Source of the DNA: Ogataea parapolymorpha DL-1
Lineage: Eukaryota; Ascomycota; Pichiomycetes; Pichiales; Pichiaceae
Length of the DNA stretch: 64,000 bases
Assembly: GCF_000187245.1 (NCBI RefSeq)
Contig: NC_027861.1
Coordinates: 744,001 to 808,000 of the forward strand
Reading direction: 5' to 3'
Positions 1-64,000 of the stretch are shown piece by piece. Both the position numbers and the translations under genes were made by a program. The notes beneath the pieces are model-generated. The model did not search any database. It saw nothing but the letters and a program-made list of their open reading frames with translations, and had not been told where the DNA came from. Each line of letters begins with the position of its first letter. The stretch's first letter is position 1.

Positions 1-2982
1 TCAGTGCAAAATGCTGTCGGCGATGTGCTTTTAACCAAATCACTGATACGCTCCATCGAAGAAGAGACAGGACCTCATTTGCAACCCAACATCACACAGG
101 AATTGAGCATGATAAACAAGATAAGGCTGGTTTTATTTGATTTGGAAAGCGTCGTGTCAAATCTCTCCACAAAGTCACGTCTGATGGACTATGTGTCGCA
201 AGCTTACGAGTATGAACTATATTACCATAGAAAAGCTGGACAGCTATTGGAGGACACTAATAGTGACCTGATGAAGGAAGAAGAATCGCTGGTCCCACTC
301 ATGTTCGAAACAAACAATGAGTCGTTTAACACATGCTATAAGCAGAGCTTGTTGATGCTGACGGCATCCCTCCCCTCTGGAGCGCTAGCACCTTCAAAAA
401 TTCAAAAAGCAGCAAAACTGACGGTGGACACCTTTATGAGCATCAATCGTATTAAGGTGATATATGATCTGCAGCTGGTCAGTGAATTTCATTTGCGCAT
501 CTTCAATATCATCAAATATCCTCTTCGCAACGCACAGAAACGAGATATTCTCGAACAGAAAATTGACGACTATCTCTCGCTTTACCCAATCATTCCCATT
601 TTGAAACCTATAATACGACAATTGATGCATGATGATCAACGTGGTACGGATGATAAAGATATTACACAGATTTTGAGCTTGCTAGATCGACTGCTAGCAA
701 GATATTTGGAACACGAACAAGCGCCTTTGTCTGTGAGGTGGTTTCCGCGTATATTTGAGAAATACATTGATTTGTTGAAGGAAGACGGAAAGAGTTTAAG
801 CGAGGATATGTACTACCAAGATGTCAAACGGGCCACTCTCAAATGGAGCAACAAAGAAATCACACCCGACTCTTTCGTAGAAGATCTGTTGGCTTTGTCT
901 CTCATTCCGAGTTCAAGGACGTTCTCATTTCGTGGACAGCTGTTACCGACTCCGGCTATGCGATATGCTCTGGTGTGTGTGAAAGACGAAGTTGAGCTCA
1001 AAAGCAAATATCTAAGACTCTGGTTTGATTCAATGACGTACGTGCGAACAGACCGCGAGCTCTTAAACATTTGGAAAAAATCGGTCACCTCAACATTTCT
1101 GAAAAGATGGTACGACAAGAGCCAACTCTATCTGGTCAAGAATCAAGATGCAGTTAAGTTCCGAAACACAAGGCTCCTCAAGAACCAAGTTCAAAAATGG
1201 GTCCAGAAAGTGGAAAGAAGAACAGAAACCCAACATAAAGCGGATTTACTCGCTGTTTCCAAGACGTTTTTCAAATGGAAGCAGAAAACCGAGCGTTTCA
1301 AAGAGTGCGCACGTCCCGACGGCAAGGAGTCTTACTTGCTCAAGAGAAAATTCTTCAGGCTTTGGAGGACGGCTTCACTGGCTCGTACATCAAAGCTCTC
1401 GGAAATTAATGACAAAATGACGCTTCAACTGATGCTAGCCAGATGGCATCAAAAGCTCAGAAACCATCGTCAGCTCATATGGAGAGCTGACCAAGCTAGA
1501 GATATGCTTCTCAAGTCGCATTATTTCAATGTCTGGCACAGTGAATCAGCTCCAGGAATAGATAAAGCAAAAAGGTTGCAATATTATGAAGACCGATTTA
1601 TCCAGGCTAATTATTTCCATGGATGGGTAATGGCATACAATCTTCATGTCCTGGAAGAGGAGGTATACAGGAATAACAATCGACACCTGGTGCATTGGAT
1701 TTTCGAGAATTGGAAGCAATTTCATCGTCACCAGAAAGTTTACAAACAGTATGCTCAAAAACGAAATGCCGATCTCTTGGAGAAGTTCTTCAATAAGTGG
1801 AATAGAGCACAGCGACTGCTTTCTGTTGCAGACGATTTTAGAAGACAGGCCTTACTACAAAGAGTCTTGAGTCATTGGAAGCTGGTCCTTCAGGAATCTA
1901 AGGTGTATCGCCAACAAGAGGCGATAATCTTGAAAAAGTACATGCAAACATGGCGATTGCGCACGCGGGAAGATGTATTTTTGCAAGGTGTAGCTGACAC
2001 GTTGACAAAAAAGACGTTTGAGAGTTGGCATTCGTCGGCTGTCGGACGAATCAAACAACGCCAGAAGGCCGAGAAACTTCATTTGATATTCACGAAAAAA
2101 GCATTTTTAAGCTTTTGGTTTTCGAAGCTGGCCCAATCCCGTGATTCACTAGTGCGAGCTGAGGAGTGGCGATTAGAACACGATGAACAACACAAGAGGA
2201 AACTCCTCTCCACAACTATGGTAGCTTGGATTAAAGCATTCGAAAGGACTCAAGAAACGAACAAGAATTTGCAAGTCAAACTCGCAGACTACGAAACGTC
2301 ACATTCCGAAGCGAGAACGTTCAAGCTCTGGAAGCAAAAATGGGAAGATTATTATCGAGATGGCCAAGATGCGGAAAGTTTCAGGACGTTGTCTTTGGAA
2401 ACAAAAATGTTCAACAAATGGCTCCGTGCTTATGATAGAATTTTGGAACTGAACGAAATATGCGATCACCATCTGGAGGTGAGCAATGTCGACCTCCTTT
2501 CTCACATTGTATCTCAAATGTCGCTCAAAGCGATCAAAATCCAGAATGACCTGCGAAATGCCGACCGCTTCAAAGAGAGATGGTCTCGGAATAAAAAGAG
2601 AGTATTTTTTGATATGTGGAGGTTCAGCTACGAAGAAAAGAAAAAGAATAGAGAGGACGTTTTTGTGGACACAAATGAAGTATCGTCATTATCTCCGCTG
2701 GCCCAACGCAGACGTTTTAATGGAACTGTTCCAGAGACGCCGGGTGTTGCTTTTGGAACGCCCGGACGGTGGCTGCGCACCCCTGCTGTTGCACGGACAA
2801 ATTCAATTCCTGCTACGGAACGGGTTAGAAGAATGTACCTCGAGCAGCGCCGCAGCCAGTATCGCCAGGTCAAACAGAGATCGCCGGAAAAAGGAGACAT
2901 CTCGACTCCGACGCGCCGGGCCCGCGCCGAGCGAACATATCTGGACGAGGACAACGTATTTATACAACGCGACGAAATATAA
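1..2982 (+). CDS. SFI1: Sfi1-type spindle pole body half-bridge protein, 5' truncated
   Basis: The frame is open from the first base of the window, so the true start lies upstream; the GTG at base 4 is not a start. The visible ~990 residues carry a long array (about residues 340-890) of degenerate repeats of roughly 25-35 residues, each centred on an aromatic-hydrophobic-x-x-Trp core such as FFKWKQK, FFRLWRT, YFHGWVM, FFNKWNR, VLSHWKL and MFNKWLR. This is the hallmark of Sfi1, whose repeats form a long helix binding one centrin (Cdc31) each along the half-bridge of the spindle pole body. The C-terminal tail is basic, with proline-directed sites (TPGR, TPAV, SPEK, TPTRR) as expected for cell-cycle kinase control of SPB duplication. 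It converges on the eIF3d gene with only 13 nt between stops. The repeat pattern is unmistakable. Confidence 0.9.
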   Translation, partial: SVQNAVGDVLLTKSLIRSIEEETGPHLQPNITQELSMINKIRLVLFDLESVVSNLSTKSRLMDYVSQAYEYELYYHRKAGQLLEDTNSDLMKEEESLVPLMFETNNESFNTCYKQSLLMLTASLPSGALAPSKIQKAAKLTVDTFMSINRIKVIYDLQLVSEFHLRIFNIIKYPLRNAQKRDILEQKIDDYLSLYPIIPILKPIIRQLMHDDQRGTDDKDITQILSLLDRLLARYLEHEQAPLSVRWFPRIFEKYIDLLKEDGKSLSEDMYYQDVKRATLKWSNKEITPDSFVEDLLALSLIPSSRTFSFRGQLLPTPAMRYALVCVKDEVELKSKYLRLWFDSMTYVRTDRELLNIWKKSVTSTFLKRWYDKSQLYLVKNQDAVKFRNTRLLKNQVQKWVQKVERRTETQHKADLLAVSKTFFKWKQKTERFKECARPDGKESYLLKRKFFRLWRTASLARTSKLSEINDKMTLQLMLARWHQKLRNHRQLIWRADQARDMLLKSHYFNVWHSESAPGIDKAKRLQYYEDRFIQANYFHGWVMAYNLHVLEEEVYRNNNRHLVHWIFENWKQFHRHQKVYKQYAQKRNADLLEKFFNKWNRAQRLLSVADDFRRQALLQRVLSHWKLVLQESKVYRQQEAIILKKYMQTWRLRTREDVFLQGVADTLTKKTFESWHSSAVGRIKQRQKAEKLHLIFTKKAFLSFWFSKLAQSRDSLVRAEEWRLEHDEQHKRKLLSTTMVAWIKAFERTQETNKNLQVKLADYETSHSEARTFKLWKQKWEDYYRDGQDAESFRTLSLETKMFNKWLRAYDRILELNEICDHHLEVSNVDLLSHIVSQMSLKAIKIQNDLRNADRFKERWSRNKKRVFFDMWRFSYEEKKKNREDVFVDTNEVSSLSPLAQRRRFNGTVPETPGVAFGTPGRWLRTPAVARTNSIPATERVRRMYLEQRRSQYRQVKQRSPEKGDISTPTRRARAERTYLDEDNVFIQRDEI

Positions 2983-2995
2983 TTAGATTTATTAC

Positions 2996-4582
2996 TTACT
3001 CTGTAACCTTGTAAATCGTAATTTTAGGAGCATTTGGATCCTTAAGGATGATGAAGGTGTAGTCACTCTTTCCTCCGTCGGCTTCAATGATGTCCAAGAT
3101 GGATCTAACAATAGCCCAGCCGTTTCCAAGAGACAGGTTTATTTGGGCACTGAGACCAGATGGGTGGAAAGTCAAAGCACCCGCCACGATGTGCTTGGTA
3201 TTGTCTTTTGGGTTTGCTCTGGACACAAAACCAATTTTCATGCTGTCGATTCCAGCCAGTAGAGACTTTGTGGTCCATCTGGCAATTTTGTTGTTGTTCT
3301 TTTTAATTTCCTCAGCAAAGATAACACCTCTGGATCCACTGAGTCTATTCTTCCAGTCGTTGGATGGCGACGGAGCGTATTGGTTCAATGCATTGATAGA
3401 GAGATACTTGTTCTGCTCCCTGGAGTAGGCGTCGATCTCGGTTCTCACAATGATGTCGAGTTCTCGCGAGTTGTCACTGACAGAAGGAAGCAAGAACCTC
3501 CTGTACTTGTAACCCTTGTTCAGCAGCGACTCGCTAGTAGCCTTGGACACGAATGGGTTCTCAGGGTGTTCAAACTCTTGCACGGAAGAGTCCAAAGAAT
3601 TGGCCAAGAAGTTGTTGTTGATGAAAGTCGCTTCCAAAGACAAGTTTGAGGCGCTGTTCACATCCGAGTCAGGGAGATCGATAGGGGCATTGTAGCTGTT
3701 TTCATCCACCTCTAATCTATCGGTGTTTTCTCTCTTGTCAAAATAAATGATTCCGTCTCTCTTGGTCACCTTGATATCCCAAGAGTAACTTGATCTGGCA
3801 GCACACATCAGCTGAGAAAGAATCGAATCCGTCACGAAAACAGAAGCCTTTTTATCGCTGGCCAATTTTTGGATCACAGGGTCTTCTGATGTGGTTGGAT
3901 TCAAAATCACTTTGTCGACAACACTCAATGCCTGTTGCTTGAAAGATTCGAATTTCTTCACATAGCCGTGGACGCTTCCGTAAGACTCTAGATCTGTACC
4001 TTCGCCGACTTCCAGATTCAGTTTGGTGAGCTTGTTGAACTCAATTTCGGACACTGAGTGCCATTTGGTGTTCACTTTGAGAGATGGTTCTCTGACCTTG
4101 TCGTCCTTCTTGTATCTGTTGTTGAAGTTTCTATAATTAGGATTCATGTTGGCATTCGGATGACCCTGTTGAGGACGAGAAGGCTGGTTTCTGGCGACAT
4201 TGCCTGGTTTTCCTCCTGGCTTCTGATTGGCGACCCTGTTTCTGCCCCGCAGAACGGTCTGTTGATTGGCAGGAATGGCGTTGCTGTTGTCCACCACGCT
4301 GAACTCTTCCTCTTCTTCTTCAGCACCAAAAAGCTTGGCAGCGGAAGCACCATAGGCATGATAGTGATCCTTGCGCTTTTGATTTTGGTTTTTCAACTGC
4401 TGCTGTTTCAGCTCGTCTTCCTTCGACTGTTGCCAGTCAGCAGCCTTTCCCAGTCTGTCGGCCTTGGAGAAAGGAGCGTACGGAACACCACTGAACTGTA
4501 AGCTATCTGGAATCACACTGGAAGGTCCCCAGGCATCATTTGGAGACGAAAGCTTGGAAAAATCGAATGCTGGCACGGTCAT
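2996..4582 (-). CDS. Translation initiation factor eIF3 subunit d
   Basis: The N-terminus reads FDFSKLSSPNDAWGPSSV followed by VPYAPFSKADRLGKAADW, the conserved opening of eIF3d (Moe1 in fission yeast). The central basic Gly/Asn/Arg-rich linker (about residues 100-165) and the C-terminal domain with FVSRANPKDNTKH are also family features. In other eukaryotes eIF3d sits at the edge of eIF3 and has a cap-binding fold. The frame is open upstream to 4684, but the start is placed at the ATG at 4582 (MTVPAFDFSKL), which matches the family N-terminus; the upstream extension is poorly conserved in character. 528 aa. S. cerevisiae has no eIF3d, so this gene alone separates the organism from that lineage. 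It is divergent from PRE3 across 111 bp. Confidence 0.92.
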   Translation of the reverse strand: MTVPAFDFSKLSSPNDAWGPSSVIPDSLQFSGVPYAPFSKADRLGKAADWQQSKEDELKQQQLKNQNQKRKDHYHAYGASAAKLFGAEEEEEEFSVVDNSNAIPANQQTVLRGRNRVANQKPGGKPGNVARNQPSRPQQGHPNANMNPNYRNFNNRYKKDDKVREPSLKVNTKWHSVSEIEFNKLTKLNLEVGEGTDLESYGSVHGYVKKFESFKQQALSVVDKVILNPTTSEDPVIQKLASDKKASVFVTDSILSQLMCAARSSYSWDIKVTKRDGIIYFDKRENTDRLEVDENSYNAPIDLPDSDVNSASNLSLEATFINNNFLANSLDSSVQEFEHPENPFVSKATSESLLNKGYKYRRFLLPSVSDNSRELDIIVRTEIDAYSREQNKYLSINALNQYAPSPSNDWKNRLSGSRGVIFAEEIKKNNNKIARWTTKSLLAGIDSMKIGFVSRANPKDNTKHIVAGALTFHPSGLSAQINLSLGNGWAIVRSILDIIEADGGKSDYTFIILKDPNAPKITIYKVTE

Positions 4583-4693
4583 TATCGATAAATTGTAGAG
4601 ATGAAAATTTTTGGAGCTTGATTTTGTTTTGGCCATCTCTGCACCAAACTGATACTTATTCAGTGGCGAAAAAAATACTTTCAATTATACAAT

Positions 4694-5344
4694 ATGGACT
4701 CCATCTCTGTTGATGTGGGACAATTGAAGAAGGGCGAGGTTAGCCTTGGTACCTCAATTATGGCAGTGAAGTTCAAAGACGGTGTTATTTTGGGTGCAGA
4801 CAGTAGAACCACCACGGGTTCTTACATTGCCAACAGAGTGACAGACAAATTGACACAGATTCACGATAAGATATGGTGCTGTCGGTCTGGATCGGCAGCA
4901 GATACTCAGGCAGTCGCGGATATAGTGAAATATCACTTGGAGATGTACAAGGCAAATAACGGAAGACCTCCAACAACCAAGATCGCCGCCTCGCTGTTCC
5001 AAGAACTGTGTTACGCAAATAAAGAGATGCTTACTGCAGGTATCATTTGTGCAGGCTACGATGAGAAAAACGGTGGTCAGGTTTACAGTATTCCACTAGG
5101 AGGGTCGCTACACAAGCACGAGTACGCAATTGCTGGTTCTGGTTCGGCCTTCATCTACGGTTATTGCAAGAAGAATTTCAAGCAAGACATGACTAAAGAT
5201 GAGACGGTATCATTTGTCAAGACGTCACTCTCGCAAGCCATCAGATGGGATGGATCCTCTGGTGGTGTGATTCGTCTGGTGGTGCTAACAAAGGATGGAA
5301 TCGAACGACTAATCTTCTATCCTCACGAGTATATAGATGCATAG
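4694..5344 (+). CDS. PRE3: 20S proteasome beta-1 subunit (caspase-like activity)
   Basis: 216 aa, an N-terminal nucleophile hydrolase. A 19-residue propeptide ends in SLG, and autocleavage at Gly19-Thr20 would expose the catalytic Thr20. The motifs GADSRTTTGSYIANRVTDKL, WCCRSGSAADTQ and GSGSAFIYGYC are nearly identical to the beta-1 family and distinguish it from beta-2 and beta-5. The length is as in S. cerevisiae Pre3. The gene lies head to head with eIF3d and 65 bp upstream of RTT109 on the same strand, and the 5' flank is short. Confidence 0.96.
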   Translation: MDSISVDVGQLKKGEVSLGTSIMAVKFKDGVILGADSRTTTGSYIANRVTDKLTQIHDKIWCCRSGSAADTQAVADIVKYHLEMYKANNGRPPTTKIAASLFQELCYANKEMLTAGIICAGYDEKNGGQVYSIPLGGSLHKHEYAIAGSGSAFIYGYCKKNFKQDMTKDETVSFVKTSLSQAIRWDGSSGGVIRLVVLTKDGIERLIFYPHEYIDA

Positions 5345-5409
5345 CGTCGACGCGTCGGTACGACGCGAAAAAAATATCTAGATAATAATCAAGTATTGAT
5401 GATTTCGAT

Positions 5410-6657
5410 ATGACCTCGTTGGCAGAGTCTCTTGAAGATGTACTGCCAAAAGACGAGCATTTTGCTCTTGCAAACCTGCAAAGTATTCCAAAGCTCAGCA
5501 AGCCAGTTGTGTATCAGTCTGAGCGTCCACACACCGTGAAGATAATTCATTTTATCGTTCTTTTCCACAACCAAACTCCAGTGCTTGCAACAGAGGTGTA
5601 CGTATACTTGACAATTGCAGAGACATTGAAGCGCACAATATATGTCTCAAAGGTGGACACGACAGGACTGACCAAGGTGAAAGTCGGGAAAGTGGTACAA
5701 AGAATTCTGGAATGGCTATTTGAATATCCAGTCACTCAGTACCTAAGAGATCTTAGAGTGAAGCATACGTATAAAACTGTGCTCAAGCCTCACCCTCCAT
5801 TTACCTCACCAGTTCAGAGAGCCTTGCATATTTTAATCGAACGAGCCAAAGGAGACAAAGACTACGGAGTGCCTCAAATTGTTGAATCAAAAGCCTACCG
5901 AGTGCCCTCTCGCTTTCTTTCACTCACCAATTCCGATTTTCAAACAGACCTGGTGCTATTCACGCGGGCGGAAAGTCAGTACTTGTTCCCTAACTCAAAT
6001 AAAAATGATGGCAAGCATATATTAGATGATGGCGGATTGCTCAAATGGTGGTTGAAATCGATCAATTTGAGCGTCAACAAGTCTTTTAAGAGTGCGCAGA
6101 AATACGTTGATATCCTCAATTCGGAGCCTCGCCAGATCAGCAGGTATTTCCCCGAAAACGACTGGAAAATTGGTAGCATTTACTACAGACCGGAAAAAGC
6201 TCACGATCTGGCCGTCTATAACATTCCGCTTCTTCCTGATGATCCAAAGGGAAGATTCTTGGAACACTTGGTTGTCGAAAACCGCGCAAAAAGAGTGTCA
6301 CTAAGTCAGTTTTGGACAGAGCTGGCTTTTAGACAGGAGTTCAGACTCGGTCGCATCGTTGGGTTAATTGGAGTCACAGGGACCTGCAACGAGTCTGCAC
6401 CGGGGCCTCTTAGTATGCTAAAAGGTAAAGATTTTGAAAATGCCAGAAAAGTGTTCACAGAGTCTGATTACAGTGATTCCTCTGAGGTGGAAGCCATATA
6501 CGATAGAGTGCTAGAATACGGTGTTGAATTGCAAGAAATGACAGGAAGACAAGACAGAGTGGCTTCCTCGTCTATTCCAGAGTCCAACAAACGGCCTGTA
6601 ACAGATCTGGGGATGCTGGTGAAGAGGAAGAAATCTACGACACAGCAATTGTCATGA
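5410..6657 (+). CDS. RTT109: Rtt109-type histone H3-K56 acetyltransferase
   Basis: 415 aa, matching the fungal-specific Rtt109 fold (p300-like without sequence similarity). Diagnostic stretches are VYVYLTIAE, SKVDTTGL (the catalytic-site Asp region), LLKWWLKS (the tandem Trp pair near the active site) and LPDDPKGRFLEHL around residues 275-285, which contains the lysine equivalent to the autoacetylated one in yeast. The C-terminus is basic (VKRKKS) and could bind Vps75 or Asf1 or act as a nuclear signal. In other yeasts the enzyme acetylates newly made H3 with Asf1/Vps75 during replication. The ATG at 5410 lies 65 bp after PRE3. The full length is present and intact. Confidence 0.93.
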   Translation: MTSLAESLEDVLPKDEHFALANLQSIPKLSKPVVYQSERPHTVKIIHFIVLFHNQTPVLATEVYVYLTIAETLKRTIYVSKVDTTGLTKVKVGKVVQRILEWLFEYPVTQYLRDLRVKHTYKTVLKPHPPFTSPVQRALHILIERAKGDKDYGVPQIVESKAYRVPSRFLSLTNSDFQTDLVLFTRAESQYLFPNSNKNDGKHILDDGGLLKWWLKSINLSVNKSFKSAQKYVDILNSEPRQISRYFPENDWKIGSIYYRPEKAHDLAVYNIPLLPDDPKGRFLEHLVVENRAKRVSLSQFWTELAFRQEFRLGRIVGLIGVTGTCNESAPGPLSMLKGKDFENARKVFTESDYSDSSEVEAIYDRVLEYGVELQEMTGRQDRVASSSIPESNKRPVTDLGMLVKRKKSTTQQLS

Positions 6658-6872
6658 TGTAAGTAGTCTAAAAAAATTATTACCCTCTCGAATTCTTTTT
6701 CGATTGGCCCTCTGTCAATACTTTATTTTCCAGTTGTGAATCAAATACCAGCAATTTACGCGTTTCTGTGGATCTCATAGATTTGATCAGCAACTGGCCA
6801 GCTTCCCATATACCCAAACGTTAAGGATTTCGATTGATAGCATCTCTGTGTGAACTGGTAACATTTGGCATC

Positions 6873-9134
6873 ATGTCGGCATTGCAAGACCTTATTCCCA
6901 CTGTCAACAAGTTGCAGGACATTGTGACTAACACCAACTTGACCGATTTGGACCTGCCCATCTTAACAGTCATTGGATCTCAGTCGGCTGGTAAATCTTC
7001 CGTTTTGGAGAACATCGTCGGCAAAGATTTCCTTCCTAGAGGTACCGGAATTGTGACCAGACGGCCCTTAATTTTGCAGTTGATCAATATTAAAGAGGAC
7101 GACCCTTTGGTGCATAAATCGGATTTTGAGGCAGACCAAGATCATTCGGAAGTCACTTTAGAGGATCATCTTAGAAATGCAGGCGCCAGTCAGGTCGAAC
7201 CTGCTGAATGGGGAGAATTCTTGCATCTGCCTGGTAAGAGATTTTACAACTTCAACAACATCAGAAAGGAGATTGAAAACGAAACGTCTAGAATTGCGGG
7301 AAAAAACAAAGGAATCAGTAGAATACCGATCAACTTGAAGATTTATTCCCCAAAGGTCCTCAATTTGACCATGGTCGATCTGCCGGGTCTTACCAAGATT
7401 CCTATTGGCGACCAGCCAACCGACATCGAAAAACAGATTAAGAACCTTATTCTGGAGTACATTTCCAAGCCGAACTCGATCATTTTAGCTGTTTCTCCAG
7501 CCAACGTGGATCTAGTGAATTCCGAATCATTGAAGCTCGCCAGACAGGTCGACCCTCTCGGGAAGAGAACCATCGGTATTCTCTCGAAACTTGACCTGAT
7601 GGACCATGGCACAAACGCTCTTGACATTTTGACGGGCAAGGTTTATCCTCTGAAGCTTGGTTTCATTGGTGTGGTTAATCGGTCGCAGCAAGATATATCT
7701 GTGAATAAATCTTTGGAGGAAAGCCTGAGAGCTGAAGAGGAGTTCTTCCGGTCACATCCTGCCTACAAAAATATTGCAGGTAGATGTGGTACCGCATTTT
7801 TGGCCAAAACCCTGAATAAAACGTTGATGCATCATATCAGGGAGAGACTACCGGATATCAAAGCGAAACTCAATACTTTGATGGGCCAGACGGAGCAGGA
7901 GTTGGCTTCTTATGGTGATCTCAATATAGTCTCGAAACAAAACAGAGGCTCTCTCATTTTGATGCTGATGAACAAGTTTGCGAACAACTTCATAAGCTCC
8001 ATTGAGGGTAACTCGAGCGAAATCAGTACCAAGGAGCTTTGTGGGGGTGCAAGAATCTATTACATCTACAACGAAGTCTTTGGGAATTCCCTTTTATCAA
8101 TCAACCCTGTGTCAAACCTACCGGTTCAAGACATAAGAACTGCAATCAGAAACTCAACCGGCCCTAGACCCTCATTGTTTGTTCCTGAGCTGGCTTTCGA
8201 CCTTCTGGTGAAGCCACAAATCAAACTCCTCGAGAGTCCCTCCCACAGATGTGTGGAACTTGTGTATGAGGAGCTCATGAAGATATGCCACAACTGTGGT
8301 TCTCAGGAGCTTAGCAGATACCCAAAGCTACAGACAAAATTGATTGAGACGGTATCTGAATTGCTGAGAGAACGGTTGGGCCCTACCACAAAGTACGTTG
8401 AAAGCCTGATAGAGATTCACAGAGCTTACATCAACACGAACCATCCAAATTTTGTGGGGGCAGCAGCTGCTATGTCAAGTGTTGTGGAAGAGAGACAGAA
8501 ACAGAAACAGAAACAAAAGAGTAAAGACCATGCCAGGTCGCCAAACGGTTCGGTGCCTCTTGAGAATGGCACGTCATCGCACAAAGTTTCAGATGCTGGT
8601 TCCAGGGCTGAGGAGTTGAGAGAGTTGGAAAGGAAATCTTCTAACACATCCACAAGCGGCGATAAGGAGCTCTTCTTGAACTTCTTCTTCGGCAAAGATC
8701 AATCCCAGAATTCGTCCTCTCCGCCAAGCCAGCCCCAACCATCCCAATTCCCAAGTGAACCCGACGGTCTGCAATTCAACATACCTTCGCAGTCTCCTAT
8801 AGAGAAGAAAATGGAACATCTGAACATGAAGGAGGAGGAAGAGCTTTCTGAAAGAGAAGAGCTTGAATGCGAGCTGATCCGCAGGCTGATCATCTCCTAC
8901 TTCAGTATTGTGCGAGAGATGATCCAGGACCAAGTTCCTAAAGCTATCATGTGCTTGCTGGTCAACTTTTCAAAGGAGAGCGTTCAGAACACTCTTGTGC
9001 AAAAGCTGTACCGTGAAGAGCTTTTCGACGAGCTGCTTTATGAGGATGAGAATTTGAGCCAGGAGAGAGAGAAATGCGAAAAACTACTGGCTACATACAG
9101 AGAAGCCGCCGCTATCATTAGCGAAGTTGTTTAA
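6873..9134 (+). CDS. DNM1: Dynamin-related GTPase of mitochondrial/peroxisomal fission
   Basis: 753 aa from the ATG at 6873; upstream codons in frame begin with TTG and are not used. GTPase domain: G1 GSQSAGKSS (residues 35-43), TGIVTRRP switch I, DLPG at about 169 and SKLD at about 238 (Ser where TKLD is usual). The middle domain follows, then a variable insert from about residue 540 with a Gln/Lys run, Ser/Pro-rich stretches and acidic segments, then the GTPase effector domain from about residue 660. The text around LGFIGVVNRSQQDI and LPDIKAKLNTLMGQTEQEL agrees with Dnm1/Drp1 rather than Vps1. It acts as a ring-forming scission GTPase on mitochondria and peroxisomes. Confidence 0.93.
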   Translation: MSALQDLIPTVNKLQDIVTNTNLTDLDLPILTVIGSQSAGKSSVLENIVGKDFLPRGTGIVTRRPLILQLINIKEDDPLVHKSDFEADQDHSEVTLEDHLRNAGASQVEPAEWGEFLHLPGKRFYNFNNIRKEIENETSRIAGKNKGISRIPINLKIYSPKVLNLTMVDLPGLTKIPIGDQPTDIEKQIKNLILEYISKPNSIILAVSPANVDLVNSESLKLARQVDPLGKRTIGILSKLDLMDHGTNALDILTGKVYPLKLGFIGVVNRSQQDISVNKSLEESLRAEEEFFRSHPAYKNIAGRCGTAFLAKTLNKTLMHHIRERLPDIKAKLNTLMGQTEQELASYGDLNIVSKQNRGSLILMLMNKFANNFISSIEGNSSEISTKELCGGARIYYIYNEVFGNSLLSINPVSNLPVQDIRTAIRNSTGPRPSLFVPELAFDLLVKPQIKLLESPSHRCVELVYEELMKICHNCGSQELSRYPKLQTKLIETVSELLRERLGPTTKYVESLIEIHRAYINTNHPNFVGAAAAMSSVVEERQKQKQKQKSKDHARSPNGSVPLENGTSSHKVSDAGSRAEELRELERKSSNTSTSGDKELFLNFFFGKDQSQNSSSPPSQPQPSQFPSEPDGLQFNIPSQSPIEKKMEHLNMKEEEELSEREELECELIRRLIISYFSIVREMIQDQVPKAIMCLLVNFSKESVQNTLVQKLYREELFDELLYEDENLSQEREKCEKLLATYREAAAIISEVV

Positions 9135-9278
9135 CGTTATTGCATTTCTTGTATATGGGTCTTGTATGTAATTAGGATTGACATACCAGGTATTAGTAGT
9201 AAATCTGGAGATTAGGTAAAATCAAATTTCCTAATTTTTTAAAAATCCGGATAAGGAATCACTTCTCTTGTTTTCCTG

Positions 9279-11393
9279 ATGACGATCCCAGGTCTTTGGG
9301 AAAAGTTTACTGAGTATGGAATTGAGGATCAACGTCTTCCCATAAGGGTATATGCCCGGCAATTTTACAAGAAGAATGCAAGACATCTACGAGTGGGAAT
9401 TGATGTTTACCAATGGATCTTTGAACTTACCCAGGTACCTTCGCAATATAAAGGAGATGTAGCCAGCATTGGTGACGAAAAGGTGATTTTGAATTTCTGC
9501 TCCCGTATCAGGGAGCTCATAAAGCTGCATATCTCCTTTGTTTTTGTTTTCGACGGCCGTTATAAGACACATAAAAGAAGATGGGGAGAAGTTCTTTATA
9601 CTGACGATGACTATTATGCTGAATACATTGAAACGAACGAACAGATACGACAAAGCGGCTTATGTGAGGAGCCAGGGGCGAAAATTGTTTATCTGATAAA
9701 GAAACTACTACAGCTGTGGAATATCGGCTATGTCCAGGCTCCGGGGGAAGCTGAAATTGAACTAGCTCGATTGAATGACTGCGGCGTGATCGATGCGATT
9801 ATTAGTAACGATGCGGACGGGTTTGTGTATGGGGCACAGACAATTCTTAAAAATTTCAGCCGTTGGGTTGCAGATGCTCCTGCTACGCAGGCAAATTTAG
9901 AACGACAAGAACCAGAATTCTATGTGACTCCGTACCGAATGTCGAAGATTGAAGAGATCCTTGGGCTTGACAGGGACCGAATGGTGTTCCTAACATGCAT
10001 AAATGGCAGCGATTTCAGCCAAGGGGTCAGTGGATTAGGAATAACCCGTTGTATTGCGTTGGCTCAAGTAGGGAGCAAGATAGAGAGCGAAATCGATTTT
10101 GCTAAAGAACTAAAGCAAATTTATGTTGCGGAGGGAAGACAAAGATTGTTGGGCCTGGTGCCTTTTAGCAAGAACGAGAGAGAGAAAAAGCTAAGCAACT
10201 TGAATGTTTTGCTACAGGAATCGCTTGCACAAAACAGCAAAGCCTATTTTGGAAGGAGATTCAATGGGACAATATCTTTTCCTTCAGACTATTATTTCAT
10301 GATCCATTTTTATCCCTACTTTTGTCCTGAAATCTATGCATTCAGGAGATTTGAGACCAATTGCGTCGACTCACACCCATCATTGATAAGGCTGTCCACA
10401 CTGCCACAACCGAACTCTCTGAAAATATACGATGACAAAATCAAACTTAAACGTCGTGGCTCACTTTGGACCACCGTTTACGACGACCATCCATCAGAAG
10501 ATGTAATTCACGGTGATGAGAGTACCATTGCATGGTTTGAAAAGCCGAATTTCCGCGAAATGTGCAATCTTCGGCTTCCTCTGCAACGTAGTACAAGAGA
10601 TTTTTTGGTGGAGCATTTAGCTGAATGCTATATGCTCAGGGTGATCCACAACTTGGATTATTTCAAGAACACCGAGATATTCGTCAATATGTACAAGGAA
10701 GCCCAGTTTCCTTTGAAGAGACGCGCCGATGAATACTACGTTCCTATCTGGTCAGAGGAGCAATACCAGGTGAAATACAATCGAGAATTAGTCTTTGGAC
10801 GATTTCTAAAGGAAGGAGAGCTGTATGATGAAAACTACCGGCTCATAGATTACTCTGAACAAAAACTAGATTCGACATGGGTTCCGAAATATTTACTTGA
10901 GCTGTCACCTGACGGCCAGAAATTGATCGAACAATACGAAATCAAAGCTGCCCAGAAAAAGTCGCCGCGCAAGTCGCCGCGCAAATCTCCCAAAAAATCC
11001 CCGAAACGGCAGTTGTCAACTCTTGATAATCTTTTACGATCGCCCATAAAACGCAAGCTCGATCCAGGAAAAGAGAGAAGTCGGAGCTCTTCTCCGCTCA
11101 AAAACAAACCCAATCTCTCTTACGAGTCTCCTGATGAGGAGTCGGATATCCTAGAGTCTCCAACCAAGAGACGAAGTCGACTCGATGTTGACGTAAGCGG
11201 GCTCCGAACGTCTCTATTCAGGAGTCCAGATGCCAAACAGAACTCTCCCACGATTGATTTAACAACCCCACCCAAAGAAGTCAAAGAAAACGCCGGAAAG
11301 AATCCGCAAGATACTTCAATTCTCTCCCTTGACACATCAGATGACGAAACAGACAAGCTCGAAAAAGATATCGAAACGTTTTTCAAGAAGTAA
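9279..11393 (+). CDS. YEN1: Yen1/GEN1-type Holliday-junction resolvase
   Basis: 704 aa, XPG/Rad2 superfamily. The N-block includes GIDVYQWIF and FVFVFDGRYK; the I-block shows APGEAEIELARL, ISNDADGFVYG and NGSDFSQGVSGLG, so the metal-binding acidic residues are present, followed by the helix-hairpin-helix-like GLGITR. The spacing between N- and I-blocks is short, as in GEN1/Yen1 and unlike XPG. Residue 2 is Thr (MTIPGLW) where family members normally have Gly. The C-terminal tail is disordered and rich in SP/TP sites, with a tandem KSPR/KSPK repeat (residues 561-577) that could serve as a CDK-regulated nuclear signal, as known for Yen1. It resolves four-way junctions late in mitosis or meiosis. 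Confidence 0.88.
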   Translation: MTIPGLWEKFTEYGIEDQRLPIRVYARQFYKKNARHLRVGIDVYQWIFELTQVPSQYKGDVASIGDEKVILNFCSRIRELIKLHISFVFVFDGRYKTHKRRWGEVLYTDDDYYAEYIETNEQIRQSGLCEEPGAKIVYLIKKLLQLWNIGYVQAPGEAEIELARLNDCGVIDAIISNDADGFVYGAQTILKNFSRWVADAPATQANLERQEPEFYVTPYRMSKIEEILGLDRDRMVFLTCINGSDFSQGVSGLGITRCIALAQVGSKIESEIDFAKELKQIYVAEGRQRLLGLVPFSKNEREKKLSNLNVLLQESLAQNSKAYFGRRFNGTISFPSDYYFMIHFYPYFCPEIYAFRRFETNCVDSHPSLIRLSTLPQPNSLKIYDDKIKLKRRGSLWTTVYDDHPSEDVIHGDESTIAWFEKPNFREMCNLRLPLQRSTRDFLVEHLAECYMLRVIHNLDYFKNTEIFVNMYKEAQFPLKRRADEYYVPIWSEEQYQVKYNRELVFGRFLKEGELYDENYRLIDYSEQKLDSTWVPKYLLELSPDGQKLIEQYEIKAAQKKSPRKSPRKSPKKSPKRQLSTLDNLLRSPIKRKLDPGKERSRSSSPLKNKPNLSYESPDEESDILESPTKRRSRLDVDVSGLRTSLFRSPDAKQNSPTIDLTTPPKEVKENAGKNPQDTSILSLDTSDDETDKLEKDIETFFKK
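10959..11009 (+). repeat. Tandem KSPR/KSPK coding repeat in YEN1
   Basis: Four 12-nt units encode KSPRKSPRKSPKKSPKR (residues 561-577). The first two are almost identical at the DNA level and the last two have diverged in codons. The basic residues with proline-directed serines look like a phosphorylation-sensitive nuclear localisation or DNA-contact element. Confidence 0.75.
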
Positions 11394-11580
11394 CGGTTTT
11401 TTTACCCCGGAATAAGCCACTTTTTGACACATGGGAATAAAAATAGATTCTGGAACCAAAGTCGTGCAATACAAGAAAAAAAATAGATACAGAAATTGCT
11501 TGACAAGCTAACTAATCTTACTGAAGTCATTGAGACTAAATCGCTGAATTACTCTATCTTCGATCTCAATTCAACTTTCA

Positions 11581-13128
11581 ATGTCCCAGTCGAATTATTA
11601 CCAACAGCAACCCCAGCACGGCTTTAACGCACCACCGCCTCAGTACAGTCAGCAAGGCAATGACTTATCCGCCAACGAGAAGCTGAACCAGAACTACTAC
11701 TATGATCGCCCCCCAGCTCCTGAACCTGGTAAGGAAACCTTTGATGAAACATTCAAAGTCGAGAAGCCGAAGTTCCACGACGTTCCCTTCACAATTCTGT
11801 TTCTAGCTACAGTTGCTGGATTTTTTGTTGTTGCGGGCATCACTTTGAGACATTACGCCACCTCATATTCGTATGAAGGCTCTTCGATCTACAATGCTGG
11901 CAATTCCTTTTCATTGAACACCAACACCATAGTTTTATTTGCATTTGTTATTGTTGTTGCCTTAGTTCTTTCCTTGGCAACCATTGCCGTTGCTCGAATG
12001 TTCCCGAGGAAGTTCATTACAATTTCATTGATATTGAATGTCATTCTCGGCTTGGGAACGGCAATTGCTTACCTTGCAAAGGGCTACTACTCGGCAGGCA
12101 TTGTTTTTCTTATCTTTGCCGCACTCACAGCATTTTCTTACTGGACCATGAGAGGCAGAATTCCGTTCAGCGCGACTGTTCTTACAATTATTATCGATGT
12201 GATGAAACAGTACCCTAGTACGTGGATTATTACTGCAATTGGATTTCTCGCAATAGGTGCCTTTTCGGCATTATTCTCTGTCACTGTGGTCGCCTCGTAC
12301 ATGAAATGGGGTGACGAAACTTCCCAAGGCTATAACCATGCCAGATTGGTTGGACTGCTCGTGTTTGTCTTCTTTGCGGGGTACTATATTAGTGAAGTGA
12401 TGAAGAATGTTATACATGTCACAGTGAGTGGAATTTTTGGTACGTGGTATTACCTTTCGAAGTCCGACGCAGGAATGCCTAAATTTCAGGCCCTGGGTGC
12501 TCTGAAAAGGGCTTTGACCTATTCTTTTGGATCAATTTGTTTTGGTTCGCTGATTGTCACATTTATCCAGCTTTTACGTCAAGGAGTTCAAATTGCCCGA
12601 CAGAATGCTCTGAACAACGGGGAGGGAGTTCAAGCTTGCTTGTTGCTTTGCGCCGAGTGCTTCATTTACGTGATCGAGTGGTTTGTGAGATACTTCAATC
12701 ACTATGCGTATTCATATGTGGCCCTCTACGGCAAGAGTTATCTGAAGTCTGCAAGGGACACCCATTACATTTTCAGCTATAAGGGGATGGATGCTTTGGT
12801 CAATGATTGCCTGATCGGAACAGCTTTGGGAATGTACTGCACTTTTGTTGGATATGTGTCTGCCTTGCTCGCCTATTTGTACTTGCGGTTCACCAAACCA
12901 GGCTACAACACTGAAGGTTCATACTACGCTCCAGTGGTTGCATTCACATTTTTGATTGCCTTGCAAATATGCAATGTTATTAGTTCTGTCATCAGATCAG
13001 GAACCGCAACGTTCTTCTTGGCACTCGCCAAGGACCCGGAGGTCTACCAAGCAAGTTATCCCGACAGGTTCAATGAGGTGTTCAGAGACTATCCTGAGGT
13101 GCTAGAAAAGATCCGTACGCGCGACTAA
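11581..13128 (+). CDS. PNS1: Pns1 / choline-transporter-like (CTL) membrane protein
   Basis: 515 aa. A hydrophilic, Gln/Pro/Tyr-rich cytosolic N-terminus (about residues 1-70, with the DETFKVEKPKFHDVPFTILF junction typical of fungal Pns1) is followed by about ten transmembrane segments. The CTL signature is in the C-terminal half (CAECFIYVIEWFVRYFNHYAYSYVALYGKSY in several pieces). The end is LEKIRTRD after a stretch conserved in Pns1. This plasma-membrane protein was named for need of choline, but its transport role in yeast is unproven. The intergenic region upstream (187 bp) is AT-rich. Length and topology are as expected. Confidence 0.92.
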   Translation: MSQSNYYQQQPQHGFNAPPPQYSQQGNDLSANEKLNQNYYYDRPPAPEPGKETFDETFKVEKPKFHDVPFTILFLATVAGFFVVAGITLRHYATSYSYEGSSIYNAGNSFSLNTNTIVLFAFVIVVALVLSLATIAVARMFPRKFITISLILNVILGLGTAIAYLAKGYYSAGIVFLIFAALTAFSYWTMRGRIPFSATVLTIIIDVMKQYPSTWIITAIGFLAIGAFSALFSVTVVASYMKWGDETSQGYNHARLVGLLVFVFFAGYYISEVMKNVIHVTVSGIFGTWYYLSKSDAGMPKFQALGALKRALTYSFGSICFGSLIVTFIQLLRQGVQIARQNALNNGEGVQACLLLCAECFIYVIEWFVRYFNHYAYSYVALYGKSYLKSARDTHYIFSYKGMDALVNDCLIGTALGMYCTFVGYVSALLAYLYLRFTKPGYNTEGSYYAPVVAFTFLIALQICNVISSVIRSGTATFFLALAKDPEVYQASYPDRFNEVFRDYPEVLEKIRTRD

Positions 13129-13472
13129 TGAACAGGACCCTAGCAACCTTATAACTCGGATTTAAGAAGCTGCAATATCGGCTCGGCCCACATCGTTTTA
13201 GCTTTTGTACTCGACAATAACTAGAAAATAACCTAGATCATCGCTGTCGGCACAAGTATGCAAGTTGTACCCGATTTTTTGGGATACGAAAAGCCGCATT
13301 GGAGTTATTTTCCAGGCCTACAAAAAAATATCGGCTGTCGGCAAAGTTGAGTGATTTATTATGCGGCTATACGCACGAAAACAATAGGGAGCCATCTAGG
13401 GACCTTGCACCTAAATAAGCTTCAGGGACTATTTAAAGGGTCGAAAGTCCCTGGTATCGATAGATATTCGAC
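13129..13472 (+). promoter_or_regulatory. Promoter region of the DHA1 transporter gene
   Basis: 344 bp without a gene. It has two GC-rich CGGC-containing patches (around 13178-13195 and 13328-13345, TATCGGCT/CTGTCGGC), a TATTTAAAG box at about 13430 and an AGGGAC inverted repeat just before the start. Such arrays are usual upstream of inducible drug exporters, but I cannot name the regulator. Confidence 0.5.
13423..13453. promoter_or_regulatory. Inverted repeat CAGGGACT...AGTCCCTG
   Basis: There are two perfect 8-bp arms (13423-13430 and 13446-13453) around a TATTTAAAG-containing centre, 20 bp before the transporter ATG. A further AGGGAC lies at 13398-13403. It could be an operator overlapping the TATA-like element or a 5'-leader hairpin. 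Confidence 0.45.
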
Positions 13473-15311
13473 ATGAGCACGGAAGATAGAGAATCGCTGG
13501 AGAGCAACGTCCAGGAATATAAAGACGTCGAATCGGGAGTGTACAGGGGAGAGGAACGTCCGAATGACAGTAATGAATTGACGAAAACTGTATCCAAAAT
13601 CAGTGGACTGGTTAGAAAGCTTACGCATGGCGAAACCAATGACGAGGAAGACGACCGCGAAAGGCTCGAAAGACTGATCAGCAATAATTCCCAGGCCATC
13701 TCGCGTCTTCTCACAAATTATGAGGAAGGCTACGGAAGTTTAGGGCCAGTTGAGCAGCCGATTGATCATGAAAAAACTGCAACCGAGTTCACACCTGATC
13801 CGGTGACGGATTTCCACGAAAACGATCCATGGAAATATCCTATTTGTCAGGAGACGCGTATGAGACTTGTGGTCTTTGTGGACGGTGACGAGAAAAATCC
13901 TCAAAACTGGGGGAAAGGCTACAAATGGTTTTTGACTATGCTTTTGGGTACCATATGCTTCAACGTGGCATTGGCATCTGCTATTGTCACGGGATATATG
14001 AAGGGGCCAATGATTTCTTTTGGAGTTTCCGAGGAAGTCGTTATTCTCACCGTCACTTTGTTTGTCTTGGGCTTTGGTTTTGGCCCCTTGCTTTTCGCTC
14101 CTCTGTCGGAGGAATTTGGGAGAAACGCGGTTTACTTCTCAACATTACTGGTTGCAGTGATTTTCATCATTCCATGTGCCTTGGCGAAAAATATTGGAAC
14201 CCTGCTTGTGTGCCGACTAATTGACGGTCTGGCCTTTTCGGCACCAATGTGTTTGATTGGAGGTAGTTTAGCAGATCTCTGGAAAATCGAAGAAAGAGGT
14301 CTGGCCATGACTATCTTTTCTGCTGCTCCTTTCATTGGTCCCGTCATTGGTCCATTGATCGGTGGCTATATAGGTGACAATGTTGGCTGGAGATGGCTCT
14401 ACTGGGTGTTGCTAATTTTCAGCGGCGCCATGTACGTTCTGTTTGTCATTTTTATGCCTGAAACTTCGCACAGCACAATTCTGAAGGCTAGAGCTAAGAA
14501 GCTCAGAAAAACCACCGGCGACGACAGATACAGAGCTCTGCCTGAGCTCAAGGTCAGAACCGCCAAACAGGTCGCAGAGGAGACTTTGCTTAGACCATTG
14601 ATCCTTCTGTCGGAACTGATTGTGTTCTTGATCACCATTTACATGTCAGTCATATACGGCCTGCTTTACATGTTCTTCTTCGCCTATCCTGTGGTTTACA
14701 GCGAAGGTAAGGGATGGTCCGATTCCAAGACGGGCCTTATGTTCATTCCAATTGCTGTTGGTGTTTTGTCTGCTGCTGCTGTCTCACCTATAATCAACAA
14801 AAAATACAATGAAATGGCTGACACTTACCGAAGCAAAGGCGAGATTCCTCCTGCCGAGCTCCGACTAATTCCTATGATGATTGGTTGCTGGTTTGTTCCT
14901 ATTGGACTATTCGCGTTCGCATGGTCTTCGTACCCTCGCATCTCCTGGGCAGGACCTTGCTTTTCGGGATTCTCGTGCGGTCTGGGTTTCAATCTTCTTT
15001 ACAACCCGGCCAACAATTATATTGTGGACTCTTATCAACACTATGCAGCTTCTGCCTTGGCCGCAAAGACGTTCGTCAGATCAATATGGGGAGCCTGTGT
15101 TCCTCTTTTCACCATCCAAATGTATCACCGACTGGGCTACGAATGGGCCTCCACCTTGATGGCCTTCATTTCGCTAGCATGCTGTGCTATCCCATTTGCA
15201 TTCTACGTCTACGGTGCCAGAATCAGAAAATGGAGCAGATACGCTTATTCACCTACTCCTGACGCTGCCGTCAAGGACGACAACTCTGAATCCACCACAA
15301 ATAAGAACTAG
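13473..15311 (+). CDS. MFS drug:H+ antiporter, DHA1 family
   Basis: 612 aa. The ~135-residue hydrophilic, charged N-terminus is followed by QNWGKGYKW at the first membrane segment and twelve predicted transmembrane segments. Family motifs are visible: [13 protein letters not shown] (motif A region), [13 protein letters not shown] and the motif-C-like [16 protein letters not shown] (antiporter signature), then [14 protein letters not shown] long basic cytosolic loop lies between segments 6 and 7. It probably exports drugs, polyamines or organic acids across the plasma membrane, but the substrate cannot be read from sequence. The long, motif-rich promoter is compatible with stress-inducible expression. 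It could equally be called TPO- or FLR1-like. Confidence 0.85.
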
Positions 15312-15715
15312 TCCCGATATTTTTCTCGATAGTTATAATGGCCAATAATACAACATAGTTAGAGGAAGGCTGCTATGCGAGCGATCGGGTCACCGCTCGT
15401 GACAGGATTGGTCGCCTTTCAGAACCCGGATTGCCGTATAAGCCTCGTTCTCTATGGGCGCTATTAACGGCTACTTAAGTACGTTTAATGCTCATCCGCA
15501 TGTTCCAAGGATTAGTTATCTTGCATCATTCATGATGACTCAAAGCGCCAAGCCTTGTTCATTCGCTTCTTGACGGGTGCAAAAATGTGCTTTGGTGGTT
15601 AGGGACGTGTAAACGTTGTTTCAGGAGGGCGCTCGACCAGCACGATGTGGATGCTTTTTGGAAGCTAGCCAGTCAGCTAGGTGTGCGCGACGGCTACAAG
15701 GAAGTTCCGTCTGTT

Positions 15716-15730
15716 GCGGAGCTTCTCCGC
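15716..15730. promoter_or_regulatory. Perfect 6-bp hairpin GCGGAG-CTT-CTCCGC
   Basis: The arms GCGGAG and CTCCGC are separated by 3 nt. A second inverted pair, CGGGA/TCCCG (15744-15748 and 15758-15762), follows at once. Together they suggest a folded RNA or protein-binding palindromes in the otherwise gene-free region. Confidence 0.4.
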
Positions 15731-15865
15731 TCCAAGGTATTCTCGGGATCGGGGCACTCCCGAAAACGCATAGTTCGGCTGCAGAAAAACTTATATTGTT
15801 TGATTACAAAGCTAACCACATAACGTAACACTTTCCTTTTTCGACATTGGACACGGGTTTGAATT

Positions 15866-15911
15866 TTGCCAAGACTTGGGAAAATTCAGGGTTCTTGCTA
15901 AAACTTGGCAA
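15866..15911. promoter_or_regulatory. Inverted repeat TTGCCAAG...CTTGGCAA
   Basis: Arms of 8 bp lie at 15866-15873 and 15904-15911, about 220 bp upstream of the zinc-finger start. Another half-like ACTTGGG lies between them. This is possibly a dimeric transcription-factor site; no factor is assigned. Confidence 0.35.
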
Positions 15912-16129
15912 TTTTATAGGATGATGGGGCCGAGAAAAGTCAACCTCTAGAACCTAGTAGCCATGCACAACGCTAGGACATGCTGTAAGGCATCTTGAGC
16001 AGAGATGTGAGTTGGCTTTTTACGTGCGGCCTACTATTTTTAGGCAGTCCCGCGCCTCCTTGTGGTTGCATCATAGATAATAAATAGTAGGATGAGCGAT
16101 ATTTTTTGCTCGTTCCCGTTTTTTAGAAA

Positions 16130-16678
16130 ATGTCTGAGACGGTGTTGTTGGTCAACGAAAACAAGATGCCTACGTACCTATCGCACACTCCAACACAACT
16201 GCCTAGTCTCGACTCTGTTCTGTCCAAGATCCAGTCGGAGCAGAAATGGCCTCTTCCAAACCCGACCACTCCGCATCCGCTAGCATTGCCTGCTCCTCCA
16301 GCCTTGCTTCAGCCTCTCGGCAGACCAAATATACCCTCCATCAATATGCCATTGGCCTCTATTCGCTACACTCGCCAGGATCCGCCCCAGTATGTTGCTC
16401 CAAAAGTGTCCCTTCCAACCCCCGAAATCGCAACAAGACCGGAAAAGAACTCTGACCTCTCGCCACCAATGCGTCGCTACAAGTGCAAAATTTGCAGCAA
16501 AATGTTCACCACGTCAGGACATCTGGCAAGGCATACAAGAATACACACGGGTGTGAAGAACCACATATGTCCATACGAAGGTTGCGGCGCAAGGTTCTCG
16601 CGACAGGACAACTGCATGCAACACTACAAGACACACCTGAACACCAAGAAGACGAGGAAACGCGGCAGGAGCGTATAA
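16130..16678 (+). CDS. Two-finger C2H2 transcription factor, NRG1/NRG2-like repressor
   Basis: 182 aa. The N-terminal ~115 residues are Pro/Leu/Thr-rich and lack a known domain. The C-terminus carries two C2H2 fingers, CKICSKMFTTSGHLARHTRIH and the longer-loop CPYEGCGARFSRQDNCMQHYKTH (each read in pieces), ending in a basic tail KKTRKRGRS. The helix text TTSGHLARH plus FSRQDNCMQHY closely follows Nrg1/Nrg2, repressors of glucose-repressed, alkaline-stress and filamentation genes. At 182 aa it is shorter than Nrg1 and nearer Nrg2-sized proteins. The ATG at 16130 is preceded by an AT-rich leader and a very long promoter. Confidence 0.8.
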   Translation: MSETVLLVNENKMPTYLSHTPTQLPSLDSVLSKIQSEQKWPLPNPTTPHPLALPAPPALLQPLGRPNIPSINMPLASIRYTRQDPPQYVAPKVSLPTPEIATRPEKNSDLSPPMRRYKCKICSKMFTTSGHLARHTRIHTGVKNHICPYEGCGARFSRQDNCMQHYKTHLNTKKTRKRGRSV

Positions 16679-16909
16679 GAATTCACAGTACAATCAAACC
16701 AGCTCGCTGTTTTCCCCTATTCGTCGATACCGAACTTGTGCACAGCCCGATTTCCTGTGCGACGGAAGCTTGGCGCACCAAGGGTTCGATTTGCCAAGAA
16801 ATTTTTGCGTTCGCGATCAGACAGGGATGGATTATCCGGTGGTCTCGTACACCCGTGCACCGGACGCACTAGCTCGAAAATCACCAGATTTATTATTCTG
16901 GGTTTGGAA

Positions 16910-16918
16910 TATAAATAG
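16910..16918 (+). promoter_or_regulatory. TATA box candidate of HEM13
   Basis: TATAAATAG lies only 31 bp before the HEM13 ATG. This suggests a very short leader, or that the element is part of the leader and initiation lies upstream. Confidence 0.4.
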
Positions 16919-16948
16919 AGACGTATATACCACTTTTAAGGACAAAGA

Positions 16949-17902
16949 ATGGCCTCGGTATTAGACCCTGCTCTACCCATCCGGGTGCAAATGGAGCGAC
17001 TTGTGAAGCAAAAGCAGCTCGAGATCACCAGTGGTTTGGAGTCTCTTGACTCAGCCAGTTTCCGTGCCGACGAATGGGAACGGGGTGAATCTGGCGGTGG
17101 AGGCCGGTCCATGGTGTTGCAGAATGGCAAAACCTTCGAGAAAGGCGGTGTCAACGTGTCTGTCGTCCACGGTGTGCTTCCTCCTCAAGCTATAGAGAAA
17201 ATGAGGGCAGATCATAAGAACATCAGGACGAACGCTGGTGGCAGCGTGCAATTCTTTGCTTGCGGTCTGAGTCTTGTGATCCATCCCTGGAACCCGCATG
17301 CTCCAACGACTCATCTGAACTACCGCTATTTCGAGATTATGAACGAAGATGGGTCTCCCCAGACGTGGTGGTTTGGAGGTGGAGCCGATCTGACGCCATC
17401 CTACATCTACGACGAGGACTGTATCAACTTCCACCAGCAGCATAAGAATGCTCTGGACAAATTCAGGCCGGATCTTTACCCTAGGTTCAAAAAATGGTGC
17501 GACGAGTATTTCTTTATTCCGCACAGGAACGAGACCCGGGGTATTGGTGGAATCTTTTTTGACGACTTTGACGAGCTGCCTCCTCAACAGTGTTTGGAAA
17601 TGGTGGAGTCCTGTTTCAACGCGTTTTTGCCTGCTTATCTTCCATTGGTCGAGCGCAGAAAGGACACCCCATACACCGAGGTCCAGAAAGAGTGGCAGCA
17701 GATTAGAAGAGGCAGATACGTTGAGTTCAACCTCGTGTACGACAGAGGCACCAAGTTTGGACTACAGACGCCAGGGTCGCGGACCGAGTCGATTCTGATG
17801 AGTCTGCCACTCACGGCTAAATGGATGTACGATCACCAGGCACCCGGCCCGGAAGAGCAGAGGCTGCTCGAGGTGGTCCAAAAGCCTGTTGAGTGGCTAT
17901 AA
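16949..17902 (+). CDS. HEM13: Oxygen-dependent coproporphyrinogen III oxidase
   Basis: 317 aa. It converts coproporphyrinogen III to protoporphyrinogen IX in the heme pathway, using O2. Conserved stretches include [29 protein letters not shown] with the catalytic histidine, [28 protein letters not shown] and [21 protein letters not shown]. The C-terminal PVEWL is the family end. There is no targeting peptide, consistent with the cytosolic yeast enzyme. In other yeasts the gene is derepressed by low oxygen or heme; the upstream TATA box fits a regulated promoter, but specific Rox1 sites were not identified. Confidence 0.96.
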
Positions 17903-18241
17903 AGCAGCTAATAGACGACCTTTTTAATGACCTCTATCGGACAACTGAGAGTCAGCTTTGCAGTAAGCCTCGCAGCCATTGTTTGCTTGCACGAATATCT
18001 CCTGGTAAACGGACGACCCTTAAAATTTGTCGATTGAAGATCTAAGCATTTCCGATTAATATAATACTAAGCATAAAACCTGGTTTTTAGCCCACACGTG
18101 AACAGAGGCTCAGCACGCAGTGGCAAACGGGTTATTTAGACCATAAAGTCTTTAACGTGTACATTCCACTTGGTCTAGCAGCCATCTCTTTTGATTTTGC
18201 ACAGCCTTCCAAATTGAGGGAGATACACAGACCTTTTGTAA
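17903..18241 (+). promoter_or_regulatory. Intergenic region HEM13 / MNN4-like
   Basis: 339 bp, AT-rich, combining the HEM13 terminator and the MNN4-like promoter. A CACGTG E-box core occurs inside CCCACACGTGAAC at about 18093-18105. No tRNA, ORF or repeat was recognised. Confidence 0.4.
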
Positions 18242-20713
18242 ATGACATCGGCTAGCAACAAAAGATACGCAGTGATGATAGTCCCGCGACGCCGACGCTG
18301 CGTGACCCTCATTGCAGCTATCTGTTTGCTGAACTTGGTGATTGTCAGTTTCTTGGGGGCAGGAACCCAGATGGATGCGTTGAACGATGTTACAGGACTC
18401 ATCCGTGCAACTTCGTCCTCAACAGATCCGGACGATTTTATAAAATCGTTTGAGAACCAGCTGGATACCTTGGACATCTCGCAGAACTATGGCAAGTACT
18501 GGAAGTTCTCCACTGCTTTCAACAACGCGGTTGCAACCTTCGATCCTTCAGATTATAAAACCACCCGCGAATCCCGCTTGCTGTATGACCCAAGAATTAC
18601 GATGTCGGTGTACCTTAGCCACATTCGCAGACAGCTCCTGGAGCAGGGTTCCGGGAACGCCGCCCTAGCTAGAATCGCAGTTCCGTTTTCCTGGCAAGAC
18701 TGGGTGGATCTCTCGGTTTTAAACCGATATTTAGAGCTACCAGAGGACCAGCGTCCGACCTGTGACGACATTCTTTACCAGGGTCCTGCTTACAATCCTG
18801 AACACAAATTCAAGAACCCAAATAGAAACATAGACAGAGCCTGTGTTGATAATGATAGATACACGGGTCGCACCCGTCGCGCCCTTCTGCCGGGATTCAA
18901 CTTCAAAGATCGGACAGGAAAAAAGTCTTTCCGTGACAAGCTCATACATGCCAAGTCGTATCTGCTGTCGTATGCGCCCGTGCCGACGTCCATCGTGTTT
19001 CTCACGGAAAAAGGCTCGTACGAGGTGAACATTTCCGGAGACTACAACATGCTCGATAGCGGTTTGTTCGATGAGTTTGTTGAATTACAGGCCAATGAAA
19101 CTGTTGTGGCAGATGCTTCTTTGGAACACGAGATGCTGGTCAACTCCGTGACCCCTTCGAAAAGTGAGCTGGATTTCGACTCGCTGTTCACCGCAGAGCA
19201 GAATTATGAGTTTGTTATTCCTCCTGACCGATTTAATTACTCGTATGACCAGATCATTGAGGATTATGAAAACCGCATAGATGAGCTCGACGAAAAGCAA
19301 CTACGTCACTTGCAGACCCTCAGATACTCCAAATCCATTCCTTCGACCAAGCTGCAAAAATCTTTCAGAGAGGTGAACATCAATTGGCCAGCTACATACA
19401 ATGGCCACAAGGTGACCGAAAATGGAGGCCATTACGACTTCCGTTTCTTCAATGGCTTTGTGACAGAGTCCAAGCTCAACGAGTACGACGACGTGAACGA
19501 AAAGCGCAAAATCATGCTTCACAGGATTATTCACACATGGTTGCAATTTACATACAAAGAGGGTATTGTGTCTTTTCTGGCTCACGGCACGCTTTTGAGC
19601 TGGTACTGGAACGCGTTAGTGTTCGAATGGGATAACGACATTGACGTCCAGATGCCGATCATGGACTTCGATCGGTTTTGCATGAAGTACAACAACTCGC
19701 TTATCGTCGAGGATGTCCAGCATGGCTACGGAAAATACTACGTTGATTGTGGAGCTTATCCGACACACAGAACAAAAGGAAACGGCAGAAATAATATAGA
19801 CGCAAGGTTCATCGACGTGGACAGCGGAATGTACATTGATATTACTGGTTTGGCACTGACGGATACGATTAAAATACCTCCAAGATTGGAGAGATTGGAG
19901 CGGGAGAGAAAGGCGAACAATGAACAGGAAAAAGGTGAGGATATTCACTCAGCAGAGCTAACAGAAGGACTTACCGATACGGGTGTTCCTCGAATTGTGA
20001 AACGTGCTCCCGTCAGATCAAACAAAGGTCCAGAAAGGTCTCCTGAAGCCTTGGAGAGAAATAAAGAACTGCAGATATACAATTGCAGAAATAACCATTT
20101 CTACACGTATTCCGAGCTGTCGCCACTCAAGTTGTCTATGATGGAGGGCTCTCCATGTCTCATTCCGCACGATTTCGCCACAGTGCTCAATTCGGAGTAT
20201 AACGGAGGTCTTCGAAGAAAACATTTCAATAACCACCTATTCATCGATGAGTTGAGATTCTGGGTTTCGACAGCCACGCTCCAGCAGCACACGTATGCGT
20301 TGAGTGGCCAGCTTGTCAAGAACGTGGAGTTGAGAAAGTTTTACAATTCCCACAAGCTCCCAATGCTTCTAAAAATGCTAAGTACCGATGAGTTACTCAA
20401 GGAATTCTATCTAACTCACAAGACCACCAAGATGCACATGGAAGAGTTCTCACTTATGAACGATCTCTCCGACCCGCAAAAAAAGGAGCGTTATTACAGT
20501 ATCATGGAAGAGTATAAACGTACTCATGACCCGATGAGAAAAAGCTTACACGGATATATATCAGAGGTTGTTGCTCTTGGCGGATACCATCCTCAAGAAG
20601 ACCCTGTCAGGACTCCGTTGTCTGAGACGTCTGAGGAGCTGGATAGAGTAGTTATCACAGGAAAAAGCCAGTCCAACGCAGGTGCTAGACGGATCCAAAA
20701 AATCCAAACTTAG
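18242..20713 (+). CDS. Mnn4-like LicD-family mannosylphosphate transfer protein
   Basis: 823 aa, type II Golgi topology: a basic cytosolic start (RRRR at about residue 20), then one hydrophobic anchor (about residues 22-42) and a long lumenal part. The LicD/nucleotidyltransferase-like core is visible as FLAHGTLLSWYWN, FEWDNDIDVQMPI and GKYYVDCGAYPTH, with DARFIDVDSGMYIDITGLA (about residues 440-540). The Asp-x-Asp in WDNDIDVQ is the likely metal site. Mnn4-family proteins are needed for mannosylphosphate on N-glycans. The Lys/Glu-repeat tail of S. cerevisiae Mnn4 is absent, so the protein may be a Pno1-like paralogue. It is convergent with HIS2 (38 nt). Confidence 0.87.
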   Translation: MTSASNKRYAVMIVPRRRRCVTLIAAICLLNLVIVSFLGAGTQMDALNDVTGLIRATSSSTDPDDFIKSFENQLDTLDISQNYGKYWKFSTAFNNAVATFDPSDYKTTRESRLLYDPRITMSVYLSHIRRQLLEQGSGNAALARIAVPFSWQDWVDLSVLNRYLELPEDQRPTCDDILYQGPAYNPEHKFKNPNRNIDRACVDNDRYTGRTRRALLPGFNFKDRTGKKSFRDKLIHAKSYLLSYAPVPTSIVFLTEKGSYEVNISGDYNMLDSGLFDEFVELQANETVVADASLEHEMLVNSVTPSKSELDFDSLFTAEQNYEFVIPPDRFNYSYDQIIEDYENRIDELDEKQLRHLQTLRYSKSIPSTKLQKSFREVNINWPATYNGHKVTENGGHYDFRFFNGFVTESKLNEYDDVNEKRKIMLHRIIHTWLQFTYKEGIVSFLAHGTLLSWYWNALVFEWDNDIDVQMPIMDFDRFCMKYNNSLIVEDVQHGYGKYYVDCGAYPTHRTKGNGRNNIDARFIDVDSGMYIDITGLALTDTIKIPPRLERLERERKANNEQEKGEDIHSAELTEGLTDTGVPRIVKRAPVRSNKGPERSPEALERNKELQIYNCRNNHFYTYSELSPLKLSMMEGSPCLIPHDFATVLNSEYNGGLRRKHFNNHLFIDELRFWVSTATLQQHTYALSGQLVKNVELRKFYNSHKLPMLLKMLSTDELLKEFYLTHKTTKMHMEEFSLMNDLSDPQKKERYYSIMEEYKRTHDPMRKSLHGYISEVVALGGYHPQEDPVRTPLSETSEELDRVVITGKSQSNAGARRIQKIQT

Positions 20714-20751
20714 AGATATTTACTAACGAAATTAATTAATTATCTAGGAAC

Positions 20752-21708
20752 TCAAGTGTAATTATTCCAGAAAGGGTCAGCTGCAATATCCTCTAGAGTG
20801 CGACTATTGACGAAGGGAGTGCCAGATTCGTCCAAATCCAAGTAGTACAGTTTATCTAGGCCGAGTTCTTGCAGGTGTTTCAGAGCCTTCTCATAGTTGA
20901 GGCCCACCTGTTTGACTCCATGAGAGTCGTCACTAAGACAGAATCTGCCCCCTTTTTCGCGAATTAGTTGGAACAAATCATCTTTTGGATATGATGTGGT
21001 CCAGCCTTTGCGAATTGCAGCAGTGTTCAATTCGACAAGACCTCCTTGCGAAACAATGAGCTCTACCGTCTCTGTAATCACCTTCCAGACCTCAGGCCAG
21101 TCTCTTTCTATGTTAATGTCTTTGAGCTCTTTTCCCGTATCTTCACACCTGTCGTGGGGGAGAGCGAATAGACGGATTAGGTCGAAATGTCCAATGATAT
21201 CGGGTTCGAGCGTTCTCACCATTACCTGGTGTTGCTTGAAATATGCCAGGAAAAACGCTTGCAACGAGAGATTTCCTTTTGCTTCCAGCCATTTCTCGCG
21301 ATTAAAGTCCAAATCAACCCCTTTCAAATGATGAACTGATCCAACTATTACATCGGGTCTCAGTTCCCGCTTGAATTGCAGACATTTATTTAGGTGAAAT
21401 TCGTCTATTCCTCCTTCTGTCTCAAATCCAACGAGAATTTTCAGTCTGGAAGAGCGATCCGCGTTGACAGCCTTCTGGATGGATCGCGCATGCATATAAT
21501 ACTTCTCAAAATTCTCGACTAATGAGTCAACAGTATATCCCTTGTCTATCTCCTCAGGATACATCAATTTGTTATCGTATCGAGGAACGTGTTCTGTAAG
21601 ACAGAAGACCTCAAAGTTCATATCCTTTACCCTGGAAATAATGTCATCTAAGTTATCCACGGCGTGCGACACATATTGACCGGAATGGGAATGATGAGAG
21701 TGAACCAT
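20752..21708 (-). CDS. HIS2: Histidinol-phosphatase
   Basis: 318 aa, PHP-type phosphoesterase. The metal-binding motif HSHHSHSG occurs right at the N-terminus, with CLTEHVPRYDNKLMYPEE, GFETEG, VGSVHHLKG, GHFDL and LSDDSHGVKQVG, all PHP active-site segments in order. It dephosphorylates L-histidinol phosphate in histidine biosynthesis. The C-terminus DPFWNNYT matches the yeast enzyme end. The ATG at 21708 is followed closely by the metal motif, so the start is secure. It is head to tail with PCP1 (both minus strand, 48 nt apart). Confidence 0.95.
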   Translation of the reverse strand: MVHSHHSHSGQYVSHAVDNLDDIISRVKDMNFEVFCLTEHVPRYDNKLMYPEEIDKGYTVDSLVENFEKYYMHARSIQKAVNADRSSRLKILVGFETEGGIDEFHLNKCLQFKRELRPDVIVGSVHHLKGVDLDFNREKWLEAKGNLSLQAFFLAYFKQHQVMVRTLEPDIIGHFDLIRLFALPHDRCEDTGKELKDINIERDWPEVWKVITETVELIVSQGGLVELNTAAIRKGWTTSYPKDDLFQLIREKGGRFCLSDDSHGVKQVGLNYEKALKHLQELGLDKLYYLDLDESGTPFVNSRTLEDIAADPFWNNYT

Positions 21709-21756
21709 CGATCGAAATTATCGAGACAAATGAAAACGGTCTATTATGTAATCTAT

Positions 21757-22662
21757 TTATCGATAACGTCTTTTTTGTTGCAGATATTTGGCATAGAGGA
21801 ATCCAAGTAAAGTTCCTCCTAAATGTGCGGCGTAATCTAGACCTCCCCATCTGTAGAAGCACCCAAGAATGTTATATACAGTGAATCCGAGCAAGGCTAC
21901 TTGGGCTCCACCCGGAAGAGGGAGGAAAAATAGTGAGATTCCGGCCTTTGGGAAAATGGTTGCAAACGCGGCAAATATGGCAGAAATGGCACCCGAGGCT
22001 CCTAGAGACATACCGTATGACCGTGTTATGGTGGAGAATAGGATGGAGGCGAATGAAGACGCCACTCCCGAAATCAGATATAACGACGTGAAGTTGACCA
22101 CACCCAGAACTTGTAGCATTGTGGTTCCAAACGAGTACAAACAGAGCATGTTCATCAGCAGATGTGCAAAGTCTTGGTGGCTAAAGCCAGACCACAGAAG
22201 AGACCATTCAGAAGGTCTTGAAGGCCCTCTTTCCAGTAGAAAATACTTGTTTAAAACTTTCATTGTTCTCAAACTGGCTGTCTGAGCTCTCCAAAGAAGA
22301 AATATTCCAATGTTGACTCCAATAAGGCCATAAAGTAAGTGAACGGGATGCCGTTTGAAGTATGACAATGGGGTATAATTAAATAAGTAGGGTGTTGCAA
22401 CGTAGCAGCCGGCAGAGAAGCCAACAGTAAAGATCAGCGACTTGACCAAGGAACCAGAGACTTTCGGGTTCCCGAGACCTCTTAGTCTGTATGCCAATTC
22501 TTTGTGAGTGGCGTAATTCCGGAACTGACAGGTTTTATTGGCCAATTGCGAAGATCTGGTGAAGAACGCATTTCGAAAAACCGTCTTTTGCAGCCCTGCA
22601 GTGAACAATGACCGCCGAGTCCAATTTATAGAACCCCTGTTGGCCAGAAGAAGTCTAAACAT
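21757..22662 (-). CDS. PCP1: Mitochondrial rhomboid protease (Pcp1/Rbd1)
   Basis: 301 aa. The N-terminus is basic and Arg-rich, a probable matrix-targeting signal (residues 1-35). A first hydrophobic segment precedes the six-helix rhomboid core. The catalytic serine is in GASGAIS (Ser223), the partner histidine is in YAAHLGG (His280) and HLLMNMLCLY forms the second rhomboid helix. The 1+6 topology is typical of the mitochondrial PARL/Pcp1 type. In yeast it processes Mgm1 and Ccp1 in the inner membrane and so affects mitochondrial fusion, the process opposing DNM1. Confidence 0.93.
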   Translation of the reverse strand: MFRLLLANRGSINWTRRSLFTAGLQKTVFRNAFFTRSSQLANKTCQFRNYATHKELAYRLRGLGNPKVSGSLVKSLIFTVGFSAGCYVATPYLFNYTPLSYFKRHPVHLLYGLIGVNIGIFLLWRAQTASLRTMKVLNKYFLLERGPSRPSEWSLLWSGFSHQDFAHLLMNMLCLYSFGTTMLQVLGVVNFTSLYLISGVASSFASILFSTITRSYGMSLGASGAISAIFAAFATIFPKAGISLFFLPLPGGAQVALLGFTVYNILGCFYRWGGLDYAAHLGGTLLGFLYAKYLQQKRRYR

Positions 22663-22718
22663 TATAGCTTAATTGTAAAATTCAGGATCATGAACGGATT
22701 TTAAATTTAAAAAAAACA

Positions 22719-23990
22719 TTACATAATCTGCTGTGCTTCTTTCTCTCTCTCCTGCTGCAACAGCTCCTTCTGCTCCTTTAATTCTTGCTTCTGCTGGTAA
22801 AACTTTTGCAAGACCTGAGGAGGAGGAACTCTTTTTCCTCTTCTGGACTGCACCGACTCGATAACAGTCTGTAATTTGGCGATCTGAGAGGTCCATCCAG
22901 CGAGCCGGGAGGAAATAAACTCCCAGTCCTCCTTACTTGTACTGTTCAATTTCGACACTTTGTGGATGTAGAACTGTTCTTTATCTTGGTCCAACCTTCC
23001 TGCAATGAGACCAGACTTGATGCATTTGATAAGGAATTCTTCGACCTGGTCCAATGCAATATGCAACTCGTCTGAAATTTCAGCGTATGACAAATGGTTT
23101 TTCTTAGACGCTATTCTGGTCACAGCAACAAGCTTGAGCTTGTTGGTGAGGTTGTCTATGTTGATGTTGTATGACGAAAGATCTTTGCTCAAGGTTGCGA
23201 AATCCTCTAGATTTGAGTCCTTGTATATGGAGAGCAGATTGTAGAGCACTGGATCTTGTTGCAGTGGTTCGAAATCGATAGAGTCCAGATTTATGTAAAC
23301 TGTAGAGTTGAGGGTGTGAATGAAAAACTGCGAGTACTCTGAGGAAGAAAGAGACGATCCGCCCAATTGAATTAGTTCTTTGAAAAGTGTCACTGCCTGT
23401 GCATCGTTTTGGTCTTTAAACAGTAGATCAATGACCTGCATGTAAATGCTCTTGATGTCCTCGCTGGAAGCATTGCAATCGGTAAGCCAAACCTTCAGGT
23501 GTTGAGCCAGCGGACCAGCCACGTTAAGTAGTGAGTGCTTCGAAACTATGGAAAGGATGTCTTTGAGCACCTGCACCCGAAGCTGAGATTGTGGGGGAAC
23601 AAAATTAAACAGATTAGAAAAAACAGACACAAGCGAGCTGACTCTGATACTGGATCTATCTTTGGAAAGCACGTCATCCGGGACAACAACAACTTTTTGG
23701 ATCTCAGGCAAGATGGCAGATAGCTGTTGCTCCAAAGACACATCTAATTCGCTCCTGAGAATGTCTATAAGGTGCAGCAGAAGATTGAAGGTAGGCTCAA
23801 ACACTTTATCGCTCAATTTAGCGAGCTCCCGACTTGATTCCAACACTTTTGCGAGAAGTTCTTGTTTGTTTTCTTGTTCGGCTAAAGTCTCAAAACCACT
23901 CTTATACTCTGTCTTGAGCTCAGAGTCAAGTATGGCAGCATACTCCACAGCGCACTCTCCCGCGAATCTTTCGGAAACAATGGTGAACAT
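22719..23990 (-). CDS. eIF3 subunit m, PCI-domain protein
   Basis: 423 aa. The largely helical N-terminal part is followed by a PCI/winged-helix domain (about residues 200-355) with LTNKLKLVAVTRIASKKNHLSYAEISDELHI and QVEEFLIKCIKSGLIAGRLDQ, the best-conserved part of eIF3m. The C-terminus is a charged coiled coil (QQKQELKEQKELL). CSN7 is the nearest relative, but the YAEISDEL...VEEFLIKCI pattern and overall layout favour eIF3m. S. cerevisiae lacks eIF3m. It is divergent from GON7 over 116 bp that contains a Reb1-type TTACCCGG. Confidence 0.8.
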   Translation of the reverse strand: MFTIVSERFAGECAVEYAAILDSELKTEYKSGFETLAEQENKQELLAKVLESSRELAKLSDKVFEPTFNLLLHLIDILRSELDVSLEQQLSAILPEIQKVVVVPDDVLSKDRSSIRVSSLVSVFSNLFNFVPPQSQLRVQVLKDILSIVSKHSLLNVAGPLAQHLKVWLTDCNASSEDIKSIYMQVIDLLFKDQNDAQAVTLFKELIQLGGSSLSSSEYSQFFIHTLNSTVYINLDSIDFEPLQQDPVLYNLLSIYKDSNLEDFATLSKDLSSYNINIDNLTNKLKLVAVTRIASKKNHLSYAEISDELHIALDQVEEFLIKCIKSGLIAGRLDQDKEQFYIHKVSKLNSTSKEDWEFISSRLAGWTSQIAKLQTVIESVQSRRGKRVPPPQVLQKFYQQKQELKEQKELLQQEREKEAQQIM

Positions 23991-24067
23991 GTCGAATTGA
24001 TGGAGGGATATGTTGGTTGAAGTTCAGATATATTAATTTGACTGAAAAATTTTTATATCATCAAACG

Positions 24068-24075
24068 TTACCCGG
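24068..24075 (+). promoter_or_regulatory. Reb1-type site TTACCCGG between eIF3m and GON7
   Basis: It is a perfect TTACCCGG in the short bidirectional promoter. In S. cerevisiae this sequence binds the general regulatory factor Reb1, which sets nucleosome-free promoters. Factor identity here is inferred. Confidence 0.55.
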
Positions 24076-24106
24076 AGCCTCTTCTTCCTAGGACAGCCTA
24101 TAAAGC

Positions 24107-24436
24107 ATGACTGAGGACACCAACGAGCTGCTTCCAACGGCTGAATACTCAGGCCCAGTATTCAAGAGGTTTGAGGTTGACCCGTCGAAACCGCATTCGA
24201 CGTCCGGACGCACCAATGGGCCTTCTGACTACGTTCTTGCTGCCGGTGCTGTGGACAGAGATGCTCCCACGGAGGCTAAAGACACACGGATTGGACGACT
24301 CCGAGCTTATATTACCACACTACAGGACGAAGTGAATGAATTTCTGACCGAACGAATGAAAAGTAAGGGCGAAGAAGAGAGACAAGACCTTGTGAATTCT
24401 GAGGAGGAAGAGGACGAGGACCAGACTGGTGTCTGA
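24107..24436 (+). CDS. GON7: KEOPS/EKC complex subunit Gon7
   Basis: 109 aa, small and acidic. The core SGRTNGPSDYVLAAGAVDRDAPTEA followed by LRAYITTLQDEVNEFLTERM (quoted in parts) aligns well with S. cerevisiae Gon7, including the TGPSD/NGPSD turn and the ...LQD-(D/E)-(I/V)-NEFLT helix. The C-terminus is a Glu/Asp-rich disordered tail. Gon7 binds Pcc1 in the KEOPS complex, which makes the t6A modification of ANN-decoding tRNAs and has a telomere role. Such genes are easily missed because of size and divergence. Confidence 0.85.
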   Translation: MTEDTNELLPTAEYSGPVFKRFEVDPSKPHSTSGRTNGPSDYVLAAGAVDRDAPTEAKDTRIGRLRAYITTLQDEVNEFLTERMKSKGEEERQDLVNSEEEEDEDQTGV

Positions 24437-24575
24437 TCGATTTGCTGTACAGTACGAGTGAAAAGGCGAATTGCCAAATGTTGGCAGCCGTTGTTGAGTT
24501 TACGTGAGCTGCAAATATCGATTACTAATTAACGAGCTTTATGTCTAATATTTGTAAAAATATATTTATGTTATC

Positions 24576-25952
24576 ATGAGACGCTTTTCGACGTTCCTCA
24601 GTTTGCGGGCAATTCCGCCACGAGGACTTGTCAAACTTAATAGAAAGCTGCTTGAGATCAAGGGTCCAGACTCCGCCAAGTTCTTGAATGGACTGCTGAC
24701 GACTAAGATGCTTCCCACTTTTGAGAAAAAGAACCTGACCACGATATCTGCCAGTGATCTACAAGCATTAGAGAACTCCAAAATGCTCGGACTCACCGAC
24801 GAACAGATGCAGACCGAGAATTGGGGCATTCTTCACGAGGACGAGACCTACGACCCAGATGTCCCAGAAAGACTGGGCATCAGGAGGGACGGACGGTATT
24901 CCATGCTTCTGAACTCTAAGGGACGAGTTCTGTCCGATTTATTTGTCTATCCAACTCCCTATACCCCAAACAACGGCCCCAAGTACTTGCTTGAGATGGC
25001 ACCAAAGAATTTCGGTCAAATCCAGATGATGCTCAAGCTGCACAAACTTCGAGCAAAGATCGATATTTCGGTTGCAAATTATAACTCGTGGTTTTATTAC
25101 GACCACTCCGAGGAATTCGACGAGTTTTACGACTTATTGCAGTCCGAGTATCTCAATAATAGAAACTCCAAGAGTGTGGAAGCCGCTTCTACGTGGAGCA
25201 AGTATTTACAAGATAGGCTTGTTAATGAGGAGATACTGACGGAGGCGGATGCCTCGCAATTACAAGGATTTGCGATCGACGACCGTGCGCCATGTTTTGG
25301 GCTCAAATTCGTTCTTCCCCCAGAAAGCCAGCTCCAAAACCTAGAGGATATCAAAGTGGGGCACGAAGTTTATGATACCTTACGCACTTTGGTTGGAATT
25401 TCAGAAATTTCCGACTTCAAGTCCGAAACACTGCCCTTCGAAAATAACCTCGATTACATGAATGGAATCAATTACAATAAGGGATGCTATGTAGGTCAAG
25501 AGCTCACTATCAGAACGTTTCATTCGGGCGTCATTAGAAAACGAGTCATGCCGATACAACTGTTCAGAGTTGGAGAGCCCGTGAGCGAGGAATTAAAATT
25601 GGCAGACGAAGACCTGGGTCTGGGCCAGTATACGGACCTGCAGCTGATCAACACGTCCAAGAAAAACCAAGACGCCGAGCCTCAGTCTTCAAACCCGTTT
25701 GGATCGAAGATGCGCAGAGACAAAAAAGTTGGAGAGATTATCAGAGTGCAGAATAATATTGGCCTGGCCGTTGTATATGTGGCCGAGATCAGTCGTGACA
25801 ACGCGCCTGGTAATAACGAATTCCCTATAGTATCAAGGAGTTCGTCAGAGGTCGCTGGTAAGTTTATTGCCAAGGTTCATATACCTGAATGGTGGCCCCT
25901 AGAAGAGCTGGAGGAGGAGGAGGAGGAAGAGGAAAAAGAACACGACGATTAA
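24576..25952 (+). CDS. IBA57: Iba57 (Caf17) mitochondrial Fe-S assembly protein
   Basis: 458 aa. The Arg/Ser-rich start (MRRFSTFLSLRAIPPRG) is a mitochondrial presequence. A GcvT-like tetrahydrofolate-binding fold follows: DSAKFLNGLLTTKM near the N-terminus, RYSMLLNSKGRVLSDLFVYP, and the signature KGCYVGQE (residues 302-309) followed by LTIRTFHSGVIRKR. Iba57 acts with Isa1/Isa2 to mature 4Fe-4S proteins such as aconitase and lipoyl synthase. The C-terminus ends in a low-complexity Glu run (LEELEEEEEEEEKEHDD). The gene converges on the bHLH gene with 20 nt between. Confidence 0.94.
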   Translation: MRRFSTFLSLRAIPPRGLVKLNRKLLEIKGPDSAKFLNGLLTTKMLPTFEKKNLTTISASDLQALENSKMLGLTDEQMQTENWGILHEDETYDPDVPERLGIRRDGRYSMLLNSKGRVLSDLFVYPTPYTPNNGPKYLLEMAPKNFGQIQMMLKLHKLRAKIDISVANYNSWFYYDHSEEFDEFYDLLQSEYLNNRNSKSVEAASTWSKYLQDRLVNEEILTEADASQLQGFAIDDRAPCFGLKFVLPPESQLQNLEDIKVGHEVYDTLRTLVGISEISDFKSETLPFENNLDYMNGINYNKGCYVGQELTIRTFHSGVIRKRVMPIQLFRVGEPVSEELKLADEDLGLGQYTDLQLINTSKKNQDAEPQSSNPFGSKMRRDKKVGEIIRVQNNIGLAVVYVAEISRDNAPGNNEFPIVSRSSSEVAGKFIAKVHIPEWWPLEELEEEEEEEEKEHDD

Positions 25953-25972
25953 GTAACATGTATAATGCAATA

Positions 25973-26254
25973 TTATTCTTTCAGATCATCTGGAACCTCT
26001 ATGCCGCGTTCTTTTGCAATCTGTAGTAGTCTTTGATTGTCCACACGAAGCTGTCGGATATAGTTGGAAGTCTTGGACAGAACTGCGTATTCTGACCTAT
26101 TCTCTGACTCTGTCAAATCCGGCACTACCTTCACCAAACTGTCAAATGTTGATCTGATTTGTTCTCGTCGCTTATTTTCGGACCTGATGTGATGCTGTTT
26201 TTTCTCTTCTTCGCTCAGTTGTTTGTATGCTGTTCGTTTATCAGAAGAGGTCAT
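25973..26254 (-). CDS. bHLH transcription factor, INO4-like
   Basis: 93 aa, almost nothing but a bHLH domain. The basic region HHIRSENKRREQIR with the E-box-reading His/Glu/Arg pattern leads to helix 1 (STFDSLVKVVPDL), a loop ESENRSEYAVLS and helix 2 (KTSNYIRQLRVDNQRLLQIAKE). VVPDL plus an Ser-Glu-rich loop is also seen in Ino4, which pairs with Ino2 at the inositol/choline-responsive element (CATGTGAAAT core). The protein is smaller than Ino4. It could instead be another bHLH partner of the Max/Mlx type. The ATG at 26254 is the only plausible start. Confidence 0.7.
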   Translation of the reverse strand: MTSSDKRTAYKQLSEEEKKQHHIRSENKRREQIRSTFDSLVKVVPDLTESENRSEYAVLSKTSNYIRQLRVDNQRLLQIAKERGIEVPDDLKE

Positions 26255-26506
26255 GATATAAACCTTGTCAAATCTAAAATCTCAACTTTGGTTGTCTGCT
26301 TATGTCAGCAGCGGTGCCGGTGCTCACGGGGGGACGACAATCTCTGAATGAAACGTATGAACGGCCTGGTAGACCAAAGCGACGCACTTTGTTCCAGGGA
26401 TCTGCTTATCGTGTTCACATCTCCCGCAGTGTGTTCTAAACCCTGATTCAAATTCTTGCACCTTTGCACCTTTATATTATTTTCCTATATTTATTTAGAG
26501 CACTTT

Positions 26507-27523
26507 ATGGCTATCCTAGTCCCCTCCATAACGTGGACGTACGCGACAGTCCTATATTTGAGCGTCACAACTATCTTGTCATTGCTTACCTCAATCATCC
26601 GCCTGCAGACTTACAATGCTGTCAAATCACAAAATCCGGAAATCTCCTTTTCAGAGATCGTGGTTCCGGTTCTTCAGTTAGTGCCGAGCAGGGTGTGGTA
26701 CTATCCTTGGACTTTGTTGACAGAAAGTTTTGTGGAGACATCTGTGTTCAAGTTTTTGATTGCCGTCGCAGTGTTCTACTTTGGCATCAATTATTTGGAA
26801 AAGCACTGGAACCTCAACAACGAGAATAAGATATTTTCTGAGACGGTATACTACATCACCATAGTCACAGCGGCAACCAATGTGAGCACAGTCCTCCTTG
26901 AGCTGCTATTTCACATATTGTCATTTCAGTCTGCGAAGCTTACAGAGCCGGTGAACCACGGCGTTTACTCTCTTATAATGAGTTTCGTGGTGGTACTCAA
27001 ACAACTGTCTCCTGAGCACAATCTTAAAATATTTAAAACAGTGTCTATTCGTCTGAGGCAGTTACCGTTTATTCTACTTTGTGCGTCAGTTATTGTTTCT
27101 CTTATTTTAAGGTCGTTGGTGCCAGTTGTGCCTATGTTTAATAATTTCTATGTCAGCTGGGTTTATTTGCGCTATTATCAAATTAACACACTTAGCGATC
27201 TGCTTCCTTCCAACAATACCCGTTCGATGGTGAGAGGAGACGCGTCGGATACTTTTGCATTCGTTCAGTTCTTTCCTGCTGGTTTGCACAAGGTGCTGAA
27301 ACCATTGTGCCGAGCATGCTACCACACCTCTGCACTGCTAGGAATTATAAGACCGTTCAATGATGACGATATCGAGTCCGGAAACTTGAGGACAATCAAA
27401 CGACTCAATACACAGACAACAACAGTCACTCGCGAGATTGCAGACAGAAGAAGACAGATAGCTCTCCAGGTGCTGGGAGAGCGAGTGAATGCAAATCCGT
27501 CAGGAAATGGTCAAGGGGTCTGA
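26507..27523 (+). CDS. TMEM115/YOL107W-family Golgi membrane protein
   Basis: 338 aa from the ATG at 26507; upstream frame codons start with TTG. About five or six hydrophobic segments form a rhomboid-like fold without catalytic residues: PSRVWYYPWTLLTESFVETS is the family's conserved loop, then segments around YFGINYLEKHW, PVNHGVYSLIMSFVVVLKQLSPEH and FYVSWVYLRYYQI. It matches the S. cerevisiae YOL107W/TMEM115 family, human members of which act in Golgi retrograde transport. The hydrophilic C-terminus is cytosolic. Its stop lies 2 nt from the MNN11 stop on the opposite strand. Confidence 0.82.
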   Translation: MAILVPSITWTYATVLYLSVTTILSLLTSIIRLQTYNAVKSQNPEISFSEIVVPVLQLVPSRVWYYPWTLLTESFVETSVFKFLIAVAVFYFGINYLEKHWNLNNENKIFSETVYYITIVTAATNVSTVLLELLFHILSFQSAKLTEPVNHGVYSLIMSFVVVLKQLSPEHNLKIFKTVSIRLRQLPFILLCASVIVSLILRSLVPVVPMFNNFYVSWVYLRYYQINTLSDLLPSNNTRSMVRGDASDTFAFVQFFPAGLHKVLKPLCRACYHTSALLGIIRPFNDDDIESGNLRTIKRLNTQTTTVTREIADRRRQIALQVLGERVNANPSGNGQGV

Positions 27524-27525
27524 TC

Positions 27526-28821
27526 TCATTTTGCAGCCTGCTGCTTCTTCCAGTAGGAATCCAATACCAACTCACATGTATGATGGACATCGCAGCCTTT
27601 GAAATTGACAACAAAGTCGTCTTCTTGATAAAATGAAGTATCGTCGGCTTCATCCGCGGTATTGGAGCTATGCAATGAAGCTATCGTCCGACCAGGAATT
27701 ATGGCGGACTTACTCAAGATAACCGGGTGCCACTGGAGAATATGCATCAAGGCATCCTTGTCGTCTCCAGCAAAACTTGGATATTTTCTCATCAGTGGAT
27801 CGGTCCAGAATTCCAAAAATCCTTTACCATATATGTCATTTTTCAAAATAAACGAATCTGTGTTAAGTCCGTCTTTGGTTTGTGTGATCACGAAGCGAAC
27901 GTCTTCGGCATTGGTTTTCTTGTAAGTCTTAATGGCACCATTAGGTGGCACTATTGGTTGGTCTCTCAAAATGATCGGCTCAAGCGATTTCGGTTCCAGA
28001 AGGTAGGAATAGAGCTCAATGTCGTGTCTCATAATGTAGGCGTTTTCGTCCAGATACCAGAAGTATTTTGCTTGAGGGAATGCGTGCATAGCAGCTCTGA
28101 GAATGAACAACTTGGCCCATTTGCGGTCGTTGTGGAACTCTTGTAGAGTTGGAATGAACTCCTGAATCCATCTAACGTACACTCCATAGCCGTTCGCATG
28201 AGCGTAGTCAACTCTATTTTGAACAACCTTGGTCAGGTGGCCTTGCTCGAATTGCTCAAAGTCAACTCCAGTGACAATCACAATTTCAGGTGATTTTCTG
28301 CTGCCTGAAGGTCTGAAAACCTTACGACCATGCTCTTTGAATGCTTTTCGAGACTGATCCAGTGGGTTCTCTGAGTTAGATTTGTCCTTGATCTCATTAA
28401 GATCGTTGAGGTCGTCATCATCAGAATAGTAATACAACTTCTCCTGAGGATTATCAGGGCTGACTTTGGATTTGAATAATCTGTCCAAGGTCAGCTCCCT
28501 TAGCAGTGGAGCGTGTTCAATAGGTGGAAAAATATAATTGGAATTCACAATTATCTCGTGCTTATAAAGACCGTGGTTTTTCTGCAGCGTCTGAAGAGCT
28601 TCCTGGTTGGTCAGATGATTAAAATTATGTCCTTTTCCCGATGAAAAGAACGCTCGGCGTATGATGTAGTTGAAAGTAATGAAAGTTAGAATTGCATAGA
28701 GAATCGTCTTTTTGGACCTGTAATCATTGAATCGTCCTCTCAAAGATGCAGGTATAGGTAGAAGAGGCTTGTTTTTGCCCTTGGGCCTCAAATCTGACCT
28801 TTTGGGGATTCCTAGATGCAT
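27526..28821 (-). CDS. MNN11: Mnn11-type alpha-1,6-mannosyltransferase subunit (GT34)
   Basis: 431 aa from the ATG at 28821; a TTG-initiated extension is ignored. Type II Golgi protein with a basic tail, an anchor at about residues 40-60, and a lumenal GT34 domain. It aligns with S. cerevisiae Mnn11 at FPPIEHAPLLRELT, VQNRVDYAHANGYGVYVRWIQEF, ILRAAMHAFPQAKYFWYLDENA and the end segment FKGCDVHHTC. Mnn11 works in the M-Pol II complex with Anp1/Mnn9/Mnn10 to extend the outer-chain backbone. The metal-binding D-x-D position reads D-E-N, so the subunit may be catalytically weak or non-catalytic. Confidence 0.88.
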   Translation of the reverse strand: MHLGIPKRSDLRPKGKNKPLLPIPASLRGRFNDYRSKKTILYAILTFITFNYIIRRAFFSSGKGHNFNHLTNQEALQTLQKNHGLYKHEIIVNSNYIFPPIEHAPLLRELTLDRLFKSKVSPDNPQEKLYYYSDDDDLNDLNEIKDKSNSENPLDQSRKAFKEHGRKVFRPSGSRKSPEIVIVTGVDFEQFEQGHLTKVVQNRVDYAHANGYGVYVRWIQEFIPTLQEFHNDRKWAKLFILRAAMHAFPQAKYFWYLDENAYIMRHDIELYSYLLEPKSLEPIILRDQPIVPPNGAIKTYKKTNAEDVRFVITQTKDGLNTDSFILKNDIYGKGFLEFWTDPLMRKYPSFAGDDKDALMHILQWHPVILSKSAIIPGRTIASLHSSNTADEADDTSFYQEDDFVVNFKGCDVHHTCELVLDSYWKKQQAAK

Positions 28822-28949
28822 TTGAAGGAGCAAGGTTTATCAGTGATTTGTTTAAATTTAATACTGTACTATAATTTTGGAGCCTTTGGGCACATAACCA
28901 AGAGAAATAAAATCGAAATATTCAAGGATCACTTGCAGACTAAAGAAAA

Positions 28950-29357
28950 ATGTCTGTTCCTCCAGAAGCTCTCCAAAAGGTATGTTAAGAATGCCACTGA
29001 TGCGCTGACATATAGCTCCTTGTGGAGATGGATACCCAACTGAAAGAAAAAAAGGAAGAATTGAGCATCACAAATCTCAGCTTGTCGCGGTTGGCTCAAC
29101 AAAATAAGGTTCTCGAATTACAGATCCAGGAGATTACAAACTCGGGCAACGCAAATGTGTGGGAAAGCTGTGGAAAAACGTTTTTGACGACCAAGTCTGA
29201 GGACTACATCTCTAAGCTGAAACAGCAAATCAATGACAATAAAGACTCCATCAATAGCCTGGGAAAAAAACAAAATTACCTCGAGACAACGGTGAAGACT
29301 ACTTATGATAACATGCGCCAGCTTCTAGGGCCCGAGACTACCTCCAAATCTGCATAG
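28950..29357 (+). CDS. PFD1: Prefoldin subunit 1 (beta-type), spliced
   Basis: Two exons, 28950-28979 and 29016-29357, give 123 aa. Exon 1 encodes MSVPPEALQK and exon 2 continues LLVEMDTQLKEKKEEL. The joined helix aligns with the N-terminal helix of prefoldin-1 (human LKKAF-TELQ region), which supports the splice. The conserved hairpin VWESCGKTFLTT and the C-terminal helix KKQNYLETTVKTTYDNMRQLL match yeast Pfd1. Prefoldin carries unfolded actin and tubulin to the CCT chaperonin. Without splicing the first ATG reaches a stop two codons after the exon. A shorter start at ATG 29028 is possible but would lose part of the coiled coil. Confidence 0.85.
28980..29015 (+). other. 36-nt spliceosomal intron in PFD1
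   Basis: The donor GTATGT (28980-28985), a CTGAC branch-point candidate with A at 29008 and the acceptor ATATAG ending at 29015 give only 7 nt from branch A to the last intron base. The length is a multiple of three, but an in-frame TAA near the start makes the retained form non-coding. Confidence 0.78.
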
Positions 29358-29382
29358 CGAGTTGCATTTGTTTATATATACA

Positions 29383-30183
29383 TTACACTGCGCTGTACCC
29401 TCCTCTGCTCCCGCTGGTGAACAGTTTGTTTGCTATCTCGCGCAAAAATTCGGGCAACTTTGTCAATGTCTCCACGATTGACTCGACCAGCTCGTTCAGA
29501 AACTCGTGTGAACTGCCCACTCTGTTTGTGTTGATCCATGCCTGTGCTATTATATAAGAGGCCATCACTATGACCAGAAGGATGAAGAGCCAGGTGAAGA
29601 CGCCCCACGAATTGGAGTCATCGTTTTTTGGAGCCTTGTTCTTTCCATCTTTTGGAGGCGTCTCGTCGGATTTGCAGGCGCTGGCCGTTTCATATTGAAG
29701 TGACACGGTGGAATAATCGAATTTGACCAACTTGAGACCTTCTGCATTATCTTCAGACGCGCACACAAACTCAATTTCAGCATCCAATGTGTATGCTCCC
29801 CAATTAGCGCCACGGAGGTTGACAATAAAAGAGCTTGTGTTGACATCGAATTGTGGTGTCAACTTGTTTGAAAATGAGAACACCTCAGTGATTACTGGAT
29901 CGCGATTGGGAAGCGAAATCTCGGTCAATCCACATAGCTGAGAATCCTTTGGGCATTCTGAAGGAAAAGTGTCATCTTTGAAAGATCCAGAACCAGAGTC
30001 GGTTATCTTCAGGTACCAGGTTATTTTCTTTGTAGATGGAGGAGTCTCTTCTGTCCTGCTGACCAAATGGGAGCCAATCAGCTCCTTCATTCTCGGATAG
30101 GCGGAAAAATGCTCATCTGAGATATCTATTGCCATGCTGAACCTGGCCAGCAGTAATAATAGCGGAGTAATAAGATGAAGCAT
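29383..30183 (-). CDS. ATG27: Atg27-type single-pass membrane protein
   Basis: 266 aa from the ATG at 30183, chosen because it opens a signal peptide ([18 protein letters not shown]); upstream in-frame codons are weaker. The lumenal part has paired cysteines in an MRH-like domain ([36 protein letters not shown]). A transmembrane segment is at about 188-208 ([20 protein letters not shown]). The cytosolic tail ends RGGYSAV, the Tyr-based sorting signal typical of Atg27. Atg27 cycles Atg9 vesicles between Golgi, vacuole and the autophagosome site. It is convergent with PFD1. Confidence 0.85.
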
Positions 30184-30473
30184 GTCAAGAGATTCTGTAT
30201 GTGTGTAATTGATATTGAATATCTTTTTTAAAATCATACACCTCTGCACCGCAAGATCAACAAGAGGATACTATGGCGGGCTCGGGCTCGTGTGGAGCCC
30301 ACGACGTATTTTTTTTGCTCGTATCTAAGTTCGGATTTTTTTAAACAGCCCTAATCACGTGAGTTCTAGGCGGGTTTTTTCTGACCGCCCCGGATTTTTC
30401 AGGCCGTGCAAGGAAAATTTTACTTTGGATACAAAAAAAAGACAACTTCAACTGGTCTACACACAGAAAAAAA

Positions 30474-31031
30474 ATGGCTAGATACGCAGCAACACCAGCT
30501 AACCCAGCCAAGTCCGCCTCTGCTAGAGGATCGTACCTGAGAGTGTCATTCAAGAACACCAGAGAAACCGCTCAGGCTATCAAGGGCTGGAAGCTCGAGA
30601 AAGCTAAACAATACTTGGACCAAGTTTTGGACCACAAGAGAGCCATTCCATTCAGAAGATTCAACGGATCTATTGGTAGAACTGCTCAGGGTAAAGAGTT
30701 TGGTGTTACCAAGGCAAGATGGCCTGTCAAGAGTGTCAAATTCATCCAAAGCCTTCTTGAAAACGCTGAATCTAATGCCGAAGCCAAGGGCCTCGACGTC
30801 ACGAAACTTGTCATTTCTAACATCCAAGTGAACCAGGCTCCAAAGCAAAGAAGAAGAACCTTCAGAGCCCACGGTAGAATTAACGCTTACCAATCTTCTC
30901 CATCCCACATCGAGCTCATCTTGACCGAAGAGGAGGAGGCTGTTGAAAAGGCTAAGGATGAGAAGAAGGTCAGATTGAACTCTAGACAAAAGGGAAGACT
31001 TCTTTCTCAAAAGAGATTGACTGCTGCTTAG
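30474..31031 (+). CDS. RPL17: 60S ribosomal protein L17 (uL22)
   Basis: 185 aa, complete and uninterrupted: [36 protein letters not shown], with [20 protein letters not shown] and [27 protein letters not shown] (quoted in parts), are diagnostic of eukaryotic uL22, which lines the peptide exit tunnel. The codon choice is strongly biased (AAG, AGA, GGT, GCC) as expected for high expression. Both S. cerevisiae copies contain introns; this one has none. The upstream region has pyrimidine/purine-rich tracts and GC boxes (GGCGGGTTTTTT, CCGCCCCGGATTTTT) suited to a ribosomal-protein promoter. Confidence 0.97.
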
Positions 31032-31076
31032 GTAGTTAGATATTTCAATATACTAATTGAGAGTTGACGAGATTAA

Positions 31077-32051
31077 CTATGTAACATCCGTTTTTATTTT
31101 CTTGCGCGGCAGACTATCGGTGCTGCTTTCCCATTCCACAGACTCCAGCCCTTTGCCAGATTCCAGCTGACTCTTTAAACGCTCGTATTGCATGATGAAC
31201 CGTGGTCGAGTCACCACTTCGAATTGGATGAATTTGTAAAGATCCGGGTTGTCAGATTGGGATCGCAGACCTTTGAATAGGTCCACGATATCGCCAACGG
31301 ACACCTTAGAACAGTGTATGTTGTCTTCCTCAATGGTCAGATCGCCAAGACTGCTGCATTTGAGAATTAATTCGCGTTCCTCTTTGAACCGATGCTTGGC
31401 TTTGAGACGAGAGAAAAACAGTTCGAGACTTAGCTCAAATATATCTTCGCCGAAGAGAACGGTGAGGTCTTTGAAGTCAGCCTCTTCCGGAACACTAGGT
31501 TGAACCAGTTTGTAAACTTCTGTCCCCAAATCAATGTAAATAGGCACCTCATATGACAACCCATTTGGCTCCGTTACCACTTCACTGGGATCTTCTTCTG
31601 GTGCGTCCTGGTTCTCCTCAATCGTGCCTACCTGTTCGGGGTCTTCGTGGACCTCTTCTCCAGCCAGCTCTTCGTCTGTCAGACCAACTTCTTCATCTCC
31701 CTCTTCATCCTCTTCCTCTTCGTCGTTGTCCTCCTCTTCATTAACCCCCAATTCTGGCTCCTCAATTGGCTGTGTCTCGGGCTCCTGCTCCAATTCCTCT
31801 TTTTCTTCTTCTTCTAGCTCTACATGGTCGCTTTCATATTCGAGCTCGCTTTCCCCGTCCTCAGTGTATTCAGTTCTCTCGTCAACAAGCTCTTGCCCTC
31901 GCGTCGCCACGTCTGCCGCGTTTGGCTTTTCGGTGTCGTCGTCCAGCAACGAGCCCACACTCTCTAATTCTACATCTTCATCTTCAACACTCACCTGTTT
32001 TTTCGGTTCTAGCTGGGCCTCTTCCCGAGTTTCAAGAACCTCAATATCCAT
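31077..32051 (-). CDS. Unidentified acidic protein with a small folded C-terminal domain
   Basis: 324 aa from the ATG at 32051 (MDIEVLETREEA). Residues 1 to about 160 are extremely acidic and low in complexity (long Glu/Asp runs), and so probably disordered. From about residue 165 the composition becomes normal: SYEVPIYIDLGTEVYKLV, VLFGEDIFELSLELFFSRLKAKH, KCSSLGDLTIEEDN and VGDIVDLFKGLRSQSDNPD look like a compact alpha/beta unit. The end is basic (PRKKIKTDV), a possible nuclear signal. I do not recognise the family with confidence. An acidic tail plus nuclear signal suggests a chromatin- or RNA-linked role, but this is a guess. It is convergent with RPL17 (45 nt). Confidence 0.7.
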   Translation of the reverse strand: MDIEVLETREEAQLEPKKQVSVEDEDVELESVGSLLDDDTEKPNAADVATRGQELVDERTEYTEDGESELEYESDHVELEEEEKEELEQEPETQPIEEPELGVNEEEDNDEEEEDEEGDEEVGLTDEELAGEEVHEDPEQVGTIEENQDAPEEDPSEVVTEPNGLSYEVPIYIDLGTEVYKLVQPSVPEEADFKDLTVLFGEDIFELSLELFFSRLKAKHRFKEERELILKCSSLGDLTIEEDNIHCSKVSVGDIVDLFKGLRSQSDNPDLYKFIQFEVVTRPRFIMQYERLKSQLESGKGLESVEWESSTDSLPRKKIKTDVT

Positions 32052-32436
32052 TGCAATAAAAGATAAATAATTTTTTGGTAAATTATTTAGATTGATAATG
32101 GTTACAATATGATGAATTGTAACCAGCTTCCCTGACTGCTTCATAAGGTTATAATCATGTGCCACAATGAATCCTTGGCCTATGACAAAGATGCTGGGCT
32201 TACTGATGCTAAATTGTATAATTAAAAATCATAAGTAATTGAACCTGTTACCTGGTTTTTATAACGACCAGACGATCAGATACCCGGATAAGCAGGAAAA
32301 ACAGAGTTGCATTCAACACCCGGATTGTCAAACAAAGCTCATCCGGAAGACACGATTAGCTTGTTGTTTCATGGCCTCTTCGATCACACCGCACACCTAA
32401 AAAAAAGGGAAATAGGGATTGTGTATATTCTACGTC
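32052..32436. promoter_or_regulatory. Divergent promoter between the acidic protein gene and MER3
   Basis: 385 bp. It contains ATACCCGG (32280-32287), a variant of the Reb1-type core, and a poly-A tract just before the MER3 start. No URS1-like GGCGGC meiotic element was seen. Confidence 0.4.
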
Positions 32437-35187
32437 ATGAAAGATATAAGGGATTTACTGATAGCCAAAAGTGCCGAGAAGCTTGTGAGGGAGACGAGCC
32501 AACAGCTTAGTCAGCCCTCTTCTCCAACACACGAGGACCTTTTTGAGTGCACGAAAGCAAAACCAATCTCAAACTTGAGCACCTTTGGAGTGGGAGACAA
32601 ATATGCTTCTATATTCAAGTTCAGTCAATTCAACAAAATGCAAACAAGTGCCTTTCCCATGATATTCCAAGATTCAGACAACTGTGTGGTTACAAGTCCA
32701 ACTGGATCAGGAAAGACCGTGCTATTTGAACTAGCGATTATCAGAGCATTGAAAGAAAATAGCAAAGCCAAGATCTTGTACCTCGCCCCATTGAAAGCAT
32801 TATGCAATGAGAGAATCTCAGACTGGTCCCATAAATTTGCAAGATTCAACATATCAGTTGGATTGCTCACAGGAGACTCAGACACGAGAGAGGTTCAGAG
32901 GGCAAGGACTTGTAATATCGTTATCTCAACTCCAGAAAAATGGGACTCGTTTACTCGACAAAACAAGGACCGGAAAGAATCTTTGTTACCGTTAAGCTTG
33001 CTTCTACTAGATGAGATACACACAATAAAGGAGAAAAGAGGTGCAAATTTGGAGGCTGTCGTCACTCGGATGAAATACCTGTATCCCAATATTCGGATCA
33101 TAGCATTATCTGCCACCGTCCCCAACATTGATGATATTTCCAAGTGGCTTCGAAAACCAGAAAAACTTGCAGCCACTACGCTAAGGTTCAATGAATCGTA
33201 CCGGTCCGTCAAGTTGACTAAGACCGTTCTAGGCTTTAACAGAAAATCCACAACAAACGAGTTCCAATTTGAAGCGTTTCTCACATCAAAACTTTTAGCC
33301 ATCATCCAGAATTATGGGAATAAAAAACCTGTTCTTGTCTTCTGTGCTACACGAAAAAGCACCATAATGACTGCAAAAGCGCTGAGTACAAAACTGGGAT
33401 CTTACTTTCCACAAAAACCTCCTATTACTGATCGATTGCAACCACAACTACTTGATCTGATCAACAACGGAGTCGCTTATCACCATGGGGGATTGTCCTC
33501 CGAGGAGAGAAGGGTGATCGAAAATGGGTTTCTTTCAGGAAAAATCAGTGTTATCTGTTGTACATCAACATTGGCAGCAGGGGTCAACTTGCCAGCATAT
33601 TTAGTCGTTATCAAAGGCACGAAAACGTGGATCAATGGAAGCTTACAAGAATATTCGGATTTGGAGGTTTTGCAAATGATTGGAAGGGCTGGAAGACCCC
33701 AATTTGAGAGTCAAGGAGCCTGTGTCATCATGACTCAGTCAGCCGAAAAAGCGAAATATGAAAAACTTATCCATGGCACTGAAGAAGTAGAAAGCTCTTT
33801 ACCACACAAATTGAGCGAGATACTCCTCAAAGAGGTGGCTTCAGGTCAAATTAGTGATTCTCAAAGTGCAAACGATTGGGTGAAAACCACGTTTTTTTAT
33901 CAGCGGTATCTTGTTAGTCCATACTCATACGCTGCCGTGGTGAAACCAGTAATATACAAGAAACCTAGCCATTGCTTAGAATTTCTCTTACAAAAAAGGA
34001 TGAAAGAATTATGGGATGGGGGCTTGATTACTATACAGCAGGGCAAATTTGTTTGCTCATGTTATGGCGATACGATGTTGAGAAACTGTCTATCGCTGGA
34101 CACTATGAAATACCTCCTGAAGTCAAAGAATATTGAGCAGGACAAATGTCTGGACTTCTTGTGTCAGACCCCTGAATTTGGGAATGTTGAGTACCGATCC
34201 TTGGAAAAAACCCTTTTTCGCAAAATCAATCAGAGTCAATTGATTAGATACAGACTTGAAGGCGAAATTGAGGCTGTATGGCAAAAAGTGCACTTGGTTG
34301 TGCAATTCGAGCTCGGTCGTTTGGACTACCCAACTCATCCCAGCTTCAAAAATCTTTTATTCAATTTCAACTATGATAAGGCAAAGGTCTTGAGGCAAAT
34401 GTCAAATGTTATAAACGCTGGGATATCAATTTTTGAAAGAAAGGCAGATACAACTAGCCTTAGATCCATGTTGTATTTGGGAAGGTGTTTAAGTGCGAAA
34501 GCCTGGGAAAACACCGCATTAGAACTGACTCAAATAGAAGGGATTGGTAAAGCGGGCGCAAGAAAACTCGAAGCCGGCAATATTCACTCTATCAAAGAAG
34601 CAGTGCAACTCTCTAAAGAGAGCTTCCACCAATTCGGAATCAAGAACAGTGCCACGATATACGATCAGTTGAGATTATTTCCCCAAATTCACCTAAAAGC
34701 TCGAATTATCAAGAATGCCTCAGCTAGTGATCTTTTGAACATAGCGATAGTGATAACTACACCAATCGAATATATTCCAAATTACGACAGCTCAGAGTGT
34801 ACAATACTGATTAATGCTAGAAATACAAAGGAGCTCATCAAATTTATGAAAATTCCGCTGCGCCAAACGAGCGGCCACATGGAAATTAACCTGGAAATGG
34901 ATGCTCGATTGAATAAGGAGATTGTTATTTATGCAGATTTCACCGATAAAGTCGGATCAGGGACGGAGGTATCTTTATCTTCTTTGCAATCAATCGACGA
35001 AAGCGATTTCTCAGATGAAGAAGACGTAGAATTGATGCTAATTGAAAGAGAGAAGCGAAAATATGAGGAGCAGGCTCAAACAGATGCTAAACGACGGCGA
35101 GAATATTCTCTGGAAATGACTGAGGAAGGCGTGTTCACTGAAATAGAACGAGAAAACTCTTCGATGTCAAGTATCACACTTGAGTAA
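32437..35187 (+). CDS. HFM1: Mer3/Hfm1 meiotic crossover DNA helicase
   Basis: 916 aa from the ATG at 32437; a TTG seven codons upstream is not used. Superfamily 2 Ski2/Brr2-like helicase with motif I SPTGSGKT (residues 87-94), LAPLKALCNER (Ia), ISTPEKWDS, motif II DEIH near residue 192, LSATVPN (III), CATRKSTIM, HHGGLSSEERR, TSTLAAGVNLPA and QMIGRAGRP (VI). A Sec63-like domain with a helix-hairpin-helix (LTQIEGIGKAGARKLEAG) follows. The single helicase cassette plus Sec63 unit is the Mer3 plan, as opposed to the two cassettes of Brr2. Mer3 promotes crossovers by extending D-loops. No intron is evident, unlike the S. cerevisiae gene. Confidence 0.88.
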   Translation: MKDIRDLLIAKSAEKLVRETSQQLSQPSSPTHEDLFECTKAKPISNLSTFGVGDKYASIFKFSQFNKMQTSAFPMIFQDSDNCVVTSPTGSGKTVLFELAIIRALKENSKAKILYLAPLKALCNERISDWSHKFARFNISVGLLTGDSDTREVQRARTCNIVISTPEKWDSFTRQNKDRKESLLPLSLLLLDEIHTIKEKRGANLEAVVTRMKYLYPNIRIIALSATVPNIDDISKWLRKPEKLAATTLRFNESYRSVKLTKTVLGFNRKSTTNEFQFEAFLTSKLLAIIQNYGNKKPVLVFCATRKSTIMTAKALSTKLGSYFPQKPPITDRLQPQLLDLINNGVAYHHGGLSSEERRVIENGFLSGKISVICCTSTLAAGVNLPAYLVVIKGTKTWINGSLQEYSDLEVLQMIGRAGRPQFESQGACVIMTQSAEKAKYEKLIHGTEEVESSLPHKLSEILLKEVASGQISDSQSANDWVKTTFFYQRYLVSPYSYAAVVKPVIYKKPSHCLEFLLQKRMKELWDGGLITIQQGKFVCSCYGDTMLRNCLSLDTMKYLLKSKNIEQDKCLDFLCQTPEFGNVEYRSLEKTLFRKINQSQLIRYRLEGEIEAVWQKVHLVVQFELGRLDYPTHPSFKNLLFNFNYDKAKVLRQMSNVINAGISIFERKADTTSLRSMLYLGRCLSAKAWENTALELTQIEGIGKAGARKLEAGNIHSIKEAVQLSKESFHQFGIKNSATIYDQLRLFPQIHLKARIIKNASASDLLNIAIVITTPIEYIPNYDSSECTILINARNTKELIKFMKIPLRQTSGHMEINLEMDARLNKEIVIYADFTDKVGSGTEVSLSSLQSIDESDFSDEEDVELMLIEREKRKYEEQAQTDAKRRREYSLEMTEEGVFTEIERENSSMSSITLE

Positions 35188-35188
35188 T

Positions 35189-36211
35189 CTAATGAAAATA
35201 TTTCTTAGCGATGAATCTCAAGTGGCCTTCATCAATTTTCATATGGGAATCGCTAATTGTCAGGAAATCTATTTTGTTTTGTTCGTAAAGTGTTCTGATG
35301 CCAATGAGGTCGTCCTGGAAAGAGCTTGTTTCGTTGAAAGGAATGATCTCACCAGAATCTGGATCTAGGTCACAAAACCACGCAGTTTCTTTTGGAACTA
35401 ACATATCATCCTTCGAAAACATCACCATAACCAGCTTTTCAAGCTTTGTGAAGTTGTTAACATAATCAGTATCTCTAATGAATTCGTTATTGACAAATTT
35501 GAGGAATGCTGAGTTTTCAAGATATTTCTCAAAGTTGTACACATCTCTGAAATATTGTGCTTGAACAACAGAATTTTGTACCTTTTCGTTGTAAATTTGC
35601 TTTTTGAGAATGCTGTTCCTCCGTTTACAAAGCCAGTTACCTTCCGGACAAGGGGGAAGGTCAGTGACACCATTATGTGGCGAGCCATAAGTTATAAGTG
35701 TCTTAATCGGTAAACCACAAAGCTCCATTGCAGAACGAAGAAATAGTCCACCTTGCGAAAACCCCACCGCATTAAAGCCATTTTCCAGTTCTGGAATAGA
35801 GTTAAGCTGATCGCAAACGCCTCTAATTTGGGTGTTAAGGTCTCCTAAAATAGAGAGCTTCTGATCTTTCGTCTCATCAACGTCAAGATATACTGAATGA
35901 ACAAACACGTTAGGGATCTCGTCTTCAAGTATCGTTTTGACAGCCTGCATTCCCGTTGAATTATACGTATCTCCCATACCATGCCAAATCACTACACTGG
36001 TAGGATTTGAGTCCAAACAGCTAGCAGGTCCTTCTCTAGAAGAGTGTTCCTGAGAAATCTCCACAGAAACTGCTGTTGAAATGGTCAACAGCTCTTTTAA
36101 ATAGCCAAAGATGTACATATTGGAAAACCAAAGAACACCAGTTCGAAATGAAGCGACCTTTATGTGATGTAACGAATCCTGTAAAAATAATTTTTTTTTT
36201 GAAGGGTGCAT
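35189..36211 (-). CDS. Palmitoyl-protein thioesterase (PPT1-like)
   Basis: Up to 340 aa; the ATG at 36118 (MYIFGYLKELLTISTAVS) may be the true start because it opens a signal-peptide-like segment. The alpha/beta hydrolase core is PPT1-like: VVIWHGMGDTYNS near the oxyanion hole, the nucleophile elbow VGFSQGG (Ser152), ITYGSPHNGV, PPCPEGNWLCKRRN and AQYFRDV, and a C-terminal DSHMKIDEGHLRFIA with the likely catalytic His. PPT1 removes fatty acyl groups from cysteines in the lysosome/vacuole. S. cerevisiae has no orthologue; fission yeast has one fused to a dolichol pyrophosphatase, and the fusion is absent here. Its stop is 1 nt from the MER3 stop. Confidence 0.87.
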   Translation of the reverse strand: MHPSKKKLFLQDSLHHIKVASFRTGVLWFSNMYIFGYLKELLTISTAVSVEISQEHSSREGPASCLDSNPTSVVIWHGMGDTYNSTGMQAVKTILEDEIPNVFVHSVYLDVDETKDQKLSILGDLNTQIRGVCDQLNSIPELENGFNAVGFSQGGLFLRSAMELCGLPIKTLITYGSPHNGVTDLPPCPEGNWLCKRRNSILKKQIYNEKVQNSVVQAQYFRDVYNFEKYLENSAFLKFVNNEFIRDTDYVNNFTKLEKLVMVMFSKDDMLVPKETAWFCDLDPDSGEIIPFNETSSFQDDLIGIRTLYEQNKIDFLTISDSHMKIDEGHLRFIAKKYFH

Positions 36212-36261
36212 TCGGTTATTTGAAACAATAAACTAAAAAAAAGATTTAAAAAAATCTTGTT

Positions 36262-37113
36262 ATGGATTCTAATTCGAGCCACAGCGACTGGAACCTAGCA
36301 GTTCTAAATGATGAACTCAGATCTCGAGCAATACGATCCTTGAAGGCTTTGAAGGCACATTTGGAGTCACAAGGTGATCATCACGAAGCTATCTACCTTA
36401 TCATTGACACCAAGACACCAACTTCTTCTGATTTAGACCTGGTTCCTAGAATCATTCCATTACCTCACGCCAAAGACTCTTACGAAAACCTGAAAATTAT
36501 GCTTATAACCAAGGATCCGGTCACCACTTATAGGACTCCTTTGGAGCAAAAAGGCGCTCCTACAGAAGATGTGTTTGGGGAAATAGTGAGCATGAAAAAG
36601 TTCAAACAGTTTGCATCTAACCCAAAACAGATCAAGAAACTATACTATGAGTATGATTTATTACTCGCTGACCACAGAGTGTACCGATTACTTCCGTCGC
36701 TAATTGGAAGGTCCCTGTTTTTCAAGAACAATAAAAAGCTACCTTTAATGATCCAAATGGCTAAACCTTCGCCAGATGCCCAATTGGTAAAATCTAAGAA
36801 GTCTACAAAGATGAAGGATGAGAGGGTGGAGCCAGATTACGTGCTACGCCAATTGAAGAAGATTGCCAAAAGCACCACATTCGTCCCCTCCACGGGAACC
36901 TGTTTATCTATAGTGATCGGCTATAGTGACTTCAAATTGCGCCAACTAATCGAGAATATGGATGCTATTCTCGAATATTTGACATCGCCAAAATTCAAGC
37001 CTGTAGGAGGTGTGATAAAGAAGGGGTTGGCAGGAATCGAAGATCTCCATCTGAAGACCAGCGAGAGTGTAAGCTTACCAGTGATGGAGAAAAAGAAAAA
37101 CGAGGCAGTGTAA
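36262..37113 (+). CDS. UTP30: Utp30-like ribosome biogenesis protein (L1 family)
   Basis: 283 aa. The L1-like fold is recognised by PRIIPLPHAKD, LKIMLITKDPVTTYR, FDLLLADHRVYRLLPSLIGRSLF (read here as YDLLLADHRVYRLLPSL) and the end segments KPVGGVIKKGLAGIEDLHLKTSESVSLPV. These line up with S. cerevisiae Utp30 along the full length; Cic1 is the alternative paralogue but is longer with a basic extension. It acts in early pre-40S (90S) particles in the nucleolus. The start ATG follows A-rich sequence, and only ~50 bp separates it from the longest PPT1 frame. Confidence 0.88.
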   Translation: MDSNSSHSDWNLAVLNDELRSRAIRSLKALKAHLESQGDHHEAIYLIIDTKTPTSSDLDLVPRIIPLPHAKDSYENLKIMLITKDPVTTYRTPLEQKGAPTEDVFGEIVSMKKFKQFASNPKQIKKLYYEYDLLLADHRVYRLLPSLIGRSLFFKNNKKLPLMIQMAKPSPDAQLVKSKKSTKMKDERVEPDYVLRQLKKIAKSTTFVPSTGTCLSIVIGYSDFKLRQLIENMDAILEYLTSPKFKPVGGVIKKGLAGIEDLHLKTSESVSLPVMEKKKNEAV

Positions 37114-37181
37114 AATTCAGGAGAATATCAGTATACTTTTTTTTCAGACTTGGCATTTAGGATTGGTTGATCATACCAATC

Positions 37182-38441
37182 ATGGCTATCTCGAGAGGCC
37201 TGGTCGCCTTTATAATACTAATATCCTTTTTTGCACAGATATGGAATTCTCGAGTCAGGTCGAAAGTGAACTTGAATGAAATATACTCGCATTCGCTAGA
37301 GATCGTGGCTAAGCGTGACAATTCTCATTTGATGGACCTCGAATTGGCTAAGCTCAAACCTGCTTCCAACTCATATGTGCGTGAGCTCTTTCCCAAACCA
37401 ATCTCTGAAACTCCCCAATTAGAGAATGCTACCATTTTAATGCTATGTCGAAACTGGGAACTTCCTGGAGTCCTCAAATCAATGAGATCTTTGGAGGATC
37501 GATTCAACAAGGATTACCATTACACCTGGACATTTCTGAACGACAAGCCATTCACAGAGAGATTCAAGGAAGCCACTACATTCATGGCTAGCGGAAAGAC
37601 TCAATATGGATTAATATCGCCTGAAGATTGGGATGCTCCTTCGTTCATAAATGTGACCAAGTGGGAAGAGTGTTTGCAGGATTTTGAAGACCGCAACGTG
37701 ATTTATGGCGGGTCCAAGTCATATAGAAACATGTGCCATTTCAACTCAGGATATTTTTATAAACAACCATTGGTGCTACAGTACGACTACTATTTCAGAG
37801 TGGAACCCGATGTCGAGTATTTCTGCGACTTTCAAATGGACCCTTTCCGTTTGTTTCGTGAAAATGGAAAGAAGTACGGGTTTGTGATTTCTCTGATTGA
37901 GTACGAAGACACTATACCTACTCTATGGGAGGCCGTGGAGGATTTTATGAATGCGAATCCAGATATGATACATCCGGACTCCATGTTAGATTTCTTGACC
38001 GACGACAAACCGATTGGAGCAGAGTACCTCGTCGTGGAACATAATTCTTCGTACAATCTGTGCCATTTTTGGTCCAATTTTGAGATTGGAGACCTCAACT
38101 TCTTCCGTTCTAAAGAATACGAAACTTATTTCAAGTTTCTAAGCCAAACCGGAGGCTTCTACTATGAGCGCTGGGGAGATGCACCTGTGCACTCGATTGC
38201 AGCCGCGTTGCTTCTCAACCGGTCAGAAATACACCATTTTGAGGACATTGGCTACACCCACGTTCCCTTTGCGACGTGCCCGGAATCTCAAATGCTGCGC
38301 ATTGGAAAACGATGTATATGTGCGGACTCAACGAAAACCGATAACATCAACTTGGTCCCGCATAGCTGCCTGCCACGCTTCTGGAGATACGCTGGGAAAA
38401 GATTCCTGAGAGAATACTACCATCCGGAAGATTACCAATAA
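37182..38441 (+). CDS. KRE2/MNT1-family alpha-1,2-mannosyltransferase (GT15)
   Basis: 419 aa from the ATG at 37182 (a TTG upstream is rejected). Type II Golgi protein: anchor at residues 5-22 (LVAFIILISFFAQIW), a short stem, then the GT15 catalytic domain. Diagnostic segments are NATILMLCRNWELPGVLKSM, WTFLNDKPF, the metal-site FRVEPDVEYFCD, SYNLCHFWSNFEIGDLNFFRS containing the proposed catalytic Glu, YFKFLSQTGGFYYERWGDAPVHS and the Cys-rich CRC-like tail. It adds alpha-1,2-mannose to O- or N-linked chains. The KTR paralogues are hard to tell apart from sequence, so no symbol is given. Confidence 0.9.
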   Translation: MAISRGLVAFIILISFFAQIWNSRVRSKVNLNEIYSHSLEIVAKRDNSHLMDLELAKLKPASNSYVRELFPKPISETPQLENATILMLCRNWELPGVLKSMRSLEDRFNKDYHYTWTFLNDKPFTERFKEATTFMASGKTQYGLISPEDWDAPSFINVTKWEECLQDFEDRNVIYGGSKSYRNMCHFNSGYFYKQPLVLQYDYYFRVEPDVEYFCDFQMDPFRLFRENGKKYGFVISLIEYEDTIPTLWEAVEDFMNANPDMIHPDSMLDFLTDDKPIGAEYLVVEHNSSYNLCHFWSNFEIGDLNFFRSKEYETYFKFLSQTGGFYYERWGDAPVHSIAAALLLNRSEIHHFEDIGYTHVPFATCPESQMLRIGKRCICADSTKTDNINLVPHSCLPRFWRYAGKRFLREYYHPEDYQ

Positions 38442-38469
38442 CTAAAATACATTTTGCATAAACCGTCAT

Positions 38470-39039
38470 TCACGAGTAATTAGCCTCTAATCTGTTCAAT
38501 TCGTCCAGAATTCTCTGCAGGTCCACCTCATCCTTTTTCTCGTTCAAACTCGGTATAAGAGTCACTGCCTCGTCAATGTCTTCGCATGCGAGGGACCCTA
38601 GCTGGGCAGCCTCGAAGGGGTGTAGCACGCTGTTTTCGGAGCTCTTTAGAAGTGCTTCCACAGCAGTACACGTCTCTGCATCTTTAAACCGTGCAAATGT
38701 AGACAAGTAATCCAAAGTCTTGCGTAAAACCTCATTTGCACCTGGGGCGGTGGCCATTCTAGCTAAGGTCTCGTCATCCGGATTCTCTGTTGCAAGACCC
38801 AAATCCTGACCGCCCAGTTTCTGAACCATGGCCATTCTTTCTTGAAGCGCTGCTCTGATCAAAATACGGGCCTCAGAAACATTTAAGGCAACAAGCTTAG
38901 TCTCGTTGCCGTAGTTGTCAATTTGCTCCAGTTGGAATTCAGGGCCCAGTTTCAGCTCAGCTGCATTCTCCTCATCCTCTTGAAGAGCAGACCGCGCCCT
39001 TCTTCTTCTGCTGGCGACGGTGGATGTGGAAATATTCAT
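38470..39039 (-). CDS. RPB4: RNA polymerase II subunit Rpb4
   Basis: 189 aa. The N-terminus [32 protein letters not shown] (in parts) and [10 protein letters not shown] match yeast Rpb4, as does the C-terminal HRDC-like domain: [39 protein letters not shown] and [15 protein letters not shown]. Rpb4 with Rpb7 forms the detachable stalk of Pol II and links transcription to mRNA decay. The charged insertion of the S. cerevisiae protein is much shorter here. It is convergent with the GT15 gene (28 nt). Confidence 0.95.
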
Positions 39040-39224
39040 GATAATCTATCAACAAGTCTGATTTTTCAAAAAAATATATCCACATAAAATTCGTACACCG
39101 ATGGTCGTGGAAAGTCTACAGCATGCTTGTCAAGATATCATCATATTCACTATAAATACAAGGCGAAAATGCAGTCATACCACGTCTCAGCTGCTTGCAA
39201 CGGTTGAATTGCTCATTAGGTTGT

Positions 39225-39713
39225 CTATGCTCCCAGTGGAGCCGGGCCACCCTGCTGCTCAGGAAGCGGCATGGCCACTGGTTTGTTGGCCCAGGCCATG
39301 TATCTTTGGAACATCATTCCAACACCCTCAAACACGGCAAGAACACAGGCACACGTGACAGCACTGTTGAAAGTATGTTTAGGACCTCCTCTGATGGCGA
39401 GCGAGCCACCGACGCAGAATCCCGCAAGAATGGCGTTCCAGGCATCCTCTCTTTTTCTGATGGCCTTGATCGAGCAGTCGTAGAATGAGAACAAACCACC
39501 CCAGGTTCCGAAATTACCTCCCACAACAGGAGCTCTGGCTTTGATAGCAGAGATGGCTCCTATTCTTCTCTCTCCATATGGAGAGTTTCTAAAACCTTTG
39601 ATTCCGTGCCAAATGGATCCACCAATAGCACCCATGGAAAAGGCTCCTCCAAAGTCGCTGAGAATCACAATCGGACATGGATCTCTGGAATGATCGGCTT
39701 CTGGAGTAGACAT
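39225..39713 (-). CDS. TIM17: Mitochondrial inner-membrane translocase subunit Tim17
   Basis: 162 aa. The start [25 protein letters not shown] includes the conserved acidic N-terminus, and [55 protein letters not shown] and [15 protein letters not shown] give the four-helix Tim17 fold. GxxxG packing motifs and the cysteine pair near residues 13 and 78-120 are retained. It is a core subunit of the TIM23 presequence translocase. Its length matches the yeast protein. A 3' non-coding stretch of about 185 bp separates it from RPB4, on the same strand. Confidence 0.96.
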
Positions 39714-39837
39714 ATTGTACTTAGTTGGTTAATAGTGAAATAAAATTTTTCCATGTATGCTTGTCGAACACCGATCCATATCGCCGCGCCGATCGACGCA
39801 AAAATCGCATTAGAAGTAATACAGATCTAACTATTAT

Positions 39838-42051
39838 TTAGATGTTGCCAAAACTCTTAGAACGTTGTCTCCTCACAGTATCAAGAGAAGAAGTGCTACC
39901 AGAACCACTTGGAAGGCCTATAGTTTTAGATGGTGGATTCCAAAATCCATCAAATGGCTGTTCCGTGATGAACGGATGCAGTATTGCTTCGTGAGGTGTC
40001 CATCTTTCCAACGGATTCAAATTCAGTATTCCATGGAGGAAATGCGACAGACACTTGCGGTTCATCATTTCCTTATCAATCATTTGCTGAGTCATGTTCT
40101 TTTTTGGCAGCTGGTAGTTCATGATTATATCTTCCAAATATCTTTGCTTGAAATACTCTTTTCCCGGGGTTTCCTTCACATTGTTCTCCTTTGAATATTG
40201 CTCCATACTCTTAAGTTGATAAGTGTGCTTTCCATTAGGGAGCTCTATCTTGTTCATGAAGTTCATCGAGTTTTTTCCCATATCTATCATCCAAGTAGGT
40301 GGCATGCCCATCATTTGTATGATGCGATAGAGCTGGTTATACTCGGATGATCCAGGGAATAGTGGTAAGCCGAGAAAGAGTTCTGCGACTATGCATCCAA
40401 ATGACCACATATCAACTGAGCTGGAGTACGATAACCCCAATAGAACTTCTGGAGACCTGTAGAACCGGGATTGAATGTAGGTATAGAATATTTGTCGTTC
40501 GTGGCATGCAGAGCCAAAATCAATCACCTTCAAGTCTGGTCTGTCGAGAGAAACAAGAGAGATGTTTTCCGGCTTCAAATCACAATGAATAAGTTTTGCA
40601 TCCTTGAGTACGGCCAATGCATCGAGCAGCTGAACGGAAAACTTCCGTATTAATTTGATGGTAAGTCCATTGAACTGATTTTGCCGTATCAGGTCGTATA
40701 AATTAGAAGAGAGAAGTTCAAACACCAAACACAAATGGTTCTTGTGCATGAACTTGTCTTGTAGCCTTAAAAAGTGATGCTTGTCATGGGGATCAATTTT
40801 CGAGTTGAGATGTTCCAAAATGCTTGCTTCGGTCAAAGATTGGTTCAAATAAACCGGTGTGGATTTGACAACCTTCACGGCAACAATTTCTTGCGTCTTG
40901 AGGTTTTGGCATTTCACCACCTGGCCAAATGTTCCCTGCCCAAGCAAATCCAATACCATGTACTTCCTGTTTTCCTCGGTACCCAAAATATCGTTCACAT
41001 ATAGAATATAATCGTTGTCCTCGTTGTCGTTTCCATTATTTGATTTAGGATGGCTCGGTTTCGTCAGCACTCTTCTTGGATTTTTAGACGACTTGTAGTC
41101 AAATTCCGGCCTGCACATCGAGTATGTTACAGAGATAGAGGTTGTCAGAGCCTTGAGCGGTGACACAAAAGTTGTTGATGACGAGGCTCTTCTGTATTTC
41201 GGTTTTGCGTTGGTTACTGGTCTCAGGTCCGAAAGAGACTGAATTCGATGGAACCTCGGAGCGGGACTATGAGGACGTTGAAGTTCTCCGAGAGTTTCAA
41301 AGCCCTTGGCATACATTGGCAATGCGCTTTTGGGGACTTGTTCATGATTCGAGAAATAATTCGCCGCCACAGACTGTCTTCTGTAAAACTCACCAGGACC
41401 AAACTGCGCATTCTGGTTGTAGGTGTCTTGAGGAAGGGGGGCGTTAATTCGCAGAGGAGGTATAATTTGCGATGCATCCTGAAACGTGGAAGATTCGTAT
41501 GTTGTCGGAAGTCCCTGAGGAGCACCTTTTACTGGTGTTTGCATCAAAAGAGGTGAATAATTATCATCGCAGCCCAAATGCGTGTTTATAGGAGCTAACC
41601 GGGGGTTGGATTTTTGATTAAACCAGGGATTTCTAAACTGATTCAAGGTGTTAGTCTCACTTTGATGTCTTTTGAGCGCCTGGTTGATATCCACGTCTGA
41701 TATCCTATACTGACGTGGGGTTAAGCTGGCCTGAGGGACCTGGCTTGTTGAGTTGTATGAGCCCAAATTAGGGGCCAGAGACGACAAAGACGGAAGCCTT
41801 TGGTGGGAAGCAGAAATCCTTGATCCTAATCGGGGACTTTCGTTAGGAGTTGATACCATGGAAACTGCCGAGCTGGAAGAGGTCTCGGACTGTTGCGAAT
41901 TGGGCAACGTCATCTGCTGGAGGCCAGTAAGCACATGCTGTTGAGTATCTATGTTTTGTTGTTGCAAATGTTCTGCGGCAGAGAGCTGGAAGTTCTGTTT
42001 AAAGAGGTTTTGTGCCTCTATAGCAGGCTCGTGGTTCGTCTGCTGATCCAT
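39838..42051 (-). CDS. YAK1: Yak1-type DYRK protein kinase
   Basis: 737 aa from the ATG at 42051. The long N-terminal half is Gln/Ser/Pro-rich and disordered, with many phosphorylatable Ser/Thr. The kinase domain covers about 355-690: VLDLLGQGTFGQVVKC (Gly loop), VAVKVVKS (VAIK Lys), IHCDLKPEN, IDFGSACHE, and the DYRK activation loop YTYIQSRFYRSPE with the autophosphorylated second Tyr. Yak1 opposes PKA and restrains growth on starvation, which fits its genomic partner BCY1 functionally though not physically. A C-terminal SGSGSTSSLDTVRRQRSKS offers an RRxS-like PKA site. Confidence 0.94.
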   Translation of the reverse strand: MDQQTNHEPAIEAQNLFKQNFQLSAAEHLQQQNIDTQQHVLTGLQQMTLPNSQQSETSSSSAVSMVSTPNESPRLGSRISASHQRLPSLSSLAPNLGSYNSTSQVPQASLTPRQYRISDVDINQALKRHQSETNTLNQFRNPWFNQKSNPRLAPINTHLGCDDNYSPLLMQTPVKGAPQGLPTTYESSTFQDASQIIPPLRINAPLPQDTYNQNAQFGPGEFYRRQSVAANYFSNHEQVPKSALPMYAKGFETLGELQRPHSPAPRFHRIQSLSDLRPVTNAKPKYRRASSSTTFVSPLKALTTSISVTYSMCRPEFDYKSSKNPRRVLTKPSHPKSNNGNDNEDNDYILYVNDILGTEENRKYMVLDLLGQGTFGQVVKCQNLKTQEIVAVKVVKSTPVYLNQSLTEASILEHLNSKIDPHDKHHFLRLQDKFMHKNHLCLVFELLSSNLYDLIRQNQFNGLTIKLIRKFSVQLLDALAVLKDAKLIHCDLKPENISLVSLDRPDLKVIDFGSACHERQIFYTYIQSRFYRSPEVLLGLSYSSSVDMWSFGCIVAELFLGLPLFPGSSEYNQLYRIIQMMGMPPTWMIDMGKNSMNFMNKIELPNGKHTYQLKSMEQYSKENNVKETPGKEYFKQRYLEDIIMNYQLPKKNMTQQMIDKEMMNRKCLSHFLHGILNLNPLERWTPHEAILHPFITEQPFDGFWNPPSKTIGLPSGSGSTSSLDTVRRQRSKSFGNI

Positions 42052-42357
42052 ATAATTCAACGAAACTCAACTCTTGAGCAAGCGAAACAACACAGAAGAA
42101 ACGGCACACTTCAGTAATGCGACAGATGTTGACACAGTCCAGAATAATGTACCCACTTTTGTTACTTGCCAAAATGATGAGTCTTGCCTTTCTGTATTGC
42201 GCTGATGAATCTATCAAAAACTTAAAAAAGCCGCAGTTTTGAATGACAGAGTTCACGAGATAAAAATATATTAAGGTTACGGAGCTTTAATTATGGTACG
42301 GTATCTCAGAAACGAGAGACGGATTCTTTTGCAGTGTTCGTTGAAATAGAACAGCAA
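42052..42357. promoter_or_regulatory. YAK1 promoter and 3' end of the spliced DHA1 gene
   Basis: 306 bp, AT-rich, with TTAAGG/AATTAT tracts suitable for polyadenylation. No other signal was identified. Confidence 0.35.
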
Positions 42358-44018
42358 CTAATCCGAAGCTTTGACTCCGCTAATTCTCGCGAGTTTCGAA
42401 GAAGCTCTGAGTCTAGCTCCAAAGAAGTAGAAGACGTAGACCAGCACCACCACCAGCAGAGAAATGAAGGCCAAAGTAGCCATAGCCCATTGTGCAGACA
42501 TATCCTCAAACATGGCAATACCAGCGTGAGCCAAAGCAGCAGCAATGGAGAATGAAGGAATGGTGAATGCAGCAATACCAGAGTTGCTCAACCCTGCCTC
42601 CGAGTAACTGTCGATGATATAGTTCAACATAGCGAGCCACAACAATGGATCGGCGATGGCCAGAACAAATCCAGCCACGATGGGCGACCAGTAGTTGACG
42701 CTTCCATCACAGGTGAAGGCGAACCAAAAGAGCGAAATCGGGAATCCCCAAACAGTGACCAGAGAAATCAAGAATCTGGCTTCTGGTCTCGGAACACCGC
42801 CGTTCTTCTTTCTGTCACGGCTAAATAGCCATGTCTGGATTGGCACAAGACAAACCACGCAAGCAGCACCCACAACGAAGTTCAGGTAAGTCACCTCAGC
42901 TCCCATGTATGACAGATTGTTGTTGTAGACGAAAACGGTGAAGATACCATCCAGGTACAGGAAAAGCAAACCATAGGCAAAACCGTTGAATAGACCAAGG
43001 AAGATGATGATAGGCTCGGTGACCATCATTTTCAAGGCCATGACAAACACGAACTTTATCTCATTGATTGCGCTGACCTTTTCAACCACGATGGTGGTAT
43101 TTGGATCCTTTGGATCGGTAACTTCGTTCAGGAAATCTTGTTCCTTGCCAGTCAGTGAGTTGAAGAAGTATTTGAGCTCTCTGATGATGACAGGCGGCAC
43201 GTCTTTACCTTCAACAGCCATTCTTTCTGGAATCACAATTCTTGGCAACGTTTCTGGAACAAACATCAAGCCAACAAAAAAGGCAGCGCCAATGATGATG
43301 TTGATAAGGAACACCCATTTGTATCCCAAGCTTGTATTTTCACCGATGGCTTCTCCAACAACACCTCCAATGGATGGACCGGTGTTGGCAGAGAAAACAA
43401 ACAGCGCCATTGGTTGGGAGGCCATATCCGAGTTTCCAAACAGATCTCCAATGGTACCAGCAACGTTGGACAGAGCAGTGGAGCCGCAAAGTCCAATGAT
43501 AAACATGAAAATGGCAAGCATTGGCATGTTTCTAGGATAAGCACAGCCTGAAATGTTAGTAAAACCGAGACAAACACAAACTTACCAAAGTTGAAGATAA
43601 CATAAAGAAGGGTCGAAAACACATAAACCCATTTTCTACCTCCAATATCTGAAAGTGGACCCAGAAATGCTGGTCCTATGGCAGTGCCCAAAATGAACAT
43701 CGATTGGCCCAGGGCAGAAACTTGTGTGCTGACACCAAATCTTTCCTGCACCAAAAACTCAATAGCAACGTAACTTGTCGAGGTCAAAGTCACGTACGTT
43801 TGCAGGGTGCAGTATATGATGGTGATAAGGTACTTCTGCCAGACAGGCCAGTTGAAAGGATGGTATGGATTGTCCAGGGTGAACAAAACAGAGGCTTCAA
43901 CTGGGTCCTCTGTGATGTTCCCCAGTTCCAATCTTTTTTGTGCAGAGGTGACAGGAGTAACATGCTTTTCTGGCTCGGGGCCAGCAGTCTTCTCTTCTGA
44001 CGACTCGCGGGAGAACAT
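42358..44018 (-). CDS. MFS drug:H+ antiporter (DHA1), interrupted by a 38-nt intron
   Basis: Two exons, 43586-44018 and 42358-43547 (minus strand), join in frame as LLYVIFNFG-CAYPRNMPM to give 540 aa. Each exon alone lacks half the transporter. After a ~75-residue cytosolic start come PFNWPVWQKYLITIIY and about twelve membrane segments. GPLSDIGGRKWVYVFSTLLY is the motif-A region between segments 2 and 3; VFSANTGPSIGGVVGE resembles antiporter motif C. The last loop is followed by a basic tail ending SGVKASD. It is likely a multidrug or small-organic-cation exporter of the plasma membrane, with substrate unknown. It differs clearly from the DHA1 protein at 13473. Confidence 0.85.
43548..43585 (-). 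other. 38-nt spliceosomal intron in a DHA1 transporter gene
   Basis: On the minus strand the donor is GTAAGT (from 43585), the branch point is TACTAAC with A at 43556 and the acceptor is TTTCAG ending at 43548, 8 nt past the branch A. Splicing restores one continuous MFS frame across membrane segment 3, so this intron is well supported. Confidence 0.9.
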
Positions 44019-44396
44019 TGTGAGTCGATTTTATTTGCGACGTTAAAATTTTTTATAAAGCAGCCCGATAAGACTTATAGTGTACCAACCAAAACAAGAC
44101 GGGCTTGCTTTGAGGCAGACATATATCAGATTGATAAGAGTCATCGCTTAATTCCTGTGGGATTGAGGCGTGATAAGAACCAGCAGCCAAAGCAGATACC
44201 AGGAACTGCCATAGAACACCCCACAGATCAAGGGTATTGAACCATCTACTTTTCAGGGTTCCGAAAGCTGGCCCGGAGCGGACTTTTTTATATGCGGAAG
44301 GTGGCTTGGCTATCTTGGTACACGGCACCAAAAACAATGCACCGTTAAATCGGATTAATAAATTTGACTCTTGCAGTCCAGGCGCGAAAAATTGGA
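44019..44396. promoter_or_regulatory. Divergent promoter between the spliced DHA1 gene and the MTHFSD-like gene
   Basis: 378 bp of mixed composition. A 94-codon open frame on the minus strand (44053-44337) lacks family features and overlaps the promoter. No clear TATA box or repeat was identified beyond ATTTTTTATAAAG at about 44047-44059. Confidence 0.4.
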
Positions 44397-45146
44397 ATGT
44401 CTTCGCACAAGTCAGATGTTCGGTCCAATGTTTGGGCCCAGCTAATCAAGGTCGCCCGTCCGGACTCGAGGTTCCATTTCAACTTTGCCGAGTTTATTGC
44501 GGATTTCGAGGGCTCTTCTGAGGCCACCTCCAGATTCAAAAGAGAGCCCTCATACAGTGAATCCAAGGTGCTCTTCATCACCCCAGACAATTGTCTTGAA
44601 GAGCTCAGGTATGAGGCCCTTAAAGATGGTAAAACTGTGCTCATGACAACATACGGCATCTATAGAGGCTTTTGGATACTTGACCCAAGCGAAATCGATC
44701 CGCAAAGATACGAGTATGCTTCAACCCTAGATGGTATGGAGAAGGTAGGCAAACAGGTGACGTTGAGACAACTGATGGACATGAAACTTCATGTAGATGT
44801 GATGATCACGGGAACTGGTGCAATTAACAAAAAAGGTATTAGATTTGGCAAAGGACACGGGTTTTTTGATTGTGAATGGGCGATGTTGTATACTATTGGT
44901 TGCATCAGCAAATCCACCCCGGCAGTTGCGTTTGTGCATGATTGTCAGCTTTTGGAACAAGAGCTTCAGCCAGAGATTTTTGACACTGTCTGCGACATTG
45001 TTGTCACGAACACGCAGACTATAAAAGTGAACCCGGTTCCTAAGCCATACTGCGGAATCCTATGGGATTTACTAGACCCACAGATGTATGAATCTATTCC
45101 GCCATTGCAGGAACTCAAGGCTATGAATCTTTCTGTTCCAAATTAA
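44397..45146 (+). CDS. MTHFSD-like (5-formyltetrahydrofolate cyclo-ligase-like) protein
   Basis: 249 aa from the ATG at 44397. The NagB/RpiA-like alpha/beta fold is inferred from VLFITPDNCLEELRYEALKDGK, MITGTGAINKKGIRFGKGHGFFDCEWAMLY and AFVHDCQLLEQ (in parts). The GKGxGFFDCEWAML segment parallels the GKGxGFADLEFAMM of the animal MTHFSD family rather than the GKGGGYYD of true cyclo-ligases such as Fau1. Whether it has enzyme activity is unknown. S. cerevisiae has no clear counterpart. No targeting signal is seen. Confidence 0.75.
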   Translation: MSSHKSDVRSNVWAQLIKVARPDSRFHFNFAEFIADFEGSSEATSRFKREPSYSESKVLFITPDNCLEELRYEALKDGKTVLMTTYGIYRGFWILDPSEIDPQRYEYASTLDGMEKVGKQVTLRQLMDMKLHVDVMITGTGAINKKGIRFGKGHGFFDCEWAMLYTIGCISKSTPAVAFVHDCQLLEQELQPEIFDTVCDIVVTNTQTIKVNPVPKPYCGILWDLLDPQMYESIPPLQELKAMNLSVPN

Positions 45147-45201
45147 AAAACAAAAATCCCTATTCATTTTCCCCCTTATAATTATATCCCTTTTGTCAAT
45201 A

Positions 45202-46139
45202 ATGAAACAATTAATTGTGAATAACGACGAATTGGATCTTGCACTGGTAAGTTAATCTCTTCCGGTTACTAACCCGGGCCTTTTGTATTGTGAGAAACAA
45301 GAATAGCTCAAAGCTAGCTTTGAAGGGTAAGTGGAATCATCTGGACTCTAACAAAAGACTACGTCTGGTCATTAAAGCAGAAACTGAGAAACTGTTCCAA
45401 CAAACCCGTTAAAAGACTTGCATACTATCCTGCTATTGTAATAGATGACAAGTACAGAGATATTGCCGACAAGCTCGGCATTTCTTTCAATGGAAGAATT
45501 ACAAATAACAAACCCCTGAGCTCTTTAAAAGGATCAGAAATGAAGGGTATAATCGAGCTTCTACAATTTTTCATTGAAACAGACCACTCAGCGACATTTG
45601 AAACCCAAAGGCATATTGTAAAGTACATTGGGTTGTCTACTTTACGGTTTGACTCACATGTCCAGCAGGGACGACTATTGAGCTTACTTCAAAATCTCTT
45701 TGTTTCTACGGCCACAACGAAAAATGCAAACTTTCATTACACAATGCTAATTAACACGTATTTCCATCTTGCAAAACACTACAAAACAAAGCTAAATTTG
45801 CGCATTTACAGTCTGATGGATTTGATTCAAGACATAATAATGGCTGCCCATGGGATCAACTTAGTTAAAGATAGATCCAGATATGCAGAACTTATATCAG
45901 ACTACAGATTCAAGCCAAGTCTTAGAGTGGACGAAGCAATCGAACTCTCAAAGCAGCAGTTGCAACTTCTCCTCTACTATTTGATGAAACTTCTAAACAC
46001 AGTCATCCAATTGCTGGACAATTTTGCAAAACGAAAATTAAAACCTAGGTTTACTCCGAGAAGGCAAAAACTACAGGCATTCTTGATCTTGAACAGAAAC
46101 ATCGAGCTGCTCCAGCTACTCAAACAATGCAAAATATAG
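45202..46139 (+). CDS. Unidentified all-helical protein, probably spliced
   Basis: The simplest model is exon 1 45202-45246 (MKQLIVNNDELDLAL) and exon 2 45381-46139, giving 267 aa. The frame before the first internal ATG (45540) is open back to 45324, which argues for an upstream exon. Exon 2 is Leu/Lys-rich and predicted helical (HIVKYIGLSTLRFDSHVQQG, LLQNLFVSTATTKNANFHY, LRIYSLMDLIQDIIMAAHG, LQLLLYYLMKLLNTVIQLL), with no membrane segment or signal peptide. The C-terminal KRKLKPRFTPRRQK is basic. I do not recognise the family. Donor GTAAGT at 45247, TACTAAC at 45267-45273 and alternative acceptors make several splice forms possible. Neighbours give no hint. Confidence 0.55.
45247..45380 (+). 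other. Probable intron (or two nested introns) in the unidentified gene
   Basis: The donor GTAAGT and the TACTAAC at 45267-45273 are perfect. The acceptor is ambiguous. GCAG ending at 45380 gives a single 134-nt intron. Acceptors AAG at 45301 and 45357 with a second donor GTAAGT at 45327 would give a micro-exon (45302-45326) flanked by 55-nt and 31-nt introns, also in frame. Confidence 0.5.
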
Positions 46140-46181
46140 GTCATACCTCGTCATGCAATATATTAAGTAACGTGTCCATAA

Positions 46182-47171
46182 TCAAACACGTCTTATTGAG
46201 TCCCTAACGGGATCAAAATATGGGTGCATCATACTCTCTTTCGCAGTTAGTCTTTCATTATGATCGTATCGCAAAATCTTGTCGATGAAATCCAGGTACT
46301 CATCGCTCACCAAGTGCTGATTGTTCTGATTGACGTAACGAATCCACTGGCGTTTCATATAGTGTCCCAAATCTTCGTATTGAGGGCCTAACGTCAAATT
46401 GTATTTTTCCAAGTATGCGTACAAGCCATCAGTTCCCAAAACACGCGCAATCTGAACTAACTGATCCGTATTGGACTTTCCGTGAAAAAACGGTTCTTTT
46501 TGGAATACGACAGAAGCCAATGTTGCACCAAAAGACCATATATCCAATGAGTAATCGTACAGCTTGAAATCCACTAGTAATTCGGGTCCTTTGAAGTATC
46601 TCGAAGCGACCCTGACATTGTATTCCTGTCCAGCATGGTAGAATTCTGCCAAACCCCAATCGATTAGCCGGAGTTTTTTCTGGCGATGGTCTATCATAAT
46701 ATTGTGGGGTTTTACATCCCTATGCATTATACCCATTGAATGAGCATAATCCAAAGCCTCCAGTACCTGATACATATAATATCGGATTTCTAAGTCTGTC
46801 AGCTGCGGATAAAGCACACGGAACTCAAGGTTTTCCACATGCTCGAATATGAGGGCTGATGTTTTGGAGTTCGAATCCCGCACGACGTCCAGAAGCTGAA
46901 TTATTTGAGGTCCGCCGGACAAATTTTGAAGAATTTTGATCTCTCTTTTGATTTTCTTCCGCTTTACAGGCTTTAAGACTTTAATGACAACCTTGAGGCC
47001 GTTCGGAAGCTGATATCCTTCGAAAACTTCACTGTATTTGCCTCTACCTATCTTCTTTGTCACCTCGTATCTCGATTGCGAGCCCCATGATATAGACAGA
47101 TTCTCATAATTCCAGTAGGACTTGGGCTTTTTGTCGTTCACGTCAGCGTACACTCGTGCAATACTGGTCAT
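46182..47171 (-). CDS. Casein kinase 2 catalytic (alpha) subunit
   Basis: 329 aa from the ATG at 47171 ([25 protein letters not shown], the normal CK2alpha start); an upstream GTG-led extension is rejected. Kinase motifs: [11 protein letters not shown], the Lys-rich [15 protein letters not shown] that reads acidic substrates, [12 protein letters not shown], the CK2-specific [10 protein letters not shown] (DWG instead of DFG) and [16 protein letters not shown]. The end is short, without the S. cerevisiae Cka1 extension. CK2 is a constitutive Ser/Thr kinase with broad targets. The CKA1/CKA2 paralogy cannot be resolved here. Confidence 0.95.
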
Positions 47172-47288
47172 CAAATCACAATAACTCTCGCAAGATTTTT
47201 GCCTACTAAAATTGCGTACTAAAATTATTTCGTAGTCAGCATGGTCCGGGTGCACGGATGTTTATAGCACGATATACATATACTGCAG

Positions 47289-48170
47289 CTACATGTTCTT
47301 AAGGTTGTTGATGAGCTCTGCCTGCTTCTCTCTTTCGTTTGATTTGGACTCCAGCGGGTCAAGAGAGCGAATATCGCCCAAAATGTCTTTCGTTTTTCCA
47401 AAGTAGACTTCTTGGAGCAGGTTCCTCAGTCTGCTTTCGATATCTTCCACTAGCGAACCCAGGTTCGAGACGTGAGAAGCAGAGTCTTTGAATTGCAATT
47501 CTTTCGAAGTTTGTCTGGTGAGATTTCCACTTAGATAGATATTCAGGTCGTCGGAGTTGGAAATGTCTAAGATCACAGTAGATGTCACCTTATATGTTGC
47601 CTTCTGGTTTGCGCCCGGAAGAACCTCAAAAACATGGATCGAGTCCCACGATCCTCCATCTTTCGGATTAACTGTATCAATGGTTTTCTTCAGCAGAACG
47701 ACACCAGCAAAACCGATTGTGCCCGAGGCATCCACATCCTCTTCCTCAGAATCCCAAAAGTAGACACTAGAAATTCCTCCCTCGTAGTATAGTTCGCGAT
47801 ATATGTCAAATGATTTGTTAGCGAAGATCTCAAGTTCTCTCAAATGGCTGGAAGGATGTGGAGCCTCATCTTCATCGTTGATCTTTGGATAGAAAACGTT
47901 CGACCACGGTGACCTATACGAATCGCCGTCTCTGTTGTAGTCGCAGCATAGGTATGTTTTTCCCGATTCCTCACAGCGTGCTGTTTTGAGCGGAGTATCA
48001 ACCGAAGACAGCAAATCTTCAGCTAGGTCAGGCTGTAGACGGCATATGTTGTCTAGATTTTTACTGATATTCTTTGGATCCAACCGCCTGAGCAGGTCCA
48101 ATGATGCATCCAGTTTCTCCTCGGACTATGATGTTAGCCAATGCAGGCAAATATTGTTTGTTCTTACCAT
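47289..48170 (-). CDS. CAP2: F-actin capping protein beta subunit, spliced after the ATG
   Basis: Exon 1 is just the ATG (48168-48170); exon 2 is 47289-48125, giving 279 aa. The joined start MSEEKLDASLDLLRRLDP matches the Cap2 N-terminus (S. cerevisiae ...FDAALDLLRRLNP), which proves the need for splicing. LQPDLAEDLLSSVDTPL, YLCCDYNRDGDSYRSPWSN, YYEGGISSVYFWD and HVSNLGSLVEDIESRLRNLLQEVYFGKT are capping-protein-beta blocks. It caps actin barbed ends in cortical patches with Cap1. Introns directly after the start codon also occur in other yeast cytoskeletal genes. It is divergent from ERG28 over 92 bp. Confidence 0.92.
48126..48167 (-). other. 42-nt spliceosomal intron in CAP2
   Basis: On the minus strand the donor is GTAAGA directly after the ATG, the branch point is GGCTAAC with A at 48134 and the acceptor is CATAG ending at 48126, 8 nt past the branch A. 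Removal joins ATG to TCCGAGGAG in frame. Confidence 0.88.
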
Positions 48171-48262
48171 TGCAGAAGAATAATACGTTGTTCAAATAAA
48201 TCAAACTTATTTACCCAAAAAATAAATGGCGGACATATTATTTAAAAGCTATTAAGTTCACC

Positions 48263-48710
48263 ATGGCAATTGAGCTACTCTCCTTTTTGCCACAGGCTCC
48301 CGGATATCTACCAAAATGGCTATTTTTCGTAAGTGCTTACTTTCAGATTTACTAACTCGAAGATATCTGCTGTCAGCGTTTTCAATTCCGTCCAAACCTA
48401 TGTCAACATTGATCTGACCAAACGTGTCTATGAAGGCAAGCCGAGCGAGGTCACGCCATTGTCTGCACGCACATTTGGAACTTGGACATTATTGGCTGCT
48501 ATTGTGAGAATCTATGCCTCGTATAACATCTCAAACCCTCAGATCTATGACATGTGTCTTTACTCGTACGTTCTAGCAGGTCTCCATTTTGGCCTCGAGT
48601 GGCTAGTGTACAAGACTGCAACATTCGGAAAGGGCTTGCTGGGCCCATTAGTTGTCGCTAGCACCTCTATTGTTTGGATGGTGTCGCAGAGAAATGAATA
48701 CTGCAACTGA
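48263..48710 (+). CDS. ERG28: Ergosterol biosynthesis scaffold Erg28, spliced
   Basis: Exon 1 48263-48328 encodes MAIELLSFLPQAPGYLPKWLFF and exon 2 48363-48710 continues ISAVSVFNSVQTYVNIDL, giving 137 aa. The junction reproduces the Erg28 text (GYLPKWLLF-ISIVSVFNSIQTYV in S. cerevisiae). The protein has four membrane segments; LSARTFGTWTLLAAIVRIYA and LHFGLEWLVYKTATFGKGLLGPLVVASTSIVWM (in parts) are conserved. Erg28 tethers the C-4 demethylation enzymes (Erg25-27) and other sterol enzymes on the ER. The ATG is preceded by ACC, and the gene is divergent from CAP2. It is convergent with BCY1 (36 nt). Confidence 0.93.
48329..48362 (+). other. 34-nt spliceosomal intron in ERG28
   Basis: The donor is GTAAGT (48329-48334), the branch point is a perfect TACTAAC (48350-48356, A at 48355) and the acceptor is AAG ending at 48362, 7 nt after the branch A. 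It is the shortest confidently supported intron here. The acceptor AAG is less usual than CAG or TAG. Confidence 0.9.
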
Positions 48711-48746
48711 TATGTCAAATATTTGATTAAGAACAAATATACGAGT

Positions 48747-50075
48747 TCAATGTTTTGTAGGGTCCTGTAATTTGAGCACGTCAACGGCAGGTCCCAGAAG
48801 TCTTTGAAATCCGCTCTTTCCAAGAGTGACGACTTTCAGTGGACTAGTGGCTTTGACGGTTGCTTGTCTCGGAGAATCATATAGTAGTGCAAGCTCTCCG
48901 AAATAGTCACCCTTGTTAAGTTTCGACACCACACCCTCACCTGATTTGATAACATCTGCAGTTCCACTCTCAATGAAGTAGAAATTCTCACCAGCTTCTC
49001 CCTCTGTCACGACATTTTGCCCAACAGAGTAGAATTCCGAGTTGAGTGCGTCTGCAAGCTTCGAGCGCTCGTACGACGACAGAGATTTGAGGAGAGGAAT
49101 CTCTTTGAGGAAATTCTCGTACATGGATCTTTTCTTGGACGTTCCTTCCAGCAGAATTCTTCTGAACGTCATTCTATCCAAAGCCCACAAGATACAATCG
49201 GTCTGAGCAACAGCAGTTGCTGCTCTAGGCGAGTTATACATGAGAGCCAATTCTCCAAAAGAGGAGCCAGGTCCAGAACTGTTAACTTTCTGGCCGTTCA
49301 CGAAAAAGTCAACTGTTCCTTTCTCAACGACATAAAAGAAATCTCCTTCATCTCCCTGTCTGATGATCTCTGTTCCTTGAGGTGCGCGCTTCTCTTCCAG
49401 AGCAAATATAATTGTTTTGAGCGAGTCTTCGTCCAATTGACTGAACAAGAAGTTCTTGACGACACTGGCATTTAATCTTTGTAACTGCTCGGATGTGAAC
49501 TGATGCACAGGAGGTTTCCATCCATCTTCTCCAAATGTCTCAGGGTTCAGAGCTTCTGCAGAAACGCTTGTTCTCCTGTTGGCGTTAATTCTCATGGTGG
49601 ACTTTGCAGCCGACGCAGCAAAGCCCGAGTAATTGGTACTGTTGAAAGGTTGAGCGCCGTCCGTAGGACTCAATGCGGCACCCGATGACGATGCGGAAGT
49701 ATGGAATGGCGAAGCCTGAGATGACTCAAAAGATGTCTTGAAAAGACCTGCAGATGGCTCCCCAGATGATATTGCGTGAGGATCCTCTGACTCGAGGGTC
49801 TGGTGTTTCGTGTGAGGGTCATTATCCGAAAGGGTGTTCTTAAACTGAGGAACTGACTTGCGCTGTACATCGCGGGCAATCTCATCAGTCGAAGGAAAAA
49901 GTGTCAAACCCAAGGTATCAGCTTTCTGCTTTTGACTCCACAAATATTGTCTTTGTTGTTGTAATCTGTTGCCAAAGTAATTGTAACAAAACTGAAGCAC
50001 ATCTGTTGGGTTCTGTGTCTTGAATTGCCTGTCAAGCTCTTCGAGCTCCAGTTTGTATTGTTGGAAGTTGGACAT
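48747..50075 (-). CDS. BCY1: Regulatory subunit of cAMP-dependent protein kinase
   Basis: 442 aa. The N-terminal docking segment is followed by a Ser/Pro-rich linker and the pseudosubstrate/substrate site RRTSV at about residues 164-168. Two tandem cyclic-nucleotide-binding domains follow, each with its phosphate-binding cassette: FGELALMYNSPRAATAVA (first) and FGELALLYDSPRQATVKA (second). This is the type II-like R subunit with Ser at the inhibitory position. It holds PKA inactive until cAMP rises. It is divergent from the ARO8-like gene by 370 bp. Confidence 0.96.
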   Translation of the reverse strand: MSNFQQYKLELEELDRQFKTQNPTDVLQFCYNYFGNRLQQQRQYLWSQKQKADTLGLTLFPSTDEIARDVQRKSVPQFKNTLSDNDPHTKHQTLESEDPHAISSGEPSAGLFKTSFESSQASPFHTSASSSGAALSPTDGAQPFNSTNYSGFAASAAKSTMRINANRRTSVSAEALNPETFGEDGWKPPVHQFTSEQLQRLNASVVKNFLFSQLDEDSLKTIIFALEEKRAPQGTEIIRQGDEGDFFYVVEKGTVDFFVNGQKVNSSGPGSSFGELALMYNSPRAATAVAQTDCILWALDRMTFRRILLEGTSKKRSMYENFLKEIPLLKSLSSYERSKLADALNSEFYSVGQNVVTEGEAGENFYFIESGTADVIKSGEGVVSKLNKGDYFGELALLYDSPRQATVKATSPLKVVTLGKSGFQRLLGPAVDVLKLQDPTKH

Positions 50076-50445
50076 GGCAATTAAAGATATTTTTTAATTT
50101 GCCTTTTATTTCTTCTCAAGCTGCTTATTTCAGGTCGAAATTATAGACACGGCAGATACAACATCCGTACACCAAATAGCATATCAACTGGAATTGACCA
50201 TTGTGCATAAAGCCGAATAAGGGCAGGCTCGACAGCAAGAAACCCCTCCGACAGCTCAATTGGACATAACTACTTATATCGATCTCCACCAAAACATATT
50301 TAGATACCACAAATATTACGGGTAGATTGGCCTGATCCCAAAGAGATTTATTCTATTGTTAAAACTATTGTTTGTTTATCTGGTATCGATAAAATAGCGA
50401 ACATAACTAGGGATTTTTTAAACTTTTTTACGTTTATTTTATATC
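50076..50445. promoter_or_regulatory. Divergent promoter BCY1 / ARO8-like
   Basis: 370 bp, AT-rich. ATTGTTAAAACTATTGTTTG repeats an ATTGTT word at 50356 and 50368. A TATCGATAAAATAG sequence lies close to the ARO8-like start. The 61-codon minus frame at 50125-50310 has no supporting features. Confidence 0.35.
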
Positions 50446-51765
50446 ATGACTGTTGACTGGTCCAAGTATCTCAGCCATGAAGCAACCCTTCGTGAGCCAT
50501 CTGTGATGAAAATGATGGGTAGATTTGGAAAGATTATTTCATTGGGAGCCGGACTGCCTCACCCTGACTGTTTCCCCCTGAAGTCGGTTAGTTTTGATTT
50601 CCTCTCGCCAAAGACCGGATTTTCGTCAACAGAAAAAGTTGACGTCCCAGACAACGAGTTGTTATATGAGGCCCTGCAGTATACTTCAGGTAGAGGAACC
50701 TCGTATTTTGACGAGTTTAGCAAGAAACATATCGAAACATATCACAAACCACTTTACAATGATTGGGACATTGTTGTCACTGCCGGAGCTACACAGTCTC
50801 TGGATGCCGTGTTGCGACTACTTTGTGACCCGAACGAAGACACCATCCTCTCTGAAGAGTTTACCTATCCTGCTTTTTTGGAGACCTGCAGTCCAATGAG
50901 GTTGAAAGTGTTCCCTGTTAAAGTAGACGAGCACGGTGTTTGCCCAAAAGATTTGGACAAATTGTTGGTTGATTGGAGTGGACCTCACAAGAAACCCAAG
51001 CTCATTTACACCATGCCCGTGGGGCAGAATCCACTTGGAATCACTATGTCGCTTGAAAGAAGGGGTGAGTTCTATGAGGTTTGCAGGAAGCACGATTTGA
51101 TCATCGTGGAGGATGATCCATATTACCATTTGCAACTTGACTACGAGGAGAAGCTTCCAAGTCTGTTGAAATTTGATACTGATGGAAGAGTCATCAGATT
51201 CGACTCGTTTTCCAAGATCATGACGCCGGGTGCCAGATGCTCAATTGTGACTGCAAACAAGGTATTTGTTGATAAATTAGTGGTGCACAACGAAGTTAGT
51301 ATTCATTCCTCGGCCGCTCCATCTCAACTGATATTGCACGAACTTTTGAAAACGTGGGAGGCCCAGGGATTTGAGAAATGGGTGGAGCATTTGGGTAACC
51401 ACTACAGAAAGAGAAGAGCCCTGCTCAATAGCGCATTCGAAAGGTTCCTGCCAAAAGATCTCTGCTCATGGAACCTACCTGACTCCGGAATGTTTCTGTG
51501 GGTTGAGATCAAACAGGAAGCTTTTGCAAAGCCTGAAAACATACCAGCAAGTCAATGGGCTACAGAACTGGAAAACATGATTTTTGATGCCAACATTGAT
51601 AAGGGTGTGCTTCTGGCCAAGGGCCACTGGTTCATGGTCGACCAAACCCTCCAAAAAGTTGGTTTTAGAGCAACTTACGCCTTTGCCGAGGAAGAGGAGC
51701 TTGTGGAAGCCAGCCAGCGCTTTGGTGAAGCTCTAAGATCTATAAATGCAAAACTAGCTACATAA
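50446..51765 (+). CDS. ARO8-like PLP aminotransferase (aromatic/2-aminoadipate type)
   Basis: 439 aa, fold-type I aminotransferase of the Aro8/Kat II/MocR group. SLGAGLPHPDCFPL, GATQSLDAVLRLLCD, YTMPVGQNPLGITMS, IVEDDPYYHLQLDYEE and the PLP-lysine segment RFDSFSKIMTPGARCS are all present, as is the GMFLWVEI arginine-pocket region. It probably acts in aromatic amino acid or lysine (2-aminoadipate) metabolism. It is shorter than Aro8 (~500 aa) and nearer in size to the paralogue YER152C, so which family branch it belongs to is unresolved. The gene is intact. Confidence 0.85.
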   Translation: MTVDWSKYLSHEATLREPSVMKMMGRFGKIISLGAGLPHPDCFPLKSVSFDFLSPKTGFSSTEKVDVPDNELLYEALQYTSGRGTSYFDEFSKKHIETYHKPLYNDWDIVVTAGATQSLDAVLRLLCDPNEDTILSEEFTYPAFLETCSPMRLKVFPVKVDEHGVCPKDLDKLLVDWSGPHKKPKLIYTMPVGQNPLGITMSLERRGEFYEVCRKHDLIIVEDDPYYHLQLDYEEKLPSLLKFDTDGRVIRFDSFSKIMTPGARCSIVTANKVFVDKLVVHNEVSIHSSAAPSQLILHELLKTWEAQGFEKWVEHLGNHYRKRRALLNSAFERFLPKDLCSWNLPDSGMFLWVEIKQEAFAKPENIPASQWATELENMIFDANIDKGVLLAKGHWFMVDQTLQKVGFRATYAFAEEEELVEASQRFGEALRSINAKLAT

Positions 51766-51882
51766 ATTAATTTTAGCACCCTGCAAAATTGGGACGAGTC
51801 CCGATTCTAGAAAATCCGGAGAAGTTGTCAAAATAAAATAAATTATTTCCAACAAGAGTGACAACGCATCCACAATTCACTT

Positions 51883-53556
51883 ATGAAAGTCAGCCGTCCA
51901 ATCATTCTTCTGTTTCTTTCACTGGTCTCGTATGCGGCGGATGTTGAGCGCAAAGACTTTTTGCCATTGAGTCTTGAGTCTGACGCCTTTTTCGAGCAAT
52001 TTAACGAGACATGGGCTTCTAGGTGGAAACCTTCTCATAGCAAGCGCGATGACAATTTTGTGTATCGAGGCGAATGGGATGTTGAAGAGCCAACTGTAAA
52101 CCCTGGATTGAAAGGCGACAAGGGTCTTGTTGCAAAGACAGAGGCTGCCCATCATGCTATCAGTGCAAGATTGCCTACTCCTTTCGACAACACCAACAAC
52201 ACCTTGGTGTTGCAATACGAGGTCAAGTTGCAAAAAGGTCTTGAATGCGGTGGCGCATACATCAAATTGTTGAGCCAGGAAGGCGGAGTTAGTGACTCGG
52301 TTGAGTTTAGCAACGATACTCCATACCAGGTCATGTTTGGTCCTGACAAATGTGGAATGTCCAACAAGGTCCATTTTATCATTCGCAGAAAGAACCCTAA
52401 AACAGGTGAATACGAGGAGAAACATCTCAAAGTGCCTCCAATGGCAAGGATCGTGAAAACATCTACACTTTACACGTTGATAATTAAGCCTAATCAAGAC
52501 TTTGAGATCAGAATCAATGGCGAAGTTGCAAAAGCGGGCTCACTGTTGGATTCCAGATACTTTGAACTCACTCCTCCTAAGGAAATCGATGATCCTAACG
52601 ACGAGAAGCCAGCTGACTGGGTTGACGACGAACTGATCCCAGACCCTAATGCTGTCAAGCCGGAGGATTGGGATGAAGACGCTCCTTATTTGATCCCAGA
52701 TCCAGACGCAGTCAAGCCAGAAGACTGGGATGAGGATGCTGAGGCATACATTCCGGATCCAGATGCAGTCAAACCTGAGTACTGGGACGAGGAAGAGGAC
52801 GGAGAGTGGATTGCTCCGAAAATCCCGAACCCAGCTTGTGAACAGCACGGCTGTGGACCATGGTCTGCGCCAAAAATCAGAAACCCAGATTACAAAGGCA
52901 AATGGACCCCAGAATTGATTGAGAACCCTGATTACAAGGGACCATGGTCTCCAAGAAAGATCCCTAACCCAAACTACTACGAAGACCCAACTCCTTCGAA
53001 TCTTGAGCCTATCGGTGCATTGGGATTTGAGCTGTGGACTATGACTGACTCCATTATGTTTGACAACATCTATCTGGGTCACTCTATCGAGGAGGCAGAG
53101 TACATTGGCAACAACACCTTCCTTCCAAAGGTTGAGATTGAAGAACAGATAGCTGCTGCCAACGCTCCTCAAGCCAAGTATGATGCTGAGGAGCCTGAAA
53201 TTCAGGTTGAAGAGCAATCTCTGGTTTCGGACTTGTTGGATAAATCAGTCGATAGAGTTTTGAAAGTTTATGCTTCTGGAAAAGCATATTGGGCCGACTT
53301 CTTGGATGATCCAACCAAAACTCTGCTGAACCGCCCTGGCGAGGCATTTTTCTTTGCTTCCGTGATTGTGGGCACTATTACCACCACTTTTGCTATATCT
53401 GCTACCATTATCAGTATATTTGCTACTTTGTTTGCTCCATCTGCTCCTCAGCCAGTCAAAAGAAGCGAGGCTAAAGAGCGGATTGAGTCTGTTGAAGAGA
53501 AGGCTACCGCGTCCGAATCGAAGATCAATGAGACAGAAGCTGTCAAGAGAGGATAG
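51883..53556 (+). CDS. CNE1: ER chaperone calnexin
   Basis: 557 aa. The signal peptide covers residues 1-18 ([18 protein letters not shown]). The lectin domain has [18 protein letters not shown] with the disulfide-forming Cys, and [13 protein letters not shown]. The P-domain arm holds three or four type-1 repeats ([15 protein letters not shown]) and four type-2 repeats (GPWSxPKIxNPDYKG). It has one membrane anchor (about residues 485-515) and a short charged cytosolic tail. Calnexin binds monoglucosylated N-glycans on folding glycoproteins. Membrane anchoring and complete P-domain repeats distinguish it from calreticulin and from the degenerate S. cerevisiae Cne1. It is convergent with SLX1. 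Confidence 0.95.
52615..52980 (+). repeat. Calnexin P-domain coding repeats
   Basis: Type-1 repeats (~17 residues, [14 protein letters not shown]) are followed by type-2 repeats (~14 residues, W(S/T)PxxIxNPDYKG), matching the antiparallel arm of calnexin. Nucleotide identity among copies is moderate (GATCCAGACGCAGTCAAGCC-like), consistent with old duplications. Confidence 0.8.
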
Positions 53557-53575
53557 TTGTCTCTAGTCTATAAAA

Positions 53576-54469
53576 TTAATTTTCAATGCATGGTCTTCCG
53601 ATTTCTGTAAAGTGTTGGTGTAGCCTCATGGAGTTTTTGATCATTGGCCACCACCAGTTGACCTTTTGGCATTTGACGCATTTGCCTTTCACGGGAGTGA
53701 GCGGAAGAACGGAATGGGAGAGCGGCTCAGAAACAACATCTTTAGTCATCTCTTCTGCCCAGCATTGGACATGATACAGAGCGTGGCAGTCTTTGCTAGC
53801 ACAGAACCCTAGCACGTCCTCAAACTGATCCACCACTCGATGGCAGACGCAACATTTGCGAGTGTTATTTTCCTCCAATTTTTCCAAAGAAATTTCAAAG
53901 TAGTCCTCCTCTTCCTTCTCCAAGGATTTTACAAATGCCTTCATTTGTTCGTAATTTCCACCTTCTATTAATTTTTGTTGATTTTCCTCAAAATCAAGCT
54001 TCAAAAGGACAGACTCCGAGACTGCAACGTTGTAGCGATTGACGACCCAAATGTCATATATGGCCTTTTGAAAAATTGCAACTCGAAGTCCCATGCGTCC
54101 AAATGCGTGCGCGCTCAGTAACAGTTTGAGATTGGCTATTTTTATATGCACACTGCTGCCACTATTTCTCGTTCCTATACGTTTCTTGACCGGAATATGT
54201 CGCGTCTGGTAGGCATAATGCCACGCGTACTCAAACTGTAATGCTGAAGTTTTCGACGGAAACCCATAAACAACCAAAGTCATTTGCCATGGTCTTAATC
54301 CGTTTTTCTTCGTTCTGTCTGCTCCACCAACGGCCAGCTCCCCGTTATGCTGTCGAAGTCGTCGGTACGGATCAGGGGTCGAGCCGATGTAGAAGGAGTT
54401 TTTTTTCGCTATCGATCGAAGCAAATACACGCAGTAAAACCTTGGAGGGTACTGGAGATTCTGGGACAT
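53576..54469 (-). CDS. SLX1: Slx1 GIY-YIG structure-specific endonuclease subunit
   Basis: 297 aa from the ATG at 54469. The N-terminal GIY-YIG nuclease domain (FYCVYLLRSIAK, FYIGSTPDPYRRLRQHNGE, KNGLRPWQMTLVVYGFPSKTSALQFEYAWHYA in parts) has the catalytic Tyr and Arg residues and a retained Glu. The C-terminal zinc-binding RING/PHD-like domain has CCVCHRV, CASKDCHALYHVQCW and CVKCQKVNWWWPM. Slx1 works only with Slx4, cutting branched DNA and Holliday junctions. Slx4 is not in the window. Its stop is 19 nt from the calnexin stop. Confidence 0.95.
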   Translation of the reverse strand: MSQNLQYPPRFYCVYLLRSIAKKNSFYIGSTPDPYRRLRQHNGELAVGGADRTKKNGLRPWQMTLVVYGFPSKTSALQFEYAWHYAYQTRHIPVKKRIGTRNSGSSVHIKIANLKLLLSAHAFGRMGLRVAIFQKAIYDIWVVNRYNVAVSESVLLKLDFEENQQKLIEGGNYEQMKAFVKSLEKEEEDYFEISLEKLEENNTRKCCVCHRVVDQFEDVLGFCASKDCHALYHVQCWAEEMTKDVVSEPLSHSVLPLTPVKGKCVKCQKVNWWWPMIKNSMRLHQHFTEIGRPCIEN

Positions 54470-54591
54470 GTAAAAATACAAGAATCTCCATAATCTCCAG
54501 GATCAAATTTATTTATATCAGTCGTGTACGCGTATATATTATTTGTTTACAATTTCTGATTTTTGTTTTAAATCTTTAATTTTAACTCAAC

Positions 54592-55977
54592 ATGGCTCGT
54601 CCCAGTGCAATTTACAGATCATCGCAGCCGACAGCAATACCGCGTACTCGTTACAAATTCCCCATTCTTGAGACAAGAGAACTTGTTTCCCTGTTTGATA
54701 CGATGGATTTCAATGTTAGCGAAGAGATGCTGACGAAACCCACACCAAGTTTTATGAAAAGCTTGATCGAGCAAATCATGGACAAGTTTCTATATGTTTC
54801 TCCCCACTCTCTGAAGCAAAGAATTCAACAAATGGAAAGCAATGAAGACGATGACCAGGAAGGACTCCAGAACTCGTTGAGTGTTGTTGCTTCGCAAAGA
54901 ATAATGTACAAGTTTTTGTGCGATTGTGGTGTTGAGGACTTCAGCATTCGAGACATGGCAAAACCTGAACCAACTCGTATCCGTATAATATTGAGCGCTC
55001 TGATAAACTACGCGAGATTTAGGGAGGAAAGAATGGGCGATTGTGAGCAACTGCTTGTCTCCAGTGAAAATACGCTATCTCAATATAAACACGCGTTGAA
55101 AATCAACAACTCGCTCAAGTCCACCTACGAGGACCTGACAAACAAGATGTCAAGACAAGGGTACAATGAGGACGAAATAATGGCTAAGAACCAACAGTTG
55201 CAGAATGAACTTAAGGCTCTCACCGAAACTCAACAGCAGTTGGCGGCCGCACGCGCAGAATACAAAACGCAAAAGTTTGGTCTCATTCGAGAACTAGAGA
55301 ATCAAAATTCCCTCTTGCTGGAGTGCGAAAAAGAGTTGGAAAGACTGACTCCTTATATTAGAGAGTCTCCAGAAAGCGTGAAAGAAGTCATTGAGAGCTT
55401 GAAAGATAGTTTGGCGAATGAACAAAAGCATTTGACTGAACTAGAGCAGAGATCGAAAAATATATCCATCTCCATAGACTCGTTCCAGCAACTCACACAC
55501 GAATTCCGGAACTACCATCGCGTACTGGAAGAAATACAAACTGAACTCAGTAAACAAGAAAAGTCAACAGAGTCCATTCAGAATATGCAAGACGAAATTC
55601 AACGAATGGAAGTGGAGCTTAACGATAAATCTAGACAGATTAGCCACCTGAAGAAACAATTGAATTCCCAAAAGGAAAAGCTCGCCGCGTTCAAAGAAAA
55701 CACGAGACAAAAGTTGTTGCAACTCGAAGATAAATTGAGAGAGCTAAGAGAAGAAAGGTCCCAATTGATGGAAAGGAAATCTGAGGAAGATGAAATCATC
55801 AGAAACAAAGAGAATGAGGCCATCGATTGGGAAATGCAGTCCGAAAAACTCAAGAAGGACTTTGAAGCCGAGTGTAAAGGTGCCAGCTACGAGATGAATG
55901 AGCTGAACTCCAAAATCAGCTTCTACATTGACGAAATGGCCAATAGGATCAACCAATATGCAACAGAATCATTCTAA
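54592..55977 (+). CDS. NUF2: Kinetochore Ndc80-complex subunit Nuf2
   Basis: 461 aa. The N-terminal calponin-homology-like head (about residues 1-150) has YKFPILETRELVSLFDTMDF, SLIEQIMDKFLYVSP, MYKFLCDCGVEDFSIRDMAKPEP and ILSALINYARFRE (quoted in parts). A long coiled coil (about 150-450, rich in Glu/Gln/Lys/Leu heptads) then runs almost to the end. Nuf2 pairs with Ndc80 to bind microtubules at kinetochores. The size is normal for the yeast protein (451 aa in S. cerevisiae). SFI1, at the opposite end of the window, is a second mitotic-spindle gene. Confidence 0.94.
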   Translation: MARPSAIYRSSQPTAIPRTRYKFPILETRELVSLFDTMDFNVSEEMLTKPTPSFMKSLIEQIMDKFLYVSPHSLKQRIQQMESNEDDDQEGLQNSLSVVASQRIMYKFLCDCGVEDFSIRDMAKPEPTRIRIILSALINYARFREERMGDCEQLLVSSENTLSQYKHALKINNSLKSTYEDLTNKMSRQGYNEDEIMAKNQQLQNELKALTETQQQLAAARAEYKTQKFGLIRELENQNSLLLECEKELERLTPYIRESPESVKEVIESLKDSLANEQKHLTELEQRSKNISISIDSFQQLTHEFRNYHRVLEEIQTELSKQEKSTESIQNMQDEIQRMEVELNDKSRQISHLKKQLNSQKEKLAAFKENTRQKLLQLEDKLRELREERSQLMERKSEEDEIIRNKENEAIDWEMQSEKLKKDFEAECKGASYEMNELNSKISFYIDEMANRINQYATESF

Positions 55978-55995
55978 TCATTATAATGTACATTA

Positions 55996-56655
55996 TTAGT
56001 TGTTATTGTCCACATAAAACAGCTGGACGAAATATTCTTTGGTATCGCCGTCCCAGAAATCCCAGATCCGCCCCTCTGTCATATCGATCGATTCGCTTGG
56101 AATCTTGAATCCAATATTCTCATACGGCTCGCCACTGACAACCAGATACTGGAACTTTGTGTCTAGTGGTTCTATCTTTTGCTCGAAACACGACATTAAA
56201 CGGTATCGGGGCCTTACGTTTCGCGCTATTTCCGGCATTTGTATCTGAAACAGGAGCCCTTTTTGAAAAGTCTCTGGATCTCTAATTTTGCTGACTTTGT
56301 ATGCTGGTCTTCCAATTTTTGTATACTTCTTTTTAGGAACCGCAGATATCCCAACAACCTTACCTGGTTCAGGCTTAGTGGGCTTCTTATCCATTTCGGC
56401 TCTTTTCATTAGAGCGTATTGATGCTTTTTGCCATGGGTATGTGTTAAATAAGAACTTTCCGATAAATGTGTGGTTAGACAAAGGCGACATTCTAACATG
56501 CCCAGATGATTCTTAAAGACATAAGGGTCATTGTCTAGATCGATCTGAGACAACATCAGTTGTCTCAAGCGCTCACGACGGTACTGATTGGTCTCTGCAT
56601 CGCCTGCAATGCCACCACTGCCCTTTTTAGAGCCAACTCTATTCTGATAGTCCAT
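55996..56655 (-). CDS. PRP11: U2 snRNP SF3a subunit Prp11 (SF3A2)
   Basis: 219 aa. MDYQNRVGSKKGSGGIAGDAETNQYRRERLRQL (in parts) is the conserved SF3a66 N-terminus. A matrin-type zinc finger LECRLCLTTHLSESSYLTHTHGKKH follows (Cys-x2-Cys, His-x5-His), and IGRPAYKVSKIRDPET is the next conserved block. The C-terminus ends FWDGDTKEYFVQLFYVD. Prp11 joins Prp9 and Prp21 in SF3a, which helps U2 snRNP grip the branch-point region. This is relevant because the introns in this window have very tight branch-point to acceptor spacing. Confidence 0.95.
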   Translation of the reverse strand: MDYQNRVGSKKGSGGIAGDAETNQYRRERLRQLMLSQIDLDNDPYVFKNHLGMLECRLCLTTHLSESSYLTHTHGKKHQYALMKRAEMDKKPTKPEPGKVVGISAVPKKKYTKIGRPAYKVSKIRDPETFQKGLLFQIQMPEIARNVRPRYRLMSCFEQKIEPLDTKFQYLVVSGEPYENIGFKIPSESIDMTEGRIWDFWDGDTKEYFVQLFYVDNNN

Positions 56656-56703
56656 AGAGTGTTTAAAAGGTTAGCCAAAAAAAAAAATATAAAAACCATG
56701 TTC

Positions 56704-56708
56704 AAAAA
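56704..56708 (-). terminator. Pol III T-run after tRNA-Leu
   Basis: Five A on the plus strand (TTTTT in the transcript) lie 4 nt past the mature 3' end of the tRNA, the normal RNA polymerase III stop. Confidence 0.7.
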
Positions 56709-56712
56709 GAAT

Positions 56713-56795
56713 GAAGGATGCGAGGTTCGAACTCGCGCGGAATTTAATCCAATAGATCTTAAGTCTACCGCCTTAGACCACTCGGCCAATCCTCC
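56713..56795 (-). tRNA. tRNA-Leu, anticodon UAA
   Basis: The 83-nt gene on the minus strand folds as a long-variable-arm tRNA. The acceptor arms GGAGGAT and ATCCTTC pair (one G-T). The D region is TTGGCCGAGTGGTC, and the anticodon loop is CTTAAGA with the anticodon at 56759-56761. The B box/T-loop is GGTTCGAAC-like (GAGTTCGAACCTC), and no CCA is encoded. It matches the yeast Leu-UAA type and shows no intron. It sits between PRP11 and the OPT transporter. Confidence 0.95.
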
Positions 56796-56869
56796 AGAAT
56801 ATCGGAAATTTTACTCATGGTTACCACATAACTCGCAGCCGGTGACTGCTCATGAATATACGAATCAAT

Positions 56870-59035
56870 CTATAGATGAGGCACATTGAGACTTGTCAAA
56901 AGCATGTTCAAGACGCTGAACAGACCCTCTCCAAGAACCAATCCGCTGCTAAATATAATCAGACGAACTCTGGCGTCAGAATTCCCGGGAGTAACTTTGC
57001 GGAGCCAGAAGTACGAAACCAGTCCTCCAACAAACCGTGCAAGAGTGAAGGAGGGCACGTTGTAAATTCCAATTCCCACAGGGACTCCACTAGGAAGAAA
57101 TTTGATGTACTTGTGCCACTTGTTTTCAGGAGTAACAGTGTTTTTCACAAATGAAATAACTGCAAAAACGATACCCAACACTATGGCAAACTCGAAAACT
57201 TTTGGAGGCAGTCCTGAACCGTTCACGAGTCTTGCGCAATCAATCCAAATTACAGCCGTGGGGATCTTGAACATTTGACTTGGAATGTCATAGATGCTAT
57301 TGTACAGTTTGTACATCACAGCACTTAACAACACGGAAAATAGCGATCCATAAATTTGCGCAATAAACTGTGCTTTTGGGGACGCTCCAAGGAGGTATCC
57401 AGTTTTTAGATCTTGCAGCAAATCGCCCGCTTGTTGCGTTGCGGCCTCGGAAATGGCCCCTGAAATGAGGTTGATGAGGATTGCGCCAGGTTGAGATTTT
57501 GGTATTATCAGTGCGAAAATCAGCTGTGACAGTTTTCCAATCCCACTAACAGGGTTCAGATCTGTCTCTCCCAGTGCTCTGACACCGAGAACAGACAAAA
57601 ATAGAGATAGTATGATTGCTGTTACGATGGTGTAAATTGGCACAACTGGACCGAAAACCAATCGCGTGCACACCACACATGCAACCGACGACACAATTAG
57701 CCCAACAATGGTGACTGTCGCCGATATTTGGTGAGACTCGTCCAGATCGACGTATGTGGAGCGGTCGCTGAATTGATCAGTTTCGGGCAACGACGAGGAA
57801 GAATTCTTCGGGGTATGGTCATTCGACCCCTCGCCGTGATAAGTGCTGCTTGAAATATCTTCATCAGAAGCCACCTCATTTTCATCAATCAGTCTTTCCA
57901 GCTCCTCATGTGGAGAATCAACGGAGCCCGTTCTGGAGAGGGGTCTAGAGGAAGGTGACTGATATAGTGACGCTAGCGACTTGACAACGATGACGAGAAA
58001 CGAGATAATAGAGTCGCTGATCATGATGGCCAAACTAATCCACATAATCCAACCCTCGGCGCCCTCTTTCCAGTCGTCCACGGGTCCAGGAGCCCAGCCC
58101 ATATATTGTGCTAAAGGACTGAGAATACACCAGCCAAACACCATGCCGACCATCATGTAGGCCGTTGTGGTGAATCCCATGATCATTCCCTGGCCGATGT
58201 ATGATGGGGATGGCTGAAAATTGATCAGATATGATTCTGAGATGGTTTTGCCGAGAATTGGTATACGTTTTATTTGAGGAACAAAATAACCAACAACGGT
58301 ATAAATAGAGGAGACACTCGAGGTCGCCGCGAGAAGTTTGATGTTCGTCTGGTATGTTTCGACCTGCTGGAGCTGGCACAGATCTTGCGACTCGATGATT
58401 GTGATGTTGTTCGGCGTTGGAGGTCGTTCAGGATGATTCTCGTGTTCTTCTGCAGATGAAGACTGTTTAGGCTGTGATTTCATTTGGGACTCGACGTTGA
58501 GTGTTGTTCCGTGAAAAACAGATATGAGGGTGGCAGTGGCGCTGCCGCTTGGAAAAGCCAGCTTCTCCTTGATGATGAATTGTTTTCGAAGAGGCACAGC
58601 GAAAAAGACTCCAAAAAAAGCCAGTCCAAAAGCCCAAGTCACTAGCTTCCACAGTTGAGACAGGTCGATTCCGGACTCTGAGCCGCTTTCAGCGTCGGTC
58701 ATGAGTTTCTCAATGGCTGGAATGATGCCAATAAATCCATACGCCAACGGTCCAGTGGCAACAGCAACTGCGACACTCTGGACAAAGACGTTTTCAACGT
58801 CTGTGAAATGACAGTGAAGCCGAGGCTGCAATGTTTTGAAAATTGAGAACCCAAGTAGCGCTGATGGTAGCGACATCATCGAAACCCAGCCCGTTTGCAG
58901 CCCGAATTGAAAGTTGGAAACAAGAATCACAGAGCCGATAACAAGACCGGCTATCGTGGACCGCAAAGTGACCTGTGGTAAAGCGGCTTTGGATTCCCAA
59001 GGCATGTCGTTGGGGAGTTTTGTTGTTATTGGCAT
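56870..59035 (-). CDS. OPT-family oligopeptide/metal-chelate transporter (YGL114W-like)
   Basis: 721 aa with about 14-16 hydrophobic segments. The N-terminus SKAALPQVTLRSTIAGLVIGSVILVSNFQFGLQTGWVSMMSLPSALLGF (in parts) is typical of the OPT family, as are YLINFQPSPSYIGQGMIMGFTT, GALGETDLNPVSGIGKLSQL (here RALGETDLNPVSG) and KAQFIAQIYGS. The central cytosolic loop is acidic and Ser-rich. It resembles S. cerevisiae YGL114W more than Opt1 or Opt2, whose NPF-type start is missing. It is a proton-coupled importer of peptides or peptide-like molecules; the substrate is unproven. Confidence 0.9.
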   Translation of the reverse strand: MPITTKLPNDMPWESKAALPQVTLRSTIAGLVIGSVILVSNFQFGLQTGWVSMMSLPSALLGFSIFKTLQPRLHCHFTDVENVFVQSVAVAVATGPLAYGFIGIIPAIEKLMTDAESGSESGIDLSQLWKLVTWAFGLAFFGVFFAVPLRKQFIIKEKLAFPSGSATATLISVFHGTTLNVESQMKSQPKQSSSAEEHENHPERPPTPNNITIIESQDLCQLQQVETYQTNIKLLAATSSVSSIYTVVGYFVPQIKRIPILGKTISESYLINFQPSPSYIGQGMIMGFTTTAYMMVGMVFGWCILSPLAQYMGWAPGPVDDWKEGAEGWIMWISLAIMISDSIISFLVIVVKSLASLYQSPSSRPLSRTGSVDSPHEELERLIDENEVASDEDISSSTYHGEGSNDHTPKNSSSSLPETDQFSDRSTYVDLDESHQISATVTIVGLIVSSVACVVCTRLVFGPVVPIYTIVTAIILSLFLSVLGVRALGETDLNPVSGIGKLSQLIFALIIPKSQPGAILINLISGAISEAATQQAGDLLQDLKTGYLLGASPKAQFIAQIYGSLFSVLLSAVMYKLYNSIYDIPSQMFKIPTAVIWIDCARLVNGSGLPPKVFEFAIVLGIVFAVISFVKNTVTPENKWHKYIKFLPSGVPVGIGIYNVPSFTLARFVGGLVSYFWLRKVTPGNSDARVRLIIFSSGLVLGEGLFSVLNMLLTSLNVPHL

Positions 59036-59215
59036 GGCAAAGGAAGTCGACTCTGCAATGTGGGCAGACAGTAGCCGGGGATAAAGAATGAAGAGGTGGA
59101 AAATTTGCTGACTAAATTACGGAAACGGAGAAAATAATCTATCGCTTTGCTCTATTTTTTTAGGTAAAGATACTTATCAGGTTTACGGCTGTGCAGAGCA
59201 AAAAAATCAGCGTTT

Positions 59216-60187
59216 TCATGCAAACAAAATGTACTTAAGGATGTCGCTCAAGGTAAGCACCCCGACCAAGCGGCCTTCATCGTCCACGAGAAACAGACGG
59301 TGAAGACGGGACTTGCGTATTGTCTCTAGAATCACACACAGATTGTCCTTCAGCGTGCAGGTGTACACTCCTTCGAAATCGTCAGATCGTTTCATGAGTG
59401 CCTCGCCCACGCTCAGCGACAGATCTGCGTACATCCCACCTTTGATTAGCGAAAGAACGTCTACGGCCTCGTAAACATTCACCAGCTTATTTTGCTCGTC
59501 AACGATCGGAACAGAGCTCACAGAGTGCGAAATCAGCATATGGATGACGTCCATCACGGGGGTTTCCATTCGAACGGCCGACAAGTTCTGGGTTGTTCCG
59601 ATGTTGAGCTCGCTCAGCGGTTGCAGCAGCATATGGGCCTCCTTGCAATTCATACTAACAAATTTAAGAATCCGGTATTGCGTGAGCACAGACACAACTA
59701 TCTCTCTATTTGTCTTCTCGTCCTTATCAATCAAGGGAATCCGTCTTGCAGAGCTCTCAATCATCTTCACACACGCTTCATACAGTGATTTGAATGGGTG
59801 GATAGAGATTGTTTCCAGTTGCGGGACATTTAATTTCTTCTCCACGTCGCGCAAGCCATCGAGTGTCAAGTTATCCACAAACTGAAACTGGTCTGGGTTT
59901 TGAGAGTAATACTGGATCACGTTAATGAAATCTGTGGAAGTGAGTAATCCCGCAAACTTGGAAGTTTTGCTATTCCATAGTGGAGCGGAGACAATGCTGT
60001 TTTGTAGCAAGATGTTTAGTGCCCGTTTAACCAGCAACGAAGTCTCAAAAACAATTAATCGGTATGACACCGGAAGAACGTCGAATGAATTCTTGCTCTG
60101 GAGAAATGTGCGAATCGCCTTCAAGGCAACCTCCTGGTCTCTTCGAGTCTCCTCAGAGCTTGGGGCCCCCGGATTCTCTTGTTGCAT
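59216..60187 (-). CDS. SNF4: AMPK gamma subunit Snf4
   Basis: 323 aa with four CBS motifs in tandem (two Bateman modules). Typical segments are FLQSKNSFDVLPVSYRLIVFETSLLVKRALNILLQNSIVSAPLWNS, FAGLLTSTDFINVIQYY, RIPLIDKDE, SVSSVPIVDEQNKLVNVYEAVDVLSLIKGG and RLHRLFLVDDEGRLVGVLTLSDILKYIL (in parts). Snf4 binds adenine nucleotides and activates Snf1 kinase when glucose is low. It is normal in length. A Reb1-like TTACCCGG sits 67 bp upstream of the start. The NRG1-like repressor elsewhere in the window is a known Snf1 target type. Confidence 0.96.
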   Translation of the reverse strand: MQQENPGAPSSEETRRDQEVALKAIRTFLQSKNSFDVLPVSYRLIVFETSLLVKRALNILLQNSIVSAPLWNSKTSKFAGLLTSTDFINVIQYYSQNPDQFQFVDNLTLDGLRDVEKKLNVPQLETISIHPFKSLYEACVKMIESSARRIPLIDKDEKTNREIVVSVLTQYRILKFVSMNCKEAHMLLQPLSELNIGTTQNLSAVRMETPVMDVIHMLISHSVSSVPIVDEQNKLVNVYEAVDVLSLIKGGMYADLSLSVGEALMKRSDDFEGVYTCTLKDNLCVILETIRKSRLHRLFLVDDEGRLVGVLTLSDILKYILFA

Positions 60188-60253
60188 CTTTATTGCGTAT
60201 GTTAAATGCTGTTGTTTCTCCCTCCTTTTTTTTGTTCACCAAAAAAAACCAAG

Positions 60254-60261
60254 TTACCCGG
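60254..60261 (+). promoter_or_regulatory. Reb1-type site TTACCCGG upstream of SNF4
   Basis: It is a perfect TTACCCGG in the ~80-bp interval between the SNF4 start (60187) and the SLU7 stop (60267). It may act both as the SNF4 promoter element and as a boundary or terminator for SLU7 transcription, as Reb1 sites do in S. cerevisiae. Confidence 0.5.
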
Positions 60262-60266
60262 ACGAA

Positions 60267-61328
60267 TCACAGAACTCCGTACTTCTCCAGCAACTGTCTC
60301 CTCTTTGTTTCTCTGATCAGTTCCTTCTCTTTTTCTTTGTCATTCATTTCCGGCACGTCTGCTATTGGCGACGCTTCAGCCACCGAATTCTGGCTAGGCA
60401 ATGGCTCTCCTAAGACGAATTTCTCACTGTCTTTCTTCTGCTTTGTGTTTGCAAATCGTTTCTGCTTTTCAAACTCCTCAGCTTCGCCAGATTCCTGTCG
60501 AACGAATTCGCCTTCTTCGTTAAGAAACTTCGATTTGTTGTCCTCTTTTGTGGTCTTTTCGATTTGTTCCTCCTGCTCCGTGATGCCAACACCCTCCAGA
60601 TACTTTGCCTTTTCATCCAAAGCTCTGGTTGGAATATTTGTGCCGCTAGCGGTCATGGTCTTGGAGTTTGCCACAGCTTCGGCAATGCCCAACTCTTCCA
60701 TCTCTGCAAGCTCGTCCTCGTCGTACTCATGGTCCTCCACAGCCGTTTGCTTGATCCGTTTCTGCTCGATTTCGCGCATGGTCTTAAGATGCTCTTCGTA
60801 GTCTTCCTCGTTACTAAAGCCGTGCCATCGATCTCGTTTAGTTTCCCAGTCTTGAGTGTCTTTCTTAACCCGAAGAACCTCTCCAGACCTGCTTTTGGGC
60901 TCTTCTTTGCGATATTTGAAGCTGATTTTACGCGGTTTCTCCAGACAGTCTTTTTTCGAATGCTTGGTGCTGCCGCAGTTCTCGCAGCCTCCCTTTTTGA
61001 GCAGCTTCCGTCGTCTTTTGATTTCCTCTGTCACAAAATCGTATTCGTCCTCGATTCCTGCGCCCTTTCGAGGCTCGCTGTTCGGCACAAACTCTGCGTC
61101 CGGGTCAAGACGCTGATGTCGTAGTTTGTCCACAGATGCAGGCTCGGCCGCTCGTTTCCTGCGCAGGTTTGAATCAACCTTGAGCGCGTCTTCCTCGTAG
61201 TACCAGGGTTTACTCGAGATGTAGTTTGGAATGTAGTCAGTCACTGGTTTTCCTGTGTCGTCGTATTTCGATTCATCCTCAGGGATTGGTGCTCCAAAAT
61301 GGTTGTAGCCTGGGTGATCGGTATCCAT
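60267..61328 (-). CDS. SLU7: Second-step splicing factor Slu7
   Basis: 353 aa. MDTDHPGYNHFGAPIPEDE and YIPNYISSKPWYYEE open the conserved core. A zinc knuckle CENCGSTKHSKKDC (Cys-x2-Cys-x4-His-x4-Cys) follows EIKRRRKLLKKGG, with the CLEKPRKISFKYRKE extension characteristic of Slu7 and then DWETKRDRWHGFSNEEDYEEHL (in parts). The C-terminus is a Glu/Lys coiled coil that ends in KRRQLLEKYGVL. Slu7 positions the 3' splice site in the second catalytic step, with a need that grows with branch-point to acceptor distance. It has no intron itself. Confidence 0.94.
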   Translation of the reverse strand: MDTDHPGYNHFGAPIPEDESKYDDTGKPVTDYIPNYISSKPWYYEEDALKVDSNLRRKRAAEPASVDKLRHQRLDPDAEFVPNSEPRKGAGIEDEYDFVTEEIKRRRKLLKKGGCENCGSTKHSKKDCLEKPRKISFKYRKEEPKSRSGEVLRVKKDTQDWETKRDRWHGFSNEEDYEEHLKTMREIEQKRIKQTAVEDHEYDEDELAEMEELGIAEAVANSKTMTASGTNIPTRALDEKAKYLEGVGITEQEEQIEKTTKEDNKSKFLNEEGEFVRQESGEAEEFEKQKRFANTKQKKDSEKFVLGEPLPSQNSVAEASPIADVPEMNDKEKEKELIRETKRRQLLEKYGVL

Positions 61329-61384
61329 AGAATAAATAAGATAAATTTATTTAAACGGAAAAGGCTGTGCTGAAAATTTTATTC

Positions 61385-62158
61385 ATGAAGAAAGTGCAGA
61401 CCAAGACGTTTGTCAAGAAGCTGGCCTCGACGGATCGCAAGACCAGAGACCATGCTTTGGAGACTCTGAAGAAATATCTTGGGGCTAGAGCAGATGTCCG
61501 ACCCCTCACGCTGCCTGAATTTGAGAAATTATGGAAAGGATTATACTATACGATGTGGTTCAGCGATAGACCACGGCCGCAGCAGAGACTGGCAGATGAC
61601 CTTGCCAAGCTCTTCTCCCAATGTATCTCCAAGGAGCAGTTCTGTTTGTTTGTTCAGGCGTTTTGGGCAGTTGTTTGCAAAGAGTGGCCTACTTTAGACC
61701 AATGGAGAGTGGACAAGTTCTACTTGTTGATGAGATATGTGGTGCGTGAGTGCTTCGTGAGGCTACAAAAGGAAGAGTGGGACCTGGAATTGCTTGAAAA
61801 TTACATCAAGTCGCTTGAAGCCGACGTTCTGAGTGGCAGACCAGCAGTTCCTCCCGGAGTCACATACCATGTGGTGGATGTTTATTTGGACGAGCTGGAG
61901 CACGTGGTTGTTGGCGACGAGGAGGATGTTGAGGCAGAAAAGGCCAAAGAGAGATTTGATGATGTTCCTCTTGCAGAACTTTTGCAACCATTTGAGAAGC
62001 TGCAGAAAGACGCTCTGATGAAGACTCTTCGCAACAAGGTGCGGGATGATCTGATCAGAGACGAGAGATTAAAGACATGGGGATACACAGAGAACAAGAG
62101 CGAGGAACAGGAGGAAGACGAAGAAGAGGAGGAGGAAGAATGGACCGGATTTGACTAA
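61385..62158 (+). CDS. RRP1: Rrp1 / Nop52 pre-60S assembly factor
   Basis: 257 aa from the ATG at 61385 (an upstream GTG is ignored). The Nop52 core is helical: FVKKLASTDRKTRDHALETLKKYL, LPEFEKLWKGLYYTMWFSDRPRPQQRLADDLAKL and DQWRVDKFYLLMRYVVRECF (in parts) match yeast Rrp1. The C-terminus ends in an acidic Glu/Asp run (EEQEEDEEEEEEEW). It works in early nucleolar 60S assembly and 27S pre-rRNA processing. It is divergent from SLU7 by 56 bp. The gene is intact. Confidence 0.94.
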   Translation: MKKVQTKTFVKKLASTDRKTRDHALETLKKYLGARADVRPLTLPEFEKLWKGLYYTMWFSDRPRPQQRLADDLAKLFSQCISKEQFCLFVQAFWAVVCKEWPTLDQWRVDKFYLLMRYVVRECFVRLQKEEWDLELLENYIKSLEADVLSGRPAVPPGVTYHVVDVYLDELEHVVVGDEEDVEAEKAKERFDDVPLAELLQPFEKLQKDALMKTLRNKVRDDLIRDERLKTWGYTENKSEEQEEDEEEEEEEWTGFD

Positions 62159-62245
62159 TTATATAGTGGCAGAATAAATCTTCGAACGAGCATTAAAAAT
62201 TCGTTTACCCTGCTTTTTTTCGTTGATTATTTTCCATTAGTTGTT

Positions 62246-62446
62246 ATGGCTGAGTTCGATAAGCTGACCGAGGCTCCTGTGGAGTTTCTCAAAGAAGGTT
62301 CCCAATTTGTTGCCAAGTGCACGAAGCCATCTAAGAAGGAGTACCTGAGACTGATTCGTGCCGTGGGGCTTGGTTTTTTGATGATGGGCGTTGTTGGATA
62401 CGCCATCAAGCTGATCCATATTCCAATCAGATATCTGATTGTTTAG
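62246..62446 (+). CDS. SSS1: Sec61 translocon gamma subunit Sss1
   Basis: 66 aa, a tail-anchored protein. EAPVEFLKEGSQFVAKCTKPSKKEYLRLIRAVGLGFLMMGVVGYAIKLIHIPI (in parts) is nearly invariant among Sec61-gamma proteins. An amphipathic helix precedes the single membrane segment (about residues 40-60), which ends with IHIPIRYLIV. It stabilises the Sec61 channel in the ER membrane. The length is typical (S. cerevisiae 80 aa, with a longer N-terminus). The upstream region contains a T-run and a compact promoter of about 85 bp after RRP1. Confidence 0.96.
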   Translation: MAEFDKLTEAPVEFLKEGSQFVAKCTKPSKKEYLRLIRAVGLGFLMMGVVGYAIKLIHIPIRYLIV

Positions 62447-62721
62447 TGCGGATATTGAGGGCGTGAAAGGTCGGCATAGATACGAAATGGCTTTGCCGTA
62501 CTCTACAGGATCTGAATAAATTGTATTAATGCTCACCACGTAGCGAACTAGACGTAGCGTAGTAGACAAGTAATGGTGCTGAGTTAGCTCGTACGCGCAG
62601 CCTCGGCACATTGAGCTCAGTTCGTCTCACTTGTGACATCTTCGCCGGTTTGTTTTGGCGTTGACGTTTGCTTTGGCGACATCACCGTATTTCTGTCGTC
62701 GCCGTCGCGACTTTTTTCCCC

Positions 62722-63636
62722 ATGAGTTTCTCTTCGCTTTTGACACAGATCACCGGAAAAGGCACGCAGACGCCCTCTTCCGGGGTCAAACAGACACCTA
62801 ACTTGTCTGTAAGCGTGTCTGTGCCGAAATCGGGCGGTGAAGTGAAGAAACCGCCGACAACGGCCAAGAAACCTAGCCGTTCTGTTCTGACCACTCCGGC
62901 ACCAGACCCGGCCGTACAACGGCTCAAGGAGGCGAGACGACGGGAAAAAGAGAAGCAGGAGGAGCAGAAACGTCAGAAACGGCTCGAGGCGTTGAAGAAG
63001 CGTGACAGCGAGCGCGAACGACTTAACAGACAGAAGCCTGTGCCCAAAAAAGACGCAGCGAAGAAGCCAGTTGCTCCGGCACGGCCACCGCTGCCGAAAA
63101 TGTCGTTCAAGGAGCTAATGTCCCGGGCGGAGACCGTCGACAAGAACAAGCTGGTTTATGCGCCGATCAAGATGGAGACGAGGAAGAAGGACACTAGCAA
63201 ACAGCCCGAGAGAAAGTTTGCACAGCCTTCGACGGCGCTGTTGCAGAAGCTATCTAAGCGGGAGAAGCCGAACGTTGCAAAAAGAGAAAAACGGCCGGTG
63301 CAGCGGAGCGTGCGCACGGACAGCTACGGCATCGAGGCGGACTCTGGAGACGAGGACGAGGACTCGTTCATTGAGGACGATAGTCTGGACGATTTTGTTG
63401 TGGACGACCCGCGCGAGCGCCGACGCGACTATAATAGCGACGAAATCTGGCAGCTCTTCAACAGAGGCAAGAAGCGGCAGTACTTTGACGACGATGACGA
63501 CGACATGGAGGCCACGGGTGCCGACATTCTGGAGGAGGAGGAGCGGGCGCTGCGGCAGGCGCGGCTCGACGACAAGCGCGAGGAGATGCTGGAGCGCAGG
63601 CTGAAGGAGGAAAAACTGAAGCGAAAGAGGGTGTAA
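62722..63636 (+). CDS. SPT2: Spt2-type chromatin protein
   Basis: 304 aa from the ATG at 62722; a TTG 18 codons upstream is not used. It starts with MSFSSLLTQITGKG, then a Lys/Arg/Pro/Glu-rich disordered middle with coiled-coil character (KEARRREKEKQEEQKRQKRLEAL in parts). A C-terminal conserved SPT2 domain follows, with the order DPRERRRDYNSDEIWQLFNRG-KKRQYF-DDD-DDMEATGADILEEE and a terminal basic helix RLKEEKLKRKRV. Spt2 binds H3-H4 tetramers during transcription. The gene is GC-rich relative to its neighbours. Its stop is 4 nt from the next gene's stop. Confidence 0.85.
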   Translation: MSFSSLLTQITGKGTQTPSSGVKQTPNLSVSVSVPKSGGEVKKPPTTAKKPSRSVLTTPAPDPAVQRLKEARRREKEKQEEQKRQKRLEALKKRDSERERLNRQKPVPKKDAAKKPVAPARPPLPKMSFKELMSRAETVDKNKLVYAPIKMETRKKDTSKQPERKFAQPSTALLQKLSKREKPNVAKREKRPVQRSVRTDSYGIEADSGDEDEDSFIEDDSLDDFVVDDPRERRRDYNSDEIWQLFNRGKKRQYFDDDDDDMEATGADILEEEERALRQARLDDKREEMLERRLKEEKLKRKRV

Positions 63637-63640
63637 TGCA

Positions 63641-63997
63641 TTAGTCACTATATTCGAATTCGTAGCCTTCGGAGTCGGAATAAGCGGCGGCATCGCCGTC
63701 GCTCTCGGCTCCTAAATCGCTCGTAGACGGGTCTTGCAAAACAGGCGGTGCTACAGTATCCTGGGGCAGAAATCCACCAGAATCGACTTCCTGGGAAATA
63801 GGTTCCTCCGGGACAAACCCGCCTGCTGTGTCTTGATCGTCCTGTGACACCGGCTCGTGCTGACTTACAGATGGAACGTTCTCGTCTGAGTCTTCGCCTG
63901 AGTCCTCGCCTGAGTCCTCTCCTGAATCTTCCACCAATCCATGCTCCCTATCTAATCGCTTCGAAATCCGCAGCTTGGCTAGCACCACGGCCCACAC
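63641..63997 (-). CDS. C-terminal fragment of an acidic-tailed protein, possibly Rad4/XPC-like
   Basis: Only the last ~118 residues are inside the window (minus strand, start beyond 64000). The visible N-part WAVVLAKLRISKRLDREHG resembles the helix that precedes the acidic tail in fungal Rad4/XPC proteins, and the tail has two GGFxP(E/Q) units (GGFVPEEPI, GGFLPQDTV), a pattern I associate with that family. A tandem EDSG repeat (about residues 23-37 of the fragment) lies between. The end is SDSEGYEFEYSD. The identity is tentative; other acidic nuclear proteins fit as well. Confidence 0.45.
   Translation of the reverse strand: MWAVVLAKLRISKRLDREHGLVEDSGEDSGEDSGEDSDENVPSVSQHEPVSQDDQDTAGGFVPEEPISQEVDSGGFLPQDTVAPPVLQDPSTSDLGAESDGDAAAYSDSEGYEFEYSD
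63885..63932 (-). repeat. 12-nt tandem repeat encoding EDSG units
   Basis: Four copies of a GAGTCCTCGCCT-like unit (plus strand) encode (GEDS)n on the minus strand. Copies differ by one or two bases. It is in frame, so copy-number change would lengthen or shorten the acidic tail without a frameshift. Confidence 0.75.
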
Positions 63998-64000
63998 ACG

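What the first reader, a model, noticed from the sequence alone, without database searches (positions are those of the whole stretch)
48329..48362. 34-nt spliceosomal intron in ERG28
Seen: GTAAGT, a perfect TACTAAC and an AAG acceptor are packed into 34 nt. Removing them joins GYLPKWLFF to ISAVSVFNSVQ, the expected Erg28 sequence. The 5' splice site to branch A distance is only 26 nt. This is far below what is usual for budding-yeast introns and near a steric limit for spliceosome assembly.
Basis: partly seen in the sequence, partly recalled or inferred. Interest (0 to 1): 0.8.

Follow-up and report, generated by a model that had tools for sequence, protein, structure and literature searches.

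The report
Tiny but ordinary yeast ERG28 intron
The sterol gene ERG28 of this methylotrophic yeast is interrupted by a 34-letter intron that would be record-short in baker's yeast but is typical of the small introns found in its own genome, and such introns appear to have spoiled deposited gene models in related species.

Summary
Bases 48329-48362 read as a 34-nt U2-type spliceosomal intron: GTAAGT, TACTAAC with branch A at 48355 (26 nt from the 5' splice site), and AAG 7 nt further on. Removing it gives a 137-aa Erg28 that matches Pfam Erg28 (E 2.8e-47) and relatives through the junction; retaining it stops translation after 30 codons. No RNA evidence was available.

The intron is far below baker's yeast's shortest (52-54 nt) but not exceptional at home. 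In the 264 kb surveyed (3% of the genome), 11 of 12 ORF-tested introns have a 5'ss-branch distance of 25-36 nt (lengths 31-45). Six motif controls gave 0 or 1 at 23-36 nt away from those loci. So 26 nt lies within this sample's peak.

The genome encodes U1 (143 nt), U2, a U2AF35-like protein, Prp18, Slu7, and METTL16- and SNRNP27-family proteins. I infer ordinary splicing by a spliceosome accustomed to compact introns.

Deposited proteins of O. haglerorum and O. philodendri appear wrong exactly at these introns for the two genes checked (ERG28, MVD1). The practical lesson is a possible annotation blind spot. Filed as a new member of a known kind.

The parts
48263..48328 (+). ERG28 exon 1 (22 codons)
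   Evidence: Open frame ending GYLPKWLFF; homologues align here
48329..48362 (+). 34-nt U2-type spliceosomal intron, phase 0, GTAAGT...TACTAACTCGAAG
48329..48334 (+). 5' splice site GTAAGT, complementary to ACUUAC of the genome's own U1 5' end
48350..48356 (+). Branch site TACTAAC, branch A at 48355 (inferred), partner of GUAGUA in the genome's U2
48360..48362 (+). 3' splice site AAG, 7 nt after the branch A, first AG after the branch site
48363..48711 (+). ERG28 exon 2 (115 codons plus stop)
   Evidence: Pfam Erg28 residues 16-126 of the joined protein; joined protein 137 aa

Best explanation
The 34 nt are an ordinary U2-type spliceosomal intron in ERG28, one of a class of very short introns (31-45 nt found here) that recurs in this Ogataea genome. 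U1 pairs with GTAAGT, U2 pairs with TACTAAC, a U2AF35-like factor helps to define the close AAG, and the spliceosome removes the intron constitutively; a retained copy would hit a stop codon early. The short donor-branch spacing is normal for this lineage's spliceosome. Shown: the sequence signals, the restored protein, the spacing peak in the 264 kb surveyed, and the presence of the snRNA and factor genes. Inferred: that splicing occurs in the cell, that it is constitutive, and why the spacing is tolerated.
For: Signals and restored frame; Pfam Erg28 across the junction. Of 13 relatives aligned (out of 120 listed and 205 found), the 11 that cover the position are continuous through it; P0001 starts at the junction and P0003 lacks it. 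The O. philodendri model P0001 begins MLTFQ-ISAVSV, which back-translates to ATG CTN ACN TTY CAR, compatible with a TGCTAAC branch site and a CAG acceptor at the same place (inference, no DNA seen). Spacing peak: 13 pairs at 25-29 nt against 1.5 expected. ORF-tested introns: 11 of 12 at 25-36 nt, against 0-1 at 23-36 nt in six control sets once hits at the real loci were set aside. The same kind of join gives an alignment without a gap at the junction for MVD1 (34 nt) with 1fi4, RFC4 (33 nt) with 7sgz, VPS25 (35 nt) with 1u5t, ARPC3 (35 nt, junction after residue 2) with 3dwl and CapZ beta (42 nt, junction after Met1) with 1izn. U1 and U2, a CCCH-RRM protein that looks like U2AF35, Prp18 and Slu7 are encoded.
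Against: No transcript read was seen, and the DL1 genome's own gene model for ERG28 was not seen. AAG is a less favoured acceptor in baker's yeast (recalled). The deposited O. haglerorum ERG28 model fits the same donor but an exon 2 starting 107 nt after it, so an existing annotation disagrees; it loses the conserved N-terminus, which argues against that model. One of three control motif sets (permuted branch) also gave 6 pairs at 25-29 nt where 2.2 were expected, so the raw peak is less clean than the ORF-tested one. Of the 11 census introns, 6 rest on reading frame alone, without a match across the junction, and CAP2's junction follows only the first Met.
Confidence: 0.95

Rival explanations
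1. The intron is real but is a regulated switch: retention, or use of the next AG at 48376, gives a short dead-end product and tunes Erg28 level.
For: Retention gives a stop after 30 codons; joining to 48377 gives a 33-aa product. 94 alternative-splicing events of the retained-intron kind are reported for strain DL1 (PMC3866509, section 17).
Against: No evidence seen names ERG28; such dead ends follow easily from an intron whose length is not a multiple of three. The 5' and branch signals are perfect consensus, which fits constitutive splicing.
Confidence: 0.08
2. Not an intron: a sequencing error or a 34-nt insertion that frameshifts a decayed gene.
For: Only a single assembly was read.
Against: The insertion would have to bring donor, branch and acceptor in the right order and spacing. 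Both exons are otherwise intact and conserved, and the same anatomy recurs in five other conserved genes whose joined proteins align with solved structures (in two of them the junction lies after residue 1 or 2). O. haglerorum and O. philodendri models carry traces of a gap at the same site.
Confidence: 0.02
3. Non-spliceosomal removal (Ire1/tRNA-ligase type, as in HAC1).
For: Short size only.
Against: It has GT...TACTAAC...AG signals that match this genome's U1 and U2.
Confidence: 0.01

Closest known systems
S. cerevisiae MATa1 introns (54 and 52 nt)
   Same: U2-type, short, TACTAAC-type branch site (branch site recalled)
   Different: Those are the shortest known in that yeast (PMC3485267 passage); this one is 18-20 nt shorter and is typical of the short introns sampled in its own genome.
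Other short introns of this genome (MVD1 34 nt, RFC4 33 nt, ARPC3 35 nt, VPS25 35 nt, CAP2 42 nt)
   Same: Same anatomy: GTAAGT (GTAAGA in CAP2), CTAAC-type branch 25-33 nt away, AG 6-8 nt after the branch
   Different: ERG28 has AAG where these five have CAG or TAG (RFC1's 38-nt intron also has AAG) and a perfect TACTAAC where MVD1, RFC4 and CAP2 have variants.
Short introns of Encephalitozoon (mean 35.8 nt) and Trichomonas (many about 25 nt) with conserved branch motifs
   Same: Very short introns that keep clear 5' and branch signals (PMC2483917 passage)
   Different: Unrelated lineages; here in a free-living budding yeast.

Membership tests
U2-type spliceosomal intron | 5' splice site complementary to U1 | tested here: met
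   GTAAGT; U1 5' end AUACUUACC in the same genome. U1 scored 74 bits, below Rfam's 80-bit cut-off for U1_yeast.
U2-type spliceosomal intron | Branch site complementary to U2 | tested here: met
   TACTAAC; U2 carries GUGUAGUAUCUG
U2-type spliceosomal intron | AG acceptor, first after the branch site | tested here: met
   AAG at 48360-48362
U2-type spliceosomal intron | Removal restores a conserved protein | tested here: met
   Erg28 137 aa, Pfam E 2.8e-47 over the junction
U2-type spliceosomal intron | Spliced RNA and lariat | not testable with these tools
   No reads held
U12-type intron | RTATCCTT donor and TTCCTTAAC branch (motifs recalled) | tested here: not met
   Donor is GTAAGT, branch TACTAAC
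Erg28 family | Pfam PF03694 above its cut-off | tested here: met
   160 bits against 22.2

The most novel reading that the evidence does not exclude
Ogataea has a spliceosome settled on a 5' splice site to branch distance of about 25-29 nt as its commonest short-intron arrangement, roughly half of what human in vitro assembly needs and in introns well below baker's yeast's shortest, possibly helped by a compact U1 (143 nt) and retained U2AF35-like, METTL16 and SNRNP27 genes. It would then be a convenient budding yeast for studying how U1 and U2 fit on a minimal intron, and deposited gene models of the genus would be wrong at many such introns.
Probability: 0.5. Interest if true: 0.62.

Novelty: new member of a known kind. 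Interest (0 to 1): 0.42.

Why it matters
As a single intron it is ordinary. As a class it matters in two ways. First, size rules drawn from S. cerevisiae (shortest introns 52-54 nt) do not hold here, and human in vitro assembly needs about 50 nt between 5' splice site and branch (PMC6692369 passages), so this yeast could be used to ask how the spliceosome handles about 26 nt. Second, deposited Ogataea proteins appear damaged at such introns: ERG28 of O. haglerorum lacks its N-terminal part, and MVD1 of O. haglerorum lacks 26 conserved residues (TLKYWG...TLSQ). This matters for gene models of an industrial genus.

Tried and rejected
Alternative acceptor at 48376 (48-nt intron): out of frame, 33-aa product. 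Retained intron: stop after 30 codons. The O. haglerorum-type model (donor 48329, next exon from 48436) reproduces the deposited 95-aa protein's shape on this DNA (MAIFRKPSEV...) but starts in another frame and drops conserved sequence; rejected. Smu1/RED as helpers for short introns: RED_N and LisH_TPL gave no match, but no control genome rang either, so this shows nothing. Solved structures for Erg28: 4 matches up to E 1, best E 0.11, none meaningful. A literature search for 'Ogataea' with 'short introns' and 'splicing' found 0 papers. The other nine searches (one search listed 20 of 44) listed none whose title or shown abstract start names this class in Ogataea. Bon et al. 2003 (PMC150231) is not held and the 2011 intronome review was seen only as a reference, so I do not claim that the class is unpublished. 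An earlier form of the intron census had a units slip in one filter and was replaced. The survey also listed longer candidates, most with an exon-2 frame open far upstream, that I did not pursue. The 38-nt intron in an MFS transporter gene (window 43585, -) is not in the count because it failed those filters. The two introns of the 45202-46139 gene are not in it either; they were worked out separately.

Full report
Observation. The 34 nt at 48329-48362 are as described: GTAAGT, TACTAAC (branch A 48355), AAG; 26 nt from donor to branch A and 7 nt from branch A to the last base. The joined frame (48263-48328 plus 48363-48711) encodes 137 aa. Pfam Erg28 matches residues 16-126 with E 2.8e-47, across the junction at residues 22/23. 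Without splicing the frame stops after 30 codons. The next AG (48376) leads to a 33-aa product.

Relatives. A protein search gave 205 Erg28 relatives, 120 listed. I aligned 13 of them: 11 run through the junction without a break, P0001 starts at it and P0003 lacks it. P0001 (O. philodendri) starts MLTFQ directly before ISAVSV, which back-translates to a sequence compatible with TGCTAAC and CAG, that is, a start inside an intron at the same place (inference, no DNA of that species seen). P0003 (O. haglerorum, 95 aa) reads MALFRKPSEV; taking the same donor on our DNA and continuing from 48436 gives MAIFRKPSEV and the rest of that model. [Candida] arabinofermentans (P0005), which I recall as belonging to the Ogataea clade, has a full-length model; whether its gene has an intron there is unknown. 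No full-length Erg28 named as O. polymorpha or parapolymorpha appears among the 120 listed rows; 85 rows were not shown, and the DL1 gene model was not seen.

Source. The window is contig 6, 744001-808000, of an 8,874,589-base genome in seven contigs. Together with the protein matches this suggests Ogataea (Hansenula) polymorpha or parapolymorpha (inference). The DL1 genome paper reports seven chromosomes, 457 intron-containing genes, an average intron length of 65 nt, and annotation by AUGUSTUS with RNA-seq hints and manual curation (PMC3866509: passages, section 17). It may therefore already list some of these introns.

Is it special here? I had 264 kb to survey (window plus 200 kb of the same contig, about 3% of the genome). 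Pairs of GTAWGT/GTGAGT and CTRAC peak at 25-29 nt: 13 found, 1.5 expected. Controls at 25-29 nt: reversed donor 1 (2.5 expected; but 7 at 20-24 nt), reversed branch 1 (2.4 expected), permuted branch 6 (2.2 expected). With strict motifs: 4 at 25-29 nt, 1 at 60-79 nt, none in the other bins up to 200 nt. With a reading-frame test (branch up to 150 nt from the donor, acceptor within about 20 nt after the branch) 12 donors pass. Eleven have branch distances of 25, 25, 26, 26, 27, 28, 28, 29, 29, 33 and 36 nt and lengths of 31, 33, 34, 33, 34, 36, 38, 37, 38, 42 and 45 nt; the twelfth (85 or 103 nt) overlaps the RFC4 locus and is probably spurious. Six control motif sets gave 7, 12, 5, 3, 9 and 5 donors in all; after setting aside those within 150 nt of a real locus, 4, 8, 4, 2, 5 and 5 remained, of which 1, 1, 0, 0, 0 and 0 lay at 23-36 nt. 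Longer introns were outside this design. ERG28, at 26 nt and 34 nt, sits inside the class.

Are the others real? A match crosses the junction for MVD1 (34 nt; 1fi4, no gap at the junction), RFC4 (33 nt), a Zn(2)Cys(6) regulator (33 nt; Pfam 47-80 over a junction near residue 55) and CapZ beta (42 nt, junction after Met1 only). One fixed-gap pattern (GTAAGT, 16 N, TACTAAC, 4 N, AG) had 2 matches in the whole genome and 0 in its reversed control. Both are in conserved genes: ARPC3 (junction after residue 2) and VPS25 (no gap at the junction), each with a 35-nt intron. A 38-nt intron in an MFS transporter gene (window 43585, -) is spanned by Pfam MFS_1 residues 78-482 but failed the filters. Six of the eleven census introns (zinc-finger-like protein 31 nt, prefoldin-like 36, DUF2415 protein 37, LMBR1 38, RFC1 38, unknown 45) have no match that crosses the junction (of LMBR1 and RFC1 only the first 249 and 246 residues were scanned, which hold the junction).

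Annotation. For MVD1 (205 proteins, 120 listed), the O. haglerorum entry P0121 reads ...APVNIA-KDLRT, keeping the exon-1 end but losing TLKYWGKRDKDLNLPTNSSISVTLSQ. The O. philodendri entry P0122 starts MTLKYWG, losing the first exon. [Candida] arabinofermentans P0123 is complete. So 2 of 2 genes tested look wrong in 2 of 2 species named Ogataea in those lists. A minimum-intron setting in gene finders would explain this (inference; the pipelines used for those species were not looked up, and an AUGUSTUS limit of about 39 nt is recalled).

Machinery. The genome encodes U2 (202 nt, GUGUAGUAUCUG), U1 (143 nt, AUACUUACC; 74 bits against a cut-off of 80), Prp18, Slu7 (it lies in this window), a CCCH-RRM protein which by its layout I take for U2AF35 (L033; one of 13 CCCH matches), a protein of the METTL16 family (PF05971; that family also rings in 5 of 14 prokaryote controls) and SNRNP27. 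The U2AF35-like gene fits the review's remark that short branch-AG distances go with U2AF1 (PMC5499181 passage). METTL16 and SNRNP27 fit a +4A donor (GTAAGT), as associated in PMC10581693 (title and abstract start, passages). RED_N and LisH_TPL were not found, but the controls were silent.

Judgement. The intron is very probably real (0.95) and works by ordinary splicing. Its size is striking only against S. cerevisiae (52 and 54 nt, PMC3485267 passage) or human in vitro limits (about 50 nt from donor to branch, PMC6692369 passages). Shorter introns are known elsewhere (PMC12316389 passages). The larger point is a recurring class of about 31-45-nt introns in this genome, with apparent damage to deposited gene models as a consequence.

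Noticed in passing
45202-46139 (+): Gene with two apparent introns: 45247-45301 (55 nt; 67 nt to 45313 also keeps the frame) and 45327-45357 (31 nt, branch CTCTAAC, 24 nt from the donor); 283 aa, no Pfam family over its cut-off.
   Followed up: partly
48167 (-), divergent neighbour of ERG28: CapZ beta (CAP2) gene with a 42-nt intron straight after its ATG.
   Followed up: yes
48226-48255 (+): Nine-codon upstream ORF (MADILFKSY) just before ERG28's ATG; whether it is transcribed is unknown.
   Followed up: no
28980 (+) and 43585 (-): 36-nt intron in a prefoldin-like gene and 38-nt intron in an MFS transporter gene.
   Followed up: partly
60267-61328 (-): Slu7, a second-step splicing factor, is encoded in this window.
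   Followed up: no
L038 1501-1643: U1 snRNA of only 143 nt, against a 567-position yeast U1 model.
   Followed up: partly
ERG28 (window 48329) and MVD1 (contig C6, 159729): Two sterol-pathway genes both carry 34-nt introns; probably coincidence in so small a sample.
   Followed up: no
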